IMG/VR virus record: IMGVR_UViG_3300032223_002327
Location: 1-47,165 of that record
Origin: a virus
Strand: one strand, 5' to 3'
DNA length: 47,165 bases
Positions 1 through 47,165 of this stretch are shown piece by piece (the first letter of the stretch is position 1; each line of letters begins with the position of its first letter). The position numbers and the translations under genes are program-made. The notes beneath the pieces are model-generated. The model saw only the letters and a program-made list of their open reading frames with translations, made no database searches and was not told the origin of the DNA.

Positions 1-1
1 A

Positions 2-3000
2 AATGTTGGAATTGCGGAAGCTAATATTTCAGAAGCAACTTTAGTATTTAATAGAGTACTTGATTTATTAAAAAACTCTGGAAGAATAGTAGAAGAAATA
101 GACGGAATAGAAATCAATATCCCAGATATTGACATTAGTGAATATGATGAAGACGGTTATGATGGTGATTTAGAAGATGAAGCTGCGCCAGATTTATCCG
201 AAAAACAAATTAAACAACAGCGTCAAGAAATTCAAGAATTATTGATAAAAGGATTAGATCCTCGTAGCCAAGAATCTTTGATTTCTTATCTATCTGCTTT
301 AATTACTAAAGAAGCATTAGAAAATAAAAATAAAACAGGAAAGTCTTCTGTAGATACTAAAACAATTTTTGATAAGCAAAAAGCATTCTTAACTAAAGTA
401 GCTGCCCTATTAGAGAAGAAAGGATTAGAAAACCGCGCAAAAAGAATTACTACAGTTTTATCTCAATGGGAAAAGGTTAAAAATCTTGTACGCGAAAATC
501 TTTCTTTATTAGATACAGGAACCATAACTAAAAACTACGATGCCGTAGATGGTAACGAGGCAGGGCTAGAAAGAACTAGTTACTCTGACGACTTTACTTT
601 TACGGTTAATTCTAAAAATACTGCGTCGGCAGATCTTAGAAAGTTCTTTGCATTTGTAGAAGCAGTAGATGAAAATAATACGCCGATTACTACTATCCTT
701 AGTTTACCAGAGATAGTTCCATTTGATACAGTGTATGATACTCTCCATGAGATATTAGCAAATAAACCTGCTGACTACGAGACTATGATGAAGATCTTAC
801 AAGATCGTCAAAAGACTTATCCATGGATTCAAAATGTCATTAAAAAATTAGATGAAGCTCCAGAAAAAATAAAAAATGAATTCGTTTCCGATATGGCTAA
901 GTTTAGTCTAAAAATGGAATTCGTAATGTGGAGCAAAGATTACAATGGAAACTATTCATTAGGATTGTGGTCAAGTAATGCAAGTGCTATTGAGCAAAGA
1001 CTACGTAACATGTGGTCTTCTAATCTTAAAGGAAACTTTACTCAAAGTAATCTAATCACTACAGGTGAAGATGATAATTATGTTTTTAATGAAACAGTTG
1101 CTAAAGGATTAATTGCTCAAGCAGAAGAATGGAAAAAGAATCCGCCGTCTAAAGATAAGGAAGGAATCCAACAACTGACCAAATGGTTAGGCAATTTTGG
1201 TATCGTACTTTCTGACAGAACTTACGATGATTTAATACAAGGTAAGTTTAAAAATCGATCAGTACTATCCTGGCAAGGATTATTTAACAGCAGCAACGGT
1301 TTAGTAAACATCCTTAGCAAAAAACTTGATGTCAATCTTGAGACTAAAAATATTGATGATGTAGAATTATTTACTGACACAGTGATTCAAAACTTAGCAA
1401 AGTTTGAAGCACGTAACGTTAGTAATGTATTCAGTAACTCTTTCCAATCAGGAGGTAAAAGCATTTACTCTTATACTAATGGAAACTATGCATTGTCAAG
1501 AATGCGCGACCTTACAGCACTTAACCCTGATGGAACTTTTGTTAACCAAGATCTAATTAATAAATTAAAACAAATTTCTTTTAGCTCAGATAGTCTTTGG
1601 TTATCAGAATTAACTGCTGATGATTCTACAGGAGCTTTGATGAGAGACTCGTTAGGCTTAGGATATGTATCATTAGAAGCACTTAAACAACAATTTACTC
1701 CAACACAAGATAATAGAAAGCTAAACAAACTTACTAATGGTGAGCATGAAGTAGTAAAACTAGGTATGTTTTTTAACAATACTTTAGCAGATACTAATAA
1801 CGGCAAACGTAGAATAGTTTCTTTCTTATATCCTACAATGTCAGATAAGTCTACAATGACTGTCATTAGAACATTGGCACAGAATATAAAACTTACTGAC
1901 GGCAAATTATCTAAAGAAAGTTTAGAGTTATTATACAAAGCAGTAGTTCTTCCAGAGTTAAACAGAATGATGGGTAAACAACCTTCTGACATCAAAGGTT
2001 ATGAGCCTAATTATTTTTATTTCATGCCTAGTTTAAATTCTAAAGAAGTAACTATAGGAGAAGAAACTAAAAGCATTAGAGATTTTGCATTAGACGGCAA
2101 AGCTTTTTCTAGCGATTTAAAAGATTTTATTCTAGATGAATTACAAGAAGTATTTACAAAATTAGTTGATGATAAATTAACTGCTTGGGACAAACTAGGA
2201 GTAGGAAAAACAAATAAAGAAACTAACGACATCCACACATTCCTTAATAAAGGCTATATGAGTAATATAGCTAGAGGAGTTACAAGTGCGGAAAAAGTTC
2301 GTTATGCTGCAAGTGATTTTGTTTTTAATTATTTAATCGCAAACTCAGAGGCTTTTAAAGTAATCGCTGGAGACCCTGCATTATTCTACAAAAAGAGTAG
2401 CAAAGAAAATGCTACTATAATGGATGATATTGAGGAAACTTATATCAACTTAGGTAAACGTCTTGCTAAAGATATCGCTCCAGGATTAGAACTTGCAGAT
2501 TCACAACATAATAAATACTACCAAGTTTTCTTCAATGATAAAAAAATGAAGAGTAACAATGTATCTGATCCAATACAAAAGGCGTATTTCGACAAAATTA
2601 TTAAAAACTTTAGTAAAAACTACTCAGGAATTGAAGGATCCGATGCACAGGAATATACCACTTGGAGAGAACATTTATATGTACTAAATCAATTAGGACG
2701 TATTACTGAGAAGCAGCACAATACTATTAAAACTAAACTAGAAAATAATGAAAATTTAAGTTCTAATGAATTAGGATTAGTATTCCAGCCATTAAAACCT
2801 GTTTACACAGGAAACATTACAGATACAGATAGAAATGTAGACCGAGTAGTTTATATTAAATCCTCTAGTTTCCCGTTGATTCCTCAATTAACTGCAGGTC
2901 TTGAGATAGATAAAGTAAGAGCTGCTTTAGAAAAATTTGAGAATAATAATAAGTCAGGAAGAAATGCTGATGGAACTCATGTAACAGTGCGTGCATCTTT

Positions 3001-3613
3001 TGGTACCGCAAATAAAGTTGGAGCTATCAAAAACGGAGTAGATGTTTTCAATGACGACGGATCAGTAAAAGACGATTTGACTATCACAGAATCTAACACA
3101 CTACTACTTCCAAGAAGTAATTTCAGAATTCAGCAGGATGTTCCTTATAAAATAGAGAAGAATGAAATTAACGTGGGTACCCAAGAGAGAAAACTCTTGT
3201 TTGTAAACATGTTAGATGTAGAAATCGAACCAGGAGTTTCTGGAAAAGAATTATTTCAGTCATATAATAATGCTTATGAAAACCTATTTGTTCATAAGTA
3301 CGAAAAATTAATGGAACGTTTTGGCTTAGTGGAAACTACCGTTGAAGGAAAGTTTGATTCTATGTATGAAACTTCAGAAGATTCTACTATCTTTGACAGA
3401 ATAATTGAACGTGATAATCAAATAGCTAACGCAACAAATCCTGTATCGAAAAAAGCTATTAAAGCAGGTTTCGAGGAAGCAGAAGGAGAGCTAGAAGCAG
3501 CACGTGCAGATTATATTAATAAGAATTTTGATAAGATTGTCGAAATGTTAAGCAACAATAATGTTGAAACACTTTTCGTACAAAAAGATAAATTTGAACA
3601 AAATTGCGACTAA
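2..3613 (+). CDS. Giant virion protein, probable beta-like subunit of the virion RNA polymerase (5' truncated)
   Basis: The frame is open from base 2 to the TAA at 3613 (1203 residues visible), so the start lies outside the window; the TTG at 242 is only an internal codon. The first 80 residues include a very acidic stretch. Near visible residues 955-1010 there is SSSFPLIPQLTAGLEIDK followed by RASFGTANKVGA, with a lysine at about 1005. This resembles the lysine-bearing double-psi barrel (beta-like) of crAss-like virion RNA polymerases, and the next large gene carries the matching DxDxD barrel. In known relatives such polymerases are packaged in the virion and ejected to transcribe early genes. 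The barrel call is an inference from motif and neighbours; the remaining 950 residues match nothing I recognise. The stop overlaps the next start (TAATG). Confidence 0.6.
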   Translation, partial: NVGIAEANISEATLVFNRVLDLLKNSGRIVEEIDGIEINIPDIDISEYDEDGYDGDLEDEAAPDLSEKQIKQQRQEIQELLIKGLDPRSQESLISYLSALITKEALENKNKTGKSSVDTKTIFDKQKAFLTKVAALLEKKGLENRAKRITTVLSQWEKVKNLVRENLSLLDTGTITKNYDAVDGNEAGLERTSYSDDFTFTVNSKNTASADLRKFFAFVEAVDENNTPITTILSLPEIVPFDTVYDTLHEILANKPADYETMMKILQDRQKTYPWIQNVIKKLDEAPEKIKNEFVSDMAKFSLKMEFVMWSKDYNGNYSLGLWSSNASAIEQRLRNMWSSNLKGNFTQSNLITTGEDDNYVFNETVAKGLIAQAEEWKKNPPSKDKEGIQQLTKWLGNFGIVLSDRTYDDLIQGKFKNRSVLSWQGLFNSSNGLVNILSKKLDVNLETKNIDDVELFTDTVIQNLAKFEARNVSNVFSNSFQSGGKSIYSYTNGNYALSRMRDLTALNPDGTFVNQDLINKLKQISFSSDSLWLSELTADDSTGALMRDSLGLGYVSLEALKQQFTPTQDNRKLNKLTNGEHEVVKLGMFFNNTLADTNNGKRRIVSFLYPTMSDKSTMTVIRTLAQNIKLTDGKLSKESLELLYKAVVLPELNRMMGKQPSDIKGYEPNYFYFMPSLNSKEVTIGEETKSIRDFALDGKAFSSDLKDFILDELQEVFTKLVDDKLTAWDKLGVGKTNKETNDIHTFLNKGYMSNIARGVTSAEKVRYAASDFVFNYLIANSEAFKVIAGDPALFYKKSSKENATIMDDIEETYINLGKRLAKDIAPGLELADSQHNKYYQVFFNDKKMKSNNVSDPIQKAYFDKIIKNFSKNYSGIEGSDAQEYTTWREHLYVLNQLGRITEKQHNTIKTKLENNENLSSNELGLVFQPLKPVYTGNITDTDRNVDRVVYIKSSSFPLIPQLTAGLEIDKVRAALEKFENNNKSGRNADGTHVTVRASFGTANKVGAIKNGVDVFNDDGSVKDDLTITESNTLLLPRSNFRIQQDVPYKIEKNEINVGTQERKLLFVNMLDVEIEPGVSGKELFQSYNNAYENLFVHKYEKLMERFGLVETTVEGKFDSMYETSEDSTIFDRIIERDNQIANATNPVSKKAIKAGFEEAEGELEAARADYINKNFDKIVEMLSNNNVETLFVQKDKFEQNCD

Positions 3614-4107
3614 TGGAAATGAAACCCTTATTATCAGACATTGAGATCAAAGCACTAAATACTTTTGGTCTATTTGAATTAACTGCTTCTCATACATATA
3701 TGCATTTAGCTAACAGAATGAAATCTTTAGGCTATTTCGGTATGGAAGCATTTTTTAAAAATGAATCAGACGACGAAAGAGTACACTATCGTAAACTAGA
3801 ACAATTTATGAACGACATGAGTTGTGAGTTAGAAGTGCCATCTTTAGATCCTGTTAAATCAGATATTACTAATGTAGAAGGTGCTTTAGTTATGGCATAC
3901 GATATGGAGCTAACATTATTAAACTTATACGAAAAAGTATATAGCTCTGAAGTATCTGCAAAAGTTAAAGTAATCTTACAAGACTTTATTACTATTCAAA
4001 CTGGCGCCGTAGGAGAATACGGAGATTTGCGCAATCGATTAAAACTTACTGACAACATGTTGGTATTTGATGCAGATATGCTAGAAAGAAGTGAGAATGA
4101 AGGGTAA
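3613..4107 (+). CDS. Ferritin-like diiron protein
   Basis: This 164-residue protein has the length and helix pattern of a non-heme ferritin subunit. Visible metal-site candidates are E22 (FELTASHTY), E55 and H58 (DDERVHYRKL), E99 (YDMELTLL) and Q129, which line up in order with E17, E50, H53, E94 and Q127 of E. coli FtnA. The last FtnA site ligand, E130, is not at the same spacing here (nearest E135), so the B site may be altered. The ATG at 3613 overlaps the upstream stop; a longer in-frame TTG start at 3604 is less likely. It lies between two putative polymerase genes and is probably co-transcribed with them. It could store or oxidise iron, protect DNA, or be a structural four-helix bundle in the virion. 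The ferritin fold is fairly sure; the role is not. Confidence 0.72.
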   Translation: MEMKPLLSDIEIKALNTFGLFELTASHTYMHLANRMKSLGYFGMEAFFKNESDDERVHYRKLEQFMNDMSCELEVPSLDPVKSDITNVEGALVMAYDMELTLLNLYEKVYSSEVSAKVKVILQDFITIQTGAVGEYGDLRNRLKLTDNMLVFDADMLERSENEG

Positions 4108-4117
4108 ATCTTAGACA

Positions 4118-7100
4118 ATGAGTTGTAAGTATTTAGTTAATGGTAAATGGATCTCCGAGGGAGAACTTAAACAAGTATTGAATAATGGATTACTAGATAA
4201 TCTAATTGCTAACAATACTATTGCTTTAGAAGGATTTCCAAAGGATCCTAATAAAATAATTTCTGTAAAAGAAAACAGATTTATTAATACTACTAAATCA
4301 ATACCTGCTAAAATACTAGCAGATATTTTAACAAAAGAAGTTGCAACTCGACCAGGATATCCACAAAATATAGCTGCTGCATTAGAATTAAATAAAGCAG
4401 GAACAGATTTTAAAATTCCATTATGGTCTTCTCCTTATGCAGATAAATTTGAAGCATTGCTTACATCATTAATTTCTAATAATGTTGTTAAGCAAAAGTT
4501 CCCTGGGCATTCTTATGTCTTAGGATCAGAAGAAGGATTTAGATTAAAACAAGGTAAAAATACTAAAGAGCTTAAAAAATCAGGAATAATTTTTACAGAA
4601 AAGTTTGACCCAGAAAAAGGATTGCAGCCAATGCGCCATGATCCTGAAACAGGTAAAATACTTCCTGCACAAATTATGATTCCTTTTAGATTTAAGGATG
4701 AAAAAGGAAATGTATTAAATATTAAAGACTTTACCAAAGAAGTTGATGGTAGATTAGTAATTGATTATACTAAACTTCCAGAAAAAGCACTGCAACTATT
4801 TGGTTTCCGTATTCCTACCCAAGAGCAAAACTCTATGGCCGCTGTAGAAATAGTAGGTTTCACAGATAGTTTATCAGGGGATTTAATTTTAGCCCCGCGT
4901 GATTTTACTAAACAGATGGGGTCCGACTTTGACGTTGATAAATTGTACACGTACATGTACAATACGTATTATAAAGACGGTAGAATACATACAGACTTTT
5001 TATCTGACAAAAACAAGATAGACACTAAAATTAAAGAAGTTAAAGAAGAGATTGAATTAATCCGCGCAGAATTAAAACTATCTAAAGAAGAAGATGAGGT
5101 TTTAAATAAATTCTTAAAAAAAGAAGCTGCAGAAGACGTAGAAGAAATATCAGAAGAGCAATTGTCGAATTTGCTTACTAATATGTCTAAGAGAGCTAAA
5201 GAAGATATTGTTAAAGATTTAAACAATGCACTAGACGAACTCTCAGTTTTAAAACGTTCTTATGTAGCAGCTAATCAAAATGAGATTATAAACATTCACC
5301 AAAGAGTAATGACTTCAAATAATCCTGAAGTTATTCGTGCAATTATGTCATTAGACAGTGCAGGAGAATTTAAATCTTGGGCAGAAAAAATTAATAATAT
5401 AAGAACAGAAAAAGGAAAGGTTCCGCCTATTGTTAGTTTGCTATCAGACGAATACCAAAAAATAAAATACATCAACGCTACCGCAGGTAAAGACGGTGTA
5501 GGTACTTTTTCATTAGACTCTACTTTTAATGCAACAGCACAAGGAAAAGACTTAGTATTTATCAATCTTTCTGATGAAGCTATGGATGAGTTATTTCAAT
5601 TTGGAATAACACCTTCTGCTTCAGAAGTTATGGAAGCTAATAATCCAGTTACTACTTTTGGAGATATTACTTCTAAAGGAGATATGTCTAATAAATATAC
5701 ATTGCGATCTCAACAAATTATAGAGAATGCTAAAAAAGAAGGCAGAAAACTTTCAGACGAAGAAAAACAGTCCCTTAAAACTAAATCTGTAATCATTCGA
5801 TCCTTGCAGTCAGGTGCCGTAGATAATGAAAAAGAGCAGATTCTTGATAAATTAAATATCAATAACGGTACATTTGATGCTATTAGAGCATTGGCAATAC
5901 TAGGTTTTGAAGAAGATGATATTGTCTCTTTAATTACCCAAGATATTATTTGGGAATATTTAGAAGAAATTGCAAACACACAATCTTCTTTGACCCAATT
6001 TGTTCCTAATATAGAAGATAAAATCCTAGAAAAACTTACAGCAAAGTATGATCCAAAAGGAACGCTAGCAGATATGGAAGAGTCTAGAGTAAAAGAAATT
6101 GAAAATTACTCAGCAGAGACTTTAATAGATCTACTAAAAACTTCTAATTTAACTGAAGGACAAAGTAACTTTAAAAATGTAGAACAGTTAATACTTCTTA
6201 GTAAGTTTAGATCTTTATCTGAAATAGGAAAAGATATTAAAAAACTACAAGGAGCTATCAACACAGAGTCTAAAGGTGTTCCAAAATCTATTATTGAATC
6301 ATTTACTAAACTAAAACAGATTAATAATATTGGAACAGGCAGTGTGTTTAACGCAGAGAGATTACTCGGTGAATACGAAGTTACTCCACAAGGCAGCACT
6401 CTCATCAAGCCTACTACTATTAATGGGTTTGCTTCGTTCTACGGAACAAAAACAGCAACTGATTTATTTAATAAGTACTTTCCATACAAAGAAAAAGGAT
6501 TTGAAACATTAGTAGATGAGATAGTATTCTTAACTCATGGGGAAACTCCTATATCTACAACTAAGCAAACAGAAATACGTCAAGAAATTTTTGACAATAT
6601 CCGTTCTTATTTTTATTCTTCTCGTGATTTAGGTATGTTTACCGAGGATCCATTCTCTGAGCGCAAAAGATTATTTATTGACAGTAAGGCTACAGAAACT
6701 ACTCCAGAAAATAAATCATTGGCTAAAATACTATCATTGATACAAAACAATAAATGGTACCGTGAAAACGGATTCTTAAATAAACTACAACCTAATTTAA
6801 ATTCCAACGGAGATATTTCAAGAGTTACTTTTGAAGCAGCTACTGCGGAAAACTTTGATGAAAAAAATATATACATAGGGTTTATCTCTTTGCTTGATAA
6901 AAATTTCCCTATTGGAAACTTTAATGGTAAAGAATATACTAGTAGAATGCTAGCACAAGATTTAATTATGGCTGCATTTTTAGATGGTGGACAACAAGGA
7001 GCTAAACAATATTTAAAATACATACCAACTGCATACTTAAAAACTACAGGATTTGGTAATTATTTAAATAGAATCACTTTTGATTTTGAAAATACTTTTG

Positions 7101-10048
7101 GTGGTAACGAAATGGACGGTAAATATAATCCACTACAGCCTTCTAAGTTTGCTCGCCAGTATTTACAAAACAATCCTACAAGCGCAAAACGAATTACATT
7201 AGCAGATACTCAGGAAAAAAGTGATAAACTTCCTGATACATTTAAACTAACTAAAGAAGCAGTAAAAGATAATATTGTTAGTGTAATAATCGGCGGAGAT
7301 ACTTTCCAAACACAAACTAAATTTTTAAGTATTTTCGATAGCAAAACTCCTGGTAAATTTGCTTTGTATGAATATAATAGTTCTACACAATCTTATAATA
7401 GAATACCTACTTTAGCAGGAGACTATGGATTTAAACAATATAATATCTATCAAGATACTCCTGTTTCTATTATAACAAAACAGGATCCTAAAACTAAAGC
7501 AACTCAACAAATACTTCCTCCAGCAAATACGGCACCGCCGTTAAATACTTCTGGACCAGTAGTAAATAATTTAAAAGTTACTGTTCCTGTTAGAACAGAT
7601 TTAAGAGGTGCGGAAAAAATCAACGATCTTTTAAATAAATTAGAAGAAAATAAATTAGTTAGTGTTTACAACAAAAATCTAATTACTTTATTAAGAAGTA
7701 TGCCAGATTTAGATAAAATAAATGTTGTTTACAATGATGATTATACAGCGGCGGGAAGCTATAATAGTGAAAGCAATACTGTAACACTCAATTTTAAACT
7801 TATGAATAATTTAGAGTTTACAGAAAACAAAAAAGCTTCTACAATTATTCATGAATTAATTCATGCCTACAGTTCTAGTGTAATTAAGGCTTATCAAAAA
7901 AATGATCTTAGCAAATTAACAAAAGCACAGATTAAAACTGTAGAAAAATTAAAAGCACTTCAAAAAGAATACATCGATTCTTTAGTAGCTTCTGGAAATA
8001 AAGCAGATTTAATTACTTTCCATAATACTTATTGGACTAAAAAATTAGAAAATAAAAAAATAAGCAAAGAAGATTATGATAAAATTATTGCTCGTGGTCC
8101 AGCAGGATTAGGTACTGATGAAACAACTCCATTAGAATTTAACACAGAAGCTCTTAGTAAATACTATGGAGCAATTAAATTAGAAGAGTTTGTAACAATG
8201 GCTCTTACAGATGAAGGATTCCAAAGATTACTTAATGAAGTAGAATCTGGTGACCCTCTGCCTTTCTGGCAACAGTTAGTAGATTTATTAATAGAGTTAA
8301 TAGAAGGGGCGTTAGATATCAAAATAAACAAAACTTCTATACTTCCTAATGCTATTGAAGAATCGTTGAATCTTTTGAAAACTAATATTAATAATATTGT
8401 CCCAGCTATTTCTACACAACCAACTATTCAACCTACTGAAGTTAAAGAAGAAGTACAAGAACCTAAATATGAATTATTTCCAGGAGTTTATGCTAATCAA
8501 GGGCAAAGAACAGCTATTGATTTACTTACAGATTTCTTAGATTCGGACAAAACAGCTTTCTTATTACAAGGAAAAGGTGGTACAGGAAAAACTACAATTA
8601 TCAAAAAAGTAGTAGCGGAAGCACAAGCAAATGGTATGTCAGTACTTGGTATAGCCCCTACTCATAAAGCTAAAAAAATACTAGGCAATTCTATTAAAAC
8701 TATCAAGACTACTACTTTAGCTGCAGCATTAGCAATTAAATTAGATGAGTCTACTGGTAAATTTACTCCAGATGAATTTGCAAGGAGTCGTGGTAGGGTT
8801 CCTATTAAAGGGGCACAATTAATAGTTTTAGATGAATCATCTATGATCTCTGATAAATTATTAGAAGAAATTAAACAGATGTTGCCTAAAGGTTCTAAGA
8901 TTATTTTCATGGGAGACCGTGCTCAGTTACCTCCTGTTGGACAAGAATCTGACAGTAAAGTATTTGATGTACAAAATGGTTATGAGTTAACAGAAAAAAT
9001 GCGCCAAGCAGCAACTTCCCCTATTATTAATATTGGAAGTAAAGTAGCAGCTAACGTAGAGACTACAGAAAACAGGGTAGCAAATCCTATAGAAAATTCT
9101 GATAGAATTAATCAAGTAGATCCTATTAGTGGTTCTTCTGTAACTTGGGAGTCAAATGAAACAAAAGCTCTAGATGATTTTGCTCAAGATATTAGAGATG
9201 CTAATGGAGATTTAAATTTTGCAAAAATTGTTACATTTAATAATCAAAACCACAATAATCCACAATCTGTTAAAAATCTAAATAAAAAAATCAGAGAAAG
9301 ATTATTTGGGGACGAAGCAAAAGAAAAACAATTTATTCCTGGGGAAATTTTAACTGCTTATGATTCTTTTGGTGGAGAACAGCCTGAATTCTATAATAGT
9401 GAAGATTTCACAGTAGCAAATGCAGAAGAAAGAAAAGATAGCAAGTTTACTGCTACTGCAAATTCTGCTGCTAAAGGAGTAAGATCAGTAGATATAACTC
9501 TTGATATAGTTTACTTAGATTTAATAAATGAAGAAGGTAAAACTCTTCGTAACATTCCTGTTGTTGCAGAAAGCAGTAAAGCACTTTACGAAAATACTCT
9601 TCAGAAATTATTTAAAACAGATCCGCAATTAGCTTATAGTTTACAAAACAAATTTGCTAATTTAGAATATGGTTATGCGATTACTTCTCACAAAGCACAA
9701 GGTTCTACTTATACTAATGTGTATGTAATGGAAGATAATATAATGGGCCCTTCAAACGGAGGATCTATTAAAGCTAAAAACCAATCTTTGTATGTAGCAG
9801 TTTCTAGACCTACTACTAAATTAGTAATGGTTTCAAATAAAAACAGTGGACAACAAGCTCCTGCAAAATCTTTCAATCCTATGAGTTTTTCTCCAGAGGA
9901 AATGGAAAATTTAAGACAAGCTAACCGTCCTTCATTTGAAGACGAGCAAGCATACAATAATATGATGGGCTACTCAGATGAATTAATAGACCCAACTATT
10001 TTAAATCCTTCTGAAATGGAAGAATTTTTGTTACTTTGTAAGAAATAA
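4118..10048 (+). CDS. Virion RNA polymerase (beta'-like barrel) fused to zincin-like and SF1 helicase domains
   Basis: The product has 1976 residues. Residues ~248-278 contain RIPTQEQNSM, then GSDFDVDKLY with D270, D272 and D274. This is the DxDxD metal-binding loop and the preceding R-P-T/S-L/Q element of two-barrel RNA polymerases, as in the virion polymerase of Cellulophaga phage phi14:2. Residues 1245-1249 read HELIH, a zincin metallopeptidase motif. From ~1460 an SF1B (Dda/RecD2-like) helicase follows: Walker A GKGGTGKTT at ~1485, LIVLDESSMIS at ~1570, FMGDRAQLPPVG at ~1600, ITSHKAQGST at ~1855 and YVAVSRPTTK at ~1890. Such polyproteins are packaged in crAss-like virions and may be cleaved. 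The polymerase call is strong on motif; cleavage and protease activity are inference. Start is an ATG 11 bases after the ferritin-like stop. Confidence 0.8.
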   Translation: MSCKYLVNGKWISEGELKQVLNNGLLDNLIANNTIALEGFPKDPNKIISVKENRFINTTKSIPAKILADILTKEVATRPGYPQNIAAALELNKAGTDFKIPLWSSPYADKFEALLTSLISNNVVKQKFPGHSYVLGSEEGFRLKQGKNTKELKKSGIIFTEKFDPEKGLQPMRHDPETGKILPAQIMIPFRFKDEKGNVLNIKDFTKEVDGRLVIDYTKLPEKALQLFGFRIPTQEQNSMAAVEIVGFTDSLSGDLILAPRDFTKQMGSDFDVDKLYTYMYNTYYKDGRIHTDFLSDKNKIDTKIKEVKEEIELIRAELKLSKEEDEVLNKFLKKEAAEDVEEISEEQLSNLLTNMSKRAKEDIVKDLNNALDELSVLKRSYVAANQNEIINIHQRVMTSNNPEVIRAIMSLDSAGEFKSWAEKINNIRTEKGKVPPIVSLLSDEYQKIKYINATAGKDGVGTFSLDSTFNATAQGKDLVFINLSDEAMDELFQFGITPSASEVMEANNPVTTFGDITSKGDMSNKYTLRSQQIIENAKKEGRKLSDEEKQSLKTKSVIIRSLQSGAVDNEKEQILDKLNINNGTFDAIRALAILGFEEDDIVSLITQDIIWEYLEEIANTQSSLTQFVPNIEDKILEKLTAKYDPKGTLADMEESRVKEIENYSAETLIDLLKTSNLTEGQSNFKNVEQLILLSKFRSLSEIGKDIKKLQGAINTESKGVPKSIIESFTKLKQINNIGTGSVFNAERLLGEYEVTPQGSTLIKPTTINGFASFYGTKTATDLFNKYFPYKEKGFETLVDEIVFLTHGETPISTTKQTEIRQEIFDNIRSYFYSSRDLGMFTEDPFSERKRLFIDSKATETTPENKSLAKILSLIQNNKWYRENGFLNKLQPNLNSNGDISRVTFEAATAENFDEKNIYIGFISLLDKNFPIGNFNGKEYTSRMLAQDLIMAAFLDGGQQGAKQYLKYIPTAYLKTTGFGNYLNRITFDFENTFGGNEMDGKYNPLQPSKFARQYLQNNPTSAKRITLADTQEKSDKLPDTFKLTKEAVKDNIVSVIIGGDTFQTQTKFLSIFDSKTPGKFALYEYNSSTQSYNRIPTLAGDYGFKQYNIYQDTPVSIITKQDPKTKATQQILPPANTAPPLNTSGPVVNNLKVTVPVRTDLRGAEKINDLLNKLEENKLVSVYNKNLITLLRSMPDLDKINVVYNDDYTAAGSYNSESNTVTLNFKLMNNLEFTENKKASTIIHELIHAYSSSVIKAYQKNDLSKLTKAQIKTVEKLKALQKEYIDSLVASGNKADLITFHNTYWTKKLENKKISKEDYDKIIARGPAGLGTDETTPLEFNTEALSKYYGAIKLEEFVTMALTDEGFQRLLNEVESGDPLPFWQQLVDLLIELIEGALDIKINKTSILPNAIEESLNLLKTNINNIVPAISTQPTIQPTEVKEEVQEPKYELFPGVYANQGQRTAIDLLTDFLDSDKTAFLLQGKGGTGKTTIIKKVVAEAQANGMSVLGIAPTHKAKKILGNSIKTIKTTTLAAALAIKLDESTGKFTPDEFARSRGRVPIKGAQLIVLDESSMISDKLLEEIKQMLPKGSKIIFMGDRAQLPPVGQESDSKVFDVQNGYELTEKMRQAATSPIINIGSKVAANVETTENRVANPIENSDRINQVDPISGSSVTWESNETKALDDFAQDIRDANGDLNFAKIVTFNNQNHNNPQSVKNLNKKIRERLFGDEAKEKQFIPGEILTAYDSFGGEQPEFYNSEDFTVANAEERKDSKFTATANSAAKGVRSVDITLDIVYLDLINEEGKTLRNIPVVAESSKALYENTLQKLFKTDPQLAYSLQNKFANLEYGYAITSHKAQGSTYTNVYVMEDNIMGPSNGGSIKAKNQSLYVAVSRPTTKLVMVSNKNSGQQAPAKSFNPMSFSPEEMENLRQANRPSFEDEQAYNNMMGYSDELIDPTILNPSEMEEFLLLCKK

Positions 10049-10053
10049 TTAAT

Positions 10054-13000
10054 ATGGTAAAAGCTTGTCCAAATCCAGATGATTCTCAGTGGAAAGAACT
10101 AGTTAAACAAGTAGGAGATCGTTTAGCTAATATGGCATTTGTATCTAATGGATACGAAATTCCTAATGTAAGGCCTATTTCAGAAATTAAAAAAGCAATA
10201 GGATTTAAATCTGAGGTACATGATTATGCATCAATTGCTAAAAAGATTAAACAATACAACGCAAGTAACGGCACTAGTCATAGTTTTGTTGCTAAACAAT
10301 TAGGACAATCTACTTTATATACATTAGAATTATTTCCTAACTATCTTCCTGTCAATGCAGAGCTTAAAAGACAAAGAGACGAAGTTACTTTTGAAAGTCT
10401 CCGTGTAGAAGGCAGAGAAAAATATAAAAAATCTTTGACTGCTTTATATAACATGCCTTATAAAGCACTTGAAAAAGAATCTGATTTAGGAAGGTTTAAT
10501 GAAGAAGGAGATTTTATTCCTATCGATGATTACATTGATGAGTTAGTTGCTACAGCTCCTGGACAAGTAGAAGCAGTAGAAATAAAAAGACGACAAAAGA
10601 TTGACAAGGAAATTCTTAAAGTTCGCGAACAATTACGCTTTGAAGAAGACCCTGTTAAAATACGAGACCTAAATATTAAAGCACAAAAATTAGCAATTCA
10701 ACGTGAGTCTACTGAAGCTAATATTACTATGGCTCAAAAAATAGATTCTTTTGAATCTGTTGCTAGTTTTGCGGATGAGCAGTTAGACACAGTAGATCAA
10801 ATTTTAAATAAAGACACTGTTACTTTTGAGGATTTACAATTTGCTAGAAGAACTATTGACTTGTGGAAAGCCGCAGGTGATTTCTCTACTACTCCTGATA
10901 AACATATAATTTTAGATCCAGGAGAATTCTCGACTCCAGAAATTAGAAATATCTTTAAGAACTTTCAAAATAAAGCAGAAGAGCTTGATAGTATTCTTCA
11001 ACAATTAGAAGAAGATTATTTAGTAGAATTTGTTAGAGAACATACTAATGAGAATATTACTAAAGATGAAGTATTCAAATTATTTACTGATGCAGGTAAA
11101 TTAGCTACTCTTACTAAAAACTTAGGCCGTCATGATAATGCAATTTTATCTGCAATTTTTAATGCAGTAGAAAAAGCTAATATTAAAGCGCAGTTTGAGG
11201 CTAATGATGTTTGGGAAGATATTGATAAATTATCTAAAGCAGTTTTAAAGAAAACAGGAAATAACTATAATATCTTTAAACAATTAAACGATGACAGCAC
11301 CGCTACTGGCAGATTAGTAAGTAGATTTTCTGCAAGTTTTTATGACCAAAGAAATAAACTTATTGATTTAGCATTTAATCAAGTAGATAGTACAGGGCAA
11401 AAAAAGAAAACTCCTGAAGCAGTAGATGCATATTTTAATTGGGTAAAAAAGAACACAATTACTTTTGATCCACGTATATTATTTCCAGATGCTAGTGAAG
11501 AAGAAGGAATAATTCCTGAAAAGTACATTTATAAAAGGGTATCCTATAGTGACACACAACGTAATGCACATATTGCAGAACTAAAAGCAAACTTAGGAGA
11601 AAAGGGATATGAGTACTATATTGATAGTTTAAAAAGAAAACTAGATAAATTTAAAGTTCAAAGAGAAGCTAAATATTTTGCTATTCAAGCAGAGCCAGGA
11701 TTATCGGAAGAAGGTAAAGAACATTTGTTTGAAGAATGGTTAAAAGAATGGTCTCCATATTGGGGAGCAGACATGGCAGAAAACCCAGCCTCAAGAATTA
11801 AAAAAACTGAAGGAGGCAAGACTAGTTATTATTCTCCACAAGGAACAATTGATTATGGCATTCAAGTACCAAGAAAAACAGTAGAGGGTCAAGATACTTC
11901 ATGGTACGATAAAAATTACGAAAAGATTGAGAATGATGCAGATTTGTTAGCATTTCACAATTTAACTATGAAGAGTTTGAATCAAATGAGAATGATTCTT
12001 CCTCCTCAAAAACGTAAATTAATGAGCATTGGAGTTATTCCTACTATGAAAAAGTCTATAATGGATATCTTTTCAGAAAAAGGAATGGCTATGGGAGTTC
12101 GTCCATTTATGGATAAGCTTACTCAGCTTCAAACTACTACCGATTTAGCTACAGAAATTGTTTCAGATATTAACCCTGTTACAAAAGAAATTGATAAACA
12201 AATACAGTTGCAGTTTATAGAAGATGCAGATGCTAAGATTGCCGATATCGTTAAGCTAAAGAAAATTAAATACGAACAAGAAACTGGAAAAATTGCAAGT
12301 AACGAGGAGTTACGTAGATTTAAGAAAGAAGCTCGTACAGAATTAGCACAAGATAAATCATGGGATTTAGCAAAAATAATGAAAGCATATACTCTCACAG
12401 TACTTGCTTACAAACATAAATCTTTTATTGAACCTCAGATTAAACTTGCTGAACGAGTATTTAAAGCTCAAGAAGAAGTTATCACTAATGAAGCAGGTAT
12501 GGCTAAGACTAAAAATGATGCCATAGCTACTCAAAAAGGATTGCAAAATTACATTTCTGCTTTAAACTTTTTCTTAGACTCTACTTATTATAATATAGGA
12601 GGACGTAAGATTGAAGGTGTTACTAACAAAAAGTTATACACTAAACAAGAACAAGAAAAAAAGAAAAATCTAGAAGAGTTAGTAGCACAAGAAACGGATC
12701 CTAAGAAAAAAGAATTCTTAGAAGCACAAATAGATGCTTTAGGAGGATTTAGAACTGCATCAGGAACTTTCGATGCTGTATTAAAATTCATGACTTTTAA
12801 AGGTTTAGGATGGAACGTTGGTTCTGCTTTTTCTAATATTGGATTTGGAGTTATTACCAACCTTACTGAAGCTTCTGCAGGGATCCATTATAATATGGCC
12901 CAAATGAAAAAAGCATATATGCTTACTACTAATTCTGTAGGAAGGTATTTATCAGGAAACACAATGTTTAATAATGAAGACAGCAATGCTGTTAAAATTA

Positions 13001-14136
13001 GAACATTGATGGATAAATATAATTTACTACAAACTTCTAACAAAGAGCTTTATGATACTTCTCAAAAATCATCTTTCAATAAATTAAAAAGATTCGGACC
13101 TTTTACATTACAAGAAAGATCCGAGTATTTAAACTACGCTCCAGTAATGATTGCTACCATGATGAATATGAAGGCAACAAATGCTGAAGGCAAAGAAGTA
13201 GAATTATGGGAAGCCTATGACACAGACGGAAAACTAAAAGAAGGTTTTACAACTAATGTGGATGAAACACAAATGGTTCAGAAGATAAAACGAATTATCG
13301 AAATGAACCATGGTGACTATAATAATGCACTACAAATTAAAGCTACAGTTGCAGGAAGAGCAGTAAGCCAATTTAGAACTTGGATGTTTGAAGGGTTTGC
13401 TAATCGATTTGAAAAAGAAAAAGTAGATTATGCATTATCTTATGGATTAGACGAGCCTTATGTTAGAAAAGGTAGATATAGAAGTTTTTCTGCAGGGCAA
13501 TTAGTCGCAACAGGAGCCGCTTTGGGAACATTGTTTTTTCCAGGAATTGGAACAGCAGCTTTAGCAGGAGCAGGATACCTGGGTGGTAAAATTTTTGGGT
13601 TGCAGGAAAGCGAGAATGTATTATCAGATACACTATTCACTTTAAAGCAACTAGCTAGAAAATTAATATTTAAGCCTACTAAATTTCAAGATAAGTTTAA
13701 TGCTGTCGATGCTGCTAATATGCGTCGTAATATGACAGAGCTTTATATCTTGATGGGACTAACAGCATTTATGGTATTATTAAAAGGATTAGTAATAGAC
13801 GATGACGATGAAGAAAAAAATGGAGACAAAGCTTTCATGGCTAAGTTTCTATTTAATCAGGCTACAAGGCTTTCTACTGATATCACATTCTATACTAATC
13901 CTATAGAATTTGACAAACTAACAAAAACAGCAGTGCCAATGGCAAAAGTCATAGATGATTCTTACACAATCTTTAAAGACATGAAAGCTTTCTTAGATGA
14001 TGAGGAAAACAATGATGTATTTTCTTCAGGTGCTTTTAAAGATGAATTTAAATTAAAAATTCACTTAGGAGAATTTATTCCAGGAACTGCACAAGCAATT
14101 AAACTCTACAGACTAGGAGACAGAGTTATTGAATAA
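10054..14136 (+). CDS. Giant virion cargo protein (third of the cassette)
   Basis: I do not recognise a catalytic domain in this 1360-residue protein. It begins five bases after the polymerase-helicase fusion and ends at the terminator closing the plus-strand block, so it belongs to the same late transcript. Long lysine/glutamate-rich helical stretches fill residues ~100-900. Two hydrophobic segments lie near the C-terminus: a glycine/alanine-rich one at ~1150-1185 (LVATGAALGTLFFPGIGTAA) and one at ~1235-1250 (LYILMGLTAFMVLLKGL) followed by a run of acidic residues. That pattern fits an ejected protein that enters the cell envelope during DNA delivery, but this is inferred from position and composition only. 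Confidence 0.6.
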   Translation: MVKACPNPDDSQWKELVKQVGDRLANMAFVSNGYEIPNVRPISEIKKAIGFKSEVHDYASIAKKIKQYNASNGTSHSFVAKQLGQSTLYTLELFPNYLPVNAELKRQRDEVTFESLRVEGREKYKKSLTALYNMPYKALEKESDLGRFNEEGDFIPIDDYIDELVATAPGQVEAVEIKRRQKIDKEILKVREQLRFEEDPVKIRDLNIKAQKLAIQRESTEANITMAQKIDSFESVASFADEQLDTVDQILNKDTVTFEDLQFARRTIDLWKAAGDFSTTPDKHIILDPGEFSTPEIRNIFKNFQNKAEELDSILQQLEEDYLVEFVREHTNENITKDEVFKLFTDAGKLATLTKNLGRHDNAILSAIFNAVEKANIKAQFEANDVWEDIDKLSKAVLKKTGNNYNIFKQLNDDSTATGRLVSRFSASFYDQRNKLIDLAFNQVDSTGQKKKTPEAVDAYFNWVKKNTITFDPRILFPDASEEEGIIPEKYIYKRVSYSDTQRNAHIAELKANLGEKGYEYYIDSLKRKLDKFKVQREAKYFAIQAEPGLSEEGKEHLFEEWLKEWSPYWGADMAENPASRIKKTEGGKTSYYSPQGTIDYGIQVPRKTVEGQDTSWYDKNYEKIENDADLLAFHNLTMKSLNQMRMILPPQKRKLMSIGVIPTMKKSIMDIFSEKGMAMGVRPFMDKLTQLQTTTDLATEIVSDINPVTKEIDKQIQLQFIEDADAKIADIVKLKKIKYEQETGKIASNEELRRFKKEARTELAQDKSWDLAKIMKAYTLTVLAYKHKSFIEPQIKLAERVFKAQEEVITNEAGMAKTKNDAIATQKGLQNYISALNFFLDSTYYNIGGRKIEGVTNKKLYTKQEQEKKKNLEELVAQETDPKKKEFLEAQIDALGGFRTASGTFDAVLKFMTFKGLGWNVGSAFSNIGFGVITNLTEASAGIHYNMAQMKKAYMLTTNSVGRYLSGNTMFNNEDSNAVKIRTLMDKYNLLQTSNKELYDTSQKSSFNKLKRFGPFTLQERSEYLNYAPVMIATMMNMKATNAEGKEVELWEAYDTDGKLKEGFTTNVDETQMVQKIKRIIEMNHGDYNNALQIKATVAGRAVSQFRTWMFEGFANRFEKEKVDYALSYGLDEPYVRKGRYRSFSAGQLVATGAALGTLFFPGIGTAALAGAGYLGGKIFGLQESENVLSDTLFTLKQLARKLIFKPTKFQDKFNAVDAANMRRNMTELYILMGLTAFMVLLKGLVIDDDDEEKNGDKAFMAKFLFNQATRLSTDITFYTNPIEFDKLTKTAVPMAKVIDDSYTIFKDMKAFLDDEENNDVFSSGAFKDEFKLKIHLGEFIPGTAQAIKLYRLGDRVIE

Positions 14137-14138
14137 GA

Positions 14139-14170
14139 AAAAAGCCACTCATAAAGTGGCTTTTATTTTT
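14139..14170. terminator. Bidirectional terminator between convergent blocks
   Basis: AAAAGCCAC and GTGGCTTTT form a nine-pair stem with a seven-base loop (14140-14164), with T-rich sequence on both sides. The stop codon of the minus-strand gene at 14149 lies in the loop. It can end transcription of the giant virion genes and of the early block. Confidence 0.85.
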
Positions 14171-14532
14171 TCTAATTCTTCGTCAGATAACTCTGATATT
14201 AATACACGATTAAAATCAAGTCCTTGTCGAAATAAATCAGCAATTGCTGTAAGGGCTAAACCATCACTAGTAGCAATTAAACCTGCTATCTTATCTATAG
14301 CAAACATCATATCTGCAGCATTTTTATCATCAACTTTCCAAATCCTATCTCGATTACGGCTGTTTTTAAGATTCAGCATGTTTACTGCTTCGCGTACTTT
14401 GTTCGCTACAGGGCCCTGATCGTAGATAGTGCCTTTTAATTCAAACTGACAATTTAATACTACTTGGAATGCTGCTAGCATAATAATATATGTCACAGAC
14501 CCTTCTTCTAATTCTTCTACTTCTTCTGTCAT
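14149..14532 (-). CDS. Hypothetical protein, last gene of the minus-strand block
   Basis: 127 residues, unrecognised. It starts with an acidic stretch (MTEEVEELEEG), then a hydrophobic helix (YIIMLAAFQVVL) and an alpha-helical remainder. Its ATG overlaps the upstream stop as ATGA, and its own stop is inside the terminator loop, so it is translationally coupled and last in the operon. Confidence 0.6.
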   Translation of the reverse strand: MTEEVEELEEGSVTYIIMLAAFQVVLNCQFELKGTIYDQGPVANKVREAVNMLNLKNSRNRDRIWKVDDKNAADMMFAIDKIAGLIATSDGLALTAIADLFRQGLDFNRVLISELSDEELEKIKATL

Positions 14533-14873
14533 AATCCTTCTATTACAGCTGCAAACTTTTCAATAAATTCTCTCATAATAGATTCTTCTGTTACAGCTTC
14601 TTCGACAGCCTCTTCAACAGCTTCTTCTAACTCTACAAATCTAGTAGCTCTAAAAGCAGGTTCTTGAATAGCACATATCAAAGATTGGTAGATAGGCAGA
14701 TTGTAGAGTCCTTCAAGTACTATACCATCTACTATTCCTCCATTTTCAAACACATCCCTTACAATGTAATCTTCGCCTTCCTTAACCCAATTCTGATAAG
14801 CATTTGCTACAAACTCTTCCATCCCTGGTTTAACAGTATCATTTATGCATCTAACTTTGCTGCCTATTCTCAT
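14529..14873 (-). CDS. Hypothetical small protein with acidic helical tail
   Basis: 114 residues. The N-terminal ~65 residues look like a small beta-rich domain (MRIGSKVRCINDT, EDYIVRDVFENGG). The C-terminal part carries a short E/A/V repeat (EEAVEEAVEEAVTEE) that probably forms a coiled coil. The family is not assigned. It overlaps its upstream neighbour by 23 bases and the downstream gene by an ATGA. Confidence 0.6.
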   Translation of the reverse strand: MRIGSKVRCINDTVKPGMEEFVANAYQNWVKEGEDYIVRDVFENGGIVDGIVLEGLYNLPIYQSLICAIQEPAFRATRFVELEEAVEEAVEEAVTEESIMREFIEKFAAVIEGL

Positions 14874-15030
14874 ATCTTTGTTTATAAGTGGTGATTAAAA
14901 ATTCTACTTCATCTAATTCGCATTCATATTTTTCAGCATCTAAAAAGCGATCATCAACTTTACTTTGGTAAACTTTAAATTCTAAATGAGCCTTTTGCTC
15001 TTCTAAACTTTTAAGCAACTCTATATTCAT
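14851..15030 (-). CDS. Small coiled-coil-like protein
   Basis: A 59-residue ORF from the ATG at 15030 to TAG at 14851 fills the gap between two neighbours and overlaps both (ATGA with the MazG-like gene; 23 bases with the downstream gene). The sequence is charged and helical (MNIELLKSLEEQKAHLEFKV). No function can be assigned. Confidence 0.55.
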   Translation of the reverse strand: MNIELLKSLEEQKAHLEFKVYQSKVDDRFLDAEKYECELDEVEFLITTYKQRYENRQQS

Positions 15031-15485
15031 AGCTTTGGCTCTTTGTAGTTAATAGATTTTAATACTTTATTATCTCCAGCACGGTGTGTTATATATGTAT
15101 CATACCGTATTTTCATATAAGTCTGTATACCTTGCGCATTGTATTTCTCTTTTGTTTTCACTGCATCTTCTATAGTATAGTCAGCCTTTGACATATTAGA
15201 CTCATAAATAGCATCGATAGTCTTAACAGGGTCAATCCCAAATTCCATCATAGCACGAATAGTTACCCATAATAAATCTCCTAAACCATCTTGTACTTCA
15301 CGAATATTCATTTTATTAATACCCTCATGTACTTCTGCTAATTCTTCACGAATTAATTCCATGGACAAATTAATACGTTCCCTTTCTGGAAACTTAGGAT
15401 AATTTAAATTAGGCAAGTGAAATACTTCACTCCAATGTTTTACCATACTTACTACATCTTCTCTGTTAACTGTCATCTCTTCCAT
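15027..15485 (-). CDS. MazG-like nucleotide pyrophosphohydrolase
   Basis: This 152-residue all-alpha NTP pyrophosphatase-like protein would hydrolyse (d)NTPs to monophosphates, or act on an alarmone, as proposed for phage MazG proteins. The metal-binding acid clusters are visible: ELIREELAEVHEG (E47, E48, E51) and REVQDGLGDLLW (E63, D66, D70). A conserved-looking SNMSKA lies near residue 97. I chose the ATG at 15485, which overlaps the upstream gene by 20 bases; the frame extends to 15524, and an ATG at 15476 is possible. It sits next to the UNG-like and SPL-like genes, suggesting a nucleotide-quality and DNA-repair group. Confidence 0.8.
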   Translation of the reverse strand: MEEMTVNREDVVSMVKHWSEVFHLPNLNYPKFPERERINLSMELIREELAEVHEGINKMNIREVQDGLGDLLWVTIRAMMEFGIDPVKTIDAIYESNMSKADYTIEDAVKTKEKYNAQGIQTYMKIRYDTYITHRAGDNKVLKSINYKEPKL

Positions 15486-15849
15486 AATCAAAATAAAATT
15501 GTTTTTCTGTTTCTGATACCTCATCCCAAGAATACTGGGTGGGCAAATTTAATAATTCTTTTTCAGTGTAATACGCTTCATCTTTATATCCTAAAATAGG
15601 AATGTTTTCAGCAAGTTGATTAAATGTTCCTCCTGATATCTTATACGTATAAATTATTTCTTCTAAAGTCTCTTTTGAAATGTTGTACTTAACATATAGT
15701 ACTCTAACTTTTAGGCGTTTATATAATGCATCATGAATTATTTCTTTAAGTAACGATTTGGGAAAATTTACTCTTGTATAATGTTTTCGTCCTTTAGAAT
15801 ATTTTTTAATTATTTGTTTACCATTGAATGTTATTGTCAGTTCCTCCAT
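15466..15849 (-). CDS. Hypothetical protein
   Basis: 127 residues, unrecognised. The N-terminus is beta-rich and basic (ITFNGKQIIKKYSKGRKHYT), with lysine- and tyrosine-rich helices after it, which could suit nucleic-acid binding. It overlaps the UNG-like gene by 32 bases and the MazG-like gene by 20, so it is part of the same tightly packed operon. Confidence 0.55.
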   Translation of the reverse strand: MEELTITFNGKQIIKKYSKGRKHYTRVNFPKSLLKEIIHDALYKRLKVRVLYVKYNISKETLEEIIYTYKISGGTFNQLAENIPILGYKDEAYYTEKELLNLPTQYSWDEVSETEKQFYFDYGRDDS

Positions 15850-16489
15850 GAATTTGTTCTAATAATATATTTACTTGTTCAAAATTTAAACAATGCCAAT
15901 TAGTTCCCATCTTGCCATACTCATAAGGACTATCACAGGTAAAAACTGCGTGAGATTCTAAAAAAGGCGCATATTTCTGTGCCTCTTCTCCCCACAACAA
16001 AAAGATTACATTAGGTTTCTCTACTAAAATATGCAGTAAAATACTGCCGAAGAATTTTTTCCATTGCAATTTATGACTTTTTGGTTCATTTTGCAAGCAT
16101 GTAAGACTTCTATTTAGCATCAATACTCCTTGCTCTGCCCATGAAGAAAAGCTTGTGTCAAATCCTAAATGTAAGTCAGGAAAAAAATTACGAATAGCAG
16201 TTGCGCAGCAATTTGTAGAAATAGTAGAAGCGTCAGAGAAAGCTAGTGGCCCAGTACCGTAGGACGGAGCAGGTTCCTCTCCTATAATTACTACTTTAAG
16301 TTTCTCATAAGGGCATAATTTTAAACTATTAAATATTGTTGAATAGTCTTCAGGAAAAACTTTCTTCATGCTGTATTCAATAGCAAGAAACATTTCTAGT
16401 TTATCCATGTACTTTGACTTTAAGAGATTTCTTAAAGCCATAGTCCATCCTTCTCCTAGTTTGTTTACCCAATAATCTTTTGTCTTCAT
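15818..16489 (-). CDS. ung: Divergent family 1 uracil-DNA glycosylase homologue
   Basis: 223 residues, the normal family length. The fold is recognisable by WAEQGVLMLNRSLT (uracil-binding N126), FLLWGEEAQKY at ~164-173 and a late NF..VN.LLE helix. The catalytic region is rewritten: the family GQDPYH reads GEEPAP (residues 70-75), so the catalytic Asp is Glu72, the Tyr that excludes thymine is Ala74, and the His is Pro75. The HPSP loop reads CDSP (185-188), losing the catalytic His. It may be inactive, act on another base, or bind rather than cut DNA. I chose the ATG at 16489, three bases after the SPL stop, over the TTG at 16495. It shares an operon with the SPL-like and MazG-like genes. Confidence 0.75.
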   Translation of the reverse strand: MKTKDYWVNKLGEGWTMALRNLLKSKYMDKLEMFLAIEYSMKKVFPEDYSTIFNSLKLCPYEKLKVVIIGEEPAPSYGTGPLAFSDASTISTNCCATAIRNFFPDLHLGFDTSFSSWAEQGVLMLNRSLTCLQNEPKSHKLQWKKFFGSILLHILVEKPNVIFLLWGEEAQKYAPFLESHAVFTCDSPYEYGKMGTNWHCLNFEQVNILLEQIHGGTDNNIQW

Positions 16490-16491
16490 AC

Positions 16492-17361
16492 TCAAAATAT
16501 ATACCTAATAGTGTTCCATGGAATAATTTTATCATGGAGCTCTGTGAATTCTTTAATATATCTAGCTTTTAAATCATAGCGATATCTCACATTTTCCGCA
16601 CCATACTGTGAAGTCTTACCTTCTTGTAATTCTGGGATCCATAATAACTTCTCTCCTAATCGATTGTTCATAAGATTTTCTTCGTGTTTCTTGATATTAT
16701 GAGTCATAAAAATAACCTCAGCAAGTACTTCATCTTTATTGTCTACATAATTACTCATCATATAAAACAATTCCTCATAATCTTCTAGCCAATTGTCATA
16801 AACAATCACAGGACTAAAATTTACATGCACCTCGTAACCTGCATCTATAAAACCATCAATAGCTTTTATTCTATCAATAATCTTTGCAGTATTAGGCTCA
16901 TAGATATCTGATAGTCTTTGCGGCATTAAACTAAATCTAATCCTTACTTTTCTTTCAGGATCATAATTTAAGAAAATCTCTGGAATAATTTTAGTTGCAA
17001 AAGTAGCTTTAGCAACTGGATGCTGTTTAAAGAAATCAAAAATTCTTTGCCAATCATAAAACTTAGCATGTAGTGCAAAGTCTTCATTGCACGAAATATC
17101 ATAAGTTACAAACTCAGGATCCGTTTGATTCGGCTTTTCTACTTGATTCTCAAAATAAGCATGGTTATTAATACTAGTCAAAATATCTCCAATATTTTTA
17201 GCCACATCTAAACCTTTAGGTTTATGGCGTTTCATGTAGCAATTATGCGTCAATATACCATTTGCAAAATAATTTTCATTCTTTTTTACAGAAAAGTTAA
17301 CAACCTTAGATTGTTTTGCTATCTTTGTTATAGCTTTAATTTTCTTAAATTTTAATTCCAT
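16492..17361 (-). CDS. Intein C-fragment plus C-extein of SPL-like radical SAM protein
   Basis: The first 40 residues, from the ATG at 17361, are an intein C-terminal fragment: block F-like SVKKNENYFANG and block G ILTHN, followed by Cys41 as the +1 residue. The remaining 249 residues begin CYMKRHKPKG and match the spore photoproduct lyase (SplB-like) radical SAM family, with TYDISCNEDF, ATKIIPEI, RIRFSLMPQ and HVNFSPVIVYDNW. The N-terminal part of that enzyme, including all three cluster cysteines before splicing, is missing here and is coded separately at 17901-18323. Trans-splicing would join 39 + 249 residues into a 288-residue enzyme, probably for UV-photoproduct repair. An in-frame GTG at 17388 would add nine residues; the ATG is preferred. 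Confidence 0.85.
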   Translation of the reverse strand: MELKFKKIKAITKIAKQSKVVNFSVKKNENYFANGILTHNCYMKRHKPKGLDVAKNIGDILTSINNHAYFENQVEKPNQTDPEFVTYDISCNEDFALHAKFYDWQRIFDFFKQHPVAKATFATKIIPEIFLNYDPERKVRIRFSLMPQRLSDIYEPNTAKIIDRIKAIDGFIDAGYEVHVNFSPVIVYDNWLEDYEELFYMMSNYVDNKDEVLAEVIFMTHNIKKHEENLMNNRLGEKLLWIPELQEGKTSQYGAENVRYRYDLKARYIKEFTELHDKIIPWNTIRYIF

Positions 17362-18184
17362 GAGCTGTAAATATTGTGGTAAAATCACAAAAAAGTATAC
17401 AACCTATTGTAATTCTACATGTGAAACAAATTATGCTGAATTATTTAATCAGCAATCTAAACCTACTTTTAGAACTTTTCAAGAAGCAGGTAGACATTAT
17501 AATAGAGATTTCAGAACTATGAAAAAGTTTGAAGGTCTACTATTTACTATTGATAAAAATTTACCTTCTGCAAGTACAAAATGGATAATTTGTAAAATTT
17601 GCAATGAACAGTCTCCTAAATCTAAAGCAAGAAAAGGTTATTGTAAAGATTGCACTTCTCAAGGATTAGGTAAAAAAAGACAGGGCCAAATAATATCTCA
17701 AAAATATCAAGGCTCTGGAAATCCTAATTACTTAGATGGAAGTTCAAATGCTGTAGAATATCAATCTAATGAATGGTACAAGCTTAAAAAGAATTTAAAC
17801 TTTACACACTGCGCATTAACTAATAACCCTGATAACATAGATTATCATCATATTATTCCAAGATGGTTTTGTAAACTTGCTAATATAGATGTATTTGATC
17901 CTAATAATATTGTAGGTTTAAATCATAACTTTCACAAAGTAGTTCATCATCTTCAGTTAGATGTTTTGCTTCTACCCAACCTCTATTCTTTGTATAAAAA
18001 GGATGCTCTCCAGTTACGGTTACACTTTGTTCATCTACTTCAATTACATAAAGTTCATCTGTATCCCGTTGACCAATTGCAGTCACTAAGTCTGTTTCAA
18101 CTTTCTCGTTATTCAGGGAAAAAGAAATTACTTGATTTCCTTCCTGAATTTCTTCAGCCATTTTTGGACCAAAAGGAGTTGTAA
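17360..18184 (+). CDS. HNH homing-type endonuclease, antisense between split-intein halves
   Basis: This plus-strand gene lies between two minus-strand half-genes. It has a Cys-rich N-terminus (MSCKYCGK, then two further Cys), a second zinc-ribbon-like segment (ICKICNEQ and GYCKDC, ~residues 77-100) and an HNH core at ~160-197: DYHHIIPRW, then DPNNIVGLNHNFHKVVHH. It resembles homing endonucleases that spread inteins or introns. Its ATG (17360) shares CATG with the ATG of the intein C-fragment gene. From 17901 onward it is antisense to the intein N-fragment gene; the HNH Asn and last His are already within that overlap, while the ~76-residue leucine-rich tail after ~195 looks like mere antisense read-through. 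The nuclease is well supported; the true C-terminus is uncertain. Confidence 0.82.
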   Translation: MSCKYCGKITKKYTTYCNSTCETNYAELFNQQSKPTFRTFQEAGRHYNRDFRTMKKFEGLLFTIDKNLPSASTKWIICKICNEQSPKSKARKGYCKDCTSQGLGKKRQGQIISQKYQGSGNPNYLDGSSNAVEYQSNEWYKLKKNLNFTHCALTNNPDNIDYHHIIPRWFCKLANIDVFDPNNIVGLNHNFHKVVHHLQLDVLLLPNLYSLYKKDALQLRLHFVHLLQLHKVHLYPVDQLQSLSLFQLSRYSGKKKLLDFLPEFLQPFLDQKEL

Positions 18185-18323
18185 TAATAGTATCAGGGGT
18201 CACACAGTAACTGCAGTCAAGCATGCAGCCGTAGCCAAATGACGGAGTTATATAATCTGATGATCTACCAGAATGTCTTATTATAAAACTCTTTCTATTA
18301 ACAAATTTTACGATTTTTTCCAT
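17901..18323 (-). CDS. N-extein of SPL-like radical SAM protein plus intein N-fragment
   Basis: From the ATG at 18323 the product has 140 residues. Residues 1-39 are the start of an SPL-like protein (SSDYITPSFGYGCMLDCSY, with Cys33 and Cys37). Residue 40, the third cysteine of CX3CX2C, is also intein Cys1. Residues 40-140 are a typical ~101-residue intein N-fragment: block A CVTPDTIITTPFG and block B TVTGEHPFYTKNRGW with TxxH. It ends with a TAG at 17901, without endonuclease or C-terminal splicing blocks. The partner fragment is coded at 16492-17361. A longer start at 18356 would lie in the terminator hairpin and is rejected. Two terminators stand directly upstream, so it likely has its own promoter, which I could not identify. 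Confidence 0.85.
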   Translation of the reverse strand: MEKIVKFVNRKSFIIRHSGRSSDYITPSFGYGCMLDCSYCVTPDTIITTPFGPKMAEEIQEGNQVISFSLNNEKVETDLVTAIGQRDTDELYVIEVDEQSVTVTGEHPFYTKNRGWVEAKHLTEDDELLCESYDLNLQYY

Positions 18324-18336
18324 TAGTCTAGTTTTA

Positions 18337-18372
18337 ATAAAATAACAAGGGCCCATATTTCAGAGCCCTTGT
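18337..18372 (-). terminator. Terminator upstream of the fractured SPL gene
   Basis: On the minus strand ACAAGGGC and GCCCTTGT form an eight-pair stem (18345-18372) with a 12-base loop, followed by TATTTTATT. It is a second stop after the terminator at 18402-18431 and isolates the SPL-UNG-MazG operon from the replication genes. Confidence 0.7.
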
Positions 18373-18401
18373 CGTCACTATATAATATAGTTTTCCTAAT
18401 T

Positions 18402-18431
18402 AAAAAATAAAGGAGGACTAAAAGCCCTCCT
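18402..18431 (-). terminator. Terminator of the replication-gene operon
   Basis: AGGAGG and CCTCCT (18411-18431) pair on the minus strand and are followed by TTATTTTTT. The stop codon of the gene at 18418 falls in the loop. Confidence 0.75.
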
Positions 18432-19035
18432 CTGTTGGTGATAAATGTTTCTTTTTACATTGTGAATTTATAATTGATTGATTCAATTCTTCCTTCTCTC
18501 TGTCTATAATAGGCCAAACTTCCTGATCATAAAGATTAGCAGGGGAACCAGGAGTACTTAACCTAGTTTCCCAGCTTTCTTTTAGCACATCAGATTTGTG
18601 CAAAATCAATGGAAGAGTCATAGGCTGACCGCTGAAAAAGCTATGTTTCAGAATTAGAGCCTTAGCATCTTTGCTGATCATAGAATATCCGCCTTTTAGT
18701 AATAGCTGATAATCTGCCATAGTCTCTTCAGGAACCCTAAACACTACTATTAGACATTCTTTATTATCATAATCATCCACATAATTAGGAAATGCTTGAA
18801 GTGTAGAATAAAATACATCAAAATTCACATCTCTATAGTTTCTCAACAACACAAATATATAATTCTCATTATTATACTTTGTAACACAAGTATCCGATAA
18901 ATACGCATTTATAAATCTAGTTTTAAATTGCAATCTACCGAACATATCTTTGACATCACAATCAAAGAATGCTTTAGGTACTTGTAACATTGGAAACAAA
19001 AAAGTTGCGGTATATGTGTATTTTAATTCTTTCAT
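18418..19035 (-). CDS. Hypothetical conserved-looking protein
   Basis: 205 residues, unrecognised. The first half is beta-rich (KYTYTATFLFPMLQVP, ENYIFVLLRNYRDVNFDVFY) and the C-terminus is basic. Its ATG overlaps the upstream nuclease stop (ATGA), making it the last gene of an operon with a PDDEXK nuclease, a RusA-like resolvase and a MoxR/VWA pair, so a role in DNA metabolism is possible but unproven. Confidence 0.6.
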   Translation of the reverse strand: MKELKYTYTATFLFPMLQVPKAFFDCDVKDMFGRLQFKTRFINAYLSDTCVTKYNNENYIFVLLRNYRDVNFDVFYSTLQAFPNYVDDYDNKECLIVVFRVPEETMADYQLLLKGGYSMISKDAKALILKHSFFSGQPMTLPLILHKSDVLKESWETRLSTPGSPANLYDQEVWPIIDREKEELNQSIINSQCKKKHLSPTEEGF

Positions 19036-20069
19036 ACTCTTATAAATATACTACCTTCATTGTCATAATACTCCATAGGATATTCCCAAGCATTATTTTT
19101 TACTGCATAATTATAACGCAGTAATGCTTGTTTTAAACCTTCATACTCTCTTCCGTGAGCCTCACCGCCTACAAATCCTACAGTCATTGCCTCATTGCTT
19201 ACTGCAAATACCATAGGATTATTATTAAGTTGTTTTTCTACTACAATATAAAGAAACGGTGCCACTGTGTAGCCTTTAGCAAGTAACTCTTGAATACGAG
19301 GATCTCTGTTTAAACCATAACCATAAGTTGCAGCTTGAAAATCATAGCGATACTTCCAAAACTCATACTCAAATCCTGTTACAGGTTTGCTAGTAGTTTT
19401 GAAATCTATAGGAAAGATTCTTTTAGTCTCGTGATTTATAGCTACACGATCCAACTCTCCCTTCATCTCTACTCCTTCTATTTCAAATTCCACAATAAAC
19501 CTGTTAATAAACTCCATATTTTTATCAAATTTAGCGTCTACAAATTGTTTAGTGTAAGTATCCGCTTTGAGAGCCATAACACAATTTACCGCATTAGCGT
19601 ATTCTGTTTCAGTCACTGGTGTTCTACCAACCATTGTCTTGAGCAAATTAAAATACTCACTGCCTTGTTCGATAATTTTAGCAACTTTAGTCTCTGGTTT
19701 CCAATTTGACTGATAATTAAAAGTAGTACAAGCATCAGCAATAAAATCATTATAAGCAGATAATCCAAATATTAAATCATCTTCTTCTTTCTTTTCTTCT
19801 ATTGCCCAAGCAAATACTTGCGCAACAATTGTCTGTACAGTCTCACTACATTTTGTTTCATCAGGAATCTTTACAAATCTCTTTTCAAAATCTTCTCTGG
19901 TTCCCATCAACATAATATCTACTACACTGCCAAAGATAAAATGATCAGGTGTCACATCATCATCCTGATTTTCCATTTTATCTACTGCTAGTAGATATGC
20001 TTTAGGGCTTGTAAGAATCTTTTTTAAAGAGCTTTGATTCACTTTCTTGATACCTCTATAATCTTCCAT
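19032..20069 (-). CDS. PD-(D/E)XK nuclease, RecE/Cas4-like exonuclease family
   Basis: 345 residues. The start, INQSSLKKIL-like (VNQSSLKKILTSPKAYL), and DHFIFGSVVDIMLMG are typical of phage exonuclease VIII / RecB-like nucleases. The catalytic core is visible as MKGELDRVAIN, then FPIDFKTT (Asp and DxK) at ~200-225, followed by an aromatic helix with QAATYGYGL. It would degrade or resect DNA ends for recombination or host DNA breakdown. It overlaps the RusA-like gene by 14 bases and the next gene by ATGA. The family is confident; substrate is not. Confidence 0.8.
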   Translation of the reverse strand: MEDYRGIKKVNQSSLKKILTSPKAYLLAVDKMENQDDDVTPDHFIFGSVVDIMLMGTREDFEKRFVKIPDETKCSETVQTIVAQVFAWAIEEKKEEDDLIFGLSAYNDFIADACTTFNYQSNWKPETKVAKIIEQGSEYFNLLKTMVGRTPVTETEYANAVNCVMALKADTYTKQFVDAKFDKNMEFINRFIVEFEIEGVEMKGELDRVAINHETKRIFPIDFKTTSKPVTGFEYEFWKYRYDFQAATYGYGLNRDPRIQELLAKGYTVAPFLYIVVEKQLNNNPMVFAVSNEAMTVGFVGGEAHGREYEGLKQALLRYNYAVKNNAWEYPMEYYDNEGSIFIRV

Positions 20070-20562
20070 GCTTTTTAATTGTTTTAATTCTGTAAACTAA
20101 TTTTCTATTAGCAAAGTCATCAATTGGAATATACTCATAAGTAGTTCTTTGAAGATGCTCAACAGTATCGTCAGGAAGAATTCCTTTCTTTACCATCACA
20201 TCATCTAAACACTTTAGCCAAATTAAGGCCAAATTACCTATATCCCAATTAGGTTTATACCCAGTGGGAGCAGGATTCCAACTAACTCTTCGCTTTTTCG
20301 TTTGTTTGTCCAACACCATTTTCATAGTCCCGAAATTTAAAGGCGCAAATACCGTCAATTTTGTTTCCACAGGACCTTGTATTGTAAGATTATCAGGGAT
20401 ATTCTTTTCAATATATCCATGCATTGCTGCAATTAGCGCAGCCCTTGTAGTGTAATGTACAGAAGCATGGATCTTATTGTAACCAATTTTGACCCATACT
20501 TTCTGACTTTGTGGTATATGCGTGATAAATTGCGGAAACTCTAGTTTCAATTCACTCACCAT
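20056..20562 (-). CDS. RusA-like Holliday junction resolvase
   Basis: 168 residues, a little longer than RusA (120). The signature segment NWDIGNLALIWLKCLDDVMVKKGILPDDTVEHL matches in spacing the D-x-DNL...LDaL...i.DD pattern of RusA, with Asp at ~115, the LDD pair and the PDD pair; only pieces are quoted here: NWDIGNL, KCLDDVM, ILPDD. It would cut branched DNA during recombination or before packaging. It lies with a PDDEXK nuclease and a Sak4-like ATPase. The assignment rests on this motif only. Confidence 0.65.
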   Translation of the reverse strand: MVSELKLEFPQFITHIPQSQKVWVKIGYNKIHASVHYTTRAALIAAMHGYIEKNIPDNLTIQGPVETKLTVFAPLNFGTMKMVLDKQTKKRRVSWNPAPTGYKPNWDIGNLALIWLKCLDDVMVKKGILPDDTVEHLQRTTYEYIPIDDFANRKLVYRIKTIKKHGRL

Positions 20563-20574
20563 AATCTGTTTGTT

Positions 20575-21744
20575 TTATATCCATTTTACATCTTCTTCAA
20601 CAGAATTTTGTGTTTCAGGAGTTGCTTCAATTTCTACAGGAATAAAATCTTGTACAGTCTCATGTATATAATTAGTGTTTAAAAGTGCAAGAGTTTCTTC
20701 TTGTAAAGTAATAGATTTTACTTTAAAATATTTTTTATCTCCATATTGAGTAACTTCAAAAGAATATCTTTTCAAAATTTCTTCTACTTTATCTTCAGTA
20801 AGAACATTTTTATTTATCAAGCTATCCATAATTTCATCAATAGATGTACCCATAGAAGTTCTATCTTTTCCTAAATAAGAAAGAAGACTTTTAAAGTTAA
20901 CATGATTTTTTGCAGAACAATTAGCAAAATTATAAGAATATTCTTTAAAGAGAAACTCTAAATACAACAAGCTTTCACGATAATTACAATTAGCCATAAT
21001 TTCCATAGCCATAGTGTGATTATCTTCGTCACTACTTTTTAACATTGCTTCTAATTGATCATATACTTCAGAATCAATTACAACAGAATCTTTACCATTA
21101 ATTTTATCTAATAATGCAGTTTCAGAATAAAGTTCTAAATCTTTTACTTTATCATATAAACTAAAATCTTCACTATTAATCTTATAAACTCTATGAGATT
21201 CTCTCATCTCTCTAATAGCAACACCTACATTTATAATTAAATTTTTATAAATATTAAGGTATTCATAGCTTAAAGTATTACAAGTATTCCAATTAGTTAA
21301 TATGATAGGTTTATCATAAAACTCTAAAGCAATTTTTACTTTTTCTTTATCATGCTCATCTAAATGTTTCTCTGCTGCATCAATAAAATCTTTAAACAAA
21401 TCTGTAGGAATAGAATATTCCCATGCTGTATCAGTCATTTTTGCAGCAGTATTAGTTCCTGCAAAAATTACATTAGCTTCTAAAGGATCTCTAACAGTTT
21501 TAGTATTATAATTTATTGCTAAATCTTTTAGTTTAATCCTTGGAATATTTACACCAGGCATAAAATATAATTTATCGCCTATCTTCGGAGTATAATCATG
21601 ATGTTTAATATTAATCACTTGATCATAATTATCCATATATAAATTACTGTCTATATGAATTTTGCAAAAAGTAATTTCTCTAGAAGTATCATCTGTCTGC
21701 ATGTCCACAGTAAGATATAGGTACTGTCCTTTTTCTAATCCCAT
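20575..21744 (-). CDS. Hypothetical protein with acidic-aromatic C-terminal tip
   Basis: 389 residues, no domain recognised. Beta-rich at the N-terminus (GQYLYLTVDMQTDD), mostly helical after ~150. The last residues, NSVEEDVKWI, are acidic and end in an aromatic-hydrophobic tip like the SSB-like proteins upstream. It directly follows the MoxR-like ATPase (8 bases), so it may be a partner of the MoxR/VWA pair. Confidence 0.6.
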   Translation of the reverse strand: MGLEKGQYLYLTVDMQTDDTSREITFCKIHIDSNLYMDNYDQVINIKHHDYTPKIGDKLYFMPGVNIPRIKLKDLAINYNTKTVRDPLEANVIFAGTNTAAKMTDTAWEYSIPTDLFKDFIDAAEKHLDEHDKEKVKIALEFYDKPIILTNWNTCNTLSYEYLNIYKNLIINVGVAIREMRESHRVYKINSEDFSLYDKVKDLELYSETALLDKINGKDSVVIDSEVYDQLEAMLKSSDEDNHTMAMEIMANCNYRESLLYLEFLFKEYSYNFANCSAKNHVNFKSLLSYLGKDRTSMGTSIDEIMDSLINKNVLTEDKVEEILKRYSFEVTQYGDKKYFKVKSITLQEETLALLNTNYIHETVQDFIPVEIEATPETQNSVEEDVKWI

Positions 21745-21752
21745 AATTTCTA

Positions 21753-22922
21753 TTATTTAATTGCCATCTTTACGACAAGCGGGTTCAACATTAATTTACT
21801 AAACTTAGGTTTGTTACCATTAAGCAATTCTTTGACAATGTAATATTTCAAATCTTCAGTAAATACTTTAGTATCAGTAGTCAGCTTAACGAGTCTTTGA
21901 ATCATAGCATCAGGAATACTTTTGGTTTTCGCCATATTTAAAGAGAAATTTACCACACGAGTTGCTACAATACTAGAAATATCTGCTCTAAAGTCATCAT
22001 CTTCTCCTATCATATCTTTCAATGCTCCCATCACATAGCCTTCATCTTTTGTCAAGATATCTTCGGGCCCTATAATTCTATCAAGTTTGTTATTGATAAA
22101 CATAGTAAACATCCCAGAAAAATCTGTACCCACAGAACCTTCACCAATCATTTGTATCAACGGCAATTGATCTTCGAATTTAGGAATAGAACTAATTGCA
22201 TTAAAGAATGTAGTAATCGATCTTGGATTTACTCTTTGAGTTACTAACTCTGGATTCATCAACATGAAGTTAATACAACGGCCATCAATCTTTACTTCCT
22301 CTGCCCATTTAGCCCATACGTTAACGTCATATTTCAATTCTACAGAAATAAAACGAGTTTGTTGAGCTACGTCAAGTGTAGTTACATTGTAATCACCGTT
22401 ATCAGGATTAGTAGTCAAAATAACATGCCAATTTTTAGGAAGTTTCCATGAAATATATTCTTGTCTGTCACATATTTCCATAGTTGCTTGCATAAATCTT
22501 GGCTCGGCGCGAGTAAAATCATCTAAGATTAAAATACCGCCTTCTTCTTTACCCTGAATCCATTCTGGCGCAGCATGAGACATTCGTTTGTCTACTACTT
22601 TATAACCTTTAGAACTTGCTGTTTCAATTTCTTGCTCAGTAATCCAAAGAGTTTTACCTTCAGCATTTTTAACTTTAAATTCTTTGATAGGAAAACCGAT
22701 AAGATCACCCAACTCTTCTATTTGAGATAGATTTAGTTTTACAACAGATAATCCTAATTCTTCTCCCAACTGAAGTATTGCGGAAGTTTTACCGAGCCCC
22801 GCATCGCCAGCGATATTCACAGTTACAGGCACTTTGCCATCTGCTTGAATAGCTTGATTATTGCTCACCATGTGTTTGACGAAGTTTTTTAACTCGTCTA
22901 CATTTAATTTTACTTGATTCAT
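21753..22922 (-). CDS. MoxR-like AAA+ ATPase
   Basis: 389 residues. Walker A is AGDAGLGKT (39-46), followed by VKLNLSQIEELGDLIGFP, Walker B GGILILDDFTRA (~130), then TTNPDNGDYNV with sensor-like ending QQTRF. This is the MoxR family, which acts as a chaperone-like remodeler with a VWA-domain partner; that partner is encoded next (22934-24112, 11 bases away). The pair probably remodels a protein or nucleoprotein complex during phage takeover; the target is unknown. Confidence 0.82.
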   Translation of the reverse strand: MNQVKLNVDELKNFVKHMVSNNQAIQADGKVPVTVNIAGDAGLGKTSAILQLGEELGLSVVKLNLSQIEELGDLIGFPIKEFKVKNAEGKTLWITEQEIETASSKGYKVVDKRMSHAAPEWIQGKEEGGILILDDFTRAEPRFMQATMEICDRQEYISWKLPKNWHVILTTNPDNGDYNVTTLDVAQQTRFISVELKYDVNVWAKWAEEVKIDGRCINFMLMNPELVTQRVNPRSITTFFNAISSIPKFEDQLPLIQMIGEGSVGTDFSGMFTMFINNKLDRIIGPEDILTKDEGYVMGALKDMIGEDDDFRADISSIVATRVVNFSLNMAKTKSIPDAMIQRLVKLTTDTKVFTEDLKYYIVKELLNGNKPKFSKLMLNPLVVKMAIK

Positions 22923-22933
22923 TTATTAATTTT

Positions 22934-24112
22934 TTAAAGTTCGAGTTTAATTACTCTTCCAGGAAGAGATTCATTCATGCTGGATCTTTCAGATAAAACC
23001 CATAAAATTTTTCCTGACGGTTTTTTATGAGTAGTACACTCACCGTCAGTAAAATAGATTAAACTTGTAAATTGGCGATTTTGCTCAAAATATTCTAATA
23101 CAGGATCAAAGGATGTTCCACCTCTACCAGATACTTTTAATTCAAATTTACCTTTGTAATCTTCAATAGATGTAATCTGCGTATCACATTGTACAATTGT
23201 GATATCTACACCTGCTTTATGAATATGATAAATCTCATTCATAAATTCTTTAAGCTCAGTGTCACTAACAGAACCTGATGTATCTATTGCTAGCAACATC
23301 TTTTGACGCATCTTAATCTTTAAACCAGGATTATCAGAGAATCTTTTATTATCCTTTCTTCTAAGTTTCTTAGTAAAAATCTTAGTAGATATCCCTGTAA
23401 ACCTACGGATATAAGCTCGCCAATTAAATTTAGGAGCAAGTATCTCATCGATTATAATTAAACCATCAATTTCCCCAGGAACATGGCCTTGTTTCTTCAA
23501 AGTTTGTTCCTTAGCTTCAGATAAAATTCTCTGAACCTGCTTATCAATAAGCTTTTGTTCTGCCTCAGATAAATCTTCAAATTCATCCCACGTACTGTGA
23601 TCAGGAGTTCCTTCACCTTGATCTAATTGATCACATAGTTTATCAAAATTACTATCACCAGAAGTTCCTGTTTGATCCTTTTGATCTTTAGCAAGTCTTA
23701 GTCTATCATAATAATAACGACAGCCTGCTTTTGTATCTAAGTTTAAATCTGAATAGTTTTCAATAAATATGCCGTTTTCAGGGAGCCAATCTTTAGGAAT
23801 ATATTGATTAATTTCCATATCCATTGCGATATTAGCAAGCTTTCTATCAGAGAACTTAAACACAATAGATAAATGACCAAATGCAATATGAAGAAGCTCA
23901 TGTTTTAAAATACCCAATCTTTGCTCATCATTTAATTCTTCCCAAAAGTTAGAATTAATAATCAATTGATAATTGATACCATTTTTACCTACACCAGCAG
24001 TGGGGATTTTTTCAGACCAAAACTTATTTAATTGAATCAAAAAGAACCCGTAATAGGGCTCCTGCAACATTAAATCTTTACTAGCTTTTGCTAGCATTTC
24101 TACTTTATTCAT
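22934..24112 (-). CDS. VWA-domain protein with metallopeptidase-like N-terminal domain (DUF2201 type)
   Basis: 392 residues. The N-terminal domain contains KHELLHIAFGH (71-80), a zincin-like HExxH plus later His. The C-terminal VWA domain shows the MIDAS motif LLAIDTSGSVS at ~272-282 and VSGRGGTSFDPV at ~335. This architecture is known as a MoxR partner, and the ATPase follows immediately. The middle region is acidic (DQLDQGEGTPDHSTWDEFED). It may bind or cleave a target presented by the ATPase. Confidence 0.8.
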   Translation of the reverse strand: MNKVEMLAKASKDLMLQEPYYGFFLIQLNKFWSEKIPTAGVGKNGINYQLIINSNFWEELNDEQRLGILKHELLHIAFGHLSIVFKFSDRKLANIAMDMEINQYIPKDWLPENGIFIENYSDLNLDTKAGCRYYYDRLRLAKDQKDQTGTSGDSNFDKLCDQLDQGEGTPDHSTWDEFEDLSEAEQKLIDKQVQRILSEAKEQTLKKQGHVPGEIDGLIIIDEILAPKFNWRAYIRRFTGISTKIFTKKLRRKDNKRFSDNPGLKIKMRQKMLLAIDTSGSVSDTELKEFMNEIYHIHKAGVDITIVQCDTQITSIEDYKGKFELKVSGRGGTSFDPVLEYFEQNRQFTSLIYFTDGECTTHKKPSGKILWVLSERSSMNESLPGRVIKLEL

Positions 24113-24114
24113 CT

Positions 24115-25116
24115 TTATAAAGTTTTAATAATTTTTTCCACAGTTGTACTCGCTTCCTGTATGCCTACTGCTTTTACAAGATCCGAAAAGTCGGTTACTT
24201 TTGGCATTTTAGGAATTGAGATATATGGAATATTATATTTTTCTACGAATTTTATTGCTAAAGCCTCGCCAGGCTCATCATTGTCGAATAAACAGATTAC
24301 TTTTTTAAATCTTTGCTTATACTCATCCATAACAGAATCTTTCATCATAATAGATTCTGATTGAAGGCCGATAGCAGAAATGTTTAAGCAATCGTGTATT
24401 GACATCACATCTTTCAAAGACTTTGTAATAATTAGTAGGTCTCCAGATTTAGGCAATTGTGTGTAACCTTGATGTACGGTAGAGTCCGCATTATTTATCC
24501 ACTTTTTAATCCTTGTTTCCAAAGGCTGATAAATTTTATAGCTAACCCGATTATCCTTATATTCTATATACGCATACGCAAATTGGTGCGCTTTTACACC
24601 ACTTTCATTATAAAATATATAATCAATAGGTCTAACATTAAACTTCTCTAAAGTTGATTTTTTAATACCAAAGGACGACCAATATACCTTATCTCTAGTC
24701 ATCCACGGACGAAACTTTACTCCTAATTCTACTCTATTTCTTTCTATGATTCTTGTATAGTTAGCTATTTGTTTATTTGCTACTACATCAAATTGGGATA
24801 ATCCCATATCAAAAGCAATTTTTTTCATTGCTTCACCATAAGATAAATCAAACATCTTCATAACTAACACTACAAAATCCCCACAGGCACCAGTAGCAAA
24901 GTCTTTGAACATTAAAATATTTCGATTTATTCTATGAAAATATAGAGCAAATGACGGAATATTGTCCTCCCTCAATGGACTATGATATACTCCTAAAGAA
25001 CTAATGTCTTCTCCTAAATAAAAAGAAAATACATCTTCCTGTGTAACAGATTTTAGAATATCTTCTCTTGTAATTAGGCTATTAAATGCAATTGAATCTA
25101 GATTAATTTCTTTCAT
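24115..25116 (-). CDS. DnaG-like toprim primase
   Basis: 333 residues from ATG 25116 (a longer ATG at 25137 lies in the terminator and is rejected). The N-terminal part follows the CHC2 primase pattern (HSPLREDNIPSFAL, GDFVVLVMKMF), but most zinc cysteines are replaced, leaving a degenerate zinc domain. The toprim domain follows: LLIITKSLKDVMSIHD (~225), where the usual Glu is not in the expected place, and CLFDNDEPGEA (~280) with the DxD. It would prime DNA synthesis with the DnaB-like helicase. The next gene starts two bases after it. Family secure, activity likely. Confidence 0.8.
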   Translation of the reverse strand: MKEINLDSIAFNSLITREDILKSVTQEDVFSFYLGEDISSLGVYHSPLREDNIPSFALYFHRINRNILMFKDFATGACGDFVVLVMKMFDLSYGEAMKKIAFDMGLSQFDVVANKQIANYTRIIERNRVELGVKFRPWMTRDKVYWSSFGIKKSTLEKFNVRPIDYIFYNESGVKAHQFAYAYIEYKDNRVSYKIYQPLETRIKKWINNADSTVHQGYTQLPKSGDLLIITKSLKDVMSIHDCLNISAIGLQSESIMMKDSVMDEYKQRFKKVICLFDNDEPGEALAIKFVEKYNIPYISIPKMPKVTDFSDLVKAVGIQEASTTVEKIIKTL

Positions 25117-25151
25117 AAGAAAAAAAGAGAGGAGCATTTATACTCCTCTCT
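25117..25151 (-). terminator. Terminator after the SSB-like gene
   Basis: On the minus strand AGAGAGGAG and CTCCTCTCT (25126-25151) form a nine-pair stem with an eight-base loop followed by a run of seven T. It sits just before the primase start, so the primase must be read through or have another promoter. Confidence 0.8.
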
Positions 25152-25172
25152 GTAAAGTTAATTAGTTTTTAA

Positions 25173-25760
25173 TCACCAATCATCTCCCTCGATGATGCTA
25201 TCTGCAGTTGCTGGCGCACTAACAGTATCTTTTTCAATACGAGACATCGCATCGATGTTAGATACTTTCAAGCGAGAATCTGCAAGAGATACAGTCATAC
25301 GCTCCATAAATGGAACCCAAGAACGAGGTTGAATATATTGCTTAACAGATTGCGTAGAACCATAGTTAGCAAAGATTCTAAATTTACCTCCTTGAGCTAA
25401 ACCATCACGGATTGCTTTCATACAAGAATCAAGGAATGCACGAGAAGTATCACCGCTAACTGCAGGCATTTTATCTCCATAAATACAATGGATAATGTGT
25501 TTCATCACTTTACCTTGTTTTTGTACTTGCTCTTCAATAGAAGCATAATCAGTAGCTTTCTCAACATACCAGAAAGAGCTGTTACAACTTCCACCATTCT
25601 CATCAGTGAAAGTCAATTTGTAATCAGGAGAACCTTCTTTGTCTTCTGGTTTCTTTTTGTTGACTGTTAAAGTTACATTCTCAGCAATACCAGCTTCTCC
25701 GTTATTAAAAATTACTGCTGCTTCTTTAGCGTCAAAAGACGAATCATTTAAATTAAACAT
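25173..25760 (-). CDS. Probable single-stranded DNA-binding protein
   Basis: 195 residues. The first ~110 residues are beta-rich, with aromatic residues at strand ends (SCNSSFWYVEKA, GKFRIFANYGST, PRSWVPFMERM), fitting an OB fold. The C-terminus ends in the acidic-aromatic tip SIIEGDDW, like bacterial SSB tips that recruit replication partners. It has an A-rich leader (AAAAAACAA-ATG) and its own terminator, suggesting high expression. No direct family match is claimed; location in the replication block supports the idea. Confidence 0.55.
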   Translation of the reverse strand: MFNLNDSSFDAKEAAVIFNNGEAGIAENVTLTVNKKKPEDKEGSPDYKLTFTDENGGSCNSSFWYVEKATDYASIEEQVQKQGKVMKHIIHCIYGDKMPAVSGDTSRAFLDSCMKAIRDGLAQGGKFRIFANYGSTQSVKQYIQPRSWVPFMERMTVSLADSRLKVSNIDAMSRIEKDTVSAPATADSIIEGDDW

Positions 25761-25793
25761 TTGTTTTTTCTTTTTTAAATTATTAATTATTTA

Positions 25794-26393
25794 TTACCAC
25801 ACATCTTCTTCAGTAGATCCTTCTACTTCTGCAACTTCTGCTACTTCTGGTTCAGGCATTACTTCTCCTTCAATTTTAGCTACTCTGTTGACATATTGTT
25901 CATCAGATTCAACATGAGGTTTTATTGCATGAGGATTTTCATCACTTACTTCTCCTAAGTCACGAGTTTCAAAAACAATCACAGGCTCTTCAATAATTAC
26001 ATTATCTGTAACCATAAGAGTCATTCCTACTACACCTTGTCCAATAGAACTAGCAGCAAGATCAAAATGATTCTCAACATCATTGTTTAATTCTAACATT
26101 TTAGAAATAAACTCATAAGTTCTTTTATCACTAAGAGTACAAGTTTTTGTCAATTTGAAACCTACATCTCCAGAAGCTTTCTTAATAAAAATACTTTTTG
26201 TTGATGCTTGAAAACCGAAAGATACTCTATCTTCTCCAACAATTCCTAAAAGCTCTTGTGCAGCTTTATTAAATGTAAACTTACGTCCAGCACCTACTTT
26301 CTCAAGTGATGACATAGTAACTACAGGTGTAGTAAATTGTTCCTCTTTTCTCTTTCTTTGCGCAGGAACTGCGTCCCAAATTAAATCTTCCAT
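25794..26393 (-). CDS. Hypothetical protein, SSB-like acidic tail
   Basis: 199 residues, unrecognised. A basic N-terminus (AQRKRKEEQ) precedes a compact alpha/beta domain, then an acidic tail (EVAEVAEVEGSTEEDVW). The tip EDVW resembles that of the neighbouring SSB-like protein, so both may contact the same partner. A strong A-rich leader precedes the start. Role in recombination or replication is inferred only. Confidence 0.55.
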   Translation of the reverse strand: MEDLIWDAVPAQRKRKEEQFTTPVVTMSSLEKVGAGRKFTFNKAAQELLGIVGEDRVSFGFQASTKSIFIKKASGDVGFKLTKTCTLSDKRTYEFISKMLELNNDVENHFDLAASSIGQGVVGMTLMVTDNVIIEEPVIVFETRDLGEVSDENPHAIKPHVESDEQYVNRVAKIEGEVMPEPEVAEVAEVEGSTEEDVW

Positions 26394-26422
26394 TCTTGTT
26401 TTTTTTGTTTATTGATTATTAA

Positions 26423-27097
26423 TTAAATTGAATAATATTCTCTAATAGCATTATTAACTTCTACTAAATCATTAGGAATAGTATCAGCCTCAAACATTTC
26501 TAGAGGAGTTTTACAAGTATCCGAACCTGATGATACAGTACGGAATACATGTTGATTTGCTTGTCCAGGATTTTTAATAATTTCTGCATAAAGTACGATA
26601 GTACTAAACGACTCTGGAACAAATCTTTCTAGCATTTTACCCTGTACACCAATACGCTCAGAAGCAAAACCTGCTTCATCATAATGTGTCTCAGGATGTG
26701 CCATTAAATAGACAATAATATCATCTCTCATAGAATCATTGATAAAGTTTATCAAATCATATTGAGCAGATGCCATTTTTGACCATTTATCAAAACCTTT
26801 CTCTGCACGAAAACTAGGATTCATGATAGCATCAGTCATAATTCTTGACCAAGTATCTACGATCACAGTTTTCACATGAGAAAGTTCATTTACTTTCTTT
26901 AAAGTAGCAATAACTATGTTTACATCAGAAGTTTTACGATAATTACGTTTTTCTTCATTGTATTTCAAGTTAAAGTTCTTGAAAGGAAGCGCTTTTTGAT
27001 CAGTGTTAATGATCACAGTCTCCTCATGATCGAGGTTTCTTAGGGAGGTAGATTTACCCATCCCACTCTTTCCGACTAGGAACACAAGTTGTGCCAT
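26423..27097 (-). CDS. Sak4-like RecA-fold ATPase (recombination mediator)
   Basis: 224 residues. Walker A GKSGMGKS (9-16), Walker B KTVIVDTWSRI (~82), DDIIVYLMAHPETHYDEAG (~140) and GVQGKMLERFVPESF form the pattern of short phage RecA-like ATPases (Sak4, AAA_24). It would support single-strand annealing or recombination with the adjacent SSB-like protein. Alternatively it could be a helicase loader; the family assignment is firmer than the role. Confidence 0.75.
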   Translation of the reverse strand: MAQLVFLVGKSGMGKSTSLRNLDHEETVIINTDQKALPFKNFNLKYNEEKRNYRKTSDVNIVIATLKKVNELSHVKTVIVDTWSRIMTDAIMNPSFRAEKGFDKWSKMASAQYDLINFINDSMRDDIIVYLMAHPETHYDEAGFASERIGVQGKMLERFVPESFSTIVLYAEIIKNPGQANQHVFRTVSSGSDTCKTPLEMFEADTIPNDLVEVNNAIREYYSI

Positions 27098-27157
27098 AAA
27101 ATAAATTGTTTTTTGATTGTTTCTACTTAGTAAAGATAAGAAAATCTATCGATATAA

Positions 27158-27451
27158 TCAAGTTAAATCCTTGATTTCTTGCTTAATATCATCAGATTTT
27201 GTTTTTCTTTTCCCATAAGTTTTTCCTCTTAAATGAGGGTGTTCTTCTTGTACTTTACGAGACGCTCTAGCGATAGAATCAATGAAGGGGATAACTCTCC
27301 CCTCCATATCTTTTAATGCTTCTTTAAAAGGCTTAGTAATATCATATCCTATATCTAAAAGATAATGATAATACAGTCTTTCATTAGAATCTCGAAGTTC
27401 AGGGTGCTTACTTAGTTTGTTCTTCACCCATTCGTACTTCTCCTTTATCAT
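27158..27451 (-). CDS. Hypothetical basic helical protein
   Basis: 97 residues from ATG 27451 (a TTG at 27460 is possible). The C-terminal half is basic (RASRKVQEEHPHLRGKTYGK) and looks like a small DNA-binding helix bundle. It overlaps the macro-domain gene by 44 bases. No function assigned. Confidence 0.55.
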   Translation of the reverse strand: MIKEKYEWVKNKLSKHPELRDSNERLYYHYLLDIGYDITKPFKEALKDMEGRVIPFIDSIARASRKVQEEHPHLRGKTYGKRKTKSDDIKQEIKDLT

Positions 27452-27875
27452 TCTCGACAATTGTGATTAATAAATACTCTTGGAAATTCAAAATCTTTTT
27501 TGTGAGCTCTACGAATTTACCATCTAAGTCATCAAGACATACTGCTAATTCGAAATAAGAACCTGCTTTAATTGCTTCCATTGATAACTTTTTTAAACAT
27601 GCTTTTAAAGCACTAAATTCAAAAGTATCAACTCCTCTCAATTGCGTATAGAAATTTAGAATACTTCCAGAAGCAGTAGGCACTACAGAGTAATCTCCTA
27701 GCCTATATAACGTAGGTAACGGAAAATCAATATCTACTTTTACTACTTCTGGAAATGCTTCCGCAATTTCTTTAGGGACTTTTCCCATACAATCCATGAA
27801 ATTAGCAATTAACATCACTTCTCCATCTTGGAACATCTTTACAAGATTTCCTTTTACTTGTTTTACTATTGGCAT
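27408..27875 (-). CDS. Macro-domain-like protein
   Basis: 155 residues. The order VKGNLVKMF..., LIANFMDCMGKVPKEIAEAFPEV, then YRLGDYSVVPTASGSILNFYTQ and ALKACLKKLS follows phage Poa1-like macro domains, which bind ADP-ribose or remove ADP-ribose phosphate. The usual CNCQG/N in the ligand loop reads FMDCMG, so the key Asn is missing and catalysis is doubtful. It sits three bases after the DnaB-like gene. It may sense ADP-ribose-derived signals used by host defences; this is inference. Confidence 0.6.
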   Translation of the reverse strand: MPIVKQVKGNLVKMFQDGEVMLIANFMDCMGKVPKEIAEAFPEVVKVDIDFPLPTLYRLGDYSVVPTASGSILNFYTQLRGVDTFEFSALKACLKKLSMEAIKAGSYFELAVCLDDLDGKFVELTKKILNFQEYLLITIVENDKGEVRMGEEQTK

Positions 27876-27877
27876 AA

Positions 27878-28954
27878 CTATTTGTTTATTTGCGTTTTAT
27901 AGTAATCATCGATCTTGCGTAATTCTTCAGGCTTTCCTATCACCTCATCAGCTTTTGGTAATTGATAATAACCACCGTACTCGCCGATAAATAGAAAGTT
28001 TGCCAAAAGATTTACATCACCGTCACGATTTTTACAGATTTTAGCTAATCGATAGCGATTCTTATACTTTGTGATATCAAAGCCCATACATTTCTCTACA
28101 CCATAATAAAATGGCGAAGCTAAACCTATTGCAGTATTACAATCCTCTGCAACATTACCAGTATTTTTAATATCACTCAACATAGGCATCCAACTATCAT
28201 TCTCTCTCCGATCCATTTGCTCACTACCACGATTAATTTGTGATATTACCACAGGACTAAAATTGAACATATTGCGAAAAAAGACAAGAGTTCGAGAAGC
28301 TCGATCAATTGCCTCCTTTAAATCCTTATAACCATTGTAATTAATTAAACCTATATGATCTATGACCACAAGAGTAATCAACCCTGGATTATTAGGAATA
28401 TATTCCACAATTAAATTATCCTCATTCCTTACTACTGTTCCTCGCTTCTCTGCATAAGTGATTAAATCTTTATACAGAAAGTCAGGATTCAAGCTACTAC
28501 GGTAATGAAGAAATTTATTCTGAATTTCTTGCATTCTTTCCTCATACACAGGAATCAATCTTTCTACTTCAGGACGAATATGTAAATTGCCCTTTGATAA
28601 AATCTCATCCATAGAAGTAAGAATACCATACTCTTTCCAAATTAGACCTGCAATGTGTTTAGCAATTTGATGCTCAGGAGGAATCTCCAATGAGTAATAA
28701 ATAATCTCAATATCGTGAATATAACCAGGATTTGATTGTATAAAATCTATGGCTCCATAAACATAGGTACTATTAACAAATGCTGTTTTACCGACAGAAG
28801 TACCTGCAAATATCAAATCATATCTCCCTTGCTGTATATTCTTGATGTGATTACTTAACGTAGTAAAACCGTGGAAAGGAATTCCAGTATTTAATCCTTG
28901 CTTACCTCTTTCAATATTCTGCTTTAGTTTGTCCCAATATTTAATTTTTGCCAT
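27878..28954 (-). CDS. dnaB: Replicative DnaB-like helicase
   Basis: 358 residues, shorter than bacterial DnaB (~450-470), because the N-terminal domain is missing; the product starts almost directly at the RecA-like core. Walker A is AGTSVGKT (51-57 region), followed by EIIYYSLEIPP, Walker B LITLVVIDHIGLI (~195), VVISQINRGSE (~235), DIKNTGNVAEDCNT and KICKNRDGD. It unwinds DNA at the phage fork, working with the primase and PolA of this window. Confidence 0.88.
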   Translation of the reverse strand: MAKIKYWDKLKQNIERGKQGLNTGIPFHGFTTLSNHIKNIQQGRYDLIFAGTSVGKTAFVNSTYVYGAIDFIQSNPGYIHDIEIIYYSLEIPPEHQIAKHIAGLIWKEYGILTSMDEILSKGNLHIRPEVERLIPVYEERMQEIQNKFLHYRSSLNPDFLYKDLITYAEKRGTVVRNEDNLIVEYIPNNPGLITLVVIDHIGLINYNGYKDLKEAIDRASRTLVFFRNMFNFSPVVISQINRGSEQMDRRENDSWMPMLSDIKNTGNVAEDCNTAIGLASPFYYGVEKCMGFDITKYKNRYRLAKICKNRDGDVNLLANFLFIGEYGGYYQLPKADEVIGKPEELRKIDDYYKTQINK

Positions 28955-28977
28955 AGTAATTTTAATTTTTTAATTAT

Positions 28978-29133
28978 CTAATCTTTATGTGTATAGTGCC
29001 TATCTTTTGGTTTAAAATAAGTTCCACATTTATTACACAGATATTCTTCTACAGGTCTATGCTTCTGACTCAAGTCTAGATTAGCATGAATGTTTTCACA
29101 TTCACCACAGTTTGGACAGCATTCTTTTTCCAT
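28978..29133 (-). CDS. Small zinc-ribbon protein
   Basis: A 51-residue ORF fills the space between DnaB-like and PhoH genes. It has two CxxC knuckles, CCPNCGEC and CNKCG, spaced ~25 residues apart, as in zinc ribbons. It starts at ATG 29133. Function unknown. Confidence 0.6.
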   Translation of the reverse strand: MEKECCPNCGECENIHANLDLSQKHRPVEEYLCNKCGTYFKPKDRHYTHKD

Positions 29134-29144
29134 AGTTTTTATCA

Positions 29145-29813
29145 TTAGTACTCGTTCAACAATCTCAATACTTCGTTCAATGCCTTATGTCTGTGGTTGT
29201 CCTTTAGCAATGCCTTGAACACATACTTAGACTTCTCTAACTTTGCTAGATCATGAATGGCAGACTCGTTCTTGAATTTAAGGTCTATCTGATGCGTGTC
29301 ACCCGTAAATATCATTATCCCATTATGACCAAGCCTACCCAAACACATCTGTAGTTGTGCCTTAGTTAAGTTCTGAAACTCATCAATTATACATACACAG
29401 TCCTCAAATGTCCTTCCACGAAAGTGCGTAAGTGATACAAGTTCTAAAGCCTCTGTGTTCTCAAGCTTTGTTAGTATCTCTGGCTTATCGTATACCTTCT
29501 TGATGTTAGACTTGATTGGAACAAGCCATGGCTCCATCTTCTCCTTCTCTGTACCTGGAAGGAACCCGTTGTCCTCTGTTGATACTGTAGGTCTTGTTAT
29601 AACGATCTTATTAACCTTCCTCTTGAACAGCATGTCTAGTGCTATCTGTACAGCTAGCAATGTCTTACCTGAACCTGCCTGCCCTATGATAAAGTTGTAA
29701 GGAGTCTCAATGATCCTTTCCTTTGCCATCTTCTGCTCGTCAGATAGCGTTATCGAATACTTGATCTCACCCTTTGGTGGTGCCTTCTCGATGTTTTCTT
29801 TCTTTACTGCCAT
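29145..29813 (-). CDS. phoH: PhoH-like ATPase
   Basis: 222 residues. Walker A IGQAGSGKT (43-51), IVITRPTVSTEDNGFLPG, CIIDEFQNL (~138), GRLGHNGIMIFTGDTHQ and DNHRHKAL are all characteristic of PhoH, an NTPase often found in phages and related to RNA helicases. Its exact role in phage growth is not known. The DNA of this gene is visibly richer in G and C than its neighbours, including at third codon positions, suggesting later acquisition. Confidence 0.9.
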   Translation of the reverse strand: MAVKKENIEKAPPKGEIKYSITLSDEQKMAKERIIETPYNFIIGQAGSGKTLLAVQIALDMLFKRKVNKIVITRPTVSTEDNGFLPGTEKEKMEPWLVPIKSNIKKVYDKPEILTKLENTEALELVSLTHFRGRTFEDCVCIIDEFQNLTKAQLQMCLGRLGHNGIMIFTGDTHQIDLKFKNESAIHDLAKLEKSKYVFKALLKDNHRHKALNEVLRLLNEY

Positions 29814-29817
29814 ATAT

Positions 29818-29949
29818 TTATTTTTCAGGATTTAATCTTTCAAATGCAGTATCTTGATATAACCAACTCAATACATAATTAGTTGCTCTTTGCCAAGTAC
29901 GTTTTAGAAACGGATGCTTTTTGTGTTTTCTTCTTCTATTCTTGTTCAT
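29818..29949 (-). CDS. Very small basic protein
   Basis: A 43-residue ORF (MNKNRRRKHKKHPF...) lies between PhoH and the next gene, overlapping the latter by 14 bases. The first 15 residues are almost all basic, suggesting nucleic-acid or ribosome binding. Start ATG 29949, stop TAA 29818. Confidence 0.5.
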   Translation of the reverse strand: MNKNRRRKHKKHPFLKRTWQRATNYVLSWLYQDTAFERLNPEK

Positions 29950-30160
29950 CTGATTTAAAGGTTTCGTTGTAGTATTTTTCTGGTGTTTTCATTGGATGTG
30001 TCATATAATAACAATTATACCAATCATTAGTAAATTTAATCATCTGCTCCTTCTCCATTTCTTTAGCTTGTTCTAAAATCTGAGGTAATTGAGATACGGG
30101 TGTTATCCATACTTTTTCAAATAACCATTCTACTGCTGTGAGTTTTTCCATTCCTTCCAT
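29936..30160 (-). CDS. Small TAVEWL-family protein, copy 1
   Basis: 74 residues; an internal ATG at 30151 would give MEKLTAVEWLFEKVW as the start. TAVEWL-type small helical proteins are common in Bacteroidota phages; function unknown. The neighbouring gene at 30130-30303 begins MNKTAVEWLVNQL, so the two look like diverged tandem copies. Confidence 0.6.
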   Translation of the reverse strand: MEGMEKLTAVEWLFEKVWITPVSQLPQILEQAKEMEKEQMIKFTNDWYNCYYMTHPMKTPEKYYNETFKSDEQE

Positions 30161-30303
30161 GTGTCAAAATCTTTTAATTTTTCTAATAAATCATTTTCCT
30201 TTTGTTTAGCTATCTCAATTAATTTTAAATTCTCACCTTTTATTGTAAGTTCATTTTCTAATATTAATTGATTGACTAACCATTCTACTGCTGTTTTATT
30301 CAT
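30130..30303 (-). CDS. Small TAVEWL-family protein, copy 2
   Basis: A 57-residue ORF overlaps its downstream neighbour by 31 bases and the upstream one by ATGA. It begins MNKTAVEWLVNQL and continues as a charged helix, resembling the N-terminus of the 29936-30160 product. Function unknown. Confidence 0.55.
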   Translation of the reverse strand: MNKTAVEWLVNQLILENELTIKGENLKLIEIAKQKENDLLEKLKDFDTWKEWKNSQQ

Positions 30304-30521
30304 AATCGTTCAATTTCGGTTTTAACTTGTTGCCAATAATCTTGTCTTACTTCCATAAAACCCCAATCTGATTCAACAGCTTTCAATATCTCATCAACAG
30401 ACCTCAATGCACATTGTCTCGAAAACTCATTCATCGAAACTCCTCTCGTGAAATCTTTGGCTAGATTATTAAATGAATCTACTAATTCTTCTGCTTTTTC
30501 TTTTGGTGTTAACTTTTCCAT
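30300..30521 (-). CDS. Small conserved-looking phage protein
   Basis: 73 residues. The pattern KAEELVDSF...CALRSVDEIL...YWQQVKTEIERL is familiar from many Bacteroidota phages and prophages, but no function is known to me. It is translationally coupled to the next gene. Confidence 0.6.
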   Translation of the reverse strand: MEKLTPKEKAEELVDSFNNLAKDFTRGVSMNEFSRQCALRSVDEILKAVESDWGFMEVRQDYWQQVKTEIERL

Positions 30522-30530
30522 AGTATCATG

Positions 30531-30719
30531 CTATCCTTGGGATAATTCTATCTTACGATAGAGATTTTTAAATCGATCTTTTGAACATTTAAACTGTTTG
30601 ATAGTATTATCACTAGTAGTTTGTTCTACTCGGTATTCTACATTTATACTATCTACTTCTGCTAATCTTACAATTTGATTAGGTCTAGTGCTGTTGTAAT
30701 ATCTTTCTCCAACTTTCAT
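30531..30719 (-). CDS. Small hypothetical protein
   Basis: 62 residues with predicted beta strands (VGERYYNS, QIVRLAEV, VEYRVEQT) and a basic end. It has a leader, TTAAAACTAA, that differs by one base from the motif shared by four other genes. Function unknown. Confidence 0.55.
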   Translation of the reverse strand: MKVGERYYNSTRPNQIVRLAEVDSINVEYRVEQTTSDNTIKQFKCSKDRFKNLYRKIELSQG

Positions 30720-30731
30720 TTTTTCTTAGTT

Positions 30732-31295
30732 TTAAATTAAATTATTATTCCACTCTTGTTCTTCGGTACCAGAATCCTGTATAAATACTTCCCAAGATTC
30801 CCACATAGAATTATTCATTACTGTTTCCATATTAGGAAGGAAGTTTAGTTTTCCTGCACGTTTTTGTTGAGCAACAAATGCTGTTATTGCTTTAATAGCT
30901 GTTTCATGTTGTTCAACGGTTTTTACTCTTGCCAAGTATTTCTTTTTATGTTTAACCGCTACTTGCGCTTCAGGACCAGATGCTCTAAGAACTCTGGTCC
31001 CTACACGTATAGGATAACAATTATAAAATTCTTGGAAATTAATTTGATCACCTCTAATGCCAAATAGTTTTTCTACATGATTTTTACTTATTATAGTATC
31101 AGTAAATCTAGCATCAGTATTGCTTAGAATAAAATCAGTATCTATAAGAGAATTTCTTACAGAAACTGCATGAATTTTTCCAAAAACTTCCGCTATTTCA
31201 TCAAACTGTCGATAATAAAGTAAATACAATAAAACTGCTTGGTCAGGCAATAACTTCGACCTCTTCAGTGTCGATAGATTCAGTGATATTTCCAT
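30732..31295 (-). CDS. Hypothetical protein, possibly DNA-binding
   Basis: 187 residues. The N-terminal part (LLPDQAVLLYLLYYRQFDEIAEVFG) is helical and could be a winged-helix domain; residues ~105-140 are basic. It overlaps the SF2 helicase gene by 53 bases. Its place between helicase and small genes suggests replication, without proof. Confidence 0.55.
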   Translation of the reverse strand: MEISLNLSTLKRSKLLPDQAVLLYLLYYRQFDEIAEVFGKIHAVSVRNSLIDTDFILSNTDARFTDTIISKNHVEKLFGIRGDQINFQEFYNCYPIRVGTRVLRASGPEAQVAVKHKKKYLARVKTVEQHETAIKAITAFVAQQKRAGKLNFLPNMETVMNNSMWESWEVFIQDSGTEEQEWNNNLI

Positions 31296-32475
31296 TTGAA
31301 TATAAATTTAAAAAGTCCTCTAATTCACAAACAATCACACGATCTTTGTTAATTCCTTCTAATCGTTTTTTCATCCAAACTTCTTCTTGACTACCAGGAG
31401 TATAAAGATTAATGATTATTGCTTCTTTATCAGGCTGTTGTCTAACTACTCGACCTAATTGCTGAATAAAAGTACGTTTAGTACTTGTAGAGCCCGCAAT
31501 GATAGCCAAAGAACAATCAGGAACATTGAACCCCTCGTTAAGTGCTTGTACAGAACTAAGGAATTTTACTTTAGTCCTTTTGTCTTTAAACCTTTTTACA
31601 ATCATCTCTTGTTCCTTCCTTTTTATTTTGCTGTGGAAAGTCATACAGATGTCTCCTAAAGTATCTTGAAGCTTTTCGGCAAATTCAGTAGTTGCACTAA
31701 AGATTAATCCATTACGATTATTTAAACAATCAATGATTCGTTTGGTAGCATCTATTTTATTCTCATTATTTTGACAAAGATTTTTGCGTTTACGTAGAGA
31801 ATTATAATAGGCACCAGCTTGTCCCTGTAATGCTTTATCAGAAGATTTTAAATAAGCCGTAGCATTTTGAAATGCTTGACCACCGTGGCCGAGCTTTGCA
31901 GCAAAATGTTTAAAGGAATTATTAGCCTTATTATACTCTATTTGCTCATTAGCTGATAATGCTACAGGAATATTATAGACTTTATAAGGAGCAATCCATC
32001 CATTATCTAAAGCTTCATCCACAGTAATTTTATCAAATACTTCTAGATAGCTTAGAATAATTTCATGAAAATTATCCTCACGTTCTAATGTAGCTGTTAG
32101 ACCTAATATATACTTACTTGTCACGTTAGTAAATATAGTTCTAAAACTTTCTGCAGCATATCTATGGATTTCATCAAGCACTAACATATCCACATTGTGA
32201 ATTTCTTTTATAGCCGAGTTGATTACCATAACCTTACAAATAGAAACTTTGTTAGAGCTCAATTCTTTTTCCCACTGAGCTTTAAGTTCTATTGTAGGCA
32301 CTACTACTAGACATGAAGTTATTCCTTTTTTAGGAACCATTCCTTGAATAGCCATAATTGCTGTATAAGTTTTGCCGAATCCTGTTGGATACTCAGCAAT
32401 ACCTTGAAAATTAGCATCTCGCCATTTTCTAAGACCTTCTATTTGTCTGCTTGTTCTATTTACTCCTTGTCCCAT
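31243..32475 (-). CDS. Superfamily 2 DEAD/DEAH-type helicase
   Basis: 410 residues. Motif I EYPTGFGKT (~28-36), Ia VVVPTIELKAQW, II VLDEIHRY (~105), III LGLTATLERED, V EGFNVPDCSLAII and VI QQLGRVVRQ are all present, as in the UvsW/RecG/type III restriction helicase-like group. It likely remodels forks or branched DNA. It overlaps genes on both sides (53 and 16 bases). Confidence 0.85.
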   Translation of the reverse strand: MGQGVNRTSRQIEGLRKWRDANFQGIAEYPTGFGKTYTAIMAIQGMVPKKGITSCLVVVPTIELKAQWEKELSSNKVSICKVMVINSAIKEIHNVDMLVLDEIHRYAAESFRTIFTNVTSKYILGLTATLEREDNFHEIILSYLEVFDKITVDEALDNGWIAPYKVYNIPVALSANEQIEYNKANNSFKHFAAKLGHGGQAFQNATAYLKSSDKALQGQAGAYYNSLRKRKNLCQNNENKIDATKRIIDCLNNRNGLIFSATTEFAEKLQDTLGDICMTFHSKIKRKEQEMIVKRFKDKRTKVKFLSSVQALNEGFNVPDCSLAIIAGSTSTKRTFIQQLGRVVRQQPDKEAIIINLYTPGSQEEVWMKKRLEGINKDRVIVCELEDFLNLYSNGNITESIDTEEVEVIA

Positions 32476-32903
32476 AATGATTTTAGTCTATATCTTACTT
32501 CAGATTTTGTTCCTCCTTTATGAGTACTAGATGGTACCCAAACTTCATACGTTTCAGGATAAAGTTCGTTATCCATCCAATCATCCATAGCATCAGCAAC
32601 TTCTTCTGCTATTCTAGGATCTGGTGCACTTCTCATTAAATGTATTACAGAAGCATGATTTCTACTAAAAGTCCTTGCTACTTCAGAATTAGTATATCCT
32701 AAAGCAAATAATCTAACAGCCATTTGTCTACGCATTTCTACAATGTAGCTATTTTGTTTATTCTTTATAGGAGCAAAGTAATCTCTGATGATAATTAATC
32801 TTCTAAGCTCACGCATTTCCGCTTCTAGAGAAGACAATCTTTCTTCAATAGTTAATTTTAAAAATCTTCTTCTAAATGGTTTATTTTTTTCTAATGTTTC
32901 CAT
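32460..32903 (-). CDS. DnaA domain IV-like DNA-binding protein
   Basis: 147 residues with no AAA+ domain. Residues ~60-95 read RQMAVRLFALGYTNSEVARTFSR then NHASVIHLM; quoted in pieces, this matches the DnaA domain IV helix-turn-helix and its R/D-HSTV-type signature that reads DnaA boxes. The N-terminus has a charged coiled coil (IEERLSSLEAEMRELRRL). It could mark the phage origin or divert host DnaA. It overlaps PolA by 13 bases. Confidence 0.65.
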   Translation of the reverse strand: METLEKNKPFRRRFLKLTIEERLSSLEAEMRELRRLIIIRDYFAPIKNKQNSYIVEMRRQMAVRLFALGYTNSEVARTFSRNHASVIHLMRSAPDPRIAEEVADAMDDWMDNELYPETYEVWVPSSTHKGGTKSEVRYRLKSLWDKE

Positions 32904-34900
32904 GTTGTTGTTATTACAGGCTCTGCCTTTAATTTTACTACTTTACAAAATACTTGTCCCGCATCTTCCATAGACTTTTGAAGAATAGTAGAGATGTTAG
33001 AAGAAAGTTCATCTGGGCATTCCACAATTATTTCATCATGAACAACATTGACAACTTTTACTTTAAAGATCAAATTATTCTCTAATAAATATCTATAGAA
33101 ATACACACATGCTAGCTTTGTTACGTCGGCAGAAGTACCCTGAATAGGATAATTCAATGACATCCTTTCGATATCACCGCGCTTCATAAAATACTCTCGA
33201 ACTTTTGGCTTGAAATAATTAATAAATTTAGCACTATTTTTAGACTTTTCCAACTTATAATCATCCCAAAATCCATCGGTTTCATAGATTTCTTTATGCA
33301 GTTTTTGAAACTCATCAAAATACGGAATATAACATTTTCTACCGCTAATATTATTAAACTGAATATAACCAAGTTTTAATGCTCGTTGCTTTTCTTGTTT
33401 AAAATAATTAGCTAAACCAGGAAATGCTTTAAAATATGCTTTATAAACATTCTCACCGTCTTCCATAGATATATTTAGGTTTTGAGATATAGTAATCCCT
33501 GTGCCGCCATAATTAATTGCAAAACCTGCACCTTTTGCTATCTGTCTTTTCTGCTTGTGATTATCTTTAATCTCATCAAGAGTTAGATTAGATAGCTCAG
33601 GAAATATCTTAGAAGCAATAAAACTATGCATGTCACCTAAACCTTTAGAATAAAATTCTAACAGATCCGTATCTAAACTTTTATTTGCCAACACAATTTG
33701 CTCTTGACCAGAATAATCGCTCACTACTAGAGTATTACCAGGCTCTGATTGAAAACATCCTCTTGTTCTATTGTCAGATGGAATATTTTGCATATTTGGA
33801 AGCTGAGGCATTCCTCTTTTTTTGTCTCCTTTTTGACCAGAAGACAAACGGCCAGTATTCATAATTTGCGTATAATTGCTATGAATCCTACCAGTAGCTT
33901 TGTTTATATAGTCAAACCAATTTTCACCATAAGTACTTACTACTTTTTGATGCTCAGTATATTCTATATAAGTTTCAATGATTGGATGCTTCTTTTTTTG
34001 CGGCCCTAAGACCTTCTTGTCAACAGAATGTTTCATCATTCCTGTTTCTTTGTCTTTAGTCAGAGTATCTACTCCTAAAGACTGCATAAAAGGAATTACT
34101 TGTTTAGAAGAAGCCCAGTTTAACTTGCATTTTAATCCTTCAGCAAATAAATCCAATTGGTTATCTACATATTTAGGATACTTGTCAGAATTATCAAGAA
34201 TAAATTTATCAAGACTTTCTTTTACTGCATTTAGATCTTTTAAATCATCCTCGCATTTTTTACGCCAGTCTTCAGAATTCATAAACATACCGCAGAATTC
34301 TATATAAGCCAACACACATACAAATTCGTTATCCAAACTTGCAGTTCTTGTTAGTTTATTTTCTGTCAATGCTACTTCCTGTTTTCTCTTTACTTGATGA
34401 AGATACTTTACATCATCTGCTGCATATTTTATGACTCTAGTACTTAAACCTTCTCTGTGAATATTACCACGGATAGTTTTGTCGAGTTCTATTTTACAAT
34501 ATTTATACACAACAGCATCTAAAGATCGTCTCACAGTATCTAAACCTGTTGTGAGAATTCTTTCTACTAAAAAAGTATCAAAAATCTTGGTCGGCACAAT
34601 GCCTTGATAATACAAAAACCGCAAGTCAAACTTAGCATTATGCATTATCAATATTTTCTTTTCTAAGAGCTCTTTAAATTCCTTTGGATTAACAGTTAAG
34701 CAATCAACAACATATTGTCGTTGTTCGTCACCTAATTGCATACTCAAAAGCTCTTTTGTGTGAGGATCCAAACCTCTAGTCTCAGTATCAAAACCGACAA
34801 CATCTAATGTTTCCAAATACTCTATCGCCTCACTTACGCTGGCCATAGAAAAAGCAGCGGAATCAAATAGACTCCGCTGATTAGTAACTAAATAAATCAT
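32891..34900 (-). CDS. polA: Family A DNA polymerase with 3'-5' exonuclease
   Basis: 669 residues. The exonuclease domain shows Exo I FDTET (D38, E40), Exo II HNAKFDLRF (~85) and Exo III KYAADDVKYL (~155). The polymerase domain shows motif A VVSDYSGQEQ (~395), motif B KRQIAKGAGFAINYGG (~455) and motif C NVVHDEIIVE (~620). It has no 5'-3' exonuclease domain, as in other phage replicative PolA enzymes. It is the main phage replicase together with the primase and DnaB-like helicase. Confidence 0.95.
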   Translation of the reverse strand: MIYLVTNQRSLFDSAAFSMASVSEAIEYLETLDVVGFDTETRGLDPHTKELLSMQLGDEQRQYVVDCLTVNPKEFKELLEKKILIMHNAKFDLRFLYYQGIVPTKIFDTFLVERILTTGLDTVRRSLDAVVYKYCKIELDKTIRGNIHREGLSTRVIKYAADDVKYLHQVKRKQEVALTENKLTRTASLDNEFVCVLAYIEFCGMFMNSEDWRKKCEDDLKDLNAVKESLDKFILDNSDKYPKYVDNQLDLFAEGLKCKLNWASSKQVIPFMQSLGVDTLTKDKETGMMKHSVDKKVLGPQKKKHPIIETYIEYTEHQKVVSTYGENWFDYINKATGRIHSNYTQIMNTGRLSSGQKGDKKRGMPQLPNMQNIPSDNRTRGCFQSEPGNTLVVSDYSGQEQIVLANKSLDTDLLEFYSKGLGDMHSFIASKIFPELSNLTLDEIKDNHKQKRQIAKGAGFAINYGGTGITISQNLNISMEDGENVYKAYFKAFPGLANYFKQEKQRALKLGYIQFNNISGRKCYIPYFDEFQKLHKEIYETDGFWDDYKLEKSKNSAKFINYFKPKVREYFMKRGDIERMSLNYPIQGTSADVTKLACVYFYRYLLENNLIFKVKVVNVVHDEIIVECPDELSSNISTILQKSMEDAGQVFCKVVKLKAEPVITTTWKH

Positions 34901-34919
34901 AGTTTAAGAATTTTAAATT

Positions 34920-35039
34920 CTAATCCCCTTCTTCGTTATTTACAGGTTTTACCCAATTAGGATCCATAAACACATTATGTCTACGTAAATAAGCCTTAAA
35001 AAGAAGAGTTTTGATTGCTAATTTATACAAATTTTTCAT
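34920..35039 (-). CDS. Very small hypothetical protein
   Basis: 39 residues (MKNLYKLAIKTLLF...), start overlapping the upstream 58-residue ORF by ATGA. Basic first half, acidic end. Coupling supports translation; function unknown. Confidence 0.4.
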   Translation of the reverse strand: MKNLYKLAIKTLLFKAYLRRHNVFMDPNWVKPVNNEEGD

Positions 35040-35212
35040 TTACGAGCCGACTGAAGATTAATATAAGCTTGTGCACCTCTTTTAGTATCCCACTCAGCAA
35101 TCTGATTATCATTATGTCGTCTAATATACTTCCAAAAGCTAAACCAATGTTTTTTAACTTTTACATTAAATCTATAAGTTCTTTTGTTCTCTACAATTTT
35201 AAATTTTACCAT
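35036..35212 (-). CDS. Small basic hypothetical protein
   Basis: 58 residues, start ATG 35212, stop TGA 35036. Lysine- and aromatic-rich (VKKHWFSFWKYIRRHNDN). The end AQAYINLQSARK suggests an alpha-helix. It is preceded by an A-rich leader. Function unknown. Confidence 0.5.
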   Translation of the reverse strand: MVKFKIVENKRTYRFNVKVKKHWFSFWKYIRRHNDNQIAEWDTKRGAQAYINLQSARK

Positions 35213-35232
35213 TTTTCTTTTAGTTTATTTGT

Positions 35233-35424
35233 TTATAATTGTTTTAAATCGTGTTCTTTCATAGAGCAAATTAACTCTACTTCTTCTGTAGGATACATAA
35301 AAAAAGATTTTCCATCATCATGTAGACAATTGGCATACATACCATCTACAAATAAGAAATTAAACTCTCCTAACTCTTCAGTTTTTACTCTAGAATATCT
35401 AGGTAAATCATATAAATGCGGCAT
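35233..35424 (-). CDS. Small hypothetical protein
   Basis: 63 residues with an acidic, mixed alpha/beta sequence (MPHLYDLPRYSRVKTEE...). It starts four bases after its upstream neighbour's stop. Function unknown. Confidence 0.5.
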   Translation of the reverse strand: MPHLYDLPRYSRVKTEELGEFNFLFVDGMYANCLHDDGKSFFMYPTEEVELICSMKEHDLKQL

Positions 35425-35428
35425 CTTC

Positions 35429-35632
35429 TTAAATTTTATCTCCTACTTTTTCTTTCTTTGGCTGAATAATCATAGCATCGTGTACTACTTTATCCAAAAT
35501 TTGATTAGCACCTTTCATTTCTGTGCTTTCAATTTCAGATTTAGTAAGCAATTCTAAGCCTAATTTCTCCAAATCATTCTCTGGAATAAGTACTAATTTA
35601 ATAGTACCATTCATAATTAATTCTACTTTCAT
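35429..35632 (-). CDS. Small hypothetical protein
   Basis: 67 residues, beta hairpin-like start (MKVELIMNGTIKLVLIPEN) and helical end. Its ATG overlaps the preceding stop (ATGA). Function unknown. Confidence 0.55.
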   Translation of the reverse strand: MKVELIMNGTIKLVLIPENDLEKLGLELLTKSEIESTEMKGANQILDKVVHDAMIIQPKKEKVGDKI

Positions 35633-35847
35633 AATTCTATTCCGTTTTCTGTTAGTATTTCGTTAAATTCTTCTCTGATTCTTTCAAAAGTATCTCTTTC
35701 AATATCAGATAGTTGTTCATTGTATTTGATTTCTCTATTTAAATATTGAAATAAATCAAATAAACAAACATAATAATCTGCTGCTTTTACTGCACGATTA
35801 AATTCTTCGTTCTCTTCAGGGAGAAAAAATATAAGTGTTGCTTTCAT
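35629..35847 (-). CDS. Small phage protein of the MKATLIFFLPEE type
   Basis: 72 residues from ATG 35847 (an ATG at 35865 would overlap the upstream gene). The pattern LIFFLPEENEEFNRAVKAADYY and RIREEFNEILTENGIEL, given in pieces, occurs in many Bacteroidota phages and prophages. No function known. Acidic and helical. Confidence 0.6.
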   Translation of the reverse strand: MKATLIFFLPEENEEFNRAVKAADYYVCLFDLFQYLNREIKYNEQLSDIERDTFERIREEFNEILTENGIEL

Positions 35848-35848
35848 A

Positions 35849-36022
35849 TTAACCTTTATTTTCATAATTATAAACTACTGCACAAAATATTCCTGAAGAT
35901 AATGCAAAAAACTCAGTCATTACTTTTGAGCCTATTGTCTGACAATAAAATCCACCCATGATGTAAATGGATAGCAGGTTTATAAATAAAAACACTGCAA
36001 AAAATACTAATATTGCTTTCAT
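35849..36022 (-). CDS. Small membrane protein
   Basis: 57 residues with two hydrophobic segments: ILVFFAVFLFINLLSIYI and a second at ~38-51 (FFALSSGIFCAVV). Stop TAA at 35849 is joined to the next ATG (TAATATG). Likely inner-membrane; role unknown, could belong to lysis or superinfection functions. Confidence 0.5.
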   Translation of the reverse strand: MKAILVFFAVFLFINLLSIYIMGGFYCQTIGSKVMTEFFALSSGIFCAVVYNYENKG

Positions 36023-36028
36023 ACTACT

Positions 36029-36202
36029 TTATTTTAAAAAATTTTTTAAATTATACTTTGCATCTTTAAAACCATCCATATAGCCTTCATTATAGCTTTG
36101 TAATCTAACTCCTTTTAATAAAAGATAAGCCAATGCACCAACTATTACTGCTGATAATACTACTCCTAACATTATTAGCAAAAAATCATGTAACATATTC
36201 AT
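36029..36202 (-). CDS. Small single-span membrane protein
   Basis: 57 residues from ATG 36202 (the ATG at 36226 would overlap the upstream gene). One strong hydrophobic helix (FLLIMLGVVLSAVIVGALAY) near the start, then a tyrosine- and lysine-rich tail. Holin or spanin-like function is possible because the endolysin is ~800 bases upstream, but nothing specific supports it. Confidence 0.5.
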   Translation of the reverse strand: MNMLHDFLLIMLGVVLSAVIVGALAYLLLKGVRLQSYNEGYMDGFKDAKYNLKNFLK

Positions 36203-36203
36203 C

Positions 36204-36413
36204 TTAATTTTTTTTAAATTGTTCAAACCATTTATTAAATTCAGCTTTAGTAATTAATTGTCTTAATTCTCCTTTATAATCTCCATCCTTTAAAATATGC
36301 CAATCTCCTTCTTTAATTTCTTCTGAATTAGTGATGTAGATATGCATTTGGTTTTTACCATTAATACATAATCTACTTGGTTTGTCTGTTGCTATTAAAT
36401 GTACGTTTTTCAT
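36204..36413 (-). CDS. Small phage protein (TDKPSRL type)
   Basis: 69 residues. The TDKPSRL and IYITNSEEIKEGDW elements recur in small proteins of many Bacteroidota phages; function unknown. The beta-rich pattern and compact size suggest a single folded domain. Confidence 0.6.
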   Translation of the reverse strand: MKNVHLIATDKPSRLCINGKNQMHIYITNSEEIKEGDWHILKDGDYKGELRQLITKAEFNKWFEQFKKN

Positions 36414-36418
36414 ATTAT

Positions 36419-36616
36419 TTATTTTAATCTATCTAGTGATATGTTTTTTGTGAATCTTATTTCTTTGTTGTTCAATGTCCAAATCTCGCCATTATCCATA
36501 GCACAGGTAAATAAAAGGTTATGTTCTTGGCTATAATCTATTACCAAAAAAGCATAACCTTCCATATTATCTGATACTCTATATATAGGAATCATTGGAT
36601 TTAGTTGAATAATCAT
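36419..36616 (-). CDS. Small phage protein (MIIQLNP type)
   Basis: 65 residues beginning MIIQLNPMIPIYR, with FLVIDYSQEHNLLF and a final RFTKNISLDRLK. This short beta-rich type is frequent in phages of varied hosts; function unknown. Confidence 0.6.
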   Translation of the reverse strand: MIIQLNPMIPIYRVSDNMEGYAFLVIDYSQEHNLLFTCAMDNGEIWTLNNKEIRFTKNISLDRLK

Positions 36617-36626
36617 TGTCTTGATT

Positions 36627-36923
36627 TTATTTATTTACAGTGTATTTGCTGTTATATTTTTCTACATAACTATGCATATCTTCTTCAGAATCAGGAATAA
36701 GAATTACAGTATAACAACTATTTTCTTGATTAAAATAATAAGTTACATCAGCAGTTAACATATCGAATCTAAGGTATTTACCTAAATCTTCAGAATAACC
36801 TGTTGTGTATTCATATTTTGCTTTAAATTCTGTTAGAATTTCAGAATAAGAAAAACCCAATCTACTTTGAGATTGGGCTTTAAAACTTAGCAATATTATT
36901 GCTGTTAAGATTAATTTTTTCAT
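36627..36923 (-). CDS. Secreted or periplasmic small protein
   Basis: 98 residues with a clear signal peptide (KKLILTAIILLSFKAQS, likely cut near residue 19). The mature part is tyrosine-rich, with strands such as LGFSYSEIL and CYTVILIPDSEED. Its start overlaps the endolysin stop, so the two are coupled. It may modify the envelope or act as a lipoprotein-like factor; no family recognised. Confidence 0.6.
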   Translation of the reverse strand: MKKLILTAIILLSFKAQSQSRLGFSYSEILTEFKAKYEYTTGYSEDLGKYLRFDMLTADVTYYFNQENSCYTVILIPDSEEDMHSYVEKYNSKYTVNK

Positions 36924-37468
36924 CGTTTAATTAGATTTAAAAGTTTAGTAAAATAATTAGGATCCTCAGCATAATTAGCTTTTAAATAAGCCAAATATTG
37001 ATCCTCTGTTTTAATGTCATGAAGATATGCAGCTTGATAAAATGCATAATCTACAAGACAATCTTTCCACGTATCAAAATACGCATGACCATTTTGTTCT
37101 CCTTTATTAGTAGTAGGTCTACATCTAGCGACTTTCATCCCAAAAAAGTTATTATTCTCTCTGAAAATCTTAGATTTAAAGTGCCCAGATTCAAGTTTTG
37201 CTTGAGCCAAAACTATATGTGGGAATTTAATATTCAATGCAAGTATCGCCTCTTTTAATTTTTCTTCAGAAAATTTATTCTCATCATTAAGAATTAATAA
37301 TCTAGTTTCTTCGGTGATATACTTAATTGAATTCAGTTTTGTTGATTGATTATAAGAAGTCAATCCAAAAACTACTAGCCATGACGCTATTATACCTACT
37401 ACTATTTTTACAAAATAATCTTTAGCCAAGACGTAGTCCATACGTCTTTTGTCAAATTTGTACAACAT
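36920..37468 (-). CDS. Membrane-anchored endolysin (glucosaminidase-like)
   Basis: 182 residues. One hydrophobic helix at ~21-37 (IVVGIIASWLVVFGL) acts as a signal anchor. The catalytic domain has the GH73-like pattern IVLAQAKLESGH (E93 as candidate acid), NNFFGMKVAR and AYFDTWKDCLVDYAFY. It would cut peptidoglycan glycan strands at lysis. The leader TTAAAACTTA stands five bases before the ATG. It is unusual to find it within the early-strand block, next to small membrane proteins. Confidence 0.8.
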   Translation of the reverse strand: MLYKFDKRRMDYVLAKDYFVKIVVGIIASWLVVFGLTSYNQSTKLNSIKYITEETRLLILNDENKFSEEKLKEAILALNIKFPHIVLAQAKLESGHFKSKIFRENNNFFGMKVARCRPTTNKGEQNGHAYFDTWKDCLVDYAFYQAAYLHDIKTEDQYLAYLKANYAEDPNYFTKLLNLIKR

Positions 37469-37656
37469 AATTTTAAGTTTTAAGTTAATAGAAAAAAGTG
37501 AAGATTTGGAGCCAACGCAGGATCACCCCTACGTTTCGTTTCTTGTGTTTTTGGCACTTCACTGTTGCAAGTTTTTCTTACCTTGCGCCCCCATTCATGA
37601 AACTGCCCGAATTTCCAATGGATGTCGTTGTACTATCAGACATCAAACGACTGCTG
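37469..37656. other. Noncoding stretch before the tRNA genes
   Basis: No convincing gene. On the minus strand GCAAG and CTTGC form a hairpin near 37565-37590, and the segment TCCTGCGTTGGCTCCA near 37505-37520 looks like the 3' end of a decayed tRNA, but a matching 5' acceptor strand is absent. ORFs over this region on the plus strand are not supported. Confidence 0.35.
37474..37483 (-). promoter_or_regulatory. Leader motif TTAAAACTTA before the endolysin
   Basis: The ten-base sequence TTAAAACTTA (minus strand) lies five bases before the ATG. The identical ten bases occur 5-6 bases before three other minus-strand genes (40801, 41068, 41725). It could be a translation-enhancing A-rich leader or part of a promoter. 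Confidence 0.5.
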
Positions 37657-37797
37657 TGGTGAGAACAGGATTCGAACCTGCAGCACACATTAAGGTGGTG
37701 CTTTAGTATGTTTTCAAGTGTCCACTACACGTACCCTTAACTTTGTAGCAACTACTGTCATCTCACATAGCGTCTTCTACCCTTCCGCCATCTCACC
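37657..37797 (-). tRNA. tRNA-like gene, oversize (about 141 nt), isotype uncertain
   Basis: The acceptor strands GGTGAGA and TCTCACC pair over seven positions, and a canonical T arm GCAGG-TTCGAAT-CCTGT stands directly before the 3' strand. A class II-like D arm (TGGCGGAAGGGTAGAAGACGC, given here without its flanks) follows the 5' strand. TATGT and ACATA could form the anticodon stem, but they enclose 53 bases rather than seven; the last seven, CTTGAAA, would be an ordinary Ser(UGA) anticodon loop. So the gene carries an insertion of about 46 bases, or is a decayed or composite tRNA. CCA is not encoded. Confidence 0.5.
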
Positions 37798-37867
37798 AAA
37801 TGCTTGTCTTTCCAAGCTGTCAGTTGTCTTTTCCAACGTCATCCAATCTTCCCTTATGGAAGGGTTG

Positions 37868-37948
37868 TAGTCAGGACAGGATTCGAACCTGTATGCTTAA
37901 GTATCGCTAAGGAGTACCATAGCTTAGCCCATATGACACCACCTGACT
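37868..37948 (-). tRNA. tRNA-like gene with degenerate core, isotype unassigned
   Basis: AGTCAGG and CCTGACT form a perfect acceptor stem and ACAGG-TTCGAAT-CCTGT a perfect T arm; total length is 81 bases. The D and anticodon arms are irregular: the best D-like pairing is CATA/TATG and the best anticodon-region stem is GCTAAG/CTTAGC with an 11-base loop. No standard anticodon loop with T33 can be read with certainty, so no amino acid is assigned. CCA is not encoded. Confidence 0.55.
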
Positions 37949-38087
37949 ATGTTACTATACCCACCACTTTGATTGCTCAGGGAATGGTGGGAATAAGCTT
38001 GAAAGTGAAAAGTCCTCTGTATTGTGAGATTTAAGAACCAAAGGAACCGCACTTATCCATTCTTTCTCAAGGGAATAACACAAATTT
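37949..38087. other. Noncoding stretch upstream of the tRNA genes
   Basis: No gene is visible. CCCACCA (37960-37966) and TGGTGGG (37985-37991) form a seven-pair stem with an 18-base loop. It may be a processing site or part of the tRNA precursor, which would start near the dNMP kinase stop. Confidence 0.4.
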
Positions 38088-38711
38088 TTAAATAATTTTA
38101 AGATCTTTTAATAAAGTTTCTACTTCAGATATTAGATGATTTATGTCTTTATTGTTATCAATGACATAATCAAATCTATAGCTATCTAATGCAGTTTCAG
38201 ATTCATGTTCATGTTTAGGAATTTCTATGTCTCTAACAACTTTAATTACAATTCCATTACGATCTTTTACAGATTCATATTCATTAGGAAATCTAATATC
38301 AGTAATAAGCCAATGATTATTATCTTCATCATAATCAGACCAAAATGCATTAGCCCAAGTATTTTGATGTAAACCTTCTCTCATGGCTTCTGTACCTAAT
38401 TTTTGCAAGAAAGTACGAACAGTCATATAATCCCATTCAACAGGCAATTGTACATCTTTAAAATCTCTGTCTTCAAATTTAGCAATAGGAACATTTAACA
38501 ATATACTAGCGATTTGCTTGAGTTTATAAGCCATTTTCTTTACTTGCCAAGGAGACATCATAGTAAGACTACTATTTTTAAAATAATTATAAGTACAGTA
38601 ATCTTTCAAACTTTCTTTAGAATTAATAAAAGTGAGGTATTGAATTATCTTCGCTACCTCATCTTTACCATGATTTATTCTACCATTTATGCCAATAATA
38701 TTTGCTTTCAT
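38088..38711 (-). CDS. Deoxynucleoside monophosphate kinase-like protein
   Basis: 207 residues. The P-loop variant GINGRINHGKDE (7-18), FLQKLGTEAMREGLHQNTWA at ~105-125 and HWLITDIRFPNEYESV at ~140 match phage T4 gp1-like dNMP kinases, which raise dNMPs to dNDPs for DNA synthesis. It works together with the replication genes on the same strand. It is coupled to its upstream gene by ATGA. Confidence 0.8.
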   Translation of the reverse strand: MKANIIGINGRINHGKDEVAKIIQYLTFINSKESLKDYCTYNYFKNSSLTMMSPWQVKKMAYKLKQIASILLNVPIAKFEDRDFKDVQLPVEWDYMTVRTFLQKLGTEAMREGLHQNTWANAFWSDYDEDNNHWLITDIRFPNEYESVKDRNGIVIKVVRDIEIPKHEHESETALDSYRFDYVIDNNKDINHLISEVETLLKDLKII

Positions 38712-39037
38712 AATGTAGATTTCAATCGTTCAATTTCTCTTTCTAGATCAGCTATTCTTTGCTGATTTATATTATCAGCTTGTTTCTCTTTTAATTCTTC
38801 AATATAAGGCCATAATAATACTATTTGTTCTTTCGTTAAATCAGGCATTACAATATCATTATTTGATCCATAAAAATTTAGAAAAGAAGCACCATTAGAA
38901 ATCCAAAGAGTGAAAATATATTCATCAATAAATATAGTCATAGTATGTAGTGCTATGTCTACTACTTTAAAATCTTTAGACAATAGTTTATCCATGAAGT
39001 ACTTTTGTACTTCAGCAATCATTTTTTTAATTTCCAT
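38708..39037 (-). CDS. Hypothetical protein with C-terminal coiled coil
   Basis: 109 residues. A mixed domain (YIFTLWISNGASFLNFYG) is followed by an acidic-basic helix ending QQRIADLEREIERLKSTL, a likely coiled coil. Its stop overlaps the kinase start. Function unknown. Confidence 0.55.
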   Translation of the reverse strand: MEIKKMIAEVQKYFMDKLLSKDFKVVDIALHTMTIFIDEYIFTLWISNGASFLNFYGSNNDIVMPDLTKEQIVLLWPYIEELKEKQADNINQQRIADLEREIERLKSTL

Positions 39038-39042
39038 AAAAT

Positions 39043-39285
39043 TTAGTTTAATGGATAGTCTATATAACTAATAGTTATAACTCTACTTTTCCAATTGTTA
39101 ATACGATTAAGTGCTTCTCCTTCAGTATAATAGTTTCCACTAATATCTCTCCATAAATATTTATGAGTTAATTTAAACCATAGACCTTTTTTACCTTCTA
39201 CAGTTTCATCATAAGCACCTTTGATTTGTGGAATATAGTGTTCTATATTTCCATTTACTGCTATTAATTTAATTCTTGCTTTCAT
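39043..39285 (-). CDS. Small hypothetical protein
   Basis: 80 residues from ATG 39285 (MKARIKLIAV); a further ATG at 39303 is possible. Beta-rich with several Trp. A TAAATTTG sequence at 39301-39308 resembles the Bacteroidota -7 element, so a promoter could lie here, though no clear -33 partner is seen. Confidence 0.5.
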   Translation of the reverse strand: MKARIKLIAVNGNIEHYIPQIKGAYDETVEGKKGLWFKLTHKYLWRDISGNYYTEGEALNRINNWKSRVITISYIDYPLN

Positions 39286-39308
39286 AATAATTGATTTATA
39301 CAAATTTA

Positions 39309-39581
39309 CTAATAAAAAGGATTTGAGCGATTTATACTTTGAAAGTATAATTCTCTACGAGAATCTAATTCATAATCTTCCCTCATTATTTCTTCAGGTA
39401 GATGATGATAAAACTCTTCATAATGTTCTATATCTTCTACAAGACAAAGAACATTAAAGTTTAAAGTAATTAATTCTGCTCTTTCTGCAGTTGTTTTAGG
39501 CTTAAATTCAGCCTCAATTGCTGTTAGGTAAATACCTAATTCATCCATACGTACTCTTGGACGTGTGTTAATCTTTGACAT
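39309..39581 (-). CDS. Small hypothetical protein
   Basis: 90 residues, helical and acidic (MDELGIYLTAIEAEFKPKTT, YEEFYHHLPEEIMRED). Function unknown. A terminator stands directly upstream. Confidence 0.55.
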   Translation of the reverse strand: MSKINTRPRVRMDELGIYLTAIEAEFKPKTTAERAELITLNFNVLCLVEDIEHYEEFYHHLPEEIMREDYELDSRRELYFQSINRSNPFY

Positions 39582-39604
39582 AATACTTTTAATTAAAGGG
39601 TTTG

Positions 39605-39641
39605 TAAAAAAGGAATAGTAGCCATCATAGACTACTATTCC
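39605..39641 (-). terminator. Strong terminator after the 39656-40171 gene
   Basis: GGAATAGTAG and CTACTATTCC (39612-39641) form a perfect ten-pair stem with a ten-base loop, followed on the minus strand by TTTTTT. Confidence 0.85.
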
Positions 39642-39655
39642 TGTTCATCAGGAGA

Positions 39656-40171
39656 TTATTCTCCCAAAGCCTGGCTGATTAAATCAGTAGCTTTCTCTTG
39701 ACGAACTGTGTTCTCAAGAATAACATGTTTTGGAGTACCAGGTACTACAGTAGTATTTACATAGATATACTTACCATCAGCAGATAAGATAAATTCTCCA
39801 TCTTTACCAGCACGTTTAGCACGAGTCTCAAAGTTTGCTACATCATACTCAGTACCTTTAGTTGTTTCAGTAATTTGAATATTCAACGGTGTTTCAGGCA
39901 TTGAAGTCAATCGTGGATCAACCATACCAATTTCCAAAACTTCTCCTTCAGAAAGACCAGATACGTCTATTCCAAATACTTTTTGTACATCAACAGGTTC
40001 AGCAGTCATCCATGAATAACGAGGTTTAGACTGATTAAAACGATCATCAGATGCATTTAACAATCCAAGAATACTTGTAGGAGCTTTTCCTAAATCTACT
40101 ACTTGAGAAAATGCTAATTGTACTTTTCCGTTTTTAACACCTTTTGCTGATTCTAATACTAACTTGTTCAT
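39656..40171 (-). CDS. Hypothetical protein, probably highly expressed
   Basis: 171 residues from ATG 40171 (MNKLVLESAKGVKNG); an upstream in-frame start at 40219 lies in the structured leader and is less likely. The sequence is beta-rich and well balanced, with many valines and glycines, and codons look more standard than in neighbours. It is monocistronic, with an A/T-rich leader (AAAAAAACAA-ATT-ATG) and a strong terminator. A structural or DNA-binding role is possible; no family recognised. Confidence 0.6.
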   Translation of the reverse strand: MNKLVLESAKGVKNGKVQLAFSQVVDLGKAPTSILGLLNASDDRFNQSKPRYSWMTAEPVDVQKVFGIDVSGLSEGEVLEIGMVDPRLTSMPETPLNIQITETTKGTEYDVANFETRAKRAGKDGEFILSADGKYIYVNTTVVPGTPKHVILENTVRQEKATDLISQALGE

Positions 40172-40548
40172 AATTTGTTTTTTTAATAGATAAATAAAAT
40201 ATACACTTGTGCTCAGCAATCAGACTTATAAAGTCTATAAAATCATTTATTTAGAGCATAATAAATGAAGTTGCCTACTGATATTTTTTCGACGATGCTA
40301 ATCAGTAATTGGCCAATAAAAGAAATTAAATATGATAGTTAAAATAAAAACTCTGGTATTCATAGGAAGATGTCAATAGACCTATTTTCCCAGAGTTTCC
40401 CCTTTAAAACTTACAAAAGAAAAGCCTGTAAGAAATATGAAAAACTCACAGGCTTATTTGACTAATAGCAGACGATATTACTCGCCACCTAACCTACTAC
40501 TATAACCATTAAACTAAAGAAACGAAAAATAGCTATTAGTCAATCAGA
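40172..40548 (-). ncRNA. Noncoding region with a row of stem-loops
   Basis: No gene is visible in these 377 bases. Stems are: AGACTT/AAGTCT (40222-40236), CATTTATT/AATAAATG (40244-40267), TACTGAT/ATCAGTA (40276-40307), AAACTCTGG/CCAGAGTTT with inner ATAGG/CCTAT (40348-40398), AAGCCTGT/ACAGGCTT (40422-40455) and a perfect 12-pair TTGACTAATAGC/GCTATTAGTCAA (40458-40543) enclosing 62 bases. On the minus strand the two hairpins at 40348 and 40422 are followed by T-rich tracts, so they may be terminators. The last may be a small RNA or a tRNA-like fold. Strand and function are inferred. Confidence 0.45.
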
Positions 40549-40794
40549 TTATGAATAATCTTCAGCATATCTTCTTGCTCTATTAGCAAGAGTAAAATAC
40601 TTTGAATCTTCTTTAAAATCACCAATTAATTTAGTGAAGTATTTACTTTTATCTTCTTGTCCAAATTGATGCACTTGATAAAGAAAATCAGTAATTTCTT
40701 CTTCTGCGTCAGGAGGTCCCGCAGTTGTTATTTTAATTGCATAACCATCTTCTAGTTCGATGGTTGTTTCATACATGTACATAGGTTCATCCAT
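40549..40794 (-). CDS. Small acidic hypothetical protein
   Basis: 81 residues (MDEPMYMYETTIELEDG...), beta hairpin then helices. Six bases before its ATG stands the ten-base leader motif TTAAAACTTA. Function unknown. Confidence 0.55.
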   Translation of the reverse strand: MDEPMYMYETTIELEDGYAIKITTAGPPDAEEEITDFLYQVHQFGQEDKSKYFTKLIGDFKEDSKYFTLANRARRYAEDYS

Positions 40795-40800
40795 GATTTC

Positions 40801-40810
40801 TAAGTTTTAA
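40801..40810 (-). promoter_or_regulatory. Leader motif TTAAAACTTA
   Basis: Identical ten-base motif six bases upstream of the ATG at 40794. See the copies at 37474, 41068 and 41725. Confidence 0.5.
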
Positions 40811-40835
40811 GGTAAATGTATAAGGAAATAATTTA

Positions 40836-40870
40836 AAAAGCAAATAGGAATTATAGCATAATCCCTATTT
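40836..40870 (-). terminator. Terminator of the small secreted-protein gene
   Basis: AAATAGG and CCTATTT (40842-40870) pair on the minus strand, with an inner TTAT/ATAA, followed by GCTTTTTAAATT. The end of the gene at 40865 lies in the 5' arm. Confidence 0.65.
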
Positions 40871-41062
40871 AACTCTTATTCTATTAGTTTTCATACAAGC
40901 AGAATGATAAATACCATGACGATGTTGAGATCGTCTCTTAGCTCTCTTGTATTTAGCTTTTGTTTTACAAATTTCAGTAGTATTATTTGTTGATACTACT
41001 TCATCAAATGCATTAGAAGTAAATGACATTGATGCGATTAGGATAATTAAAATAGTTTTCAT
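40865..41062 (-). CDS. Small secreted basic protein
   Basis: 65 residues with a signal peptide (KTILIILIASMSFTSNA, cleavage near 18). The mature part is short and basic (KAKYKRAKRRSQHRHG) with two cysteines. It has its own leader motif and terminator. It could act in the periplasm or on the envelope; function unknown. Confidence 0.55.
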   Translation of the reverse strand: MKTILIILIASMSFTSNAFDEVVSTNNTTEICKTKAKYKRAKRRSQHRHGIYHSACMKTNRIRVK

Positions 41063-41067
41063 GTTTT

Positions 41068-41077
41068 TAAGTTTTAA
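41068..41077 (-). promoter_or_regulatory. Leader motif TTAAAACTTA
   Basis: Identical ten-base motif five bases upstream of the ATG at 41062, the third of four copies in the window. Confidence 0.5.
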
Positions 41078-41081
41078 AAGT

Positions 41082-41125
41082 TAATAATTAAACCTCTCTG
41101 CTCAATCAATAAAATGAGCAGAGAG
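41082..41125 (-). terminator. Strong terminator with embedded stop codon
   Basis: CTCTCTGCTCA (41094-41104) and TGAGCAGAGAG (41115-41125) form a perfect 11-pair stem with a ten-base loop, followed by GTTTAATTATT on the minus strand. The TGA of the 41-residue ORF lies in the stem. Confidence 0.8.
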
Positions 41126-41227
41126 AAATCCTACGATGCAACATATTGTTAGAAACATATTGTCGATGTATTGTGCTCCTATTGTTGCTATAGCAAACAT
41201 TGCGAATAAAATCATTTTTGTTTTCAT
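41102..41227 (-). CDS. Very small membrane protein
   Basis: A 41-residue ORF (MKTKMILFAMFAIATIGAQY...) with two hydrophobic stretches and a double Cys, ending inside a terminator stem. The terminator placed exactly at its stop argues it is a real gene. Function unknown. Confidence 0.5.
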   Translation of the reverse strand: MKTKMILFAMFAIATIGAQYIDNMFLTICCIVGFLSAHFID

Positions 41228-41398
41228 AAAGCTATAATATTTATAATGGATATTAAATTGTATGTGTGAGTAAATGGGTTAAAGGGTGAGAGAGGTTGTT
41301 AGAGAACAAATTCTCTAGCTCTATTTTATTCATTATTAAATACTTACGAATAGTTTCGTATGTGTTTAACAAAGATTTTGGGGTAACCCCCGCGTAAC

Positions 41399-41719
41399 TT
41401 AATACGCGAAGGTTTTCATTTCCCCTTGAGCTACTGCCCAATTGTTGCCGTTGTACGTTCCGCTCGCATCTCTCAACGCTTTGAACCCTCCTATTTTGAA
41501 TAGGTGAGTCGCAGGGTTAAAGTCTTGTGCTTCGAGCACGCTACGACGGATAGGAATGTACATTACACCTGCATCAGATTCTACTACTAAGCTACCGTCT
41601 ACTACAGGATATTTTCCTGCCTCTTCGATAGTACCGTAGTCAACGTCCGCTGTTGGTCCGTACAATGGTGCACCGTATACCTTAACGGCGCCTACCAATA
41701 ATTCTAAATTCAAAGCCAT
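41399..41719 (-). CDS. Small hypothetical protein with foreign-looking composition
   Basis: 106 residues, beta-rich (LELLVGAVKVYGA, GVMYIPIRRSVLEAQDF, THLFKIGGFKALRDA). Function unknown. Its DNA is clearly richer in G and C (many CG, GC-ending codons) than every neighbour. It has the shared leader motif five bases upstream and a hairpin-rich leader beyond it. The 171 bases downstream hold no convincing gene; a 26-residue ORF at 41253-41333 is too weak to call. Confidence 0.6.
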   Translation of the reverse strand: MALNLELLVGAVKVYGAPLYGPTADVDYGTIEEAGKYPVVDGSLVVESDAGVMYIPIRRSVLEAQDFNPATHLFKIGGFKALRDASGTYNGNNWAVAQGEMKTFAY

Positions 41720-41724
41720 GATTC

Positions 41725-41734
41725 TAAGTTTTAA
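41725..41734 (-). promoter_or_regulatory. Leader motif TTAAAACTTA
   Basis: Identical ten-base motif five bases upstream of the ATG at 41719. Further upstream TCGGAGA/TCTCCGA and a G/C-rich hairpin form a structured leader. Confidence 0.5.
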
Positions 41735-41844
41735 AGGGCTGAATATTTTGAATTCGGAGAATCTCGTCTCTCCGATTGACGGGGGCAGGTTGTCCCGCGC
41801 CTTTTTTTAGTAGGGGTCGTTGATTAGGTGGTAACCACTCTCAT

Positions 41845-41918
41845 GGGTCCATAAAAATTTTATATATACATATTGATTACTCTCACTGCTTTATAAAAAA
41901 TTTTATATATATAGACCC
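41845..41918. repeat. A/T-rich repeat pair flanked by GGGTC and GACCC
   Basis: ATAAAAATTTTATATATA (41851-41868) recurs as ATAAAAAATTTTATATATAT plus A (41893-41913). GGGTC at 41845 and GACCC at 41914 face each other around the pair. Such a sequence would melt easily and might be part of a replication origin. Confidence 0.5.
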
Positions 41919-42282
41919 TATTTGTAAATTCCTAATTCGTTAATCGGCTTTATTTCGATTATAGGGGGGATATTTGACAGGGGGGCTTGTTACTGTTTTA
42001 TATAAGTCATGGGGGTATATTATATTTTAACCCTATAGGCTTAAAGTCCACACTGTATTTTAAGCTTATAGACTGTCGCATATTTATGCTAAAATTGCGA
42101 CAGGTGGTTTTGTATATTACATTATGCAGACAGACTTTTCAGAGGTTAAAATGTCTAGTTTATTGTTCAAAAAACTGGACATTTGTTATATAGGTTTTTC
42201 TTTCCCAAATAATAAATAAGCGTGAAATTGAAAAAAATCGTCTGTATCGTAGACTGCTACTGCTTCTCAGCGGTTTTGCACT

Positions 42283-42332
42283 GGTGTTAAAAATAACACC
42301 TATAACCCTCTACAGGTGTTAAAAATGACACC
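42283..42332. promoter_or_regulatory. Two tandem inverted repeats, putative operator pair
   Basis: GGTGTTAAAAATAACACC (42283-42300) and GGTGTTAAAAATGACACC (42315-42332) are nearly identical palindromes whose centres lie 32 bases apart, about three helical turns. They stand directly upstream of the promoter for the RepL-like gene and could be bound by that protein as operator or iteron. Confidence 0.65.
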
Positions 42333-42353
42333 TGGAGCCATTTTATGATAATA

Positions 42354-42384
42354 TTTGTATAATAAATAATTATTCGTATATTTG
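42354..42384 (+). promoter_or_regulatory. Bacteroidota-type promoter
   Basis: TTTG (42354-42357) and TATATTTG (42377-42384) are 19 bases apart, an exact match to the -33 TTTG / -7 TAnnTTTG pattern of the Bacteroidota housekeeping sigma factor. The RepL-like ATG follows at 42399, giving a short leader. Host polymerase can read this gene. Confidence 0.75.
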
Positions 42385-42398
42385 TCAAAAATCATAAT

Positions 42399-42917
42399 AT
42401 GGGGAATAAAATAGTAAAAGCGTCTGATAAGAAAAAAGTCAACCTCGATTTAAGCAAGTATGTAAATACTGCCACAGGAGAATTACTTACTTCTGAATTG
42501 CGTAAAGACAAAATGGTAGTAACAGTTACTGAAGAAGGAAATTATGTAGTAATTACTTCAGATGATTATGTAGTGTTAGATTGCAAGACTGTAAATTATT
42601 TGTCAGAAATATTATCTCGTACAGAAATGAATAATGTTTTAATGATGACGACAGATTTAAAAACGCCACTTAACATAGTTTATAATGGCCCACAGCCTCA
42701 CAGCAATGAAAGTCTGCAAAAATTCTTAGGTTATTCTTCAAAGTCTACATTTATTAAGTTATTACAGAAACTCATGAAAGCAGGAGTTATTTATCAAATC
42801 AAAGGAAATATTGCAGGAGAAGTTAGAGTAATCTATATGATGAATCCGTTCTTAGCACGTAAGCGTAAGACGATAGATAAAGAAGTATTCAATGTATTTA
42901 ATCCATTTTTAAAATAG
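42399..42917 (+). CDS. RepL-like winged-helix replication or regulatory protein
   Basis: 172 residues. The C-terminal half (~90-160) has the winged-helix pattern of plasmid RepL proteins: SNESLQKFLGYSSKSTFIKL, LQKLMKAGVIYQIKG, RVIYMMNPFLARKRK. RepL-family genes are reported at the divergence point of crAss-like phages, where they may support plasmid-like replication or early regulation. Two inverted repeats and a host-type promoter stand upstream. Function as initiator or repressor is open. Confidence 0.65.
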   Translation: MGNKIVKASDKKKVNLDLSKYVNTATGELLTSELRKDKMVVTVTEEGNYVVITSDDYVVLDCKTVNYLSEILSRTEMNNVLMMTTDLKTPLNIVYNGPQPHSNESLQKFLGYSSKSTFIKLLQKLMKAGVIYQIKGNIAGEVRVIYMMNPFLARKRKTIDKEVFNVFNPFLK

Positions 42918-42923
42918 AAAGTT

Positions 42924-43127
42924 ATGTGGCAAGCATGTCCAGTATGTAAAGGAGATGGAGAAGTTAATAATATTCATGGTCCCTGTATATTAAAAGTAAA
43001 ATGCACAGTATGTGAAGGAAAGAAAATCATTAGTACACTTACAGGTCATCCTCCTGTAACAAAAGTACAAGAAGAAAAACCTTTGACAGGAGTTGCTGAT
43101 CCTTTAAAGAGTATAAAATTTTTATAA
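42924..43127 (+). CDS. Small zinc-binding protein (DnaJ-type knuckles)
   Basis: 67 residues. ACPVCKGDGEV and CTVCEGKKI form CxxCxGxG-like knuckles as in DnaJ zinc domains. The rest is proline- and lysine-rich. It follows the RepL-like gene by six bases. Function unknown. Confidence 0.6.
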   Translation: MWQACPVCKGDGEVNNIHGPCILKVKCTVCEGKKIISTLTGHPPVTKVQEEKPLTGVADPLKSIKFL

Positions 43128-43163
43128 TAAAATTATTTTTCTAACAACTTATTATATTTTTTA

Positions 43164-43171
43164 TATATTTG
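43164..43171 (+). promoter_or_regulatory. -7 element TATATTTG with almost no leader
   Basis: TATATTTG stands four bases before the ATG at 43176, so a transcript started here would be leaderless or nearly so. No clear -33 TTTG is seen 19-21 bases upstream (the sequence there is CTAACAAC), so the promoter is weaker than that at 42354. Confidence 0.4.
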
Positions 43172-43175
43172 CACT

Positions 43176-43448
43176 ATGATAATCGCTCATTTAGATGTAC
43201 AAGATAGTTTGCTTCTGAAGTCCAACGACAGAAGTTTCCATGCTTTATATCACATAATGAGTCAAATGAATAAAGAGACTAACGAGTGGTACGCAGATAA
43301 TACTAATAAGACAGCTATTTGTAATTGTTTGAGTATCTCTCGTCCTGCTCTCGAGAAAATGATAGGCTCTCTTAAAACAAGAGGAATTATTATATCTATC
43401 AAGAGAGGATTGTTTCAGATTTCATTAGATATATTTGAGTGCTACTGA
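43176..43448 (+). CDS. Winged-helix DNA-binding protein
   Basis: 90 residues. YADNTNKTAICNCLSISRPA then LEKMIGSLKTRGIIISIKRG is a helix-turn-helix with wing, similar in plan to the RepL-like C-terminus. It may regulate the late genes or be a second RepL-like protein. Its stop overlaps the next start as TGATG. Confidence 0.55.
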   Translation: MIIAHLDVQDSLLLKSNDRSFHALYHIMSQMNKETNEWYADNTNKTAICNCLSISRPALEKMIGSLKTRGIIISIKRGLFQISLDIFECY

Positions 43449-43651
43449 TGGTATTAGGGGAATTAATATCAAGAGATTTACTTGAACTATTTAGAAGGGA
43501 GAAGAGTATTAAAAAAAGTTTTAAATCATTCTGCAAAGATTATAACAAAAGATTCTTAGTAGAATATTTAATAGACTCTAGTACTCCTCCCATGTTTACT
43601 TTAAAAATTAAATTAGAAAATGGGAACAACGGAGAAATTAAAAATCGCTAA
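43448..43651 (+). CDS. Small hypothetical protein
   Basis: 67 residues from ATG 43448, coupled to the upstream stop. Basic and helical (LLELFRREKSIKKSFKSFCKD split here for length). A GTG at 43439 would add three residues. Overlaps the next gene by 32 bases. Function unknown. Confidence 0.5.
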   Translation: MVLGELISRDLLELFRREKSIKKSFKSFCKDYNKRFLVEYLIDSSTPPMFTLKIKLENGNNGEIKNR

Positions 43652-44036
43652 AGAAATAATGGCGATGAGTTTTATGCATGCGACAGAGAAGTCTGCTGCA
43701 CAAGGTTTACAATTTGGATACAATTCTTATCCTGCTGATGATATTTTCTTTGGCAATCAAGAGGAACCCGTAAAAGGTTGGATTGTAGATATCAAAGTAA
43801 AAGAATTAGGATATGGAGAAAGAGATATCCAACAGTTTAGATATCCTAGACCTGACAACATCGATGCGAAAAATATGGAGTATCATGTGATTCTAGACGT
43901 AATGTCCCATCTAATACAAGGATGTTTAATTTCTTGGTATGAAGTAGCTAAGATGCTATCCACAGATGCTGAGATCCAAAAAGCAATTAAAGATGAAGCA
44001 ACAGAAAATAATTTCGTTACCGACGAATCAGAGTAA
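43620..44036 (+). CDS. Hypothetical protein
   Basis: 138 residues, unrecognised. Mixed alpha/beta (AAQGLQFGYNSYPADDIFFG, VKGWIVDIKVKELGYG) and acidic end. It is between putative transcription factors and the IHF-like gene, so it belongs to the early-late switch or virion operon. Confidence 0.55.
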   Translation: MGTTEKLKIAKEIMAMSFMHATEKSAAQGLQFGYNSYPADDIFFGNQEEPVKGWIVDIKVKELGYGERDIQQFRYPRPDNIDAKNMEYHVILDVMSHLIQGCLISWYEVAKMLSTDAEIQKAIKDEATENNFVTDESE

Positions 44037-44583
44037 GATTTATCGTCAAATCTTAGCCTTCATGAACTTCATGCTTAATCTTACTCCACAAGAGAGAGAT
44101 GTATTGGCTGAATTGATTAGACTAGACAATGAATATGAAGCATTGCCGCAAGACAAACGCGCTAAATTTATTCTATCTACGGATATGCGAAAAGAGATTA
44201 GAGAACTCCTTAATATGGAAGAGAAACAATTTAATGTTATTCTATCTAGATTAAAGAGTGATAAGAAATCTTTCATGGGCAAACCTTTAATAGATGAGAA
44301 TAACATTATTCATCCAGAGTTAAAGTTTAAACCAGATGACCAAGGCTTTAGGTTTGAGGTAAATTTCGTAATGACCCAAGTAGTTCCTAAGCCTACTACT
44401 CCTGAACCGTCTTTTACGGAAACATTTAGTGAGCAAATAGTAGAAGAACAAGGAAAGGAAGTCGACGATTTTGTATTTGGGGGAGAAGCAACACCACCAA
44501 CAGAATATAAATACGATGCCTCACAAGCACCTGTGATTGAAGAAGAAGATTGGGATATTTCTATATCATTACCTAATGACTAG
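43993..44583 (+). CDS. Hypothetical protein with acidic tail, possible transcription factor
   Basis: 196 residues from ATG 43993; starts at 43966 or 44062 are possible. Residues ~20-105 are helical and resemble a helix-turn-helix unit (LTPQERDVLAELIRLDNEY, REIRELLNMEEKQFNVILS). The C-terminal ~70 residues are acidic and proline-rich, with EEEDWDISIS near the end. Role not proven. Confidence 0.55.
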   Translation: MKQQKIISLPTNQSKIYRQILAFMNFMLNLTPQERDVLAELIRLDNEYEALPQDKRAKFILSTDMRKEIRELLNMEEKQFNVILSRLKSDKKSFMGKPLIDENNIIHPELKFKPDDQGFRFEVNFVMTQVVPKPTTPEPSFTETFSEQIVEEQGKEVDDFVFGGEATPPTEYKYDASQAPVIEEEDWDISISLPND

Positions 44584-44824
44584 ACAAAGAGAAATATTAG
44601 TTGAACTTGCAAGACACCATGGGATTAATATTAACCAGGCAGAAGAAATATGGAATTTATTAGGAGGAAAAATAGCTGAGGTTATCAGTAACAGTGAAAA
44701 GAAAACCGATAGTCTATACGACATAGAAAAGTTTCCTATAATACATATAGACAACTTTGGCAAATTTATTCCTGCTCCTAGACAAATAAAACATGCTAAT
44801 CATCATTTAAAAAAGAGACAATGA
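44576..44824 (+). CDS. IHF/HU-like DNA-binding protein
   Basis: 82 residues. TRQREILVELARHHGININQ and AEEIWNLLGGKIAEVIS resemble the two N-terminal helices of IHF/HU, followed by HIDNFGKFIPAPRQIK, like the GFGTF arm region. It ends basic. An IHF-like gene is known from crAss-like phages near the packaging genes. It could bend DNA for packaging or regulation. Start ATG 44576 overlaps the previous stop. Confidence 0.6.
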   Translation: MTRQREILVELARHHGININQAEEIWNLLGGKIAEVISNSEKKTDSLYDIEKFPIIHIDNFGKFIPAPRQIKHANHHLKKRQ

Positions 44825-45027
44825 ATTTAACATTAAACATTTTATATACAGAGGATAAAACTTCTGAACATCAAATGACATTCTATAAAATAGATGCAAT
44901 AAGTCCGTGTTTATGGGACAAAGGTTATTCTACAATTTACATAGGCGCATCAGAATTTGTATGTACTATGCCTTACGATCAACTATGGCAAAAAATAAAA
45001 GACCATGAGGGGAATACAGGAAAATAA
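44821..45027 (+). CDS. Small hypothetical protein
   Basis: 68 residues, beta-rich (MNLTLNILYTEDKTSE, YSTIYIGASEFVCTM). The ATG overlaps the previous stop. It overlaps the following gene by 23 bases. Function unknown. Confidence 0.55.
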   Translation: MNLTLNILYTEDKTSEHQMTFYKIDAISPCLWDKGYSTIYIGASEFVCTMPYDQLWQKIKDHEGNTGK

Positions 45028-45526
45028 CTTCTGGGAATTATATCCAGAGTTATTAATTATAGAAGAACTCACACAGATTTATCAGAAGGATAAATCTAAA
45101 AAGAAAGAAGATAGTTCACGTATTATGTGGGCTATCTATTTTGCTTTTAACCCTGAAAGTAAGTTTATTAATCTACCTAATAAATTAGAAATCTTAGCTA
45201 AAGATTATCTGAAAGATCCTAAATTTAATTGGGAAGGGATTAAGAAACAAATAGAGATATATAAAAATTTAGTACTTTCAGATGCAGAAAGAGCCTTAAT
45301 TAACTGGGGTGAGATTATGAACATGCGTGATAGTTCTATTAAAGACTTATACACAAGAGCTCTACAAGAAGGAGATATTGATGAATTAGTTAAGATAGAT
45401 AAGATGCTAGCTAACACGCCAAAGATGTTTGAAGATTACAAAAAGGTTAAAAAAGACTATGAAGAAGAAAAAGTAACTAAACGAGGTAAGAAGATTAACT
45501 CGTTATCAGATGACGATGAGATATGA
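45005..45526 (+). CDS. Hypothetical protein, candidate small terminase-like or packaging factor
   Basis: 173 residues, almost all helical (FWELYPELLIIEELTQIYQK, ALQEGDIDELVKIDKMLAN) with a basic-acidic tail. It lies two genes before the large terminase in a coupled chain, the usual place of a small terminase, but no helix-turn-helix motif is obvious; the packaging idea is position-based. Confidence 0.5.
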   Translation: MRGIQENNFWELYPELLIIEELTQIYQKDKSKKKEDSSRIMWAIYFAFNPESKFINLPNKLEILAKDYLKDPKFNWEGIKKQIEIYKNLVLSDAERALINWGEIMNMRDSSIKDLYTRALQEGDIDELVKIDKMLANTPKMFEDYKKVKKDYEEEKVTKRGKKINSLSDDDEI

Positions 45527-45777
45527 TGGCAGAAATTTGGAAACACAGAAAAGAAATTCTTGAAGGAGCTGTTAATTTAGCCCTGAAAAACCAAGCAGTA
45601 GAACTAATCGCAGATGATAGAATGGTTATCTGCCATAGTTGTCCTAAGAAACAAATGCAATGTGCAGACATGCCATTAGTAAAAAATTGTTGTGGAGAAT
45701 GCGGTTGTGTTCTTGCAGTTAAAACTCGATCCCTAAAGTCTTCGTGTCCTTTAGGTAAATGGCCAGCAATGATATGA
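45523..45777 (+). CDS. Small zinc-ribbon protein upstream of terminase
   Basis: 84 residues. CHSCPKKQMQC, CCGECGCVLAVKTRS and CPLGKW hold eight cysteines for one or two zinc ions; this type of Cys-rich protein recurs before phage terminases of Bacteroidota. ATGA overlaps on both sides. Function unknown, maybe DNA binding during packaging. Confidence 0.65.
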   Translation: MMAEIWKHRKEILEGAVNLALKNQAVELIADDRMVICHSCPKKQMQCADMPLVKNCCGECGCVLAVKTRSLKSSCPLGKWPAMI

Positions 45778-47165
45778 TAATAAACAATTCTAATTTTAAA
45801 TTAAAGGAGATTCCTAATTATCATCCAGATCTTCAGTACTACGACAGATTATCATTTTGGAGTGGAGAAAAGCGCAAATGTATAGAAGGATTTTGGTCTT
45901 GTGGAAAGTGGATGCCTGGCCCGTTGTATTACTACATTAATTTCCATAATATACAATTTGAAGATGATACATCAGTAGCACAAGCATTTGGATTGCCTTT
46001 CCTACGAGATATAGATTGGGAATTGTTTTTACTTTATGAAGAATGCCGCGGCTTCTCAGGTTTTACAAATGATAATGTTTACACTTGCGATAGAAAGTTT
46101 GGCCCAGAATTAACACTGTCTCTTAAACTAAAACGTATCACAGAGGCTGAAGCAAAAACAAAAACTTATATTCCTGCCAGAGAATATCTGAGAAAAAACC
46201 ACGGAAAAGATTTAGGAAAACCTTTGTATAAAAATTCTGCACAACATTTTATGTCAATACAAAGTCGGGGTGGCGGTAAGTCTTACGGTACTTCAGGTAT
46301 CATATCCCACAACTTTCTTTTTGACGGAGCCACTGATTACGATGATTATATTGAAAGAAAGAAAAGAAAAGAATATACTTCATCGGAAACTCTTGTCGGA
46401 GCAATCGACACTAAATATTCTGAGCCATTAGTAGCAAAAGTAAAGACTGCTTTTGAATTATTGCCAGGAGGATTTGAGATGGGGGATGAATTATATCCGT
46501 CACCATTAGAGATTAGTTACTTCGGATCGCTAGCAGCAAATAAATATATCACTGCAACTAAATCTAAATCTAAGTTGTATCACAGAACATTTAAAGATAA
46601 CCCGCTAGCAGCCAACGGAACACGTGCTAACTTAGTGACTTTAGATGAGGTAGGTTTCATGTATAACATTAAAGAATCTTGGGGAGCCATTGAAGCGATA
46701 CAGGCATCAAAGGCTAAAAAGAATCTTGTTATATGGGCACTAGGTACGGGAGGACTTGTATCAGGTAAAGCAGCATTATATGCTGAAACAATATTTAGAA
46801 ATCCACAAGATTATAATTGCATAGAATTCGATGATGTATTTGAAAACCGTGGTAAAATAGGATACTTTGTGCCATATTACAAAACTCTCAATGAGTTTAA
46901 GAAAAACACTAATATGGACACAGATGAACTATTAGCTAAAATGTACATTGAAAACAAACGTGACTTAGCTAAGAAATCTCCTGACCCTACGGTATATCAA
47001 ACAGAAATTATAAACGGCCCGATGGTGCCAAGTGAAGCGTTCTTAGTTCTAGAAGGGGCCTTCTTTCCGACTCTGCAACTGAAAGAACAGCTTGCAGAAG
47101 TCGAGGGAGGTAAGTATAGAAAATTCATGGAAGCTAGCTTTAAAGGGCATTTGTCATTTAACAAA
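45774..47165 (+). CDS. terL: Terminase large subunit (3' truncated)
   Basis: The frame starts at ATG 45774 (overlapping the zinc-ribbon stop) and stays open to the window end (464 codons seen). The ATPase shows Walker A QSRGGGKSYGTSG (K169) and Walker B NLVTLDEVGF (D291, E292), followed by WGAIEAIQASK and NLVIWALGTGG, typical of TerL. The nuclease domain lies partly or wholly beyond the window. It packages DNA into the procapsid, and in crAss-like maps opens the structural gene module that ends with the polymerase genes at the start of this window. Confidence 0.92.
   Translation, partial: MIINNSNFKLKEIPNYHPDLQYYDRLSFWSGEKRKCIEGFWSCGKWMPGPLYYYINFHNIQFEDDTSVAQAFGLPFLRDIDWELFLLYEECRGFSGFTNDNVYTCDRKFGPELTLSLKLKRITEAEAKTKTYIPAREYLRKNHGKDLGKPLYKNSAQHFMSIQSRGGGKSYGTSGIISHNFLFDGATDYDDYIERKKRKEYTSSETLVGAIDTKYSEPLVAKVKTAFELLPGGFEMGDELYPSPLEISYFGSLAANKYITATKSKSKLYHRTFKDNPLAANGTRANLVTLDEVGFMYNIKESWGAIEAIQASKAKKNLVIWALGTGGLVSGKAALYAETIFRNPQDYNCIEFDDVFENRGKIGYFVPYYKTLNEFKKNTNMDTDELLAKMYIENKRDLAKKSPDPTVYQTEIINGPMVPSEAFLVLEGAFFPTLQLKEQLAEVEGGKYRKFMEASFKGHLSFNK

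What the first reader, a model, noticed from the sequence alone, without database searches (positions are those of the whole stretch)
16492..18323. Fractured SPL-like gene rejoined by a split intein
The SPL-like radical SAM enzyme is coded by two separate genes. One ends with a ~101-residue intein N-fragment (blocks A and B, CVTPDTIITTPFG and TGEHPF), the other begins with a ~40-residue C-fragment (ANGILTHN then C). Together they give 39 + 249 = 288 extein residues that read continuously through the family pattern GCMLDCSY-CYMKRH. Natural split inteins are rare, and I do not know of one in a photoproduct-lyase-like protein.
Basis: partly seen in the sequence, partly recalled or inferred. Interest (0 to 1): 0.92.

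Follow-up and report, generated by a model that had tools for sequence, protein, structure and literature searches.

The report
Split intein back-to-back with its nuclease
In a family of crAss-like viruses of bacteria, a DNA-repair-like enzyme gene is cut in two by a 965-base mobile element: one strand encodes the protein-splicing pieces that should rejoin the enzyme, and the other strand of the same DNA encodes the nuclease that probably spreads the element, so about 280 bases encode two unrelated proteins at once.

Summary
In detail: the SPL-like radical-SAM gene is broken into two minus-strand genes (18323-17901 and 17361-16492) that end and start with intein N and C fragments; the joined 288-aa extein scores as SPL-like. 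The break falls just before the third cysteine of the CX3CX2C motif, which is also the intein's +1 nucleophile. IMG/VR holds 40 further contigs with this unit at this site. IntN silent sites are nearly frozen where the HNH frame overlaps (dS 0.11 against 0.9-1.1 outside), the HNH frame is never broken, and members with IntN only 42-46% identical keep the overlap. So the same DNA encodes the intein and part of the nuclease. A closely related phage has the empty site, with a co-conversion scar beside the insertion; near-identical elements sit in diverged host genes. This is a mobile 'fractured gene' (a kind known since 2009) in a dual-coded antisense variant for which I found no precedent. Splicing and cleavage are inferred, not shown.

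The parts
18207..18323 (-). N-extein, first 39 aa of the SPL-like protein, ending GCMLDCSY (first two cluster cysteines); an in-frame ATG at 18356 would add 11 aa
   Evidence: conserved in the empty allele L002
17901..18206 (-). Intein N fragment (IntN), 101 aa plus stop TAG
   Evidence: TIGR01445 above cut-off; C1, T65, H68 invariant
17360..18184 (+). Antisense HNH endonuclease gene, 274 aa plus stop TAA
   Evidence: PHROG HNH families match 22 of 25 relatives; dN/dS 0.13 in its unique part; open in every complete copy
17901..18184 (.). Dual-coded stretch: IntN on the minus strand, HNH residues ~181-274 (third HNH histidine H192, its helix, and C-terminus) on the plus strand
   Evidence: IntN third positions frozen, HNH frame never broken, nulls rejected
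17242..17361 (-). Intein C fragment (IntC), 40 aa ending ANGILTHN
   Evidence: TIGR01443 above cut-off; H39, N40, C+1 invariant
17359..17362 (.). CATG: overlapping head-to-head start codons of the C-half gene (-) and the HNH gene (+)
   Evidence: conserved in 30 of 33 close-group loci listed with an HNH ATG; L092/L093 use an in-frame ATG 3 codons upstream instead
16492..17241 (-). C-extein, 249 aa of the SPL-like protein starting with the third cluster cysteine (C+1), plus stop
   Evidence: PF20903 and TIGR03886
17242..18206 (.). The whole 965-bp insertion (IntN + antisense HNH + IntC), absent from the empty allele
   Evidence: alignment to L002 and codon-exact boundaries
18207..18226 (.). Co-conversion scar: 9 of 20 bases differ from L002, then about 1 in 50
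17362..17437 (.). Stretch upstream of the C-half gene (HNH codons 1-26) with low silent variation: probable leader or promoter of the C-half gene (inferred)
   Evidence: dS 0.225 against 1.116 in HNH codons 27-180
17320..17327 (+). TATCTTTG, resembling the Bacteroidota -7 element TAnnTTTG, 40 nt before the HNH start and inside IntC; weak lead
   Evidence: present in 24 of 26 distinct elements, but also fits conserved IntC codons

Best explanation
A 965-bp mobile element sits in the cluster-cysteine motif of a phage SPL-like radical-SAM gene. On the gene's own strand it encodes the two halves of a class-1 split intein: the N gene makes N-extein-IntN, the C gene makes IntC-C-extein, and the halves associate and trans-splice, restoring a 288-aa enzyme with an intact CX3CX2C motif (inferred from residues, not shown). 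On the opposite strand it encodes an HNH endonuclease whose last ~94 codons, including the third-histidine helix of the active site, are written antisense through IntN; both readings are under selection (shown statistically). The nuclease probably cuts the empty SPL allele of a co-infecting phage near the insertion point, and repair copies the element in (homing; inferred from the empty allele, the co-conversion scar and element/host-gene incongruence). The overlap compacts the element and ties about a third of the nuclease to sequence the phage needs for splicing (inference).
For: Intein blocks and invariant C1, T-x-x-H, H-N, C+1. Same architecture on 41 contigs including the window. HNH frame open in every complete copy. 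Random synonymous recoding of IntN leaves it open in only 0.05-1.5% of trials. IntN third positions in the overlap: mean pairwise difference 0.079, 59 of 89 invariant, against 0.336 and 13 of 157 for HNH third positions outside it, Mann-Whitney p=7e-21. dS in the IntN frame 0.11 inside and 0.91 outside the overlap; HNH unique part dN/dS 0.13. A null that keeps the IntN protein and each pair's own silent rate reaches the observed HNH identity in 0/1000 simulations for 7 of 9 pairs, 2/1000 and 24/1000 for the others. Deep members keep the overlap (IntN 42-66%, HNH 33-60% identical). Mobility: empty allele and 9/20 scar; L091/L106 HNH third positions 99% identical while C-extein third positions are 56% identical, and the reverse for L097/L109. 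HNH model with confident helices 189-197 and 205-229, all encoded in the overlap.
Against: No expression, splicing or cleavage data. The HNH model has low confidence for residues 245-274, and PDB fold matches are weak. Pfam does not name the window HNH. IntN constrains part of the overlap itself and the sequences are related, so p-values are not fully independent; in strictly conserved fourfold codons alone the contrast is weaker (13 vs 14 sites, p=0.013). No relative of the element was found in an isolated phage or a cellular genome.
Confidence: 0.85

Rival explanations
1. Ordinary fractured gene: a split intein plus an HNH gene that in effect ends near residue 205; the rest of the antisense ORF is an accidental opening, and IntN silent sites are conserved for another reason (RNA structure, recent spread, gene conversion).
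For: The HNH motif itself ends near residue 197-205; residues 245-274 are modelled with low confidence; the elements have spread recently in part.
Against: The HNH-unique part of the same elements is silently diverged (dS 1.1), so recency does not explain dS 0.11 in the overlap. HNH-frame identity exceeds IntN identity over the same DNA (0.855 vs 0.803) and the IntN-only null is rejected. The ORF stays open in members with IntN only 42-46% identical. Even this rival leaves about 70 bp, with the third histidine, dual-coded.
Confidence: 0.08
2. The SPL halves work as two separate subunits or are dead: the element has inactivated the gene, and no splicing takes place.
For: No splicing data; NrdA genes broken by a nuclease gene into two working peptides are known (cited in PMC10448857).
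Against: All splicing residues are invariant and IntC is under purifying selection (dN/dS 0.17) at up to 97% identity between phages; the exteins keep their reading frames and the cluster motif in every member. The third cluster cysteine is on the other chain, so unspliced halves are unlikely to bind the cluster.
Confidence: 0.04
3. The antisense HNH protein does not drive homing but acts elsewhere, for example excluding other phages; the element spreads by ordinary recombination.
For: Free-standing HNH nucleases in phages have several roles (general knowledge); cleavage is untested.
Against: The HNH was found only inside this element and only at this site; the scar is confined to 20 bases beside the insertion, as expected from break repair at the site.
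Confidence: 0.1

Closest known systems
Fractured genes with split inteins and free-standing endonucleases (Dassa et al. 2009, doi 10.1093/nar/gkp095; paper not held, content from memory, reference seen)
   Same: A conserved phage gene broken by a split intein with an endonuclease gene between the halves; separate genes; mobile.
   Different: In the other split-intein loci examined here (L154-L193) the intervening ORFs of 100 aa or more between the halves lie on the sense strand, after IntN. Here the nuclease is HNH, antisense, and shares 284 bp with IntN. Whether an SPL-like gene was among the 2009 genes could not be checked.
ShiLan-type hidden HNH insertions in phage methylase genes (PMC11855218)
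   Same: A homing HNH endonuclease whose frame overlaps another open frame of the host gene.
   Different: There the HNH is on the same strand, no self-splicing domain was found and the other frame has no known function; here it is antisense and overlaps a catalytic intein fragment.
Antisense homing endonuclease gene in a Didymium group I intron, S956-2 (PMC13182076)
   Same: A homing endonuclease gene read from the strand opposite to its self-splicing element.
   Different: That carrier is a group I intron in rDNA, not an intein, and I found no report there of overlap with a protein-coding splicing domain.
Intein-containing Rv2578c family radical SAM protein (NF038136)
   Same: An intein in a radical-SAM protein; our N product aligns through the extein-intein border (residues 43-135 to 68-159), suggesting the same insertion point in the cluster motif.
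   Different: A different radical-SAM family with both halves in one protein; the match here is weak (E=0.0007) and only a lead.
Inteins in crAss-like phages (PMC7886860)
   Same: Crass-like phages of some groups carry many inteins and introns.
   Different: Those described there are inserted in core genes such as TerL in single ORFs; no SPL gene and no split intein is mentioned in the passages found.

Membership tests
Class-1 split intein | C1, block B TxxH, C-terminal H-N, nucleophile C/S/T at +1 | tested here: met
   C1, T65, H68, H39, N40, C+1 invariant in 15 aligned elements; curated models above cut-off
Class-1 split intein | Halves encoded by separate genes, split at the canonical endonuclease site, exteins continuous when joined | tested here: met
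   IntN 98-101 aa and IntC 40 aa with own stop and start; joined extein scores higher than either half; empty allele
Class-1 split intein | Protein trans-splicing activity | not testable with these tools
   needs co-expression
Fractured gene (2009 class) | Endonuclease gene with its own start and stop between the split-intein halves | tested here: met
   HNH gene 17360-18184, though antisense and overlapping
HNH homing endonuclease | HNH motif residues and family match | tested here: met
   H163, H164, N183, H192 invariant in 25 members; phrog_8048 matched by 22 of 25, best E=3.4e-8; Pfam matches weak
HNH homing endonuclease | Mobility: empty sites, co-conversion, incongruence with the host gene | tested here: met
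HNH homing endonuclease | Site-specific cleavage of the empty allele | not testable with these tools
   needs purified protein
Spore photoproduct lyase family (TIGR03886 equivalog) | Curated equivalog score of 437.6 bits | tested here: not met
   joined extein 310.7 bits, so 'SPL-like' only; PF20903 is met (87 vs 27)
Sense/antisense overlapping genes | Both frames under purifying selection in the overlap | tested here: met
   IntN silent sites constrained by the HNH frame, and HNH third positions (IntN second positions) constrained by IntN, 0.11-0.16 against 0.336

The most novel reading that the evidence does not exclude
A selfish element in which a split intein and its homing nuclease are written on opposite strands of the same DNA, so that about a third of the nuclease, including its third motif histidine, cannot decay without altering the splicing domain that the host gene needs; this could keep the nuclease intact after fixation, and each transcript is antisense to the other.
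Probability: 0.6. Interest if true: 0.9.

Novelty: new variant of a known kind. Interest (0 to 1): 0.82.

Why it matters
Homing endonucleases are expected to decay once their element is fixed (general knowledge). Here about 39 full-length copies show no broken nuclease, and about a third of the nuclease is locked to the intein by dual coding, which makes the decay question directly testable. It is also a sense/antisense overlap of two proteins with known catalytic motifs, maintained down to 33-46% identity, in a 965-bp unit. The insertion just before the third cluster cysteine means enzyme assembly should depend on splicing. The set of SPL split inteins (IntN 42-97% alike) is new material for trans-splicing tools.

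Tried and rejected
Chance antisense ORF: rejected by recoding and null simulations. Misassembly: rejected by 40 further contigs. Intron: no Rfam match, intein blocks present. A longer C-half gene starting upstream of the CATG: the upstream frame closes after 3 codons in several members. Cellular relatives of the HNH: none by the pattern-based scan. HNH relatives in isolated phages: none. HNH relatives outside this element: none among the loci returned. PDB fold search gave only weak HNH-type matches. The 2009 fractured-gene paper is not in the library. One pattern search of the window was of no use.

Full report
Observation. The window is an IMG/VR virus record. Its terminase matches Cellulophaga phage phi14:2 at 34% and its family-A DNA polymerase matches crAss-like phages at 36-39%, so it is a crAss-like environmental phage, probably of a Bacteroidota host (inference). 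The two minus-strand ORFs of the finding exist as described. The N product is SPL-like N-extein plus a 101-aa intein N fragment (IntN); the C product is a 40-aa intein C fragment (IntC) plus 249 extein residues. Intein N- and C-terminal models score above their cut-offs, and joining the exteins raises the SPL scores (PF20903 from 66.6 to 87 bits, TIGR03886 from 263 to 311 bits), although the TIGR03886 equivalog cut-off of 437.6 is not reached. The junction is GCMLDCSY|CYMKRH: the intein sits just before the third cysteine of the CX3CX2C motif, and that cysteine is also the +1 nucleophile of splicing.

What was missed. The 539-bp gap between the two genes is not empty. On the plus strand an ORF of 274 codons starts at 17360, its ATG overlapping the C-gene ATG as CATG, and runs to 18184, i.e. 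284 bp (stops included) antisense into the IntN gene. Its product carries cysteine pairs resembling two zinc knuckles and an HNH motif (H163-H164, N183, H192). PHROG HNH families match 22 of 25 relatives; the PDB profile search gives IscB and colicin E7 HNH regions only at sub-threshold scores. AlphaFold gives a fairly confident model to about residue 240, with the last helix of the motif (189-197) and two more helices (205-229) encoded in the overlap; residues 245-274 are low confidence.

Distribution. Searching IMG/VR with the N gene, IntN alone, or HNH gives 40 contigs besides the window with the same unit, all at the same site of an SPL-like gene wherever the contig spans it. The 80 best hits of the joined extein are unbroken. 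No relative of the HNH was found in isolated phages or, by the pattern-based scan, in 84,980 cellular genomes. The most distant members (L148, L152, L153) have IntN 66, 46 and 42% and HNH 60, 34 and 33% identical to the window's, and still keep the antisense ORF through IntN.

Dual coding. In the close group (26 distinct sequences) the IntN stop (codon 99; 102 in the window), the head-to-head starts and the length of the HNH ORF (273-276) are nearly fixed. Two members lost the HNH ATG, and both carry an in-frame ATG three codons upstream. The phase puts each IntN wobble base opposite an HNH second position. Silent variation of IntN falls from 0.39-0.46 in codons 1-14 to 0.00-0.13 in codons 15-98. 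By position class, IntN third positions differ 0.446 outside the overlap and 0.05-0.09 inside; HNH third positions differ 0.336 outside it. dS in the IntN frame is 0.91 outside and 0.11 inside; the HNH unique part has dN/dS 0.13. The site-wise contrast gives p=7e-21, but only p=0.013 for the few strictly conserved fourfold codons, and relatedness makes these p-values optimistic. Two nulls address this. Random synonymous IntN recoding keeps the HNH frame open in 0.05-1.5% of trials. A pairwise null at each pair's own silent rate reaches the observed HNH identity in 0/1000 simulations for seven pairs, 2/1000 for one, and 24/1000 for the closest pair. Third-position identity in the overlap also exceeds that of the C-extein between the same genomes, e.g. 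0.88 vs 0.40 (L112), 0.83 vs 0.41 (L148), 0.58 vs 0.36 (L152), 0.64 vs 0.44 (L153); since the element moves independently of the host gene, this last comparison is supportive only.

Mobility. L002 carries the same SPL gene without the insertion; flanks are about 95% and 89% identical over roughly 3 kb on each side. Immediately left of the insertion 9 of 20 bases differ, then about 1 in 50, and the first 80 bases on the right are identical: the pattern left by co-conversion from a diverged donor. Elements 97-99% identical sit in host genes whose right flank beyond 300 bp is only 61-68% identical, and the reverse also occurs (L097/L109).

Mechanism. Shown: the anatomy, its conservation, selection on both frames, mobility. 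Inferred: HNH cleaves empty alleles in co-infections and repair copies the element in; the two halves are translated separately and trans-splice. Control signals seem folded in too: HNH codons 1-26, which lie upstream of the C gene, have dS 0.23 instead of 1.1, and a TAnnTTTG-like element lies 40 nt before the HNH start in 24 of 26 elements, but that motif also fits conserved IntC codons and is only a lead. How the nuclease came to read through the intein is open; overprinting of the antisense strand of IntN by an inserted nuclease gene is the simplest guess.

Known and new. The 2009 fractured-gene arrangement is the parent class (paper not held; from memory). The other split-intein loci found here have their intervening ORFs on the sense strand (several are close relatives of each other). 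A same-strand hidden HNH (ShiLan, PMC11855218) and an antisense endonuclease gene in a Didymium group I intron (PMC13182076) are the nearest overlap or antisense precedents. Searches for an intein dual-coded with its nuclease found none, within an open-access library only, so the claim of no precedent is limited by that.

Noticed in passing
window 4118-10048 (+): A 1976-aa ORF matches a giant virion protein family (phrog_16227) over most of its length and a Dda-like helicase family at its C-terminus (residues 1452-1910), an unusual fusion.
   Followed up: no
window 18341-18372: Inverted repeat ACAAGGGC...GCCCTTGT just upstream of the N gene, over the first codons if the ATG at 18356 is used; a terminator or leader hairpin.
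   Followed up: no
L092, L093 (HNH start region): Both lost the HNH ATG (ATA) but have an in-frame ATG three codons upstream, as if the start had been shifted into IntC.
   Followed up: partly
L153:2869-3001: The SPL-like gene of this distant element reads GCLGGCMKSY|C at the break, i.e. CX3CX4C instead of CX3CX2C.
   Followed up: no
L160, L161, L164, L166, L174, L181, L184, L186: A group of split inteins in what looks like a ribonucleotide reductase gene, with different intervening genes (some GIY-YIG-like) between the same intein halves in different contigs.
   Followed up: partly
L182:2896-4734: One ORF holds three consecutive intein-like Hint domains, each ending in HNKG.
   Followed up: no
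L090:2634-3269: Two copies of the SPL N-terminal coding piece lie about 530 bp apart before the element.
   Followed up: no
window 21753-24112 (-): Neighbouring genes for an ATPase that looks MoxR-like by eye (no Pfam match) and a VWA-like DUF2201 putative metallopeptidase protein in the replication region.
   Followed up: no
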